Origin: Haloplasma contractile
Lineage (GTDB): Bacteria > Bacillota_I > Bacilli_A > Haloplasmatales > Haloplasmataceae
Length of the DNA stretch: 38,766 nt
Direction of reading: 5' to 3'
Assembly (NCBI GenBank): GCA_016841945.1
Contig: JAENYC010000031.1
Span: forward strand, 1 to 38,766
Shown: positions 1 to 38,766 of the stretch, in pieces
How positions within the stretch are numbered: position 1 is the stretch's first letter
Layout of the letters: the number at the start of each line of letters is the position of its first letter
The notes under the pieces: model-generated
Databases searched by the model: none
What the model was told of the DNA's origin: nothing
Seen by the model: only the letters and a program-made list of their open reading frames with translations
Program-made: the position numbers and the translations under genes

Positions 1-5
1 AAAAA

Positions 6-81
6 TGGTGCTGGTAGACGGACTTGAACCGCCAACCTCTTCCTTACCATGGAAGTACACTACCTTTGTGTTATACCAGCA
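6..81 (-). tRNA. tRNA-Thr (GGT anticodon)
   Basis: The reverse strand folds as a complete cloverleaf. The acceptor stem is TGCTGGT/ACCAGCA, and the anticodon stem CTTCC/GGAAG encloses the loop ATGGTAA, giving anticodon GGT, which reads ACC/ACT. The T-loop contains GTTCAAGTC. The 3' CCA is encoded, followed by a T run at the window edge that may begin a terminator. Confidence 0.96.
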
Positions 82-162
82 TCATTTATACATTATGTAT
101 GATATCAAATTTTGTTGATTTAGTCTAGTAAAATTGATTAATTTTAAATAGAAAATTTTGCT

Positions 163-639
163 TTATTTAATATCTTTTACATCTACTTCACAAGTCAAAC
201 ATTTACCATTTTCTTTATAACCCATCTTATGATAAAAGCTTCTTCCACCTATATTATCTTCACCTACATATAATCGAACTTTCCATAAATCAAGTTTCTT
301 TGCTAGTTTAAATACTTCATCCATTAGTAAAGAAGCAACTCCATATCGTCTATATTCGGGCATTGTCCATAACTCATCAACAAATAATAATCCTTTTCTT
401 GGGTCAGGTTTTGGTATTAAACAAACATTAATATAACCAATAAATTCATTATTCATTTCTGCAGCGTAGATGAAAAAAGTATTTGAATCTAATACTTTGT
501 AATCCTCCATGAAGTGTTTCATATTAGAGTTATCATAATATGATAAATCTTTATTTTGTTTATTAGTTCTCCTGTATTCAATTAATTTTGTAAATTTTGA
601 ATAATTATTGTTTGTAATTCTTTGAATTTTTATATTCAT
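163..639 (-). CDS. GNAT family N-acetyltransferase
   Basis: A 158-residue protein with the GNAT fold signature. The acetyl-CoA binding stretch is around residues 90-110 (ELWTMPEYRRYGVASLLM, matching the Q/R-x-x-G-x-G/A motif A), and the C-terminal part (YVGEDNIGGRSFYHKMGY) is the usual motif B with a catalytic-type tyrosine region. It should transfer an acetyl group from acetyl-CoA to an amine; the acceptor cannot be predicted. The ATG is preceded by AAGGAG with good spacing. A 12-bp inverted repeat (658-699) lies just upstream and could be an operator or leader structure. It stands alone between tRNA-Thr and the divergent pcp gene. Confidence 0.85.
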   Translation of the reverse strand: MNIKIQRITNNNYSKFTKLIEYRRTNKQNKDLSYYDNSNMKHFMEDYKVLDSNTFFIYAAEMNNEFIGYINVCLIPKPDPRKGLLFVDELWTMPEYRRYGVASLLMDEVFKLAKKLDLWKVRLYVGEDNIGGRSFYHKMGYKENGKCLTCEVDVKDIK

Positions 640-657
640 TTCATTCTCCTTAGTTTT

Positions 658-699
658 TGTCGAATAATGTCAATTTACTATAAAAAGCATTATTCGACA
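658..699. promoter_or_regulatory. 12-bp inverted repeat between divergent GNAT and pcp genes
   Basis: TGTCGAATAATG (658-669) and its exact reverse complement CATTATTCGACA (688-699) flank an 18-nt spacer. The minus-strand spacer contains TATAGT, a possible -10 element for the GNAT gene. No clean U-tract follows on the minus strand, so an operator or 5'-UTR structure is more likely than a terminator. A TTATTTTT run follows on the plus strand. Confidence 0.5.
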
Positions 700-797
700 T
701 TATTTTTGTATTAAAATAATAACACTCCTCTATTCTCATTTTAATTACTTCATATTTATTATATAATAAATATGAAAATCATAATGGAGGTATCAAT

Positions 798-1403
798 ATG
801 TCAAATAAAATATTACTAACTGGTTTTGAACCATTTGATGGTGAAACAATTAATCCTTCTTGGGAACTCGTTAAAAGATTTCACCATAAACAAATTAGTC
901 AACATGAAATTATTAGTAAACAAATTCCAACTGTTTTTTATGAATCACAAGAAAAATTAAATCAATATATTAAAGAATATGATCCTAAAATTATCATCTG
1001 TTTTGGACAAGCAGGTGGAAGTAAAAGTATTCGTTTAGAAAGAATCGCTGTTAATTTAAACGATGCTAGAATTCCTGATAATAAAGGACAACAACCAATA
1101 GATGAAACAATCATTAAAAATGGACCAAATGCCTACTTCACAAAACTACCTGTAAGAAATTTATACCATGTATTAGATAATGAAAATATTCCTGTTTCAT
1201 TATCACTATCTGCTGGTGCTTATGTATGTAACCATATCTTTTATCATCTTTTACATACAATCTATGATACAGATAAAATGGGTGGATTTATTCATATTCC
1301 ATATATAGATAAACAAGTTAAGGATCAAAAAGATGTTTTTTCTCTTAATCTTAAAACACTTGAAAAAGCTTTAAATATTATCATCACTTCGTTAATTGAT
1401 TAA
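798..1403 (+). CDS. pcp: Pyrrolidone-carboxylate peptidase (pyroglutamyl peptidase I)
   Basis: Cytosolic cysteine peptidase of family C15 that removes N-terminal pyroglutamate from peptides. The 201-residue length is close to the usual 200-215. The N-terminal signature LLTGFEPFDGETINPSWE is present, the catalytic triad is visible as Glu81 (RLERIAVN), Cys144 (GAYVCNH) and His166 (GFIHIPYI), and the spacing agrees with known family members. The start has a good AATGGAGG ribosome binding site, and TATAAT occurs about 30 bp upstream. The last 20 bases overlap the 3' end of the convergent kinase-like gene. Its promoter faces away from the upstream GNAT gene. Confidence 0.96.
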   Translation: MSNKILLTGFEPFDGETINPSWELVKRFHHKQISQHEIISKQIPTVFYESQEKLNQYIKEYDPKIIICFGQAGGSKSIRLERIAVNLNDARIPDNKGQQPIDETIIKNGPNAYFTKLPVRNLYHVLDNENIPVSLSLSAGAYVCNHIFYHLLHTIYDTDKMGGFIHIPYIDKQVKDQKDVFSLNLKTLEKALNIIITSLID

Positions 1404-2262
1404 TAAAAGGTTTCAATTCTCCACTTTTTATCTTTCTCAATTCATCATTTGCCCAATTAGGAAATACATCTCTTTTATATGCTTCATACAATGTAAAAAT
1501 CGGTGAAAAAATTTCATCAATTGCTTTTTCAATGGGTTCATATTTTGTATAATGGTTTAGAAATGTTTCTTTTGCTTCACCTTTTAAAGAAGCTGAAACA
1601 TTTCTAATATCACTATAAATAAAACCTTTACCAATAAAATTATAATCATACATAATAACTTCTTCAAAATCCTTTGAAACAATAAAATTGGTATAATAAA
1701 AATCATTATACGTAAGACAAACTGTATGTTTCTCAATTAATGATTTAATTCGATTAAATTCTTTTAAGAATAATTGCCAATATTCATGATGTAAAACATT
1801 TGATTTATTTAAAACATCAATTACGACATCCTTTGTCACACAATCATATTCACTATATAACTCTTTTAAAAGTGCTTTATTTTCATTTAAATATAAAGTA
1901 CTTTTTTTATGAAAAGTTTGATACCATTTAATTAATCCCTTCGCTACTTTAGGATGACCTAAATCCTCTTTTTGACCTAATCGATAATGCTTACTTTCAT
2001 TAATATCTTCTAAAATAATGGAAGATTCATTTATATAATATAAGTTTATTGTTGGTATATTTAATTCTTTAAACAATAGATAATAAAATATTTCTCTTCT
2101 ATAAGCTTCATTCTTAAAATATTTAATCACACACTTTAGTTCCTTATAAGTAAATCGATATAAATAGATGCCATCTTTTATTCTCATTTCTTTTAAATCT
2201 TTAATGTTTTTTAAATTTAAATTATGTTTTTTTAATTCATTTAATATAATTTTATTACTCAT
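1384..2262 (-). CDS. Aminoglycoside/choline-kinase-like phosphotransferase
   Basis: A 292-residue protein with the outline of the APH/choline kinase family. It has an N-lobe with a lysine-bearing strand (KCVIKYFKN), then LTYNDFYYTNFIV near residue 185 in place of the canonical HGDxxxxN catalytic loop, then VIMYDYNFIGKG in place of the metal-binding DxD/E segment. The usual His-Gly before the catalytic Asp is replaced by Tyr-Asn, so the substrate and even activity are uncertain. I start it at the fourth codon-level ATG (2262), because GATAGG lies 9 nt before that ATG while the upstream ATG touches the Shine-Dalgarno. It converges with pcp and overlaps it by 20 bp. Confidence 0.7.
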   Translation of the reverse strand: MSNKIILNELKKHNLNLKNIKDLKEMRIKDGIYLYRFTYKELKCVIKYFKNEAYRREIFYYLLFKELNIPTINLYYINESSIILEDINESKHYRLGQKEDLGHPKVAKGLIKWYQTFHKKSTLYLNENKALLKELYSEYDCVTKDVVIDVLNKSNVLHHEYWQLFLKEFNRIKSLIEKHTVCLTYNDFYYTNFIVSKDFEEVIMYDYNFIGKGFIYSDIRNVSASLKGEAKETFLNHYTKYEPIEKAIDEIFSPIFTLYEAYKRDVFPNWANDELRKIKSGELKPFINQLTK

Positions 2263-2320
2263 CTTTCTCATCCTATCTATATAATTGATAACCTAAACTA
2301 TTATAAACGGTAAAGAAGTA

Positions 2321-2356
2321 AAAATCAACTAAGTTTATGCTTAGTTGATTTTTTAA
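2321..2356 (-). terminator. Rho-independent terminator after the 29-residue repeat gene
   Basis: AATCAACTAAG (2323-2333) pairs exactly with CTTAGTTGATT (2340-2350) across a 6-nt loop. In the minus direction it is followed by TTTACTT, and the plus side also has a T run, so it could work in both directions. Confidence 0.8.
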
Positions 2357-2360
2357 TTAT

Positions 2361-2789
2361 TTACTCTTCTTTATCTTTTCTTTTGGTAATTTTATTCACA
2401 ATATTTTTACCGGCATCTTTTATATTTTCGCCAACTTTTTTAATTTGACCAACAGTATCAGAAGCAAATTCTTCAATTTTATCTCTAGTATTATGCATCG
2501 CATTTTTACTTCTGTTTCCAACATTTCTAGCTGTATCACTTGCATCTTCTGAAAACTCTTCTAGATTGTAATTCGCATTATCTACAAAGTTTTCACTTCT
2601 ACTTCTAATATTATTGGTAACATCTTCAGTTCCTTCTGCGAATTCTTCAAGATTTTCTCTTGTATTATTGACAAATTCTTGACCTCTTTCTTTAATTCTT
2701 TCACCGGTATTATTGTTGTTTTCATCATATTCTGAACGATTTATTTCAGAATTATCATAGTATGTATGATTATTATTTTTTTCATCCAT
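2361..2789 (-). CDS. Hydrophilic protein with three 29-residue repeats, possible spore protein
   Basis: The 142-residue protein has no membrane segment or cysteine and is rich in Asn, Glu, Lys and Arg. I chose the ATG at 2789 because AAAGGAGG sits 6 nt upstream and would otherwise be translated. Residues 31-118 hold three tandem copies of a unit centred on (L/I)EEF(A/S), with the Phe at 50, 79 and 108, exactly 29 residues apart. The third copy reads EEFASDT, resembling the TEFASET element cut by germination protease in gamma-type small acid-soluble spore proteins. The tail is basic (KITKRKDKEE). A spore-protein role is inference; an LEA/YtxH-like stress protein with amphipathic helices is the alternative. 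It is monocistronic with its own terminator. Confidence 0.75.
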   Translation of the reverse strand: MDEKNNNHTYYDNSEINRSEYDENNNNTGERIKERGQEFVNNTRENLEEFAEGTEDVTNNIRSRSENFVDNANYNLEEFSEDASDTARNVGNRSKNAMHNTRDKIEEFASDTVGQIKKVGENIKDAGKNIVNKITKRKDKEE

Positions 2790-2899
2790 ATAAAATCCTC
2801 CTTTTATATATAGTTTTCGCATTTTATCATTCTCTATTATCAGTAATATTTACCTTTTTTTAATAATAAATTATATTAAGAATTGAGTGGAGGAAAAAT

Positions 2900-4618
2900 A
2901 TGGATTTTAATTTAGATCAATTAAGAAAAGAAATAATCGGAAACAATACATTTTTTAATTCACCATTTGGTAAAAGACTCATTACATATGCTGATTATAC
3001 CGCATCAGGTAAAACACTAAGATTTATTGAAAACTATTTAATCAAATTACAAGAAGTTTATGCGAATACGCATACAACCGATAGTTTTACAGGTCAGACA
3101 ATGACAGGAATAATGCATCAAGCAGAAAAAAATATAAAAAAAATTCTAGGTGCTAAAAAAGATTACTATGTAATTCCAATTGGTACCGGTACAACAGCTG
3201 CTATCGCAAAATTATGTGAAATTTTAGGTTTATATTTAACACCTGGATTAAAAATAAACATTGATCATATGTTAAAAAGTATAGATGAAAATAAACGTTA
3301 TAATCAAGAAATCATAAAAGATATGTTTAAACAAATGTCTGAAAATAAACCGATTATATTTGTTAGTTCCTATGAACATCACTCCAATTATTTAATTTGG
3401 AAAGAAAGTTTCGCAGAAGTTATAGAAATTTCATTAACAGCGAATGATGAGTTTGATTATGAAGATTTAAGACATAAACTAATAGATGATCGTTATAAAA
3501 ACCGTGTGAAAATTGGTTCATTTTCAGCTGCATCAAATATCACAGGACTTAAAACCGATGTCTATAAAATCGCACAAATCATGCATCAACATAACGGACT
3601 TTGTTTTTTTGATTTTGCGGCAAGTGCACCCTATGTTGATATTAATGTCCATATTGATGATAAAAGTTACTTTGACGCCATTTTTTTATCTCCTCATAAA
3701 TTTATAGGTGGACCAGGTTCGCAAGGCCTATTAGTCATACACAAACATCTCTACAGCACCATCTATCCACCTACCGTTGCTGGTGGTGGCACCGTTAATT
3801 TTGTGAGTCCTTATTGTTATCAATTTACCAAAGATGTAGAAGAAAGAGAAAACGCTGGTACACCTGGAATTTTACAAACCATTAAAGCATCACTGGTACT
3901 AGAACTTAAACAAACAATTGGTGTTGATTTAATAACCAAATTAGAAGATAAGATCATAAACAAAGTCTTCAATGAACTAAAAAGTGAACCAAATTTAAAA
4001 ATATTAGGACCAAAAGACCCATCTAAAAGAATCTGTATTTTTTCTTTCCTTATTAAACATGACAATAAAATGCTCCATCATAAATTCGTTAGTCGATTAT
4101 TAAATGATTTATTTGGTATACAATCAAGGGCGGGTTGTGCTTGCGCTGGACCGTATGGTCATTACTTATTAGGCATAGATAAAAAAACATCTAAACTAAT
4201 AGAAGATACTGTAAACGATGGGATGGATTCTTTAAAACCAGGGTTTGTTAGAGTTAATTTTCATTACATCTTGACAGATGAAGAAATTGATTTTATTATC
4301 CAATCCATACGATTTATCGCTAAATATGGTTATTTATTTCTCACTCAATATAAGATGAATCTAAAATCAGGTGATTGGAAACATCGGTATCTATTAGAAT
4401 ATAATGACCACGTTGATTCCTTTGGTTTACAAGCTAGTTTAAAACTAAAAATAAGTGATGAATGTTCAGTAGATAAAAAACAAGAATATAATAAATATTA
4501 TGAAGAAGCAATAAAAATAGCTGAAAATCTAGAGAAAGATTTTCAGCCTGATTATAAAATATTCAATTGTAGGAAATATGAAAAATTAAGATGGTTTAAT
4601 TTTATTCATTATTACTAA
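2900..4618 (+). CDS. Class V aminotransferase-fold PLP enzyme (cysteine desulfurase-like)
   Basis: A 572-residue pyridoxal-phosphate enzyme of the aminotransferase class V / NifS-like superfamily. Visible elements are GTGTTAAIA near 95-103 (cofactor phosphate), FDFAASAPY with Asp238 (pyridine nitrogen), and FLSPHKF with Lys267 as the Schiff-base lysine. GCACAG has Cys413 and Cys415 where desulfurases carry their catalytic loop cysteine. The C-terminal extension of roughly 110 residues beyond the usual domain makes it longer than SufS or Csd (about 400-410). It is not beside any suf or isc gene, so assignment to Fe-S assembly would be unsafe; a selenocysteine lyase or epimerase-like role is possible. 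The ribosome binding site GTGGAGG is good. Its stop overlaps the decayed gene on the other strand. Confidence 0.88.
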   Translation: MDFNLDQLRKEIIGNNTFFNSPFGKRLITYADYTASGKTLRFIENYLIKLQEVYANTHTTDSFTGQTMTGIMHQAEKNIKKILGAKKDYYVIPIGTGTTAAIAKLCEILGLYLTPGLKINIDHMLKSIDENKRYNQEIIKDMFKQMSENKPIIFVSSYEHHSNYLIWKESFAEVIEISLTANDEFDYEDLRHKLIDDRYKNRVKIGSFSAASNITGLKTDVYKIAQIMHQHNGLCFFDFAASAPYVDINVHIDDKSYFDAIFLSPHKFIGGPGSQGLLVIHKHLYSTIYPPTVAGGGTVNFVSPYCYQFTKDVEERENAGTPGILQTIKASLVLELKQTIGVDLITKLEDKIINKVFNELKSEPNLKILGPKDPSKRICIFSFLIKHDNKMLHHKFVSRLLNDLFGIQSRAGCACAGPYGHYLLGIDKKTSKLIEDTVNDGMDSLKPGFVRVNFHYILTDEEIDFIIQSIRFIAKYGYLFLTQYKMNLKSGDWKHRYLLEYNDHVDSFGLQASLKLKISDECSVDKKQEYNKYYEEAIKIAENLEKDFQPDYKIFNCRKYEKLRWFNFIHYY

Positions 4619-4925
4619 AGAAACATTAAGCAATATAGTGGATACTTTTTTACAATCCCTTCAATATTTATATTTTTATAAGAAAATACATATGCTTTTT
4701 GTACGTGATATTGTTTTATATAATACATTAAACTTTTAGCTCTATTATTCCTATTTCCATCCCAGTTCCTTTTTTAAAATAATATAATCCTAAACCTTTT
4801 GAGGTCAATATTTGCGCCACTATATTTTCATATATGGCACCTTTAAAAATCTTCATGTCACCATTTAAAATGTCTAAACGAATATCAACTTCATACATCG
4901 CTAGTAATAAGCATGTTCATTTTAA
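4615..4925 (-). pseudogene. Decayed DUF4143-type ATP-binding protein, C-terminal remnant
   Basis: Two reading frames on the minus strand together reproduce the C-terminal end of the AAA-plus-DUF4143 ATPase family. The first (4728-4898) gives KIFKGAIYENIVAQIL then GLYYFKKGTGMEI, the family's K-G-A-x-x-E-N and L-Y-Y-F blocks. It breaks off at a TAA after IELKV. The second frame (4615 to about 4750) continues with NNRAKSLMYYIKQYH and ends with YPLYCLMFL and a TAG. The stretch of about 20 residues that normally joins these blocks is missing, and codons upstream of 4898 (TCLLLAMYEVD) are cut by a stop. The N-terminal ATPase domain is absent. The gene is therefore a deletion and frameshift relic. 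It fills most of the only long gap in the window (4619-4989). Confidence 0.82.
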
Positions 4926-4937
4926 TTAATTCGCAAT

Positions 4938-4963
4938 AAAAATATGCATAGATACATATTTTT
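4938..4963 (-). terminator. AT-only hairpin after the nucleoside phosphorylase gene
   Basis: AAAAATATG (4938-4946) pairs with CATATTTTT (4955-4963) around an 8-nt loop, about 26 nt past the phosphorylase stop codon. The stem is weak (one G-C pair), so termination here is only plausible. Confidence 0.4.
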
Positions 4964-4989
4964 CGCAGATAAAATATGATTTAAAGGTT

Positions 4990-5748
4990 TTATATTCTTA
5001 ATGCGATTTCTAAAGCTAAGTTCATGTATTTCATTTTTTCTGATATATGATGATTTCTTAAGATACGAGGATCCCAATTATCAGCATCTAAATTATCTGC
5101 TCCGTAGACAAACTGATATAATTCAATGTTTCTAAAGGAACAAACAGCTTGTATAGCACTACATTCCATGTCAACACAAATACAACCTTCATCTTTTCTT
5201 TTTTTCATATTGTCTTTTGTTTCACGATATATACCATCAGTAGTCCAAATCTTCCCTTTGACATGACTTACATTTAGTTCATCAAGTATAGATGCTAGTT
5301 GATTACTATTTTCTAATTTTATATAATCAGATGGTTCTACATAATGATAACTAGTCCCTTCATCACGATAAGCTTCGGTTGGAACAATGATTTTCCCTGA
5401 AGTAATATCTTTATTGAGTACACCACATGTCCCAAATACAATGAGTTTCTTAATCCCTAATATCACAATAGCTTCTTCTAACATGGCGGCTGTAATACTA
5501 GAACCAACTAGTGTCATATAGAAAGCGATGTCTTTCCCTTTATACTTCATTTTGTAAAATGGCTGTGTTCCATTAACTGATACAGACTCACCAATAATTT
5601 CTACTTCTGTATTTTTAATGAGCACTTCAATTATTTTATGAGAAAAAGTCGCTATCGCTATATCTACTGTTTTGTCTGTTCTTTCTAACATATCTTCTGG
5701 ATTGATAATGGCTTTTTTATTTGGATCAAAACTATGTATGATTGTCAC
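4990..5748 (-). CDS. Nucleoside phosphorylase (uridine/purine phosphorylase family)
   Basis: A 252-residue member of the PNP/UDP phosphorylase family, which splits nucleosides with phosphate into base and ribose-1-phosphate. Characteristic parts are the phosphate-loop glycine segment VGSSITAAM, the strand FGTCGVLNKD, the nucleoside-binding VDMECSAIQAVC near residue 190, and YGADNLD near 217 for the catalytic Asp region. Uridine versus purine preference cannot be read off. It starts with GTG at 5748 behind AAAGGAGAG and overlaps the end of the upstream acetyltransferase by 17 bp, so the two are probably translationally coupled. Confidence 0.88.
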   Translation of the reverse strand: MTIIHSFDPNKKAIINPEDMLERTDKTVDIAIATFSHKIIEVLIKNTEVEIIGESVSVNGTQPFYKMKYKGKDIAFYMTLVGSSITAAMLEEAIVILGIKKLIVFGTCGVLNKDITSGKIIVPTEAYRDEGTSYHYVEPSDYIKLENSNQLASILDELNVSHVKGKIWTTDGIYRETKDNMKKRKDEGCICVDMECSAIQAVCSFRNIELYQFVYGADNLDADNWDPRILRNHHISEKMKYMNLALEIALRI

Positions 5749-6307
5749 TTAAATCTCTCCTTTTTTCCCATTTATTTTTAACTGCCTCATAATCTCTTCT
5801 TAACATAGAATATTCTATTCCATCAACGAGTTCATTTTTATATATATACACTTCTCTTTTTCTACCTTCATATATGAAACCTAATTTTTTTATAACTGAT
5901 TCAGATTGTTTATTAAAAGAAAAATGTCCTATGATTAATTTATGAACTTTTATTTCATCAAAAGCATACTTAATTATTTCTATTGTGACTTCATAAGCAT
6001 ATCCAAATCCCCAAAATTTAGGATTTAATAAAATACTCAACAATCTAATATCTAAACCTGATTTTGCTTTTCTTTTATGTAATCCAATTGTACCGATTAC
6101 TTTGTTCAAATTCTTTTCAACAATCCCATACACTTCTTCTTTTGGTATTTCTTCTTCAATATATTTTTTTGTCTCATCAATTGTTTTATGTGGTTCTATC
6201 CCTGCCATTGGTACAACATAATCCATTTTAAAATATTCATACAAGTCATAAGTATCATCAATAGATAATTTTTTTAGAATCGTTCTTTTAGTTCCTAATG
6301 TTTTCAT
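5732..6307 (-). CDS. RimJ/RimL-type GNAT acetyltransferase
   Basis: This 191-residue protein starts METLGT-like (MKTLGTKRTILKKLSIDD), the N-terminal pattern of the RimJ/RimL branch of GNAT enzymes. It also contains LLNPKFWGFGYAYEVTIEII (acetyl-CoA site) and NKQSESVIKKLGFIYEGRKRE (motif B). The family acetylates N-terminal residues or free amines. An upstream GTG at 6340 is open, but the ATG at 6307 fits the conserved N-terminus and follows AAGGAAGGGG. It forms a two-gene unit with the nucleoside phosphorylase. Confidence 0.85.
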   Translation of the reverse strand: MKTLGTKRTILKKLSIDDTYDLYEYFKMDYVVPMAGIEPHKTIDETKKYIEEEIPKEEVYGIVEKNLNKVIGTIGLHKRKAKSGLDIRLLSILLNPKFWGFGYAYEVTIEIIKYAFDEIKVHKLIIGHFSFNKQSESVIKKLGFIYEGRKREVYIYKNELVDGIEYSMLRRDYEAVKNKWEKRRDLSDNHT

Positions 6308-6400
6308 AACAGGATATATCCCCTTCCTTTTTAGAATCACATATTTTCTTAATTATACTTCTATTATTAATAAAAATCAATCAGTCAATTTTCTTTAGAA

Positions 6401-6436
6401 AATAAAAAAGTTTATTTCAAACCAAAGAAATAAACT
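6401..6436 (-). terminator. Terminator of the tRNA-Val/tRNA-Leu operon
   Basis: AGTTTATTTC (6409-6418) pairs exactly with GAAATAAACT (6427-6436) around an 8-nt loop. On the minus strand it is followed by TTTTTTATTTTC, a good U-tract, 14 nt after the tRNA-Leu 3' end. Confidence 0.85.
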
Positions 6437-6449
6437 AGATATGTTAATA

Positions 6450-6534
6450 TGGTGCAAACGGGGGGACTTGAACCCCCACGGCATAAACCACATGCCCCTC
6501 AAGCATGCGCGTCTACCTATTCCGCCACGTTCGC
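6450..6534 (-). tRNA. tRNA-Leu (GAG anticodon)
   Basis: An 85-nt tRNA on the reverse strand with a long variable arm, as expected for leucine. The acceptor stem is GCGAACG/CGTTTGC with one G-U pair, and the anticodon stem CATGC/GCATG encloses TTGAGGG, giving GAG. The D-arm starts TGGCGGAATAGGTAGACGC, typical for tRNA-Leu. CCA is encoded. Confidence 0.96.
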
Positions 6535-6542
6535 ATAAAAAA

Positions 6543-6618
6543 TGGTGGAGATTGACGGGCTCGAACCGCCGACCCTCTGCTTGTAAGGCAGATGCTCTCC
6601 CAACTGAGCTAAACCTCC
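6543..6618 (-). tRNA. tRNA-Val (TAC anticodon)
   Basis: A 76-nt reverse-strand cloverleaf. The acceptor is GGAGGTT/AATCTCC, and the anticodon stem TCTGC/GCAGA encloses CTTACAA, giving TAC. CCA is encoded. It lies 8 nt upstream of tRNA-Leu and the pair shares one promoter and terminator. U34-type tRNAs such as this are substrates of the wobble modification genes found at 27,745-31,357. Confidence 0.96.
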
Positions 6619-6634
6619 ATACCATTATATCATT

Positions 6635-6662
6635 ATTATATATTTTTTATTAAAATTGTCAA
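6635..6662 (-). promoter_or_regulatory. Sigma-A type promoter of the tRNA operon
   Basis: On the minus strand TTGACA (6657-6662) is followed after 16 nt by TATAAT (6635-6640), 16 bp before the tRNA-Val 5' end. Both hexamers match the consensus. Confidence 0.8.
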
Positions 6663-6718
6663 TAGTTAAGTACAATTTGGTTAAATATATAAATAGTAAT
6701 TTTTAGGAGGTCCTATTT

Positions 6719-6847
6719 ATGAAAGTCTTCATTATTATCTGTATCGTATTTTTACTATTTATGATGGTTGCGATTTACTCATGTTTTATATTAAGTGGTA
6801 GAATGAGTGAAGCAGAAAGACAAAGAGAAATGAATATAAAAGAATAA
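6719..6847 (+). CDS. Small single-span membrane peptide, 42 residues
   Basis: The peptide starts MKVFIIICIVFLLFMM, and its N-terminal 25 residues form one hydrophobic helix. A short polar tail follows (GRMSEAEROR-like, actual GRMSEAERQREMNIKE). A strong TAGGAGG lies 8 nt before the ATG, and a terminator begins right at the stop codon, which argues that it is a real gene. No family recognised. It is transcribed towards yneF, which converges on it across a shared terminator. Confidence 0.72.
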   Translation: MKVFIIICIVFLLFMMVAIYSCFILSGRMSEAERQREMNIKE

Positions 6848-6873
6848 AAACTGTGAAAATTCACAGTTTTTTT
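6846..6873. terminator. Bidirectional terminator between the small peptide gene and yneF
   Basis: AAAAACTGTGAA (6846-6857) pairs with TTCACAG plus T run (6860-6870). T-runs on both sides serve the plus-strand peptide gene and the minus-strand yneF gene. Confidence 0.88.
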
Positions 6874-6879
6874 ATTCTT

Positions 6880-7146
6880 TTACTTCTTCTTTTTCTTTTT
6901 TTCTTTATTTGGCTTTTTTAAATCATATTGAGAATTAACGCTTTTCATGACTTGTCTAACTTGTTTTTCTGATGGGGTTCTACCCATTTGTGCCATCATC
7001 GTTCTCACAATATCCTCTGTTATCGGTGGATTTTCTTTTAAGTATTTCATCATATATTTTCTCGCAATTAAGAAACCTAATACAATACCAACAATAATAA
7101 CACCGATTAAAATGAGTATAAATACCCATGTTTGTAAATTAACCAT
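6880..7146 (-). CDS. yneF: UPF0154 membrane protein YneF
   Basis: An 88-residue protein of the UPF0154 family. One N-terminal membrane helix (residues 7-28) is followed by the conserved block ARKYMMKYLKENPPITEDIVRTMM and then MAQMGRTPSEKQVRQVMKS. The C-terminus is a lysine run. Molecular function is unknown in the family. It follows transketolase, as yneF does near tkt in Bacillus, which supports the assignment. AAAGGAGG precedes the start. Confidence 0.93.
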   Translation of the reverse strand: MVNLQTWVFILILIGVIIVGIVLGFLIARKYMMKYLKENPPITEDIVRTMMAQMGRTPSEKQVRQVMKSVNSQYDLKKPNKEKKKKKK

Positions 7147-7207
7147 TATTATATGCCTCCTTTATACCATTGTTTATCATACCGAATTTTTCTATAAAAA
7201 TCAATGA

Positions 7208-9184
7208 TTACAATAAAGTTTTAAACTCTTTCACCACATTTTCTACAGTGAAACCATATTTTTCTATAATTTCATTGCCTTTTCCAGAAGCTCCAAAAGT
7301 ATTAACACCTAAGACCTTGCCATCTAAACCTACATATTGATGCCATCCAAATGGGGTTGCCATTTCAACAGATAATCGACGTCTTATGTTTCTAGGTAGT
7401 ACGTGTTCTTTATATGCATAATCTTGTTCATCAAATAATTCCATTGATACAACACTGACAACACGTACATTAATATTTTCTTTTTCTAATTCTTTTTGTG
7501 CATCGATTGCGAGTGACACTTCAGAACCAGACGCCATTATGATCCCATCTAATTGACCATTTTTTGCCTCACTGACAATATAGGCACCTTTTTTAACATC
7601 TTCATATACATCTTTTGTTTGGGTTTTTACTTTTTGTCTTGTCAAGACAAAGGCAACTGGTCTATCCTTTGATTGAAGTGCGATATTATAACACGCTGCT
7701 GTTTCATTACCATCACATGGACGAAGGACTAACATATTTGGAATTGAACGCAACATTGCCAGTTGTTCAACCGGTTCATGAGTTGGTCCATCTTCACCTA
7801 CTGCGATACTATCGTGGGTTAAGATATAGATAACAGGTAATCCCATTAATGCTGCCATTCGAACAGCAGGTTTCATATAATCACTAAAGACAAAGAAAGT
7901 TGAACAGAATACCTTTAATCCTCCATGAAGCGCAATTCCGTTTGAGATAGATGCCATCGCAAATTCTCTAACACCAAAGTAAATATTTCTACCAGTATAG
8001 TTATCTGCGCTGTAAGGTTCTTCATCTTTTAGAATGGCTTTTGTTGATGCTGTTAAGTCAGCAGCACCACCTATGATATATGGTAATACTTCTGATACTT
8101 TATTTAGACATTCATGACTATCATTTCTTGTTGCGTTTGTATGACCTATTTCAAATTGAGGAAGAAACTTTGTTAAATCGAAATCTATATCATGATTCAT
8201 AAATTTGACAAAGTCATGATATTCATCATGATAATGTTCTTCATATACTTTTAAGTTATGTTTCCATTCACGATATTCAACATTTCCACGCTTATTCGTC
8301 GTTTCTTTAAAGTGTTGGTAAACTTTCTCAGGTACTTCAAATGGTTCATGGGTCCATTTATAGAATTTCTTTGTTGCTTCTCCACTTTCTTCACCTAAAG
8401 GGGCACCATGAACTTTACTTGTTCCTTGAAGCCTAGCACCATATCCGATAACTGTTTTCACTTCAATAATGGATGGCTTGTCCAAGGTATTTTTCGCATT
8501 TCTTATGGCAAGATTGATGGCTTTAACATCATTCCCATCTTCAACTAATTCATAATGCCATCCCATCGCCTCATATTTTGCCTTTATATCTTCGTTAAAT
8601 GATTGATCCTTTTCACCATCTAGTGTGATGTTATTAGAATCATATAATACAACGAGCTTTCCTAATTTCAAGTGTCCAGCCAAAGAGGCTGCTTCATTAG
8701 TAGCACCTTCCATTAAATCACCATCACCACAAATGACATAAGTATAATGATCAATTAAGGTAATGTCTTTCTTATTAAATTTATCAGCAAAGAATTTTTC
8801 TGCCATCGCCATACCAACCGCCATCGGAATCCCTTGTCCTAAAGGGCCACTTGTTGCATCCACACCAGGTGTATGCATAAACTCAGGATGACCTGGGGTT
8901 TTACTTCCTAATTGACGGAAATTTTTTAAATCATCTATTGTGACATCAAATCCACTTAAATGTAACATCGCATATAACAACATAGACCCATGTCCTGCCG
9001 CTAAAACAAAGCGATCTCTATTAAACCATAACGGTTCATCTGGATAGACATCTAAATGTTTTGTCCACAAAGTATAAGCCATCGGTGCTGCACCTAATAC
9101 AATACCAGGATGCCCACTCTTTGCCTTATTAATTGCATCAATACCTAAAACTCTAATTGTATTAATTGATAAATCACTGATCAT
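7208..9184 (-). CDS. tkt: Transketolase
   Basis: The 658-residue thiamine-diphosphate enzyme moves two-carbon ketol units between sugar phosphates in the pentose phosphate pathway. The N-terminal SGHPG, the ThDP motif starting GDGDLMEGATNEAASLAG and ending in NN (NNITLDG), and the pyrimidine domain HDSIAVGEDGPTHEPVEQL are all intact. The C-terminal domain contains GSEVSLAIDA. Length is normal, with only a few residues less at the N-terminus than most homologues. GGAGG precedes the ATG at 9184. Yne F lies 61 bp downstream. Confidence 0.98.
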   Translation of the reverse strand: MISDLSINTIRVLGIDAINKAKSGHPGIVLGAAPMAYTLWTKHLDVYPDEPLWFNRDRFVLAAGHGSMLLYAMLHLSGFDVTIDDLKNFRQLGSKTPGHPEFMHTPGVDATSGPLGQGIPMAVGMAMAEKFFADKFNKKDITLIDHYTYVICGDGDLMEGATNEAASLAGHLKLGKLVVLYDSNNITLDGEKDQSFNEDIKAKYEAMGWHYELVEDGNDVKAINLAIRNAKNTLDKPSIIEVKTVIGYGARLQGTSKVHGAPLGEESGEATKKFYKWTHEPFEVPEKVYQHFKETTNKRGNVEYREWKHNLKVYEEHYHDEYHDFVKFMNHDIDFDLTKFLPQFEIGHTNATRNDSHECLNKVSEVLPYIIGGAADLTASTKAILKDEEPYSADNYTGRNIYFGVREFAMASISNGIALHGGLKVFCSTFFVFSDYMKPAVRMAALMGLPVIYILTHDSIAVGEDGPTHEPVEQLAMLRSIPNMLVLRPCDGNETAACYNIALQSKDRPVAFVLTRQKVKTQTKDVYEDVKKGAYIVSEAKNGQLDGIIMASGSEVSLAIDAQKELEKENINVRVVSVVSMELFDEQDYAYKEHVLPRNIRRRLSVEMATPFGWHQYVGLDGKVLGVNTFGASGKGNEIIEKYGFTVENVVKEFKTLL

Positions 9185-9324
9185 GTTTTAACCTCCATTA
9201 TAAGATTACTTAAAAAATTATATAACAATTTTACAATTTTTACAAATTTTTCACAAGATTTCTTTATTTTTTGTATTTTTATGTTAAAATAAGGCTGGTA
9301 TATTAAAAAAGGAGGAGTATTTTT

Positions 9325-9492
9325 ATGCCAAAGAAAATAACTGAAGAATGTATCGCTTGCGGATCTTGCCTTTCTGTATGTCCAACTGAATGTATTTCAG
9401 AAGGAGACATTTATATCATTGATTCAGAACAATGTATTGACTGTGGCGTTTGTGCTGATGAATGTCCTACAGAAGCAATAGTTGATGCATAA
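9325..9492 (+). CDS. Small 2[4Fe-4S] ferredoxin
   Basis: A 55-residue clostridial-type ferredoxin. Cys pattern CIACGSCLSVCPTEC at the N-terminal half and CIDCGVCADECP at the C-terminal half gives two CxxCxxCxxxCP clusters. It is a low-potential electron carrier in the cytoplasm. AAAGGAGGAG lies 9 nt before the ATG. It is monocistronic with a strong terminator directly after. Such a carrier suggests anaerobic or fermentative metabolism, though that is inference. Confidence 0.96.
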   Translation: MPKKITEECIACGSCLSVCPTECISEGDIYIIDSEQCIDCGVCADECPTEAIVDA

Positions 9493-9500
9493 CATGTATG

Positions 9501-9534
9501 ATAACTTCTACTTAAGTAGAAGTTATTTTTTTTA
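9501..9534 (+). terminator. Terminator after ferredoxin
   Basis: A perfect 26-bp palindrome (9501-9526, half ATAACTTCTACTT) is followed by TTTTTTTT, 8 nt after the ferredoxin stop. Confidence 0.92.
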
Positions 9535-9537
9535 AAA

Positions 9538-9573
9538 CAAACGTTTGCCTTTTTCCTTTTTTTCATATATAAT
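9538..9573 (+). promoter_or_regulatory. lexA promoter with overlapping palindrome, likely LexA operator
   Basis: -35 TTGCCT (9545-9550), 17-nt spacer, -10 TATAAT (9568-9573). The palindrome CAAACGTTTG (9538-9547) overlaps the -35. LexA normally represses itself, so this is a candidate SOS box. It differs from the Bacillus box, which has four bases between its GAAC and GTTC half-sites. Confidence 0.65.
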
Positions 9574-9593
9574 AAGATAAAGAGGTGATTCAT

Positions 9594-10199
9594 ATGAATA
9601 AAATAACGCGTAAACAAAAAGAAATATTAGAATTTATCGATGAATTTATTATTGATAAAGGTTATCCACCTACCGTAAGAGAAATCTGTAAAGGTGTTGA
9701 TTTATCATCTACGGCTTCTGTTCACTCACAACTAAATAAATTAAAAGAAAAAGGTTATCTTAAAAAAGATGATGATACATCCCGTGCCCTCAGTGTGGTA
9801 AAAGGCAACAAAAGTCAATTTATGACGGTTCCAATGGTCGGTTTAGTCACGGCAGGTAATCCTATTGAAGCCATAGAACATGTCACTGATTATTTTCCTA
9901 TTCCAAAATCATTAGTGAAAAAAAATGACGTTGTGTTTGCTTTAGAAATCTCTGGAAATAGTATGAAAAATGCCGGCATTCTAGACCACGATACCATTAT
10001 TGTAAAGAAATCTAGAGTAGCGAATAATGGTGAAATTGTCATTGCTTTAACAGAAGATAATGAGGCAACAGTGAAACGATTTTATAAAGAAAAAGATCAT
10101 TTTCGTCTACAACCAGAAAATGAAGAGTATGAGCCTATTATTTTAAACAAAGTCAAAATAATAGGCAAGGTCATTGGTGTTTTTCGAGATTTGAGCTAA
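9594..10199 (+). CDS. lexA: LexA repressor, SOS response
   Basis: A 201-residue SOS repressor. The N-terminal winged helix (residues 1-65) contains TRKQKEILEFIDEFI and PPTVREIC. The self-cleavage bond is Ala87-Gly88 in VTAGNP, and the serine-lysine dyad is Ser123 (GNSM) and Lys161 (ATVKRF). RecA filaments trigger cleavage and release SOS genes. I start at ATG 9594 because AGAGGTGATT is the ribosome binding site, and the in-frame GTG at 9585 lies inside it. The terminator overlaps the stop codon. No yneA-like division inhibitor is adjacent, unlike Bacillus. Confidence 0.97.
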   Translation: MNKITRKQKEILEFIDEFIIDKGYPPTVREICKGVDLSSTASVHSQLNKLKEKGYLKKDDDTSRALSVVKGNKSQFMTVPMVGLVTAGNPIEAIEHVTDYFPIPKSLVKKNDVVFALEISGNSMKNAGILDHDTIIVKKSRVANNGEIVIALTEDNEATVKRFYKEKDHFRLQPENEEYEPIILNKVKIIGKVIGVFRDLS

Positions 10200-10217
10200 C
10201 TTTTTAGCTCTTTTTTT
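10193..10217 (+). terminator. lexA terminator overlapping the stop codon
   Basis: GAGCTAA (10193-10199, including the TAA stop) pairs with TTAGCTC (10204-10210) across a 4-nt loop, followed by seven Ts. The T run also overlaps the stop codon of the convergent ATPase gene. Confidence 0.88.
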
Positions 10218-11049
10218 ATGTAAAATCATCTGCATCTAATAACATTAATTTCCTCATATCATATGCATTTAAAAATACCTTCATATCATGGTTTCTAATT
10301 ATTTTTTCAATTAAATTACGAATAAAACGTCCATTATATTTTAAACTCGTACTGTTTTGATGAACTAATTGATTTAAATATTGTGCAAATTTTTCTTCTA
10401 ATGCTTTACTACATTCATAACCATTTGTTTTTATTGTGTATCTAAATATTTGTTTTAATTCATTTATATTGTAGTCTTCGAAAAATATTTTAAGTGGGAA
10501 CCGTGAGTTTAACCCTTTACTATTATGTAGCATCACATCAATCTTTTCTTTATACCCAGCCAATATGACGATAAAATCTTCGTGATGGTCCTCTACAAAC
10601 TTTAAAATGATATCAATGGCTTCATTTCCAAAATCATTATAGTCTTCATTATATAAACTATAAGCTTCATCAATAAATAAGACGCCACCTTTAGCATCTT
10701 CTAATATTCTTTTTGTTTTAATCGATGTTTGCCCAATATATTCACCAATTAAATCACTTCTATCTATTTCAACTAAATGTCCTTTACTAAGATAATTGAT
10801 ATCTTTAAACATCTCCGCTACTTTTCTTGCTATCGTTGTCTTTCCCGTTCCTGGATTGCCATAAAATATCATATTTAAAGCTTGTTTTTGTATTGGGATA
10901 TTTTGTTTAATCTTAATTTTATTTATTTCAGTTAACGCATAAATCGCAAAGATATCTTTAATTACAGAATCTAAACCAACTATCCCTTGAAAGTATTTCT
11001 CTTTAAATGTCTTATACTTATAATGCTTAGTGATTTCATAATGATTCAT
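10216..11049 (-). CDS. SpoVK/CbbX-type AAA ATPase
   Basis: A 277-residue AAA+ protein with a single ATPase domain. Walker A is GNPGTGKT near residues 64-71, Walker B is GVLFIDEAYS near 122-130, sensor-type Asn/Arg residues follow (LAGYKEKID, NSRFPLKIFF), and a C-terminal helical lid contains NGRFIRNLIEKI. This is the CbxX/CfqX family, which includes the sporulation protein SpoVK (stage V, spore maturation) and rubisco activases. With gpr and sigK nearby a SpoVK-like role is reasonable, but not proven. I prefer ATG 11049, which has a weak GTGAT upstream, over ATG 11070, which has no ribosome binding site. Confidence 0.82.
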   Translation of the reverse strand: MNHYEITKHYKYKTFKEKYFQGIVGLDSVIKDIFAIYALTEINKIKIKQNIPIQKQALNMIFYGNPGTGKTTIARKVAEMFKDINYLSKGHLVEIDRSDLIGEYIGQTSIKTKRILEDAKGGVLFIDEAYSLYNEDYNDFGNEAIDIILKFVEDHHEDFIVILAGYKEKIDVMLHNSKGLNSRFPLKIFFEDYNINELKQIFRYTIKTNGYECSKALEEKFAQYLNQLVHQNSTSLKYNGRFIRNLIEKIIRNHDMKVFLNAYDMRKLMLLDADDFT

Positions 11050-11079
11050 AATATCACACTCACAATACATTATATGCTT

Positions 11080-11117
11080 AAAATTAAAAGGTTCTAATCA
11101 ATTTTAGATTAGAACCT
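11080..11117 (-). terminator. lepA terminator
   Basis: AGGTTCTAATC (11089-11099) pairs exactly with GATTAGAACCT (11107-11117) around a 7-nt loop. The minus-strand continuation TTTTAATTTT is a fair U-tract, 10 nt after the lepA stop. Confidence 0.88.
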
Positions 11118-11126
11118 ATTTTTATA

Positions 11127-12956
11127 TTATTCTTCAACTGTTAATACAGCCATGAAAGCTTCTTGTGGGACTTCAACGCTCCCCACAGCCTTCATTCTTT
11201 TCTTCCCTTCTTTTTGTTTTTCCAATAGTTTTTTCTTTCTAGATACATCTCCACCATAACATTTCGCTAGTACGTTTTTTCTTAATGCTTTGATGTTGGT
11301 TCTTGCGATGACCTTACCATTTATTGCTGCTTGTACTGGAACTTCAAATTGTTGTCTTGGAATAATTTCTTTTAACTTGCGACAAATAAGTCTTCCTCTT
11401 TCGTAAGCAAAATCACGATGTACAATCACACTTAATGCATCGATGGGTTCTTGATTTAATAAGATATCCATTTTAACGAGATTTGATGCTTTGTATCCAT
11501 TTAACTCATAATCTAGAGAAGCATAGCCCCTTGTATTTGATTTTAATTTATCAAAAAAATCATAGACAATTTCAGATAATGGAATATCATAGTGAATATT
11601 AACGCGATTTTCTTCAATATATTTCATATCAATAAATGCCCCACGTTTTCTTTGACATAACTCCATAATAGGTCCCACATACTCACTTGGACTAATGATT
11701 GTTGCTCTTACATAAGGTTCTCTTATTTCTTTGACCGTTTGAATATCTGGCATATTCGTTGGATTTTCAAGGGTTATTTCCGTTCCATCTGTTAAATCTA
11801 TTTTATAGATAACAGATGGTGCTGTCGCAATTAAATCCAAATCAAATTCACGTTCTAACCGCTCCTGTACTATATCCATATGTAGTAGACCTAAAAATCC
11901 AGTTCTAAATCCAAACCCTAAAGCTTGTGAGGTTTCAGGCTCAAAGACTAAAGATGAATCTGATAATTGTAGTTTTTCTAAAGCATCTCTTAAATCGTTG
12001 TACTTTGCAGCATCAACAGGATAGAGACCACAATATACCATTGAATTTAAACGTCTATATCCAGGTAAAGGTTTACTTGCGGGTCTATCCGCATTGGTGA
12101 TTGTATCACCAACATGCACCTTTTTAATCGATTTAATTGAAGCGGCTATATATCCAACATCACCTGCACTTAAGTACTCTCTTTGAACTTGTTTTGGCGT
12201 ATAAACGCCCACTTCATTGACTTCATATTCAGCACCCGTTGACATGAGTCTAATCATGTCTCCCTTTCTAATCGTACCATTTACAACCCGTATGGTTGGA
12301 ATAACACCTCGATATGATTCAAAAAATGAATCAAAGATTAAGGCTTGTAGTGGTGCATCTGGCTCTCCACCTGGTGCTGGTATTAGTTTTACAATTTGTT
12401 CTAGAATACGGTCAATTCCCTTCCCTAATTTTGCACTGCCTTCAACTGCTTCACTCGCATCAAGTCCAATGCCATCCTCTATTTCATGTTTGACTCGTTC
12501 AATATCAGCACTCGGTAAATCAATCTTATTTAAAAACAATAAGATCTCTAAATCATTATCCAAGGCTAAATAAACATTGGCTAGAGTTTGGGCTTCAATT
12601 CCTTGTGAAGCATCAATCACTAAAATCGCACCTTCACAAGCCGCTAAAGAACGACTAACTTCATAGGTAAAATCGACATGTCCTGGTGTATCAATTAAAT
12701 GAAAGATGTACTCTTCACCATCTATTGCTTTATACTTTAATTCAATCGCATTTAATTTTATCGTAATGCCTCTTTCACGTTCTAAATCCATTGAATCAAG
12801 CAATTGATTAATCATTTCTCTACTTTCAATAGAATGCGTTTCTTCAAGTATTCTATCAGCTAATGTGGATTTACCATGGTCAATATGAGCAATGATTGAA
12901 AAATTACGTATTCGCTGTTGTCTCTTTTTTAATTCTTGGTAATTAATTTGGCTCAT
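11127..12956 (-). CDS. lepA: Elongation factor 4 (LepA)
   Basis: A 609-residue translational GTPase. G1 is [10 protein letters not shown]2/G3 are RGITIKLNA and DTPGHVDF, and G4 is NKID; these are followed by EF-G-like domains and the LepA-specific C-terminal domain ([24 protein letters not shown]). It binds the ribosome and is thought to act in back-translocation or initiation and assembly. Length is standard. GGAGTGAT precedes the ATG. It sits downstream of the sporulation locus exactly as in Bacillus, but separated from it by a terminator. Confidence 0.98.
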
Positions 12957-13039
12957 GATATCACTCCATTTATTTATCTAGGCAATAAAATTTTACAATA
13001 TTTACGCTACTTTTTCAAATTAAATTTAACAAAATAAAG

Positions 13040-13060
13040 AAAAAAAGCCATTAGGCTTTT
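13040..13060 (-). terminator. Terminator of the gpr-yqxA unit
   Basis: AAAAGCC and GGCTTTT enclose ATTA (13043-13060). In the minus direction TTTCTTTATTTTG follows. It isolates the small membrane protein genes from lepA. Confidence 0.8.
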
Positions 13061-13076
13061 AAAAAACTACTTTTGG

Positions 13077-13406
13077 CTAATTAATACCAAAAATAAATCG
13101 AAAGACATCATCACTTTTATCAAGCACTAACTCAATTCCTTTTTTGATGACATATTCGCCATCTTTTGCTAGTCCACTAAACAAATTATGTTTAATTTTT
13201 GGTGAAAGCTCATAGGTTTCATCTGGATTTGTCACTGGATTAACAGGTGTAAAATTATTATCTGAACCTGTAATTTCTGTCTGAAATGAATTGAGAGAAT
13301 CTTGTAATCTCTGTGAATTAGAGCGCTCTTGATAAGATACTCCCATTGAAAGACCAACAAAAAATATAATGATAATAATAGTATAACGTAAAAATTTTTT
13401 TTCCAT
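13077..13406 (-). CDS. YqxA-like (DUF3679-type) membrane-anchored protein
   Basis: A 109-residue protein with one N-terminal membrane helix (residues 6-24, IIIIIFFVGLSMGVSYQE), a low-complexity Pro/Asn linker, and a C-terminal helix (HNLFSGLAKDGEYVIKKG). Layout and position match YqxA of Bacillus, which lies between spoIIP and lepA; YqxA also has an early G-x-x-x-G helix and a C-terminal amphipathic stretch beginning NFFS. Sequence similarity is too weak by eye to be certain. AGGAGG is well spaced. Only 9 nt separate it from the next gene upstream, so they are co-transcribed. Confidence 0.6.
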   Translation of the reverse strand: MEKKFLRYTIIIIIFFVGLSMGVSYQERSNSQRLQDSLNSFQTEITGSDNNFTPVNPVTNPDETYELSPKIKHNLFSGLAKDGEYVIKKGIELVLDKSDDVFRFIFGIN

Positions 13407-13415
13407 CTGTACCTC

Positions 13416-13676
13416 CTAAATGATCGGATTAATATTATCAAAAAAACTTTTTAAATGATGAATATCAACATTATAAATCAATTTAATTATGAGAATTGCG
13501 ATATACTCTAAAATGTTGCTCTGAGGATTCATATCATTCAAAAATTTAATGAGGGATTGATATAATTTGACATTAATCAGTTCTAAACTAACATATGAAA
13601 TCATATATGCTGCTGTAATAAGAAAAAGTATAATCGCGAAAAATGTCTTAATATATAGTGTTTTTTTAGTTATCAT
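13416..13676 (-). CDS. Small membrane protein at the spoIIP position, possible truncated SpoIIP
   Basis: An 86-residue protein. A membrane helix (residues 9-30) is followed by SLIKFLNDMNPQSNILEYIA and VDIHHLKSFFDNINPII. It occupies the place of spoIIP between gpr and yqxA. Full-length SpoIIP is about 400 residues, with a similar N-terminal anchor, a region of about 80 residues (pattern N-P-x..., I/D-x-x-D-P, elP) and then a peptidoglycan amidase/endopeptidase domain, which is missing here. I read this as either a relic of SpoIIP or an unrelated small protein. The start is ATG 13676, with AAGGGA 10 nt upstream; an in-frame TTG at 13685 is too close to that site. Confidence 0.6.
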   Translation of the reverse strand: MITKKTLYIKTFFAIILFLITAAYMISYVSLELINVKLYQSLIKFLNDMNPQSNILEYIAILIIKLIYNVDIHHLKSFFDNINPII

Positions 13677-13756
13677 AATAATCAAATCCCTTCATACTAT
13701 CCTCTCATTTACATTATAGTATGAAAGAGGTACATTTTATGTATTTTTTAGTCGCT

Positions 13757-14797
13757 CTAATTAATATTTTTATGCAATGCCAGATTAATGCCTCTAGAAA
13801 CAATGTGTGTTAAATCCTTAATATTGGTATCTATCTCTTTTGTTGTCACCATATAGTTTAATCCTTGTGGCGTCAATACTTCAAAAATTAATTTTTGCTT
13901 TTCTTCATTGGTCATAACACCTAGTTCACCAAAAAGATTTTTTAAAACTTCTTCACTTGGTAAATCAACATTTTGTAAATCCTTTTTTCCACTCATATGT
14001 TCAGGAACAAGATTATTTGATGGTCTCTTATTTTTTAAAGAATAAGCAATATGTTTTATCATCATGTCAATGGCATCATTTGTGATTGTAACTGCATCAA
14101 CAACCGTTGGAATACCGACTGATATGACGGGAATATTTAAGGTATCATAACTGATTTCTTTTCGTTTATTACCCACTCCACTTCCAGGACTAATTCCTGC
14201 ATCTGATATTTGAATAGTTTTATTGACACGGGTAAGTGCTCTAGCAGCTAAAGCATCAATCACAATCACAAATCCTGGATTAACATCTTTAATGATGGAA
14301 TGGACAATTTCAGCTGTCTCTATTCCTGTTGTGCCCATGACACCGGGTGCGATTGCACAAACTGGTCTAAATCCTTCGGGATCTATTTCTTCAGGATGAA
14401 GGTCAAAAATATGTTTAGTAACAAAAATATTTTCAATAACACTTGGACCTAAAGAATCCGGTGTCACATTATCATTACCTAGTCCTACTATTAATCCCAT
14501 CGCATCTGCTTGAATTTCGTATTTTTCAAAAAACAAGTGTATTTGATTCGCGATTTGTTTTTGAATTTTTAACAAAGTTTCATGATCATTTTCGACAATA
14601 GCTGTTGTATCAATAGTAATATAAGTTCCACTTTTCTTCCCAAATAATTCTTCTTGATCCTTAGTAATAAGTACTTCAGTTATTTTCATTTCATCTACTA
14701 TATACTCTTTAATTTTTAAATCATTCGGTTGTATTTGATTTTGTGTCGCTTCTAAACTTTCAATAATCAAATCTGTTCGTGTTGTTTTGAATTCCAT
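13757..14797 (-). CDS. gpr: Germination protease GPR
   Basis: Aspartic endopeptidase of family A25, made as a zymogen in the forespore and activated by self-cleavage; on germination it degrades small acid-soluble spore proteins. The 346-residue protein begins MEFKTTRTDLIIES, the typical propeptide start. It has VGLGNDNVTPDSLGP around residue 105 and VIDALAARALTRVNKTIQI around 180, whose aspartates (about Asp114 and Asp181) correspond to the catalytic pair. The ATG at 14797 fits AGAGGTGATG. It is divergent from rpsT, as in Bacillus. Its presence implies sporulation and substrate proteins elsewhere. Confidence 0.95.
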   Translation of the reverse strand: MEFKTTRTDLIIESLEATQNQIQPNDLKIKEYIVDEMKITEVLITKDQEELFGKKSGTYITIDTTAIVENDHETLLKIQKQIANQIHLFFEKYEIQADAMGLIVGLGNDNVTPDSLGPSVIENIFVTKHIFDLHPEEIDPEGFRPVCAIAPGVMGTTGIETAEIVHSIIKDVNPGFVIVIDALAARALTRVNKTIQISDAGISPGSGVGNKRKEISYDTLNIPVISVGIPTVVDAVTITNDAIDMMIKHIAYSLKNKRPSNNLVPEHMSGKKDLQNVDLPSEEVLKNLFGELGVMTNEEKQKLIFEVLTPQGLNYMVTTKEIDTNIKDLTHIVSRGINLALHKNIN

Positions 14798-14870
14798 ATT
14801 CATCACCTCTAAAATATTCATTAATAATATTGAAAAGAATGCAAAAAATATACTTAATTCAAAAATATTA

Positions 14871-14899
14871 TTGAAATTTATTGTGTATTTTGTTAAAAT
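14871..14899 (+). promoter_or_regulatory. rpsT promoter
   Basis: TTGAAA (14871-14876), 17-nt spacer, TAAAAT (14894-14899), 32 bp before the rpsT ATG. A sigma-A type promoter for a ribosomal protein gene. Confidence 0.78.
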
Positions 14900-14930
14900 T
14901 GTATAGTCGTAATAATATGGAGGTGAAAAG

Positions 14931-15194
14931 ATGCCAATTATTAAATCACAAATAAAACGTACAAAAACAAATGAAAAACGCCGTTTATTAAATATTTCTT
15001 TTAAATCTTCAATGCGTTCTGCTTTAAAAGAAGTTGAAACAGCGATTGAAAATAACGATTTAGAAAAAGCAAAAGAAGCTTATCGCAAAGCATGTAAAAA
15101 ATTAGACAAAGCAGTTAGCAAAGGTATAAAACATAAAAACTTTGCGTCTAGACAAAAATCTCGATTAGCTAAAAGAATAAACGGGATTGCATAA
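14931..15194 (+). CDS. rpsT: 30S ribosomal protein S20
   Basis: An 87-residue, strongly basic all-helical protein that binds 16S rRNA early in small-subunit assembly. The start [19 protein letters not shown] and the block [13 protein letters not shown] are typical, as is [20 protein letters not shown] at the C-terminus. TGGAGGTG precedes the ATG. It has its own promoter and terminator and lies between the two minus-strand operons. Confidence 0.98.
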
Positions 15195-15197
15195 ATT

Positions 15198-15230
15198 AAA
15201 ACCTACTATCAAAGTAGGTTTTATTTTTTT
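15198..15230 (+). terminator. rpsT terminator
   Basis: AAAACCTAC (15198-15206) pairs with GTAGGTTTT (15214-15222) across TATCAAA, then ATTTTTTT. It begins 4 nt after the rpsT stop and abuts the stop codon of holA. Confidence 0.9.
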
Positions 15231-16182
15231 ACATATTCATGATTAATAGTTCAAATCCCAAATATTTATCAACCTTTCCAGATTTAACATTCACATCATA
15301 TTCATGCAATGCTTGTATGTTTGCTGTAATATCTTCTTCTTCTGTTTTTTTAGCGATATGATAGAGTTTTTTTAACTGATAAGGATGCATTTTCAAAATC
15401 TTTTTTAAATCATATTCCGAATAACCCTTTTTTTGATATTGTTTTATTACATATAAATGATGAAAATTCTTCCCTAATATACTAGAAAAAACAATGGGTT
15501 CTTCATTATTCATAAGTAATTGATGATAGGTTTTTATCGATGCTTCGATTTTATGTTCAATGATTTGATTGGTTAAGTTAAAAATATTATTTTCTATCGG
15601 TTCACATACTAATACTTTTATATCATCTAAAGTGATATCTTTATCATCTAAATAAAAGGATAATTTATTTAACTCAGAATGTAATTTTAATGCTTGACAT
15701 TCTGTTCTTATAATCAATTCATTAATCGCTTCTTTTGAAATATCAACTTTTAAATGCGTAAAATAGGCACTGACTAAACTTCTTGCTTCTTCTTCCGACA
15801 TTTTATCATATTGAAAAATCTGTGCATTTTTAAGCAGTAATTTATTTACTTTCTTTTTTTTATCTAGTTTTATTTCACTAGCGTTAATCATTAATAATGT
15901 CATCTCATGAGGATGATCAATGTAGTTGATAAATCGGTCTACATTATGTTCTAACTTGCTTTTTTGAGATGATAAAAATATGGGATTATTCATAATGATT
16001 ATTTTTTGATCACTTAAAAAAGGTAGGGTTTCACAATCATTTATGATTTCATCAATTGTTGTCTCTTCACAATCATATTTTACAAGACTTAAATCATCCA
16101 CATTTTTTTCTGAAATGATTTGTTTGATTTTTTCTTCTACTTTAAATTTATTAGCACCCAAAAATAAATAGATGTGTTTCAT
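15229..16182 (-). CDS. holA: DNA polymerase III subunit delta
   Basis: A 317-residue clamp-loader delta subunit that opens the beta sliding clamp during replication. The start MKHIYLFLGANKFKVEEKIKQI is the usual P-loop-less N-terminal strand. The segment LPFLSDQKIIIMNNPIF and the helical C-terminal domain NLTNQIIEHKIEASIKTYHQLL-like are family hallmarks. It is the YqeN counterpart and keeps its position between rpsT and comEC. GGGTGATAC precedes the ATG. The upstream 58-residue gene ends 6 bp before and is co-transcribed. Confidence 0.93.
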   Translation of the reverse strand: MKHIYLFLGANKFKVEEKIKQIISEKNVDDLSLVKYDCEETTIDEIINDCETLPFLSDQKIIIMNNPIFLSSQKSKLEHNVDRFINYIDHPHEMTLLMINASEIKLDKKKKVNKLLLKNAQIFQYDKMSEEEARSLVSAYFTHLKVDISKEAINELIIRTECQALKLHSELNKLSFYLDDKDITLDDIKVLVCEPIENNIFNLTNQIIEHKIEASIKTYHQLLMNNEEPIVFSSILGKNFHHLYVIKQYQKKGYSEYDLKKILKMHPYQLKKLYHIAKKTEEEDITANIQALHEYDVNVKSGKVDKYLGFELLIMNM

Positions 16183-16188
16183 ATTGTA

Positions 16189-16365
16189 TCACCCAAAAAT
16201 AACATATACGACAGTATAGTATATCACATATAACCAGTTTAATAATCCATGAAAAATAGCCCACGCGATATGATGATGCTCACCATATGAAATCACCATG
16301 GCTAAACAACCACCAAAAATCGCAGCATGGTCAAAAAATGATGCACTTTTTCTTCTTGTTGCCAT
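16189..16365 (-). CDS. Small membrane protein, 58 residues, unknown function
   Basis: Unrecognised. The ATG at 16365 lies behind GAAAGGAGTG; an upstream in-frame ATG at 16374 overlaps that site. A basic start (MATRRKSASFFDH) is followed by two hydrophobic segments, IFGGCLAMVISYG and WAIFHGLLNWLYVIYYTVVYVI, separated by EHHHIA, a cluster of three histidines. The pattern of an aromatic-rich second helix after WAIxHG suggests a conserved family. It sits where Bacillus has the unrelated small gene yqzM between holA and comEC. A minus-strand -10-like TAAAAT lies upstream. Confidence 0.75.
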   Translation of the reverse strand: MATRRKSASFFDHAAIFGGCLAMVISYGEHHHIAWAIFHGLLNWLYVIYYTVVYVIFG

Positions 16366-16421
16366 ATTAAACACTCCTTTCTCATACTTACTATTTTATC
16401 GTAAATAATTAAAAAGTAAAT

Positions 16422-16457
16422 GAAAAAGGACTTATTTGTTGAAATAAGTCCTTTTTC
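16422..16457 (-). terminator. comEC terminator
   Basis: A 15-bp perfect stem (16422-16436 with 16443-16457) has a 6-nt loop. The stem end and downstream sequence are T-rich on the minus strand. It separates the competence operon from holA. Confidence 0.88.
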
Positions 16458-16491
16458 GGTAATATCTATATAAACATTAAACAACGAGTGT

Positions 16492-18696
16492 TTAATGATC
16501 CAACAATACAAACGAAGCATATATATTATATGGTCGATAAGTATATATCATTCTCTTTTTACCAAGGTAGTATTTAACAGATATCGTGCCATGAATATCG
16601 GTGCGATAATATGAAACATCATTTATATCTAACAAATTTAATAGTTCTTTTGATGGATGATGATAATTATTTTTTCCAACGGAAATAATTGCATGCTGAA
16701 CATCATATGTATTAAAGAACGCTTGATTTGTTTGATACTTTGACCCATGATGACTCACTTTTAAGAAATCGATTTGATTATCTTTAACAGAAATCAAAGA
16801 ATCCGATGAAGCATCACCCATAAATAAATATTTTTGGCCATTAAAAATTAAAAATAATACTAATGAATTGTCATTAATAGTATTATTTTTCTTCGAAGGA
16901 TTTAATATAGAAAACGACAATTGACCACAATCTACTTTATTATATGCTTTTAGTTTTAAGATGTTCTTTTTTTTCATTTTTGCATGTCTTTCAATTTGTC
17001 GTAGTTCTTCTCCATCATCATAGGCATTAAATACAATTGTTTTCACATTAAAATGATGAATGATGTACTCATAATCCCCAATATGATCCATATCTGAATG
17101 CGTAAGAAACAATACATCAATATGCCTAACCTGAATCGATTTTAAATAATCCTTTACCTTTTCTCCAGGATGATAATAAATGCTGCCACCTGTATCTATT
17201 AACGCTGTACATCGATTAAATTGACTTCTTATAAATATACTATCACCTTGCCCAACATCTATAAAAGTGACTTCACTAGATAAAGAGAGTGTGTGATAAA
17301 ATAATGCGATGACGATGATAAAGGTTGCGTACATTGTTGAAAAATGTTTCCTTTCAATTTTAATTAGAAATAGGACTAGAAAAAAATAATAAAAAAACGT
17401 TCTATGTTCATCAAAACTACCTATATTATAAATAAACATAGACACTTTACTTAAAGTACTTAAACAGTTTTCATAAAGATGAAAAAAATGACTAAGTGGT
17501 AAAGATAAGGGTTTTAATATAATACATACAATGGTGAATGGAAAGATGACAAAAGTATAATAAATACAAAGAAAAGGTGTTGTCATAATGGAAATAAAAT
17601 TATAGTTAAAATTAAAATTTGCGATAATGGGTAATGAGAACAACTGTGCAATTATATTTACCTTAATAAGATTTACAAAAGAAGAAGATTTCTTTAATAA
17701 GGATTGGCTCAGTAATAAACTTAAGGTAATGAGATAGGATAAAACAAATCCAGCATGATATATCACAAAAGGATTAATGATTAAGTTAACAAGTGCGATG
17801 ATACTTAATATATTAACATTCTCTATCGGATATTTGTATTTATTTTTCCATTGTATCCCAATAATAAAACCGACTGCCCGTAATATTGAGATTGAAAATT
17901 GATTCAGTATCAAGAAAAGAATTAAACCAAAACTCGTTATTATTTCACTATGTTCTTTAGAAACCTTTAAATGTTTAAAAATAAATTTTAATGCAAGATA
18001 TAAAAAACCAACATGAAATCCACTCACAACAAATAAATGTGAAATATTTAATGTTTGTATATTGTCTTTAAATTCATCATCTAATGCATTTTTTTCACCA
18101 ATAAGAAAAGATAAAATGTATTCTTTTACATCTGAATCTTTATAATAGTCGATGAGATAATTGATTAAGCGATAATCCATTCGATTATGATGAGAGATAA
18201 TTTTTACTTCATTGATCTGATTTTGATAAAAGATTCGATTTGATTTTAAATACTTTGCATAATTAAACTGATTGGGTACGGTATTATTTTTAATGGGTTC
18301 TAATTGATTATCTATTTGTATTTTATCACCTAATTTTAACTCAATATCAGTATCATATAAATATACTAATATGTTGTTTTTCTTCGTTTTACAATTAAAT
18401 TTACTATAATTAACTCTTTTATCAGGAATGGTTTTGATGATACAAACAATATTATGACTTTTTTCTGCTTGAATTAACCAGTTGTGTTGTATCATATAAC
18501 TTGAATAAAATATAATCATTATAAATAGTGAAATGATAAAAACTTTTAATGATTTTTTTAATAAAAAGATAATGTATAAAGTCAATAATAAGATGAAGAT
18601 GATGGATTTTGTCTCTAAATAAAAACAAGTGAAAACCAAAGCAATTAAGAGATAGAAACTATGGTTAAATACAAATATCATCTTTGATTGATTCAT
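16492..18696 (-). CDS. comEC: ComEC/Rec2 DNA-uptake channel protein
   Basis: A 734-residue polytopic membrane protein that forms the channel for single-stranded DNA entry. The N-terminal third carries membrane helices and a short OB-like soluble region. The competence domain follows (LNISHLFVVSGFHVGFLYLALK, then many helices). The C-terminal domain is a metallo-beta-lactamase fold with THSDMDHIGDYEYII (HxxxDH) and KVSHHGSKYQ. All parts expected of an intact ComEC are visible and there is no frameshift. It overlaps the end of comEA by 32 bp, with TAGGAGAT as its ribosome binding site. Confidence 0.95.
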   Translation of the reverse strand: MNQSKMIFVFNHSFYLLIALVFTCFYLETKSIIFILLLTLYIIFLLKKSLKVFIISLFIMIIFYSSYMIQHNWLIQAEKSHNIVCIIKTIPDKRVNYSKFNCKTKKNNILVYLYDTDIELKLGDKIQIDNQLEPIKNNTVPNQFNYAKYLKSNRIFYQNQINEVKIISHHNRMDYRLINYLIDYYKDSDVKEYILSFLIGEKNALDDEFKDNIQTLNISHLFVVSGFHVGFLYLALKFIFKHLKVSKEHSEIITSFGLILFLILNQFSISILRAVGFIIGIQWKNKYKYPIENVNILSIIALVNLIINPFVIYHAGFVLSYLITLSLLLSQSLLKKSSSFVNLIKVNIIAQLFSLPIIANFNFNYNFISIMTTPFLCIYYTFVIFPFTIVCIILKPLSLPLSHFFHLYENCLSTLSKVSMFIYNIGSFDEHRTFFYYFFLVLFLIKIERKHFSTMYATFIIVIALFYHTLSLSSEVTFIDVGQGDSIFIRSQFNRCTALIDTGGSIYYHPGEKVKDYLKSIQVRHIDVLFLTHSDMDHIGDYEYIIHHFNVKTIVFNAYDDGEELRQIERHAKMKKKNILKLKAYNKVDCGQLSFSILNPSKKNNTINDNSLVLFLIFNGQKYLFMGDASSDSLISVKDNQIDFLKVSHHGSKYQTNQAFFNTYDVQHAIISVGKNNYHHPSKELLNLLDINDVSYYRTDIHGTISVKYYLGKKRMIYTYRPYNIYASFVLLDH

Positions 18697-19192
18697 AGGT
18701 TTTATCTCCTATACCAGATACTAGTTTTATTTCTTCAATTGAATGAAAATATCCATAAGTCTCTCTAAAATCAATAATGGATTGAGCTTTGACTTCCCCT
18801 ATTCCACGTAAAGTCATGAGCTCCTCTAACCCCGCAGTATTAATATTCACCTTACCTGTTTGACTACTTCCATCTTCTTGTAGTTTTGGAATGGTGATTT
18901 TCATCTCATCTTTTAATTCAATCGCTTCGTTTACCACTTCAATATTTGCATCCTTTGTATATCCACCAGCTAATTCAATTAGTTCTCTTAATCGCATTCC
19001 GACTTGAATTTCATAAACATTTGGTCGTTCTACTTCACCAGCTATTTGCACAATAATTGTTTTATTCACCATCAGCTCGTTATTTTGATTACCATTATCC
19101 ATCATAAAATAAAGCATAAAACCAATTGAAACTAAATTCGTTATAATTAAAAAAATCAACCATTTCCATCGATTGTCAATATCATTAAACAT
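18665..19192 (-). CDS. comEA: ComEA DNA receptor for competence
   Basis: A 175-residue membrane-anchored DNA-binding protein. The N-terminal helix spans residues 10-30, a SLBB-like domain covers about 45-100 (VQIAGEVERPNVYEIQVGMRLRE), and the C-terminal double helix-hairpin-helix (VNINTAGLEELMTLRGIGEVKAQSII) binds double-stranded DNA without sequence preference. I start it at ATG 19192 because GGAGGG sits upstream. The ORF remains open to 19303, but that part overlaps a hairpin. The ribosome binding site lies in the 3' arm of that hairpin, so translation may be controlled. ComEB is absent between comEA and comEC. Confidence 0.94.
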   Translation of the reverse strand: MFNDIDNRWKWLIFLIITNLVSIGFMLYFMMDNGNQNNELMVNKTIIVQIAGEVERPNVYEIQVGMRLRELIELAGGYTKDANIEVVNEAIELKDEMKITIPKLQEDGSSQTGKVNINTAGLEELMTLRGIGEVKAQSIIDFRETYGYFHSIEEIKLVSGIGDKTYESIKDDICI

Positions 19193-19234
19193 AAAAATCC
19201 CTCCATAGGTATATACACCTATAAGAGGGATTTT
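19193..19234 (-). promoter_or_regulatory. Hairpin masking the comEA ribosome binding site, possible terminator
   Basis: On the minus strand AAAATCCCTC pairs with GAGGGATTTT, with an inner ATAGGT/ACCTAT stem. The 3' arm contains the GGAGGG Shine-Dalgarno and the T-run that ends just before the comEA ATG. It can act as terminator for the upstream repeat protein gene and as a translational block for comEA. Confidence 0.7.
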
Positions 19235-19253
19235 ATTGAAATAATAACTATAG

Positions 19254-19688
19254 TTATCTCTTACGTCTAGGACAATTTTTACAATTATCGCAATTATCGT
19301 CAACTAATTCATCATCAGAAAACTCAACATTATAATTTTGTCTTAAGTTTTCTTGATATTTTCTTTTTAATCCTTCAGCATTTTCTTGACCTCTACCATA
19401 TTCTTCATTATATCTGCCGTAATTACCGCCACGAGAAGCAGTATCAGCTGAGGCTGCAGTCGGATTAGAAAAGGCATTGGCGATATTAGCACCACGTGCT
19501 AGTGGGCTATCTTTTGCATCCGTATTGGCTTCATTACCAAATTCATAATCGTATCTAGATTTCCTATCTTGGCCAAATTCATAATTGTATTCGCGATCAT
19601 TTGTTTTATTTGCTCTTCTCTTAGCAAATTCTGCATTCGTACGATTTGGAGTATTTAATTTGTTGTTTGTTCTATCTTTATCTCTCAT
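19254..19688 (-). CDS. Hydrophilic EF-motif protein, possible gamma-type spore protein
   Basis: A 144-residue protein, very polar, low in hydrophobic residues, with TAGGGAGG before the ATG. It contains short repeats built on E-F-(A/G/S): AEFAK (20), YEFGQD (37), YEFGNE (49) and VEFSDD (122). Two of these form a 12-residue tandem (YNYEFG/YDYEFG). The middle is Ala/Ser/Gly rich. The C-terminus has three cysteines (residues 133, 136, 139) and a basic tail. Gamma-type small acid-soluble spore proteins carry EFASE repeats cleaved by Gpr, so a distant link is possible; no firm family recognised. It is the first gene upstream of comEA and is separated from it by the hairpin. Confidence 0.68.
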   Translation of the reverse strand: MRDKDRTNNKLNTPNRTNAEFAKRRANKTNDREYNYEFGQDRKSRYDYEFGNEANTDAKDSPLARGANIANAFSNPTAASADTASRGGNYGRYNEEYGRGQENAEGLKRKYQENLRQNYNVEFSDDELVDDNCDNCKNCPRRKR

Positions 19689-19749
19689 TGCGTCCTCCCT
19701 ATTTGTCCATCTTGAGCGCTCACTAATAGTTTTTACCTAATGTCATAAC

Positions 19750-20493
19750 TTATGTTAGACATTTTTTAGCAATGAAGATAATTTTTTGACAATCCTTATC
19801 ACTTCCTGATTCTTTAAAATCATAAAGGATATGGTCTATACAAAAACCAATTTTTTCCAATAAATTCTTATATTTTTCATAAGGATAAATCACTTGTTTG
19901 TGATATTCTATAAACCGTTTATACAGTTTATTTGTTTGTTCAATAAAAAAATTAAATTCATGATGAACTGTACTATAATAGTCTTCTTTTTCAACATAAG
20001 CATTCCATAAATAACTATAATCATCAGAAACTTCATTATAGCAAAATCCATCAAAAATTTCATGGACATTGTGTATAGAGTGAACATCAAATATAAAGTA
20101 TCCATTTTGTTTTAATGCTTTATAAACTCGCGTAAAAGTATGAAAAATATCTTTTTCATTATGTAAGTAATTGATGGAATCCAAAAAACTATAGATACAT
20201 TGATAAGTATCTTCTATGTTTATATTTCTCATATCATCATGAAAAAGATGGGCATTTAACTTTTGATTATTTAATTTTTGTTTTGTGATTAAAAGCATTT
20301 CATCACTCAAATCAAGACCATCCACTAAATAACCGGCTTCTATTAGACGCACTAACACACTTCCAGTTCCACAAGCAATATCTAATATATAATTATCTTT
20401 ATTAGCATATCTTTTTACTAATTGAGTGTATTGATGATAGGGAACTTCCTCCATTAATAAATCATAGAATTGATATAAGGTTTCATACGCCAT
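19750..20493 (-). CDS. yqeM: YqeM-like SAM-dependent methyltransferase
   Basis: A 247-residue class I methyltransferase. Motif I ILDIACGTGSVLVRL is near residue 35, the acidic residue after beta2 is in DGLDLSDEML, and motif post I (CIYSFLDSINYL) follows. The substrate is not known; the family is uncharacterised in Bacillus. It is the last gene of the yqeG-yqeM run, and it starts 2 nt after the rsfS stop with only a weak GAAG site, which suggests translational coupling. Confidence 0.9.
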   Translation of the reverse strand: MAYETLYQFYDLLMEEVPYHQYTQLVKRYANKDNYILDIACGTGSVLVRLIEAGYLVDGLDLSDEMLLITKQKLNNQKLNAHLFHDDMRNINIEDTYQCIYSFLDSINYLHNEKDIFHTFTRVYKALKQNGYFIFDVHSIHNVHEIFDGFCYNEVSDDYSYLWNAYVEKEDYYSTVHHEFNFFIEQTNKLYKRFIEYHKQVIYPYEKYKNLLEKIGFCIDHILYDFKESGSDKDCQKIIFIAKKCLT

Positions 20494-20495
20494 TT

Positions 20496-20837
20496 TTATA
20501 ATACTTCATCAACTGAAATTCTAGGGACATCTCCCCAAATTTTTTCCAAACTATATTTTATTCTTTCATCATTTTGAAAAACATGGCAAACAATATCAAA
20601 ACAATCAATTAATACCCAAAGACTGGCATCTTTTCCTTCAATGTGTTTAACTTGATAATTATTTTTATAAACTTCATCTTTAATTTTTTCAACGATGGCA
20701 TTCACTTGTCTATCACTACGACCTGTACAAATCACCATATAATCGACAAGAGGAGATATATCTCTCATATCTAATATTTGTATATCTAATGCTTTTAAAT
20801 CATCACATGCCTTTGTAATGGTTTCTAATAGCGTCAT
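20496..20837 (-). CDS. rsfS: Ribosomal silencing factor RsfS
   Basis: A 113-residue protein of the RsfS/YbeB/iojap family, binding L14 on the large subunit and blocking subunit joining in slow growth. Visible motifs are LDIQILDMRDISPLVDYMVICTG-like (shortened here), SDRQVNAIVEKI and GKDASLWVLIDCFDIVCHVF. Length is typical. It overlaps yqeK by 35 bp and has AGGTGTGA as its ribosome binding site. yqeK and rsfS are neighbours in most Bacilli. Confidence 0.96.
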   Translation of the reverse strand: MTLLETITKACDDLKALDIQILDMRDISPLVDYMVICTGRSDRQVNAIVEKIKDEVYKNNYQVKHIEGKDASLWVLIDCFDIVCHVFQNDERIKYSLEKIWGDVPRISVDEVL

Positions 20838-21411
20838 ACGCTTTCACACCTACTTTCTTTAAAAAACTTTCATACGTTGTGATTGTAAGAGGATGGATAT
20901 TTTCCTTATTTTTTTGTTTTAAGTAATGTAGTGTTACATCACTTATTCCCAAAACTCCTACATCTAATGATAAATGACTTAATAACCTAGCATACCTGAC
21001 ATTTTCATGTGATCTATTTTTCTCTGTATAATCCGCAATATAGACCACCTTTGCGATGTCATTCATATCAGGATGACCGGTAACATGATATTTAACTGCA
21101 TCGATAATATCTTTATCATTGATGCCTAAATCCTTTTTGATTAAATAACTTCCCACCTCACCATGATAGACAACTGGGTCATATTTCAATAGGTTTTTAT
21201 CCAAATGATTTAAAATAATCCTTTTCATTTTATGAAGTGGTTCATTTTTAGCATAGTCATGTAAAATAGCACTCATGACACATTTATACTCATCTATACG
21301 ATAGCGATTTGCAAGTTCTTTTGCTTTTTCAACCGTTCCTAAAATATGATTAAATCGACCCTTATCTTTATTCCTAACGATTCTAAGTGCAGTATCAAAA
21401 TCTAGGTTCAT
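20803..21411 (-). CDS. yqeK: YqeK family symmetrical Ap4A hydrolase (HD domain)
   Basis: A 202-residue HD-domain metal-dependent phosphohydrolase that cleaves diadenosine tetraphosphate into two ADP. The HD signature is in RFNHILGTVEKAKELANRY and SAILHDYAKNEP (His-Asp pair), with PVVYHGEVGSYL and VKYHVTGHPDM giving further metal ligands. It lies 1 bp after yhbY, whereas in Bacillus nadD (yqeJ) separates them. The start at 21411 leaves a normal N-terminus. Confidence 0.95.
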   Translation of the reverse strand: MNLDFDTALRIVRNKDKGRFNHILGTVEKAKELANRYRIDEYKCVMSAILHDYAKNEPLHKMKRIILNHLDKNLLKYDPVVYHGEVGSYLIKKDLGINDKDIIDAVKYHVTGHPDMNDIAKVVYIADYTEKNRSHENVRYARLLSHLSLDVGVLGISDVTLHYLKQKNKENIHPLTITTYESFLKKVGVKAYDAIRNHYKGM

Positions 21412-21412
21412 C

Positions 21413-21712
21413 TTAAGGCAGGATTATTTTATCTTTTTTATCTTTTTTTGTGGTTGGTCGATAAAAAATCAATTGATTTCCTATCACTTGCACTAAATCG
21501 CAATTTGTTTCTTCACAAAGTGTTTGACTTAAACTGTCTTTTGATTCTAAACAGTTTTGCAAGACAGAAATTTTAACCAGTTCATGGTTATCTATAGCAT
21601 CTAAAAATGTCTGAATAAAATTCTCGGTTATGCCTTGTTTTCCAATCTGCATAATTGGTTGCAAATGGTGTGCTAAACTGCGTAAATATCTTTTTTGTTT
21701 TCCTGTTAACAT
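21413..21712 (-). CDS. yhbY: YhbY/CRM-domain RNA-binding protein
   Basis: A 99-residue protein consisting of a single CRM domain, which binds pre-50S ribosomal RNA. Sequence starts MLTGKQKRYLRSLAHHLQPIMQIGKQGI, the typical YhbY N-terminus (GxxG loop IGKQGI), and ends in NQLIFYRPT. The ATG at 21712 lies after AAAGGGATGA; the ORF runs 9 codons further upstream but those overlap aroE. This is the yqeI counterpart. Confidence 0.94.
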   Translation of the reverse strand: MLTGKQKRYLRSLAHHLQPIMQIGKQGITENFIQTFLDAIDNHELVKISVLQNCLESKDSLSQTLCEETNCDLVQVIGNQLIFYRPTTKKDKKDKIILP

Positions 21713-21716
21713 CTTT

Positions 21717-22484
21717 TCATCCCTTTCTAATACTTTCATACATTGCTTTTATATTCGCCTTTTTTTGGAACCAAATCTCAAAACTCTTAGCTGCTTGATA
21801 AATTAACATATCAAATCCATTAATAGTTTTTGCATTTAATTTTTTCGCAACGTCTAAAAACAAACTTTTTGATTGGTAATTTATATCAATAAAACATGCA
21901 TTTTTCTTCACCTGTTTTATCTTAATCGGTGATTGTCTTTCTTTCACACCAACACTTGTACAGTTGATGATTATATCAAAATCAGTTATATATTGACTAA
22001 CAACATCAAATGAAATCACTTTAGAGGTAAGTTTTAAAGCTTTATCTATTGTTTTATTCGTCACATATACATCATGTTTAGTATAGTTTAAAAGACAATA
22101 ATAAACTGCTTTTCCAGCACCACCAGCACCAATGACTAAAACTTTCTTTTCCTCTTTTAACAAATGATTTTTTACAAGCAATTGATAAAAACCATAAACA
22201 TCTGTATTGTAACCATAAAATTGGTCATTTACGACCTTTACACAATTTACTGCACAAATTTCTTTTGCTTCTTTACTTAATTCAAAACAATTATTTATTA
22301 TTTGTTCCTTATAAGGAATGGTCACATTAAATCCTTGATAGGTTTTTAATGGATTTATCTCTAACTTTTTCATATCAAAACATTCATAAATGGCATCAAT
22401 TTCTAAAAACTTAAAATGTTCATTATGTATGATGGGGGAAATCGAATAAGCAATATCTCGTCCTATAACCGCATATCTTTTCAT
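21717..22484 (-). CDS. aroE: Shikimate 5-dehydrogenase
   Basis: A 255-residue NADP-dependent dehydrogenase reducing 3-dehydroshikimate in the chorismate pathway. The N-terminal substrate site SISPIIHN and the loop NVTIPYKE contain the catalytic lysine. The cofactor site GAGGAGKAVYY and NCTSVG follow. Its TGA stop is one sign that TGA is not a sense codon. ATG 22484 is preferred to the GTG at 22493, which is inside the AAGTGA ribosome binding site. The pathway also supplies prephenate, used for the tRNA U34 hydroxylation encoded at 27,745-29,878. Confidence 0.95.
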   Translation of the reverse strand: MKRYAVIGRDIAYSISPIIHNEHFKFLEIDAIYECFDMKKLEINPLKTYQGFNVTIPYKEQIINNCFELSKEAKEICAVNCVKVVNDQFYGYNTDVYGFYQLLVKNHLLKEEKKVLVIGAGGAGKAVYYCLLNYTKHDVYVTNKTIDKALKLTSKVISFDVVSQYITDFDIIINCTSVGVKERQSPIKIKQVKKNACFIDINYQSKSLFLDVAKKLNAKTINGFDMLIYQAAKSFEIWFQKKANIKAMYESIRKG

Positions 22485-22493
22485 CAAATTCAC

Positions 22494-23603
22494 TTAAAAC
22501 AATGAGGGCCTTAAAAATACCCCAACGTTTTTTGGTGCATGAACACATATTTTAATACCGGGTTCTTTTATAGAGATAAATCCTAATCCTGAGATAACCA
22601 CATCACATTTTTCTTTTGTTGATTTAAAATGATGTTTAACAAACTTTCCCATCTTTTTAAATTCTTGAGCACTTGGAGGATTTAATAACTGTCCCATGTG
22701 TTTTTCAAATAAACGATTGGCATTTTCAAGTTTTGTACGATGTATCTTAATTTCATTACTAAAAAAACAAACAAATGATGTTTTATCTCCTTCTAAATAA
22801 TCAAAACGAGCTAATCCATCAAAATATAATGTCTGCCTACTTTCTAGCTGATAAACCTTTGGTTTAATCTCTTTTTTTGGTAAGATATGTTTTAAATGCT
22901 TCTTTTCTAAATAAAAAGCATATTGATGCCGATTAATTACACCCGGTGTATCTATTAACACACTTTTATCATCTAAGGGAATCTCAATTAAACCTAAAGT
23001 AGTGCCAGGATACTGTGAAGCAGTAATGATTTCATCCTCATTATCAGTGTATTTTTTTATAATCGCATTGATCAAAGTTGATTTTCCAACATTTGTACTC
23101 CCCATCACATAGACATCGCGTCCTTTGCGATGAGTTTCAATCATATCCAATAGATAAGAAATCCCTTGCCCTTTTTCTGCACTACACAATGCGACATCTA
23201 GGACTTTATACCCGTAATCTTTAATCAATCGTCTTATCCAATTTTTTATTTTATGATCACTCATTGATTTAGGTAAAATATCTCGTTTATTACCCACTAA
23301 TAATAAATCATTTTGTCCAATAAAACGATGAATGCTAGAAATCAAACTACCTGAAAAATCAAATAAATCAACGACATTAACAACTAATACATTACGTTGA
23401 CCAATATCTGTGATAATTTTAATAAAATCATCACTTGTTATATCAACATCAACTAAGTCACGATAATGTTTCAAACGAAAACACCGTTGACATAATATCC
23501 CTTCATCGTCTCTTTCTAGAATATTTTTTTTAACAAAACCAGGTTTCTTTTCATCTTCAGATTGTAGCTTGCTGCCACATCCAATACATATCAAATCTTT
23601 CAT
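22494..23603 (-). CDS. yqeH: YqeH circularly permuted GTPase for 30S assembly
   Basis: A 369-residue GTPase needed for assembly of the small ribosomal subunit. A treble-clef zinc finger (CIGCG ... CQRC, residues 6-41) comes first. The G motifs are in permuted order: G4 NKRD, then G1 GSTNVGKST, then G3 DTPGV. The C-terminal domain is rich in basic residues and ends VFLRPSLF. It overlaps yqeG by 4 bp (ATGA) and is followed by aroE, as in Bacillus. Confidence 0.96.
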   Translation of the reverse strand: MKDLICIGCGSKLQSEDEKKPGFVKKNILERDDEGILCQRCFRLKHYRDLVDVDITSDDFIKIITDIGQRNVLVVNVVDLFDFSGSLISSIHRFIGQNDLLLVGNKRDILPKSMSDHKIKNWIRRLIKDYGYKVLDVALCSAEKGQGISYLLDMIETHRKGRDVYVMGSTNVGKSTLINAIIKKYTDNEDEIITASQYPGTTLGLIEIPLDDKSVLIDTPGVINRHQYAFYLEKKHLKHILPKKEIKPKVYQLESRQTLYFDGLARFDYLEGDKTSFVCFFSNEIKIHRTKLENANRLFEKHMGQLLNPPSAQEFKKMGKFVKHHFKSTKEKCDVVISGLGFISIKEPGIKICVHAPKNVGVFLRPSLF

Positions 23604-24100
23604 TTTTTTTCTCCTTTAATTGAAAAGAGATTGAGAATTATTCTTTCGATAAATCGATTAATTCTAGTTTTAAATTGTTCATTATTATAATTGATTACAT
23701 CAACTAAAATGGTATAATATCCCATACGGTTTCCACCAACAATATCGGTCAAAATCTGATCACCTATAATCACCACTTCATCAGTTTTATAACCTAATGA
23801 CATTTTTTTAAAACCTCGTTTAAATGGTTTCATAGCACTAGAATAATAAGGGACATCTAATTCTTTCGCAAATAATTGAACGCGCTTTTCTTTGTTGTTG
23901 GATATAATCATTAATTTCATTCCCAAATTTTCACATTTTTCTTTAAAATCAATTATTTCATTAGTAGGTAATAAAATATCGTATCCTACTAGTGTATTGT
24001 CTAAATCTGTAAGAATTAATCGTTTTCCTGATTCATATAATTTTACTAAGTCAATATCATAAATGGTTTTATGATATTCATTTGGCTTAAAAAGTCTCAT
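23600..24100 (-). CDS. yqeG: YqeG family HAD phosphatase
   Basis: A 166-residue HAD-type hydrolase. Motif I TDLDNTLVGYD has the nucleophile Asp, motif II is in MIISNNKE, and motif III/IV GDQILTDIVGGNRMGYYTI gives the metal-binding Asp pair. The family is close to phosphatidylglycerophosphatase GEP4-type enzymes and a lipid phosphate substrate has been suggested. It is the first gene of the operon with yqeH and aroE. Confidence 0.93.
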   Translation of the reverse strand: MRLFKPNEYHKTIYDIDLVKLYESGKRLILTDLDNTLVGYDILLPTNEIIDFKEKCENLGMKLMIISNNKEKRVQLFAKELDVPYYSSAMKPFKRGFKKMSLGYKTDEVVIIGDQILTDIVGGNRMGYYTILVDVINYNNEQFKTRINRFIERIILNLFSIKGEKK

Positions 24101-24174
24101 GTCATCACCTACTTTAATTTACAAATGAAATTATACAACAAAATTGTGTAATTGTCATTTATTAGGGGGAAAAA

Positions 24175-24864
24175 ATGATTGAAATATTAGCAACTTTGTT
24201 AAAAATACTTCCATTTTTAGGAAGTATTAAATCCAAATCCTTTAAAGATGTCTTATCTCCAGAAGAGGAAAAAGATTTGCTAATGCGAAAAGATCAAAAT
24301 GATATCGAGGCTAGAAATAAACTGATTGAACATAATTTACGTTTAGTCGCTCACATCGTAAAGAAATATGAAAATACATTGGATGAAAAAGATGATTTAC
24401 TTTCTATAGGAACAATAGGTTTAATTAAAGCTATTGATACGTATAATGATGATAAAGGCACAAAATTAGCGACATATGCTGCTAAATGTATCGAAAATGA
24501 AATACTTATGCAATTACGCAGTAATAAGAAAAAACGTAGTGAGATATCCCTAAATGATCCAATAGGATATGACAAAGAGGGAAATAAAATAACTTTAATT
24601 GATGTCTTACAAGATGAAAATCGCTCAATTGAGGATCATGTTGTATTTAATGACAGTATAGAAAAAGTATTGAGTTTATTACCAGAATTATCTGAACGTG
24701 AATATGAAATCATCACGAGACGTTTTGGATTAAATAATAAAAAACCTGAAACACAAAGGCAAATAGCAAAATCACTGAAAATATCAAGAAGTTATGTTTC
24801 TAGAATTGAAAAAAGAACATTAATGAAGTTATATCGCATGTTATCACAAAAATCAAATTTTTAA
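24175..24864 (+). CDS. sigK: Sporulation sigma factor K with pro-sequence
   Basis: A 229-residue sigma-70 family factor of the SigE/SigK group, the late mother-cell sigma factor. The hydrophobic N-terminal pro-sequence of about 20 residues (IEILATLLKILPFLG) is present; it holds the factor at the membrane until SpoIVFB-type cleavage. Region 2 NKLIEHNLRLVAHIVKKYENT and DDLLSIGTIGLIKAI are nearly identical to Bacillus SigK, as is GTKLATYAAKCIENEILM. Region 4 ends SRSYVSRIEKRTLMKL. It is continuous and not split by a skin element. TAGGGGGA precedes the ATG. It overlaps the convergent WYL gene by 4 bp. Confidence 0.95.
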   Translation: MIEILATLLKILPFLGSIKSKSFKDVLSPEEEKDLLMRKDQNDIEARNKLIEHNLRLVAHIVKKYENTLDEKDDLLSIGTIGLIKAIDTYNDDKGTKLATYAAKCIENEILMQLRSNKKKRSEISLNDPIGYDKEGNKITLIDVLQDENRSIEDHVVFNDSIEKVLSLLPELSEREYEIITRRFGLNNKKPETQRQIAKSLKISRSYVSRIEKRTLMKLYRMLSQKSNF

Positions 24865-25796
24865 ATATTTTTCATCATATTCTTTAATACTTGTACATAA
24901 GCTTCCTTAATCTCCTTAGGTGAAATCTTTATTAAATCATCACCTAAACTAAGCAACCAATTAATGATTTCAACTTTACCCTCCATCGTTCCTTTAAAAG
25001 TGATATGACCATCACTGTGTTCAATAATTTCTTGATCTTTAGCTAATAAGAGTTCTGAAATAATAACTGCTCTTGGGGGTTTTATTTCTAACTCTACTAC
25101 ATAGGCTTCATCTTTAAAGATGGATGTACTTCCTGTAAAGTCACACAATTGATATTGTGGACTTTTTTTATATTTTTCATTTAAAATGACGATTTCATTC
25201 ATTCTAACTAACTTATATTGATAAGCCTTTCCATATTTTTCATTATATGTGATTAAATACCAAAAACCCTTATAAAAAAAGAGTTCATATGGGTGCATGG
25301 TAAAGGTTTTATAAGTTGCATTTAATTTTTTATATGAGAAACGAATAACTCTATGCTCTGATATAGCGTTCATTAAGATTTCAAAATTATCATTTTCTTT
25401 CTCGATAAGACGATTATTATTAATGGGCTGAATGATTTGATAATCCGTAAAAGAACCCTGTTTTTTTAAATTTAATTTATCAACAAATGATAAATAATTT
25501 TGACTATGTTTATCCTGTTTATTTTTCATCGTCTTTTGAATAAATTTTAAAGAATTAAACTCATCATCATTTATATTTAAAGTCGATAATAAGAAAGAAC
25601 GATTTTTATCTAATCGATATCCTCCATTTTTACCTGGTAATGTTTCAATATAAAAACCAGCATCGACTAAATCATATCTTAGATCGATTAATTTCCTCTC
25701 ACTTACCTCTAAAAAATTTGCTAACTCTTTCTTTTTATATAAAGCACCATTTGATAAACGGGTTAACATTTTTAAAGCTAAGGTCACTCTACTCAA
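24861..25796 (-). CDS. WYL-domain transcriptional regulator
   Basis: A 311-residue regulator. Residues 1-60 form a DeoR/HTH_11 winged helix (ALYKKKELANFLEVSERKLIDLRYDL). A WYL-like sensing domain covers about 120-230 (VIRFSYKKLNATYKTFTMHPYEL, FYKGFWYLITYN with the core W-Y-L), and a C-terminal domain is also present. WYL domains bind nucleic acid or nucleotide ligands. It starts with TTG at 25796, with AGGAGGTC 8 nt upstream, and its start overlaps the mtnN stop (TTGA), so the two are translationally coupled. Targets unknown. Confidence 0.88.
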   Translation of the reverse strand: MSRVTLALKMLTRLSNGALYKKKELANFLEVSERKLIDLRYDLVDAGFYIETLPGKNGGYRLDKNRSFLLSTLNINDDEFNSLKFIQKTMKNKQDKHSQNYLSFVDKLNLKKQGSFTDYQIIQPINNNRLIEKENDNFEILMNAISEHRVIRFSYKKLNATYKTFTMHPYELFFYKGFWYLITYNEKYGKAYQYKLVRMNEIVILNEKYKKSPQYQLCDFTGSTSIFKDEAYVVELEIKPPRAVIISELLLAKDQEIIEHSDGHITFKGTMEGKVEIINWLLSLGDDLIKISPKEIKEAYVQVLKNMMKNI

Positions 25797-26497
25797 GGAT
25801 ATGACCTCCTAGGTAGTTTTTGAATTAATTTTAATACAAAAGTCGATGAATTTAAAGCAGATTGTTTTAGATAAGCATCAAATGATATGTGGGACGCTTT
25901 ACCCGCTATATCAGATAAAGAACGTAGAACAAGAAAAGGTTTTTGATATAAATAACACACTTGCGCGATAGCTGCTGCTTCCATTTCCAATGCAGTGACT
26001 GATTGAAAATTTTGTTTAATTCTTTCCAGTTGTTTTTCTTCATGAATAAATGAATCACCCGATACAATTAAACCTTTATGATAAGATATATTTTCTTCAC
26101 TTAATATTTTTTCAGCTAATGATAATAAACTTTTGTCAGATTCAAAGTACAAAGGACAATCCGGTACTTGTCCATATTGATACCGAAAAGCTGTAACATC
26201 TACATCGTGATAACATACTTTTTCAGATAGTACGATATCTAGTACTTCACAATCATCTTTAACGCCTCCTGCTGTTCCGATATTAATAACCAAATCAATA
26301 TCATAATGTTCAAATAAAATCGTTGTACTCATCGCCGCATTGACTTTACCAATACCAGATTGCATTAAGACAACTTCTTTTCCTAACATCTTACCCTCAT
26401 AAAATTGAATGGATTGATAGGCAGATTCTTTTAGACTATCTATTTTTGTTTTTAAAACAACCACTTCTTCATCCATCGCGCCAATAATACCAATCAT
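25793..26497 (-). CDS. mtnN: 5'-methylthioadenosine/S-adenosylhomocysteine nucleosidase
   Basis: A 234-residue nucleosidase that removes adenine from MTA and SAH in methionine salvage and SAM recycling. Motifs are MDEEV (Glu near 12), SGIGKVNAA, TALEMEAAAIA (Glu/Met binding ribose) and RSLSDIAG (catalytic Asp). Strong GGAGGAT ribosome binding site. It is followed by the WYL regulator, with which it overlaps by 3 bp. It stands near greA and udk as in Bacillus. Confidence 0.96.
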   Translation of the reverse strand: MIGIIGAMDEEVVVLKTKIDSLKESAYQSIQFYEGKMLGKEVVLMQSGIGKVNAAMSTTILFEHYDIDLVINIGTAGGVKDDCEVLDIVLSEKVCYHDVDVTAFRYQYGQVPDCPLYFESDKSLLSLAEKILSEENISYHKGLIVSGDSFIHEEKQLERIKQNFQSVTALEMEAAAIAQVCYLYQKPFLVLRSLSDIAGKASHISFDAYLKQSALNSSTFVLKLIQKLPRRSYP

Positions 26498-26521
26498 ATT
26501 TTATCCTCCTTTAAATAAAAT

Positions 26522-26555
26522 AGTCACAAAGGTACTTTAGCTTACCTCAGTGACT
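26522..26555 (-). terminator. Terminator after greA
   Basis: AGTCAC (26522-26527) pairs with GTGACT (26550-26555), continued by GAGGTA/TACCTT after one mismatch. ATTTTATTT follows on the minus strand. Confidence 0.8.
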
Positions 26556-26561
26556 TTTCAT

Positions 26562-27038
26562 TTAGCTTCTTTTTTTAATTTCAAGAATTTTAACTTGATA
26601 AGCTCCACTAGGTGTTTGAATATCAACAATTTCCTCAACTTTATGATTAACGAGTGCTTGTGCAACAGGTGAATTAATGGAAATCTTACCATTAAATGGG
26701 TCCGACTCCTCACTCCCGACGATATGATACTTTTCTTTTTCTCCATCAGGTAGTATTTGAAAAACGACTTCTTTCCCAATTGTAAGACTATCTGAATTGT
26801 CGCTTTCTATTATTTTCGCATTTCGAATTATATTTTCAAGTTCTACAATACGCGCTTCGATTTGTGCTTGTTCATCTCTAGCAGCATCGTATTCAGCATT
26901 TTCTGATAAATCACCTTGAGCTCTCGCTTCTTGAAGAGCTTGAATATTTTCTTTACGTTTAACTGTTTTTAAATATTCTAATTCTTCTTCAAATTTCTGA
27001 TACCCTTCTTTAGTTACTTCAAATTTTGACTTAGTCAT
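26562..27038 (-). CDS. greA: Transcription elongation factor GreA
   Basis: A 158-residue factor that rescues backtracked RNA polymerase. The N-terminal coiled coil begins KFEVTKEGYQKFEEELEYLKTVKR, its tip carries the DLSENAEYDAARDEQ motif with the acidic residues that stimulate RNA cleavage, and a C-terminal FKBP-like domain (GKISINSPVAQALVNHKVEE) follows. Length is typical. TGGAGG precedes the ATG, with TATAAT on the minus strand 29 nt upstream of the ribosome binding site. Confidence 0.98.
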   Translation of the reverse strand: MTKSKFEVTKEGYQKFEEELEYLKTVKRKENIQALQEARAQGDLSENAEYDAARDEQAQIEARIVELENIIRNAKIIESDNSDSLTIGKEVVFQILPDGEKEKYHIVGSEESDPFNGKISINSPVAQALVNHKVEEIVDIQTPSGAYQVKILEIKKRS

Positions 27039-27090
27039 TGTATACCTCCAAATTGTTTTATTTTATATTATAATACATAACCTGTCATTT

Positions 27091-27717
27091 TTACATAGTT
27101 TTAGTCGAAATAATATGTTTAATTTTAGATACGATAATATCAATCGCTACTTTATTGTTTCCACCTTCTGGTATGATTAAATCTGCATACCGTTTAGAAG
27201 GCATCACAAATTGATTATGCATTGGTTTTACTGTATTTAAGTATTGACTAACAACAGAGTTTATACTTCGATTACGCTCAGTCGTATCACGTAATAAACG
27301 GCGGATGAAACGGATGTCATCATCTGTATCAACATAGATTTTTATATCCATTAATTCACGTAATTTTACATCTTCAAATATTAGAATTCCTTCTAATATT
27401 ATAATCCTTGTGGGTTTAACACATTCTGTTGATTTTGCTCTTGTATGTATTTTAAAATCATAAGTTGGTTTTTCAATAGATTTTCCATCTAATAAAAGAG
27501 TTAGATGTTGATATAATAAGGTATTATCAAGAGAAAAGGGATGGTCATAATTGGTTTGTAGTCTTTCTTCAAATGTTAGATGACTTTGATCTTTATAATA
27601 ATCATCATGTCGTATAACCGTCACATCACCTTTTTTAAAATGTTCTAGTATATTTTGTGTCACTGTTGTTTTTCCAGATGCAGTACCACCAGCAATACCG
27701 ATAATGATTGATTTCAT
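27091..27717 (-). CDS. udk: Uridine kinase
   Basis: A 208-residue kinase phosphorylating uridine and cytidine in pyrimidine salvage. Walker A is [12 protein letters not shown] at residues 7-18, then [20 protein letters not shown] and NYDHPFSLD for nucleoside binding, and [13 protein letters not shown] as the lid arginines. It is between greA and the yrrO gene, the same order as Bacillus. AAAGGAG precedes the ATG. Confidence 0.97.
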
Positions 27718-27744
27718 AAATGACTCCTTTATTATATTCTTCTT

Positions 27745-28956
27745 TTATCTTTTTTTTCGAATAATATCATATGGATAAACAGTAAAAGGTATTTTTACTT
27801 TTAATATTTGGCGAGGATGTCTTGCAATTTCTATTTCTTGATGATCTTCATCATATAATTTTTCAACTGTAAAATAATCTTTCCTAAATTTAGGACCATA
27901 GACTTCACAAGCTTGGCCTACTGTAAAATAATTCCGTTGTTCAATTGTCGCATATTTTGTATTTTCATCATAATCTAATACCATTGCGATAAATTCTTGC
28001 GTAGGTTTTTCTGTCCTTACATTGTATAATTGTTCATCTTCTGTTGGTTTTCCACCTAATGCACCGATTGAAGTCTGTCTATTTTCAGCGCGACTGATTT
28101 CTTGAAAATATTTATCATCTAATACAAAATCTTTAGGATTAGCACAATATTCGTCTATAATCTTCCGATATGTACCAACAACTGTTGCGATATAATGAAT
28201 AGACTTCATTCGCCCTTCTATTTTTAAACTATCGACTCCTGCATTAATGAGTTCAGGAATAAATTGAACAGCCATCAAATCCTTTGAACCTAAATTATAA
28301 TAACCCTCTTTTGAAGAAATTAATTCATCAGATTGATTGTATAAACGATAATTCCAGCGACAAGAATGCGCACATCCACCGCGATTAGCATCACGGTCTG
28401 TCATATGATTACTTAGTGTACATCGACCTGAGTATGAAACACACATGCCACCATGTATGAAGACTTCAATATCCGCCTTGGATCTCTTAGCGATTTGTTT
28501 AATTTCTTCTACAGATAGTTCACGTGCAATGACTACTCGCGATACGCCTTCATTATACCAAAAATTAATCGCTTCTGAATTGGTAATCGATTGTTGTGTA
28601 CTTAAATGTATTTCCATATTCGGTACTACTTTTTTGCTAGACTCAATCACAAAGGCATCAGCACATATTATCGCTTTGACACCACTTGTTTCTAACGCTT
28701 TTAGATAAGGCGCAAGATTTTCTAAATTCTCATTATGGGCAATGATATTTGTTGTGACATACACTTTTGCTTGATGTTCATTGGCAAAATCAACCGCTTT
28801 TTTTATATCCTCTATAGAAAAATTACTTGCACGCGCTCTTAAACTAAATTCCTTTCCCCCAATATAGACAGCATCGGCACCATATAAAATTGCAATTTTA
28901 AGTTTTTCTAAATCTCCAGCTGGTGCTAATAGTTCAGGTTTTTTTACCGCGCTCAT
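27745..28956 (-). CDS. yrrO: Peptidase U32 family tRNA U34 hydroxylation protein (YrrO-like)
   Basis: A 403-residue U32 protein. In Bacillus YrrN and YrrO (TrhP1/TrhP2) are required for prephenate-dependent hydroxylation of U34 in tRNA. The start MSAVKKPELLAPAGDLEKLKIA is typical. The signature EVFIHGGMCVSYSGRCTLSN is followed by GGCAHSC, so four cysteines are placed to hold an Fe-S cluster. The C-terminal barrel follows. I start it at 28956, with AAAGGTGATG upstream, rather than at the open ATG 29001. It overlaps the upstream paralogue by 23 bp. Confidence 0.93.
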   Translation of the reverse strand: MSAVKKPELLAPAGDLEKLKIAILYGADAVYIGGKEFSLRARASNFSIEDIKKAVDFANEHQAKVYVTTNIIAHNENLENLAPYLKALETSGVKAIICADAFVIESSKKVVPNMEIHLSTQQSITNSEAINFWYNEGVSRVVIARELSVEEIKQIAKRSKADIEVFIHGGMCVSYSGRCTLSNHMTDRDANRGGCAHSCRWNYRLYNQSDELISSKEGYYNLGSKDLMAVQFIPELINAGVDSLKIEGRMKSIHYIATVVGTYRKIIDEYCANPKDFVLDDKYFQEISRAENRQTSIGALGGKPTEDEQLYNVRTEKPTQEFIAMVLDYDENTKYATIEQRNYFTVGQACEVYGPKFRKDYFTVEKLYDEDHQEIEIARHPRQILKVKIPFTVYPYDIIRKKR

Positions 28957-29878
28957 TATTTTCATCACCTTTATAAATCGTTTTCTTAAATAAAAATCCA
29001 TCTTTGAATGGTTGAATCCCGTTGATACTTTTTAATCTGTTGATATATTCATCTTTATTACTCTTATATTTATTTATATCATGATAATAGTCCCTATATG
29101 CATCATAGTAAACTTTGGTGATACCGAGTAAAACATCATCGGTTTTAAATAAGCCTTCAATTCTTATTGAAGTGACATGATTTTTAATTAATTCATCTAA
29201 GTGTTGGATAATACACATATCATAGGCGCTAAAGATATGAGTTCCGTTTTCATCTTCTATCATCGGATATTTATCATCACGTATCTCCTCTACTATATAT
29301 AATGATTCATTGCGATATTTTGTAGGTTGATCATGTTTTAAAAATTTATAATAATTTGTGACTAAGTCACGCATGGAATGAAACATATTTACAGCCCCAT
29401 GCCCTAAAATATCAATTTCTATAGACTTTTTAGAAGCAATTTCTATTATATCATCTAATGTAATCTCTTTTGCAATAGATACACGTTTAATCCCTTTATT
29501 ACTAAAAAAGCGAACACTTTCATAATTCGTAAGATAGGTTTCAGGATGATATATTAATTTATGAACTAATTGATACTTTTTTGCGATTTGATAAATTCCT
29601 AAATCTCCAAAGATGATACCATCTATATCTAAAGTGCTTATCTGTTTTAAATAATGATCTGCATCTACTAACTCATCTTCATGAAATATTTTATTACAAG
29701 CAATATATAGCTTTTGATTCCGTTTCTTAACCAGATTAAGAATATCCTTCATTTCATTAAAAGAAAAATAATGTGGCAATCTAAGACCTTTTCCTTTTTC
29801 TCCAATTATAAATGCATCACAAAAATCACATTTTTTGATAAAATCAATACTAGTTGCACTCACAATTAATTCAAGCAT
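28934..29878 (-). CDS. yrrN: Peptidase U32 family protein, cysteine-free paralogue (YrrN-like)
   Basis: A 314-residue U32 paralogue of the gene downstream, sharing the barrel (compare GIKRVSIAKEITLDDIIEIA with VSRVVIARELSVEEIKQIA). The position of the signature reads EIDILGHGAVNMFHSM and lacks the four cysteines, so it probably works as partner of the Fe-S paralogue, as YrrN with YrrO in the U34 hydroxylation pathway. Its length is near that of YrrN. The pair is translationally coupled. Confidence 0.88.
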   Translation of the reverse strand: MLELIVSATSIDFIKKCDFCDAFIIGEKGKGLRLPHYFSFNEMKDILNLVKKRNQKLYIACNKIFHEDELVDADHYLKQISTLDIDGIIFGDLGIYQIAKKYQLVHKLIYHPETYLTNYESVRFFSNKGIKRVSIAKEITLDDIIEIASKKSIEIDILGHGAVNMFHSMRDLVTNYYKFLKHDQPTKYRNESLYIVEEIRDDKYPMIEDENGTHIFSAYDMCIIQHLDELIKNHVTSIRIEGLFKTDDVLLGITKVYYDAYRDYYHDINKYKSNKDEYINRLKSINGIQPFKDGFLFKKTIYKGDENNERGKKT

Positions 29879-30012
29879 AAAATCACCTTCTAAAATATAA
29901 ACATGTCATGTATTAATATGAACATTATAAACTATTTTAATGAATTTTTCAAAAAGATGTAGCGGTTATGTTATAATGACAATAACAAATAAAAACATAA
30001 TGGAGAAAAGAT

Positions 30013-30723
30013 ATGACAGATAAAATATTAAATTTCTTAAATAAGGATAAAATTAACCATATAAATATGATTAATTTCATAGAAAACTATCCTATTTTCT
30101 ATCAAGAAAGGATAGGAAACTCAATAATTATAAAAGGTGTTAGCGATAGAAAATGGATATATATTAGTAGTCAATCTCCTAAAGAACTCAATATAATCAA
30201 AAATAAATTAAAGCCTCATGACACATGCTTTGCGATAATTGAAAACTGGATGATACCAATTTTGACAGAGGGATATAAGATAAAATGGATGCTATCAACA
30301 ATGAGACTTATACTAACACAAAATAGAATAGAATCTCCCTCCTATCATACCTCTCATCTCAATAATAAAGATGCAGACTTTATATATGAAAATTCTGATT
30401 ACAAAGATTTTGTATCAATCCAATATATAAAAGAAAGAATCAAAAATGGTGTTAGTTCCTGTATACACATCAATCATCGACCAGTAGCATGGGCAATAAC
30501 ACAGGATGATGGCGCAATTGGATTTTTACATGTCCTACCGCAGTTTAGAGGTCAAGGTTTTGGTAGGGCAATCACACAAGATATGATAAATAAAGTGAGA
30601 AGATTAAAAAAAATACCTTTTGTTCATATTGAAGAAAGCAATAAAAAATCAATAAGGTTAGCCTTATCTTTAGGTTTTAAAAAAGATAAAATAGTCAATT
30701 GGTTTGAAATTGATAGATTATAA
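30013..30723 (+). CDS. GNAT family acetyltransferase (FR47-like)
   Basis: A 236-residue protein. The C-terminal half is a GNAT domain with IGFLHVLPQFRGQGFGRAITQDMI as the acetyl-CoA site and VHIEESNKKSIRLALSLGF as motif B. The N-terminal 110 residues (reading MTDKILNFLNKDKINHINM) are of unknown fold, possibly a degenerate GNAT repeat. Such two-domain proteins include glycine N-acyltransferase-like enzymes. TATAAT lies near 29,972. It interrupts the Bacillus-type yrrN-yrrM arrangement on the opposite strand, so it may be an insertion. Confidence 0.83.
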   Translation: MTDKILNFLNKDKINHINMINFIENYPIFYQERIGNSIIIKGVSDRKWIYISSQSPKELNIIKNKLKPHDTCFAIIENWMIPILTEGYKIKWMLSTMRLILTQNRIESPSYHTSHLNNKDADFIYENSDYKDFVSIQYIKERIKNGVSSCIHINHRPVAWAITQDDGAIGFLHVLPQFRGQGFGRAITQDMINKVRRLKKIPFVHIEESNKKSIRLALSLGFKKDKIVNWFEIDRL

Positions 30724-30727
30724 GTCA

Positions 30728-31357
30728 TCATTTTTTAATACTAATCGATACTCCATCTCCAATATTAAAAAATCTTGTATCAAATAAATGATTGTTTTTT
30801 AACCATTCATTATAATTTTTTATCTTCTTTACAAGTTGTCTTGTATTACGATTCTTAATATCTGTTTCAAATATTAAATCATGAAATAAAATATTATCGG
30901 TTATCACCATTCCACCTTTTCTTAAACATTTTGTATATTTCTCAAAAAACTTTTGATACTGACTTTTAGCAGCATCAATAAATATTAAATCAAATTCATG
31001 ACCTAATTCATGTTCATCAATTAATAAAGCATCACTTGAAATTAAATGAATTTGTTTTTCCAAATTAAAAGATTTGATATTTTGTTTGGCTTCTTTAACC
31101 ATTTGTTCATCACGTTCAATCGTTGTTACTGTTATCTTTTCATTTAACAATGCAAAATTTATGGCAGAATAGCCAATTGCACTTCCGATTTCTAATATTT
31201 TCTTACTCTGTGAGACTTTGATGATTGTTATGATTAAATCTAAACTTTCTTTTTGAATAATTGGTACATGATTTTCTAAAGCATATGTTTTTAAATCATG
31301 TATTTTTTTATTTTCAGTTATTAAATTTAAATAGGTAAAATATTTTATTTTATTCAT
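30728..31357 (-). CDS. trmR: tRNA 5-hydroxyuridine methyltransferase (TrmR/YrrM)
   Basis: A 209-residue class I O-methyltransferase that, in Bacillus, converts 5-hydroxyuridine to 5-methoxyuridine at position 34 of tRNAs. Motif I KILEIGSAIGYSAINFA (about residue 50), then VTTIERDEQMVKEA, the catalytic/metal segment FDLIFIDAAKSQYQKFFE, and MVITDNILFHDLI are all typical of the family. I start at ATG 31357 after GACGGTGAT. Function is assigned with the help of the nearby U32 pair. It is close to the acetyltransferase, in convergent orientation with a 4-bp gap. Confidence 0.9.
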   Translation of the reverse strand: MNKIKYFTYLNLITENKKIHDLKTYALENHVPIIQKESLDLIITIIKVSQSKKILEIGSAIGYSAINFALLNEKITVTTIERDEQMVKEAKQNIKSFNLEKQIHLISSDALLIDEHELGHEFDLIFIDAAKSQYQKFFEKYTKCLRKGGMVITDNILFHDLIFETDIKNRNTRQLVKKIKNYNEWLKNNHLFDTRFFNIGDGVSISIKK

Positions 31358-31472
31358 GTTATCACCGTCATAATTATAATTCATATTGTAAGAGAATACA
31401 ATAAAAACAAACTTGCACTCAAAAGTCTTAAACTATATAATAATTATGGTAAACAAAATAAGGAGAATAACA

Positions 31473-32519
31473 ATGTATATACTGCTAACATTACTCGTTG
31501 CTTCAATCGGAGGATTAATTATATTAAAATTCAAATTTCCAGCTGGCGCTTTAATTGGCGCTTTAATTGCTGTATCTATTTATAACATCATCACATTTAA
31601 AGCAATTATGCCGCTTGAAATTCGTGTTTTCACCCAAATTATATCGGGAATATTTATTGGTACTCGTATTAAGAAAAAAGATATGATGATACTTCGTCAA
31701 TCTTTTAAACCTGCTTTTCTTTCTATTGTTTTATTGTTTATCGCCTGTATTACAATCGGAATAATTATTCATTTAACTACAAATTACAGCTTATCAACAA
31801 CTTTATTTGCTACAGCACCAGGTGGTCTTTTAAATACTACTTTAATGAGTTATGAGATGAATGCAAATACAGCAGTTGTCTCGGTGCTACAAGTTACACG
31901 ACTTGTCACAGTAATTGGTATATTTCCTATCTTGCTTAATTTGTTAATCACTAAGTTCTTAACAAAAAAACAAAAGAGAAGTGTTAAAGATAAAGTACTT
32001 ATACCATCTAAAAATTCTAACAATCTTAAAAATTTAAGTATTACACTCATAGTTGGTTGCAGCTTTGGATTGTTAGGTTATCTATCCAAAATACCGGCTG
32101 GTATTTTAATGTTAACAATGATAGGGACAGCTTTATTAAACGTATTTTGGCAAAAAGCATATATTCCTAAACCAACAAAGAAGATAGCACAAGTTTTTGG
32201 AGGCGCCTTAATTGGGAGCACTGTGACAAAAACCTCCATATTAGAAATGAAAAACTTAATCATTCCAGGTATATTAATGATGATTGGTTTTTTTACCATA
32301 AATTTACTACTGGCTTATGTTCTTCATAAAAAATGTAAACTTGATATGATTACTGCTTTATTTTCTTGTACACCAGGAGGCGCTACCACCATTAGTTTAA
32401 TGGCAGATGATTTTGGAGCTAAACCATCAGTTGTTTCAACACTTCAAATTTTAAGAAGTATTTGTGTTGTTGTTTTTTATCCATTTATTATACAACTGAT
32501 ATATGCATTTATTCCTTAG
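31473..32519 (+). CDS. AbrB-family membrane protein (PF05145 type)
   Basis: A 348-residue protein with about 10 membrane segments made of two related halves. The motif ATAPGGLLNTTLMSYEM, followed by VVSVLQVTRLV, recurs in the second half as SCTPGGATTISLMADDF, followed by VVSTLQILRSI. The family, long annotated as AbrB or ammonia monooxygenase-like, is an uncharacterised transporter-like group. The ATG at 31473 fits AAGGAGAATAAC; the open frame before it has no ribosome binding site. Its 3' end overlaps a zinc ribbon gene on the other strand by 11 bp. Confidence 0.88.
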   Translation: MYILLTLLVASIGGLIILKFKFPAGALIGALIAVSIYNIITFKAIMPLEIRVFTQIISGIFIGTRIKKKDMMILRQSFKPAFLSIVLLFIACITIGIIIHLTTNYSLSTTLFATAPGGLLNTTLMSYEMNANTAVVSVLQVTRLVTVIGIFPILLNLLITKFLTKKQKRSVKDKVLIPSKNSNNLKNLSITLIVGCSFGLLGYLSKIPAGILMLTMIGTALLNVFWQKAYIPKPTKKIAQVFGGALIGSTVTKTSILEMKNLIIPGILMMIGFFTINLLLAYVLHKKCKLDMITALFSCTPGGATTISLMADDFGAKPSVVSTLQILRSICVVVFYPFIIQLIYAFIP

Positions 32520-32736
32520 TACCACTATAAGTAAACCCATGACCGTTCATTTTTATGTAACTTCCTTCATCCTTTCCAACAACATTACCACAGCTACATT
32601 TGTAAGTATCAAGCTCCTTTATCATTTTATACATTCTCTTGATTCTATTTTTATGACATACAAGGACTTTTCCTTTTCCTATTTTTCTATATTTAAATAG
32701 TTTATTTTTACACTTTGAACATTTTATCGTTAACAT
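32509..32736 (-). CDS. Small zinc ribbon protein
   Basis: A 75-residue protein with a zinc-binding pattern. CSKCKNKLFKYRKIGKGKVLVC gives Cys6, Cys9 and Cys27, and YKCSCGN gives a further CxC pair. The C-terminus (GSYIKMNGHGFTYSGTK) matches a family known from clostridia and archaea without assigned function. AGGTGAGGGAG precedes the ATG. It overlaps the AbrB-family gene at its 3' end. Confidence 0.85.
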   Translation of the reverse strand: MLTIKCSKCKNKLFKYRKIGKGKVLVCHKNRIKRMYKMIKELDTYKCSCGNVVGKDEGSYIKMNGHGFTYSGTKE

Positions 32737-32787
32737 ATGAACTCCCTCACCTTTTTACTCTATTATAAAATATTTTAAAATTATTTT

Positions 32788-33636
32788 CTACAGTTGATTA
32801 TTTAATTGGTTCACTAGTCTTTCCCCAATTTCAAAACCGATTTGATAATCATTTTTTAAAATCTCAAATTCTTTTGTTAAACGTTTCGTCTTAAACGTTT
32901 CAGGTGGATTCACTTCTATTATTTTTAACTCTTTATTATTTCGTATAAAGTCAATTGATTCTTGATATGTTTCATGTCTTTTTATAATAGATTCTTTAAG
33001 TTTTGGATGAGTAGTAAACATTAAATGAGTGATAAAATCCTTTCTTTTTTGTTTCATTGTATAAGAATAAGGTCTAGAACGAAGTACAAGGATTTTCTTA
33101 GCACCTTGATTTACTGCCTCTTTAACTGGAATAGGGTCCGCAATACCACCATCAACATAATAAACGTCATCTAGTTTAATAAAATCACGATAAAATATGG
33201 GAATGCAACTTGATGCTTTTAGAACCATTTTAATGTTTTGTACAGTAGGTTTCAAGTATTTAATCCGACCCGTTTTAACCTCTGTTACACCTACATAGAA
33301 TTTGCTTTTTGAATTGACTATTCTATCTACTTCTATTGGAATCTCTTTTAAAGTAGTATCCCATAACCAATCTAAATCAAGTAAATGTCCACCTTTTAAA
33401 AATCTTGTCCAATTAATAAAATCTTTTCTTAAGCTATAATCAGTGTAAATTTTATAGCTTCTTTGATACATATTCGCTAGAAATGATGTAAGGTTATTAG
33501 CACCAGCAGAAACACCAATACATATATCAAAAGGATTAAACTCATACTTTATAAATGCATCTAATATACCAGCTGAAAATATCCCTCGCATAGCCCCACC
33601 TTCAACTACTAAAGCAGATTTATTTAAATTATTCAT
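32788..33636 (-). CDS. Patatin-like phospholipase
   Basis: A 282-residue acyl hydrolase of the patatin family. The oxyanion stretch VVEGGAMRGIFSAGIL, the nucleophile elbow GVSAGANN with Ser43, and the DGGIADPIP motif with catalytic Asp162 are all present. The product class is lipid or lysophospholipid hydrolysis. AAGGTGAT precedes the ATG. It diverges from padR, and a -35/-10 pair lies between the two. Confidence 0.93.
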   Translation of the reverse strand: MNNLNKSALVVEGGAMRGIFSAGILDAFIKYEFNPFDICIGVSAGANNLTSFLANMYQRSYKIYTDYSLRKDFINWTRFLKGGHLLDLDWLWDTTLKEIPIEVDRIVNSKSKFYVGVTEVKTGRIKYLKPTVQNIKMVLKASSCIPIFYRDFIKLDDVYYVDGGIADPIPVKEAVNQGAKKILVLRSRPYSYTMKQKRKDFITHLMFTTHPKLKESIIKRHETYQESIDFIRNNKELKIIEVNPPETFKTKRLTKEFEILKNDYQIGFEIGERLVNQLNNQL

Positions 33637-33660
33637 ATAGATATCACCTTATTTATTTTT

Positions 33661-33688
33661 ATTATATATATTAAAATTATACTAACAA
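33661..33688 (-). promoter_or_regulatory. Possible patatin promoter
   Basis: On the minus strand TTGTTA (33683-33688) is followed after 16 nt by TATAAT (33661-33666), about 25 bp before the patatin start. Confidence 0.5.
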
Positions 33689-33718
33689 TAACTTTTTCAT
33701 TATATTTTTAAATTATTA

Positions 33719-33766
33719 TTGTGTTATACACAAAAATGGGATATACTATTATTGTGTGTAACACAA
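33719..33766 (+). promoter_or_regulatory. padR promoter with two identical operator half-site pairs
   Basis: TTGTGT-TAT-ACACAA (33719-33733) and TTGTGT-GTA-ACACAA (33752-33766) are the same 6-bp inverted repeat with a 3-nt centre, 33 bp apart (about three helical turns). The first overlaps -35 TTGTGT (33719-33724); -10 TATACT (33742-33747) is 17 nt further. The second covers the expected start site. This fits autorepression by the PadR protein. Confidence 0.78.
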
Positions 33767-33783
33767 AAAAAGGAGGTTTTATT

Positions 33784-34104
33784 TTGAACTCACAGTTTAA
33801 ACGCGGGATTATTGAACTATGTGTCTTAAAAATTATTAGCGAGCAAGATCGTTCTAGTTTTGAGGTGATAGAAACATTAGGTTCAAGAATTGATGTCAAT
33901 GAAAACACCATCTATCCAATTCTTAGACGCCTATCAAAACAAGATTATTTTGAAACATACACAAAATCAAGTTCAATAGGAGCTCCAAGAAAATATTATC
34001 GAATCACTTCCTTTGGCTTAAAAAAATTAGATGAGTTTCAAAAGGAGTGGAAACATTTCTTAAATAATGTACTTTCAATTTTAGGAGGAAAAGATGATGA
34101 TTAA
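33784..34104 (+). CDS. PadR family transcriptional regulator
   Basis: A 106-residue winged-helix regulator. The N-terminal wHTH reads FKRGIIELCVLKIISEQDRSSFEVIETL, then NENTIYPILRRLSKQDYF (recognition helix) and APRKYYRITSFGLKKL (wing), followed by a dimerisation helix. I choose TTG at 33784 as start because AAAGGAGG is 7 nt upstream; the open frame to 33721 includes the operators. It overlaps the next gene, and PadR regulators commonly pair with HAAS/DUF1700 membrane proteins, as here. Signal unknown. Confidence 0.92.
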   Translation: MNSQFKRGIIELCVLKIISEQDRSSFEVIETLGSRIDVNENTIYPILRRLSKQDYFETYTKSSSIGAPRKYYRITSFGLKKLDEFQKEWKHFLNNVLSILGGKDDD

Positions 34105-35176
34105 TCAATATGTTGAGAAATTAAAAACTTTACTTAATCAGTATGAAATATCTAATCAAGAAAAGCAAGATATAATCGACGATTACATACAAATGATTGA
34201 AGATGGAAAATATAAAGGACTTTCAGATAAAGAAATTATCAATATGGTTGGAACACCAGAAAAAATAGTAAAAGAACTACGGTATGAATATAAAAAAAAT
34301 GGCAGTGAAAAACTCATTGCCCTATCACCATTTGTGTCTTTTATTATTTTTATGATATTAGGATTCACAAGAAATCTTTGGCATCCAGGTTGGCTAATAT
34401 TTATATTAATTCCAATCACCGCAATTATAGTTTCAATGCTTAATGAAAAACACTTATTCACAGCATTAAGTCCATTTATATCCTTTTCTGTATTTATATT
34501 AGTTGGTCTAATTTATGATATATGGCATCCCACTTGGTTAATATTTCTTATCATTCCAATGCTTGGCATTATCAATTCTAGAGATGAAATGGATAAACTG
34601 ACTTTATTTACAGCATTATCTCCTTTTATATCTTTAATTACCTTTATATTAATTGGTTATCATTTTGGTCATTATCATCTAGTCTGGTTAGTCTTTCTAA
34701 TTGTGCCCTTATTAGGAATCGGTTATGAAAATAATATAAAACATAAGGCTTTATTGTACATATCTCTTTCAATATCAACTGCATTATATTTATACATAAC
34801 ATTATTTTTTGATAATTGGACAATTGGTCTTTTGGCATTTATACTGTTTGTTTTAACTGGATTATATACCGGTACTATTCAAATCGATTTTATTGGTACT
34901 AGTAAAGTAGATAGATTAATAATTATTATACCCATTATACTTTTTACATGTATTGGTTCTATATTTGATTTATGGGCAATTTCATGGTTACTATTATTGA
35001 TAATCCCAGTCTCAATGATTATAAAATATGGAGATAAAAACCATCTTCTAACACCGCTTAGTCCCTTTATAGCCGTCACAATATTTGTTTTACTAGGTTA
35101 CCTTTATAGTTTATGGCATCCCGCATGGATTGTTTTATTACTCATTCCGATTGTTGCTATCATAGAAAACGCTTAA
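34094..35176 (+). CDS. HAAS/DUF1700-type membrane protein with repeated two-helix modules
   Basis: A 360-residue protein. The N-terminal 65 residues (YVEKLKTLLNQYEISNQEKQDI, then VGTPEKIVKELR) are a HAAS/DUF1700 domain, the usual partner of PadR. The rest is built of about six modules near 48-50 residues each. ALSPF at 76, 124 and 174 and PLSPF at 321 each precede a helix and then a W-(H)-P-x-W motif near 96, 144, 194 and 341, with a second helix ending in IP. Modules four and five are degenerate. No DUF4097 partner follows. The start ATG (34094 or 34097) uses AGGAGG inside the padR 3' end. Confidence 0.85.
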   Translation: MMINQYVEKLKTLLNQYEISNQEKQDIIDDYIQMIEDGKYKGLSDKEIINMVGTPEKIVKELRYEYKKNGSEKLIALSPFVSFIIFMILGFTRNLWHPGWLIFILIPITAIIVSMLNEKHLFTALSPFISFSVFILVGLIYDIWHPTWLIFLIIPMLGIINSRDEMDKLTLFTALSPFISLITFILIGYHFGHYHLVWLVFLIVPLLGIGYENNIKHKALLYISLSISTALYLYITLFFDNWTIGLLAFILFVLTGLYTGTIQIDFIGTSKVDRLIIIIPIILFTCIGSIFDLWAISWLLLLIIPVSMIIKYGDKNHLLTPLSPFIAVTIFVLLGYLYSLWHPAWIVLLLIPIVAIIENA

Positions 35177-35239
35177 TATTAGTGTGACTAAACAAGATAA
35201 ATCTTTAAACATATTTAAAAGCTTTTCTAATATAATTTA

Positions 35240-35267
35240 AAGACTGTATACAATAATATACAGTCTT
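35240..35267. terminator. Hairpin between the HAAS protein gene and the lipoprotein gene
   Basis: AAGACTGTATA (35240-35250) pairs with TATACAGTCTT (35257-35267), 6-nt loop. It lies between converging genes and could serve both; U-runs are moderate. Confidence 0.75.
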
Positions 35268-35279
35268 ATTTCATATACT

Positions 35280-36416
35280 TTATTCAATCGGTATCCATTC
35301 ACCATCAGTTTGATCTATTATTGTTCCATCTGCTTCAAACTGGCATGTATTGATTCGATATTGGGTTGTTTCTCCTGATATTAAATCAGTATCATATTCC
35401 TTTTCAATATAAGTATAGTTCGAACCATCAAAACTCATTGTATATTGCATATCTAAAAGAGCAAAATCTTCATCAATTAAACTTGGATTATCATAAATAG
35501 ATGCACGTTCTTCTGTATCTTCATAAATACTAATTGTAAATGATATGACTTCTTTATTATCAAGTACAAAAATGCCTTGACCATATGAACTTTGAATAGC
35601 ATAGCCATCATTTGTTTTAACAAATTCAAAGCTTAAATCAATTTCTTCACTTTCTGTTTCATATTCTTTGTATAGTATAACTCTTCCTGCATCTATCGTA
35701 GAATTATAATCAACAACAATACCATAATGATAGTCAGTACCTTCTTCTTCAGCATCATATTCTAATATATATCTTCCGTTTTGTTCTATATAAATTATAT
35801 TTTCAAAATCAAAGAAAGCAAATGTTAATTCAAAGATTTCCTGACTGGCATCATCTGTCCCAAAAGTAGTTGTTAATGCCGTTGTCATAAGTGGTAATAA
35901 AAATGAAAGATTAATACTAGCTGGTCCAAATCCTAACCAATCTTCATTTGTCGTTTCATATGCATCAATTCCCTCTATTAGTAAATCTGACATTTGATTC
36001 ATATAGGCTGTAATCCTTACAACCCCATCTGAATATGTTAATCCATCAGGAATTTGGCTAGTATCATCGTCATCATCTATCTCCCATTTAGCGTACACTG
36101 TGATATCAGAAGTGATTTCTTCTGTAAATAAAAATTCAGTGATACATTCCTCTTCTGTATACCAACCTAAAAAGATGTATCCATCTAATTCAGGGTTAGT
36201 GGGTTCTTCTGCAGTATGACCCGGTTCAACGAGTTGATTAGAAGGATTCCCTGTTGCATCATCATGATTTAAATCAAAGCTTACTGTGTATTTATTGGTA
36301 GTGTCTGTACTTTCTGTATTAGTAGTTGTATCAATACTACTATTACAACTTGACATTGAAAATATAATTATGACAGTAATTAGGATTGCAAAATAAGATT
36401 TAAAATGTTTACTCAT
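35280..36416 (-). CDS. Lipoprotein with an InlB B-repeat (Flg_new) domain
   Basis: A 378-residue secreted lipoprotein. The signal peptide (residues 4-23) ends with a lipobox-like SMSSC, placing the lipidated cysteine at 24, followed by a Thr/Ser-rich linker. Residues 43-112 form one Listeria-Bacteroides repeat with the characteristic DGYIFLGWYTEEEC and ITVYAKWE, usually a beta-grasp fold on surface proteins. A run of acidic residues links it to an unrecognised C-terminal domain of about 260 residues. Probably surface-anchored; its ligand is not known. TAGGAGAG precedes the ATG. Confidence 0.85.
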   Translation of the reverse strand: MSKHFKSYFAILITVIIIFSMSSCNSSIDTTTNTESTDTTNKYTVSFDLNHDDATGNPSNQLVEPGHTAEEPTNPELDGYIFLGWYTEEECITEFLFTEEITSDITVYAKWEIDDDDDTSQIPDGLTYSDGVVRITAYMNQMSDLLIEGIDAYETTNEDWLGFGPASINLSFLLPLMTTALTTTFGTDDASQEIFELTFAFFDFENIIYIEQNGRYILEYDAEEEGTDYHYGIVVDYNSTIDAGRVILYKEYETESEEIDLSFEFVKTNDGYAIQSSYGQGIFVLDNKEVISFTISIYEDTEERASIYDNPSLIDEDFALLDMQYTMSFDGSNYTYIEKEYDTDLISGETTQYRINTCQFEADGTIIDQTDGEWIPIE

Positions 36417-36571
36417 ATATCTCTCCTATTCATTATTTTCGCTTGTTTGTTTAGCACCAAGCGTAATGCAAAATTCAATTATATTATATGTATTATTCAA
36501 ACAAAAAAGTGTCGGAAAATGTAAAAAATAAAAAAAAGCCGATAGTCAACAAAACTATAGACTTCTATATA

Positions 36572-37039
36572 TTATTCTGTCATATTAAACAAGATTTCTC
36601 CCTTACAAAAGGTACAATACTTTACATGTTTGAATATTTCCATTGGTACTTTTATCATTTTATCACAACAAATAAATTCATATTTTATTAATTCTTCTTG
36701 ATGAATGATTTCTTCAACTGAATATTCTAATAGTTCGATGTCCATATCATCTTTTTTTAAATCTTTTAACATTTCTTTTATATGTTCAAGATCAATTTCC
36801 TGATTTTCATTAGATTCTTTATCTGAAATAATAGGATGATCTTTATATACTTTTTTACGAATATTATTTGTAAAGGTAATAAAACTTCCCTGATGTCCAC
36901 AATAAGGACAATATAAGTTTTCTTGTTTTTCTATGTCTTGTGGTTTAATAGAAAATAATTCTTGACACTTATCACATTCAAAAATATGATATCCTTCTTC
37001 ATCCGGTATTGGATTTATGATGGTTGAAACAATCTTCAT
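36572..37039 (-). CDS. Protein with paired zinc ribbon motifs, unknown function
   Basis: A 155-residue protein not recognised as a known family. The N-terminal part has CDKC (about 22-25) and CPYCGH (about 44-47), a typical zinc ribbon. A Lys/Glu-rich linker around 80-115 follows. The C-terminal part has CC at about 124 and CTFCKGE near 143, perhaps a second ribbon. Such double ribbons often mediate protein or nucleic-acid contacts. GAGGGGG precedes the ATG. The 155-bp intergenic stretch upstream of it (36417-36571) holds only an AT-rich region with a weak 5-bp inverted repeat. Confidence 0.72.
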   Translation of the reverse strand: MKIVSTIINPIPDEEGYHIFECDKCQELFSIKPQDIEKQENLYCPYCGHQGSFITFTNNIRKKVYKDHPIISDKESNENQEIDLEHIKEMLKDLKKDDMDIELLEYSVEEIIHQEELIKYEFICCDKMIKVPMEIFKHVKYCTFCKGEILFNMTE

Positions 37040-37120
37040 ATCAAAACCCCCTCATATTCGTTTATATATAATAATTATATTGTATATGATTAATAGATAA
37101 TTGTAAATTAAAATACTCAT

Positions 37121-37636
37121 CTATGTTTCCATACGAAAGACTCCCCATAAAGTACAATAAATAGCATCTTTATGTTTATTTAACCAATTTTGTATTTGTT
37201 TTGCTTTATGATAATCTTCAATCAATCCAAAAGAAGAGATGTCCTTTGAGAAAAAAGGATCATATAATCCATAACAATTCGTTAAAACACTTCTTCTTGT
37301 ATAATCTTCTATTAAATCATATCCGTAGAATATGAAATTTGGTATTTTCATATCATTTATAGCTTTTATAGGTTCTCGAATAACTGCTAGTATCTGTTTA
37401 TGATCTAAATTATCAATTTTAGATAAAAGAAAATCTAAATGATTAAATATATCGTAATCACAAAAATCTCCACTGCGATAGATATATTGATCATCTTCTT
37501 CACTAAATTGCTGAATACAACTAGAACATAATAAATAATCCAATGAAATGATTTCCTTAATCTGATTCATCCCAGTCATCGCTTTATAATCTTGATTTGG
37601 ATAAAACCTTTCAACAACAGCATAACCTATATCCAT
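37121..37636 (-). CDS. Hypothetical protein with N-terminal cysteine pair
   Basis: A 171-residue soluble-looking protein, not recognised. The N-terminal half contains LLCSSCIQQF near residue 36; an acidic stretch (SEEDDQYIY) follows. The C-terminal half is rich in aromatic residues (FYGYDLIEDYTRRS, NCYGLYDPFF, WGVFRM). No membrane segment. AGGTGGG precedes the ATG. It sits between the zinc ribbon gene and the carboxypeptidase gene, each with its own ribosome binding site; the spacing (72-85 bp) neither proves nor excludes co-transcription. Confidence 0.68.
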   Translation of the reverse strand: MDIGYAVVERFYPNQDYKAMTGMNQIKEIISLDYLLCSSCIQQFSEEDDQYIYRSGDFCDYDIFNHLDFLLSKIDNLDHKQILAVIREPIKAINDMKIPNFIFYGYDLIEDYTRRSVLTNCYGLYDPFFSKDISSFGLIEDYHKAKQIQNWLNKHKDAIYCTLWGVFRMET

Positions 37637-37666
37637 ATTCCCACCTACTTTACTTCATTATAACAC

Positions 37667-37701
37667 AAAAGAGCGTGAACATTATTTTTCATCGCTCTTT
37701 T
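37667..37701 (-). terminator. Terminator of the D,D-carboxypeptidase gene
   Basis: AAAAGAGCG (37667-37675) pairs with CGCTCTTTT (37693-37701) around a 17-nt loop, 6 nt after the carboxypeptidase stop; the minus strand continues GTGTTAT. Confidence 0.75.
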
Positions 37702-37706
37702 AATGA

Positions 37707-38561
37707 TTAATCTTCTTCTTCTTCACTGCCATCTGATCTAATTTCTGGAGTTGGTACTTCTATACCATATAATGAGAATCCATATTGAAACATGTTTAAA
37801 TGATCTTCCCAATCATTTGGATCATTAAGTGTTACAGCAATCAGATTGATTCCATTTTTACTGGCATAACTGGCAAGTGTTCGTCCTGCTGCTTTTGTAA
37901 AACCAGTTTTACCTGCAATCACATAATCTACTTGATTGACTAATCGATGTTTGTGATTCCATTCATACGGTACGCCTAATGCAGATTGAGTTTGATAGAC
38001 TTTTGTACCCGCTATTTCCCTAAACTTTTTATTTTGCATCGCATATTGCATTAATTTAGCAACATCTGATGCAGTTGATATATTTTCTCTTGGAATATTT
38101 AATCCAGATGGATTAGAAAAGTTAGTATTAGTCATACCAATGGCTTTTGCTTTTTGATTCATTAATCGAACAAAATCATCAACATTACCCGCTACATATT
38201 CAGCAATGGCATATGCTGCATCATTTCCAGAACGTAATATTAAACCATATAGTAAATCTTCTAAGGTTAACTGATCTCCTGGTTGTACATAAATAGAAGA
38301 AGGCGGTTGATTGGCAGCTTCTTTTGAAATGACAACTTGTTCACTAATATCGGCATTTTCGATCGCTAATATGGCAGTCATAATTTTAGTTAAACTTGCA
38401 ATAGGTAATTTAGTATTAGGATTCTTTGTATATAAGAATTCTCCTGTATCAGCATTCATTAAAGCTGCAGCTTTCGCACTAGTTTGAACTTGAGCACTTG
38501 CTTTAATTGTGATACATAAAAGTAATAAAAATGATAATACAAATATTAATTTCTTCTTCAT
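37707..38561 (-). CDS. D-alanyl-D-alanine carboxypeptidase (DacF/DacA type)
   Basis: A 284-residue secreted penicillin-binding protein of peptidase family S11. The signal peptide ends ASA-Q (residues 21-24). SLTK at 56-59 carries the nucleophile Ser and Lys, SGN at 111-113 and KTGFT at 218-222 complete the active site. It lacks the C-terminal PBP5-type beta domain and membrane anchor found in longer members, ending in an acidic GSEEEED tail. It trims peptidoglycan stem peptides; a sporulation role like DacF is possible but not shown. AAGGTGGTG precedes the ATG. Beyond it, 38,562-38,766 is AT-rich with nothing recognised. Confidence 0.94.
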   Translation of the reverse strand: MKKKLIFVLSFLLLLCITIKASAQVQTSAKAAALMNADTGEFLYTKNPNTKLPIASLTKIMTAILAIENADISEQVVISKEAANQPPSSIYVQPGDQLTLEDLLYGLILRSGNDAAYAIAEYVAGNVDDFVRLMNQKAKAIGMTNTNFSNPSGLNIPRENISTASDVAKLMQYAMQNKKFREIAGTKVYQTQSALGVPYEWNHKHRLVNQVDYVIAGKTGFTKAAGRTLASYASKNGINLIAVTLNDPNDWEDHLNMFQYGFSLYGIEVPTPEIRSDGSEEEED

Positions 38562-38766
38562 TTTTCACCACCTTAAAATTTAGTCATTTTTATTTTCGAC
38601 GTTTATAATACAAATATACGAGATTAAGATATGCTAATTTATTCCTATTAAAATTGTTAAAAAAATGATTAAAATGAATTGATTTTTCTTAAGATAAAAT
38701 ATATTAATATTGGTTATTTTCAACTTAAGTGTTGATAATTATGCAAATATCCCATATCTATATTCA

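What the first reader, a model, noticed from the sequence alone, without database searches (positions are those of the whole stretch)
34094..35176. HAAS/DUF1700 membrane protein built from about six repeated two-helix modules
After a 65-residue HAAS domain, SPF...W(H)P...IP modules recur every 48-50 residues (starts near 76, 124, 174, about 222, about 272, 321), two of them degenerate. Ordinary DUF1700 partners carry far fewer segments plus a DUF4097 partner, absent here. The architecture implies expansion by internal duplication and an unknown sensory or envelope role.
Basis: partly seen in the sequence, partly recalled or inferred. Interest (0 to 1): 0.58.

Follow-up and report, generated by a model that had tools for sequence, protein, structure and literature searches.

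The report
Self-regulated twelve-helix HAAS membrane protein
This gene pair encodes a repressor and a membrane protein built from six ancient copies of one two-helix unit; the pair is conserved across Acholeplasma and related bacteria, and the repressor appears to control only its own operon through two matching DNA sites.

Summary
In detail: window 34094-35176 encodes a HAAS domain plus six two-helix SPF...WHP...P modules (12 predicted TM helices), modules 4 and 5 degenerate; internal similarity far exceeds shuffles. This is no fresh expansion: 44 of 395 genomes of the class hold a full-length six-module protein; modules have position-specific signatures, and W-H-P of module 2 is invariant in 46 of 46. 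In 42 of 46 a PadR gene overlaps the start. Best reading: a HAAS-PadR dyad (kind proposed in PMC11237479) in which PadR represses only its own operon and the 12-TM protein is sensor and effector. A PadR-less clade keeps the TM motifs while its HAAS erodes, favouring an effector role. What the membrane domain senses or does is unknown. The module recurs in 2- and 3-copy proteins, often fused to XRE domains. New variant of a known kind.

The parts
33719..33733 (.). operator 1, TTGTGT-TAT-ACACAA, overlapping the -35 hexamer (TTGTGT 33719-33724)
   Evidence: paired dyad in 40 of 42 PadR promoters of six-module loci
33742..33747 (+). -10 hexamer TATACT, 17 nt after the -35
   Evidence: sequence; TTGTGN-17-TANNNT in 30 of 31 aligned homologous promoters
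33752..33766 (.). operator 2, TTGTGT-GTA-ACACAA, 33 nt from operator 1, over the expected transcription start
33784..34104 (+). PadR-family repressor, 106 aa, TTG start after AAGGAGG
   Evidence: PF03551 52.8 bits; start inferred from the conserved (M/L/V)N(S/T/A)QFK(K/R)G of the 31 loci listed
34094..35176 (+). HAAS + six two-helix modules, 360 aa, overlapping padR by 11 nt
34106..34276 (+). HAAS domain (residues 5-61), with GTP as the GxP motif at residues 53-55
   Evidence: G at residue 53 in 43 of 46 homologues
34307..34432 (+). module 1 (residues 72-113)
34451..34576 (+). module 2 (residues 120-161); W144-H145-P146, W148 and P155 invariant in 46 of 46
34601..34726 (+). module 3 (residues 170-211), W-H-P lost in the window
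34745..34876 (+). module 4 (residues 218-261), degenerate across the family
34904..35029 (+). module 5 (residues 271-312), SPF lost, W298 and P305 kept in 46 of 46
35042..35167 (+). module 6 (residues 317-358)
35240..35267 (+). terminator-like hairpin closing the two-gene operon
   Evidence: 1 found, 0.5 expected in shuffles

Best explanation
This is a self-contained HAAS-PadR control unit. (1) Supported by sequence: a PadR dimer is expected to bind two near-identical 15-nt dyads that cover the -35 and the start region of its own promoter, so padR and the membrane gene are kept off together. (2) Supported by sequence: the second gene makes a protein with a cytoplasmic HAAS domain and 12 TM helices in six hairpins, whose tryptophan-rich W-H-P turns face outward. 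(3) Inferred: a change in the membrane, or a ligand at the outer W-H-P face, is passed to HAAS, which acts on PadR through its GxP groove and lifts repression. (4) Inferred: because no other operator of this kind stands out in the genome, the output is more of the membrane protein itself, which acts as the effector (membrane stabiliser, or lipid- or compound-handling protein) and, through HAAS, as its own governor.
For: PadR directly upstream with overlapping reading frames in 42 of 46 full-length homologues; paired dyads in 40 of these 42 at 31-34 nt (one of the 40, L119, was paired at 55 nt there but also has a 33-nt pair), against 0 of 17 other PadR promoters and 32 of 17,339 random 130-mers. 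TTGTGN-17-TANNNT in 30 of 31 aligned promoters. Exact dyads in the own genome: 3, two here and one that reads as coding sequence by eye; with up to one mismatch 13, against 16 for the reversed control pattern, so no wider regulon is visible. K+R density 0.165 in inter-module linkers against 0.017 around W-H-P turns, over 32 proteins. Effector role: a clade without PadR (3 sure cases, 1 cut by a contig end) keeps the conserved W/H/P of modules 1-2 while HAAS identity falls. In Listeria, loss of the PadR LltR raises lmo0599-0601 more than 100-fold, and removal of the DUF1700 membrane protein Lmo0600 alone cures the cold-growth defect (PMC6624303, passages and section 8). The dyad model, with a GxP groove, is from PMC11237479 (passages).
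Against: No experiment. The HAAS-PadR contact is inferred. Seven of the 42 PadR-linked proteins lack the P of GxP but keep the G. The PadR-less cases are probably one clade, so about one event. Two of 42 PadR promoters lack the pair (L129, L177). No fold or sequence match assigns an activity to the TM region. Distant targets with degenerate operators would be missed. Only 3 of 8 genomes of the own family hold the full-length gene, so it is dispensable.
Confidence: 0.6

Rival explanations
1. A small-molecule exporter or channel under a ligand-sensing PadR (as LmrR controls LmrCD): PadR itself binds the compound and HAAS only tunes the response.
For: 12 TM helices and a PadR-type repressor with a likely autoregulated promoter; LmrR precedent (PMC4534193, start of abstract in search listing).
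Against: No transporter family or confident fold match; the invariant TM-region residues are P, F, G, W, I, L and one H, none charged D/E/K/R; in the 80-locus set every PadR neighbour goes with a HAAS or HAAS-like protein (L058 and L068 are HAAS-like by position only), which fits a protein-protein signal.
Confidence: 0.2
2. A pure sensor: the membrane protein only reports to PadR, and the useful output is other PadR target genes.
For: Membrane modules of the same kind are fused to XRE DNA-binding domains in 37 of 80 fetched loci, a pure-regulator architecture.
Against: No further operators stand out in the own genome; TM modules outlive PadR and HAAS in one clade.
Confidence: 0.15
3. A recent lineage-specific repeat expansion in this genome.
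For: Strong internal similarity.
Against: Co-linear six-module homologues in five families of the class; same-position modules match best across proteins.
Confidence: 0.03

Closest known systems
HAAS-PadR dyad systems (Ravi et al. 2024, PMC11237479)
   Same: N-terminal HAAS with GxP, standalone PadR gene directly upstream, HAAS joined to a multi-TM domain
   Different: the passages read list FtsX-like, FtsW/RodA, VanZ, PspC, LiaI-LiaF-TM and uncharacterised 2/4/6TM domains; a 12-TM domain of six W-H-P modules and the paired operator were not seen in the passages read
Listeria lltR-lmo0600-lmo0601 (PMC6624303)
   Same: PadR, then a DUF1700/HAAS multi-spanning protein, strong autorepression
   Different: a DUF4097 third gene there, none here; whether Lmo0600 has W-H-P modules was not tested
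PadR-HAAS(4TM)-DUF4097 loci of the same genome (C20, C30)
   Same: PadR + HAAS + TM
   Different: short TM part (whole protein 191-202 aa), DUF4097 partner, no TTGTGT-N3-ACACAA pair
NCBIfam NF047451 WxxxWxxW domain
   Same: 28 of 65 two- and three-module relatives match it at E<=0.001
   Different: the window protein does not match at E<=1
LmrR and canonical PadR operators (PMC3506622)
   Same: PadR-family regulators with an inverted-repeat operator
   Different: canonical ATGT/ACAT with 8-10 nt spacer (passages); here TTGTGT-N3-ACACAA, duplicated

Membership tests
HAAS (PF22564) | profile match over the curated cut-off | tested here: met
   30.6 bits against 27
HAAS-PadR dyad | adjacent standalone PadR-like wHTH | tested here: met
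   PF03551 52.8 bits, 11-nt overlap; 42 of 46 homologues
HAAS-PadR dyad | conserved GxP groove motif | tested here: met
   GTP at residues 53-55
HAAS-PadR dyad | HAAS contacts PadR and signals | not testable with these tools
   no interaction assay
PadR-DUF1700-DUF4097 triad | DUF4097 gene in the operon | tested here: not met
   own-genome DUF4097 hits are on C20 and C30 only, none on C33; terminator-like hairpin and opposite-strand gene follow
WxxxWxxW domain (NF047451) | match to the 37-residue profile over 40 bits | tested here: not met
   no match at E<=1 in the protein or the genome
LiaI-LiaF-like TM (PF18917) | profile match | tested here: not met
   no Pfam match but HAAS at E<=1; none in the own genome; the module HMM gives no significant score on four LiaI-LiaF-like loci
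PspC / PSP membrane partners | PspC profile match in the protein | tested here: not met
   only HAAS found by Pfam at E<=1
any known membrane fold | confident structural match | tested here: inconclusive
   no Foldseek match at E<=0.001 for either model; VIA Z at most 6.2

The most novel reading that the evidence does not exclude
The W-H-P hairpin is an unnamed, interchangeable membrane-sensing module of Bacillota and related Mollicutes: two or three copies alone, two fused to XRE repressors, five or six fused to HAAS with a dedicated PadR. In Haloplasma/Acholeplasma relatives the six-copy form is a stand-alone membrane-state homeostat (for example for bilayer thickness or fluidity) whose only output is its own abundance, set by two phased PadR operators.
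Probability: 0.3. Interest if true: 0.65.

Novelty: new variant of a known kind. Interest (0 to 1): 0.43.

Why it matters
HAAS-PadR pairs have been proposed as an alternative to two-component systems (PMC11237479); I know of few direct tests. Here the unit is minimal (two genes), its operators can be read from sequence, and a clade has lost PadR while keeping the membrane part. That makes the mechanism directly testable with one promoter and one protein. It also points to a recurrent membrane module that the Pfam and NCBIfam scans made here cover poorly or not at all.

Tried and rejected
Recent expansion: rejected. Phage or plasmid gene: no tblastn match in 50,697 phage or 72,556 plasmid records and no PHROG for three proteins. 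Defence system: no PADLOC match for the window protein, its PadR or L013 (the neighbouring patatin has weak effector hits only). LiaI-LiaF derivative: no sequence relation. Known fold: Foldseek and VIA gave no confident match for the 12-TM model or for a two-module model (L024, pLDDT 84.6); this does not show a new fold. Conserved third gene: none evident in the neighbourhoods of 12 loci (read by eye). Neighbour clusters of the two-module Clostridia loci look like shared synteny of close relatives (by eye). Shared regulation of the divergent patatin gene (32788-33636): its neighbour differs in L013, so not pursued. Generic sigma-70 scan: 15 sites against 15.8 expected, uninformative. Papers: six searches listed no description of this six-module family; most subscription journals are not held. 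Rows dropped or kept: L020 (cut by a contig end, 195 aa) was left out of the 46; L173 (346 aa, cut) was kept; one search used 39 of 42 PadR promoters (3 did not fit the start pattern), of which 31 had a pair at exactly 33-nt spacing. PadR upstream of L133 cannot be judged (124 nt of contig). The module alignments and topology counts used 32 of the 46 proteins, those in hand at the time. The 17 control promoters include near-identical loci (e.g. L007 and L010), so they are fewer than 17 independent cases.

Full report
Observation. The ORF at 34094-35176 (+) encodes 360 aa. Pfam gives HAAS at residues 5-61 with 30.6 bits (cut-off 27) and nothing else at E<=1; NCBIfam gives only a chance match. 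A self-comparison scores 157 on the best diagonal, against at most 70 in 300 shuffles that keep hydrophobic and polar positions apart, with offsets at multiples of about 49 residues. Six modules are found by a module HMM. AlphaFold2 predicts the HAAS helices followed by 12 long helices in six hairpins (mean pLDDT 80.3, pTM 0.54, 12-row alignment).

Topology. Over 32 homologues the linkers between modules hold 0.165 K+R per residue and the W-H-P turns 0.017. So the HAAS domain and linkers are probably cytoplasmic and the W-H-P turns face out. This is an inference from the positive-inside rule.

A fixed family, not a fresh expansion. One scan of genome contigs kept 80 loci (of 113 that encode a relative). 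A class-wide search of 395 genomes gave 210 with any match, many of them partial, and 44 full-length six-module matches. By the family labels in that table these lie in five families (f12 14, f22 13, f9 12, f1 3, f16 2). In the own family only 3 of 8 genomes have it. Named full-length holders include a Haloplasmataceae MAG, Acholeplasma laidlawii and A. granularum, Acholeplasmataceae MAGs and a Mycoplasmatota isolate. Ten aligned members are co-linear over all six modules. Modules compared across 32 proteins find their own position as best match most often (715, 570, 430, 672, 476 and 658 of 992 for modules 1-6). Each position has its own signature: W144-H145-P146, W148 and P155 of module 2 are invariant in 46 of 46; F80, W100, P107, F128, W298, P305, P324 and F325 too. 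Modules 4 and 5 are degenerate across the family. The duplications are therefore older than the family's divergence, and the copies have specialised.

Operon and operators. Counting unique full-length proteins (44 plus named MAGs L015 and L016), 42 of 46 have a PadR gene overlapping their start by 4-55 nt. Upstream of PadR in the window lie TTGTGT-TAT-ACACAA (33719-33733) and TTGTGT-GTA-ACACAA (33752-33766). With up to two mismatches per dyad, 40 of 42 PadR promoters hold such a pair. 39 are 31-34 nt apart; the fortieth, L119, was paired at 55 nt there but also has a 33-nt pair. None of 17 other PadR promoters from the fetched loci has it, and 32 of 17,339 random 130-mers do (the random set may include some true copies). 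In 31 promoters aligned at exactly 33-nt spacing, 30 show TTGTGN-17-TANNNT: the first dyad overlaps the -35 and the second covers the start region. In the own genome the exact dyad occurs three times, two here and one that reads as coding sequence by eye. With up to one mismatch there are 13 sites, against 16 for the reversed pattern. The simplest reading is a dedicated autorepressor. Known PadR operators are ATGT/ACAT with an 8-10 nt spacer (PMC3506622, passages), so this operator differs.

A natural experiment. Four of the 46 show no PadR (L123, L133, L136, L178); L133 cannot be judged because only 124 nt of contig precede it. Three of the four have lost the G of the HAAS GxP motif, whereas all 42 PadR-linked proteins keep that G; seven of these 42 lack the P. 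HAAS identity to the rest falls to 0.22 (0.36 within the rest), yet the W/H/P and PF positions listed for modules 1, 2 and 3 are all kept. In L136 the gene lies between a cation-efflux gene and an HGSNAT-type acyltransferase gene. These cases are probably one clade (all four genomes carry the same family and genus label), so about one event. It suggests that the membrane part does something useful without PadR.

A wider module. In the 80 loci, 37 two-module proteins carry an XRE HTH, 24 two-module and 5 three-module proteins have no recognised domain, and the HAAS-type ones usually sit beside PadR. Pfam finds HTH_3 in 36 of 65 of the smaller proteins; 28 of 65 match NCBIfam WxxxWxxW, which the window protein does not. 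PadR-HAAS paralogues of about 320 aa, one module shorter, exist in the class; which module is missing seems to differ between them. Stand-alone three-module proteins of 172-203 aa also occur.

Mechanism. Ravi et al. (PMC11237479, passages) propose that HAAS changes shape with a membrane signal and passes it to PadR through the GxP groove. In Listeria, loss of the PadR LltR raises its operon more than 100-fold, and deleting the DUF1700 gene lmo0600 alone cures the cold-growth defect (PMC6624303, passages and section 8). With the operators here, the best account is a two-gene unit in which PadR keeps the operon off, the 12-TM protein reports on the membrane through HAAS, and its own abundance is the output. 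The promoter part is well supported by sequence; the signal, the HAAS-PadR contact and the membrane activity are inferred. No fold or PDB sequence match gives a function for the membrane part.

Verdict.

Noticed in passing
window 13757-14821 (-) and 37707-38561 (-): Germination protease (PF03418, 414.7 bits) and D-Ala-D-Ala carboxypeptidase (PF00768): marks of a spore-forming, walled organism, although named holders of the six-module gene include Acholeplasma, which is wall-less (recalled).
   Followed up: partly
own genome C20 about 7.9-9.4 kb and C30 about 24.6-26.1 kb (L002, L107, L189, L190): Two PadR-HAAS(4TM)-DUF4097 sets; their promoters and those of some relatives share a different element, AGTACCTTG...ATACC (by eye).
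   Followed up: partly
L031, L065 and others (Clostridia): XRE HTH proteins with a membrane tail of two W-H-P modules; 36 of 65 smaller relatives carry HTH_3.
   Followed up: partly
L163-L168: Stand-alone three-module proteins of 172-203 aa with charged C-terminal tails, without HAAS; no PadR found in the fetched stretches.
   Followed up: no
L022/L112, residues about 70-86 of the six-module protein: A run of aspartates inserted between HAAS and the first module.
   Followed up: no
L169 (725-1162 and 1176-1514): Two neighbouring genes, each encoding a two-module protein: a possible step toward longer arrays.
   Followed up: no
window 35280-36416 (-): ORF with a Listeria-Bacteroides repeat (PF09479) and a lipoprotein-like start, converging on the operon.
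   Followed up: no
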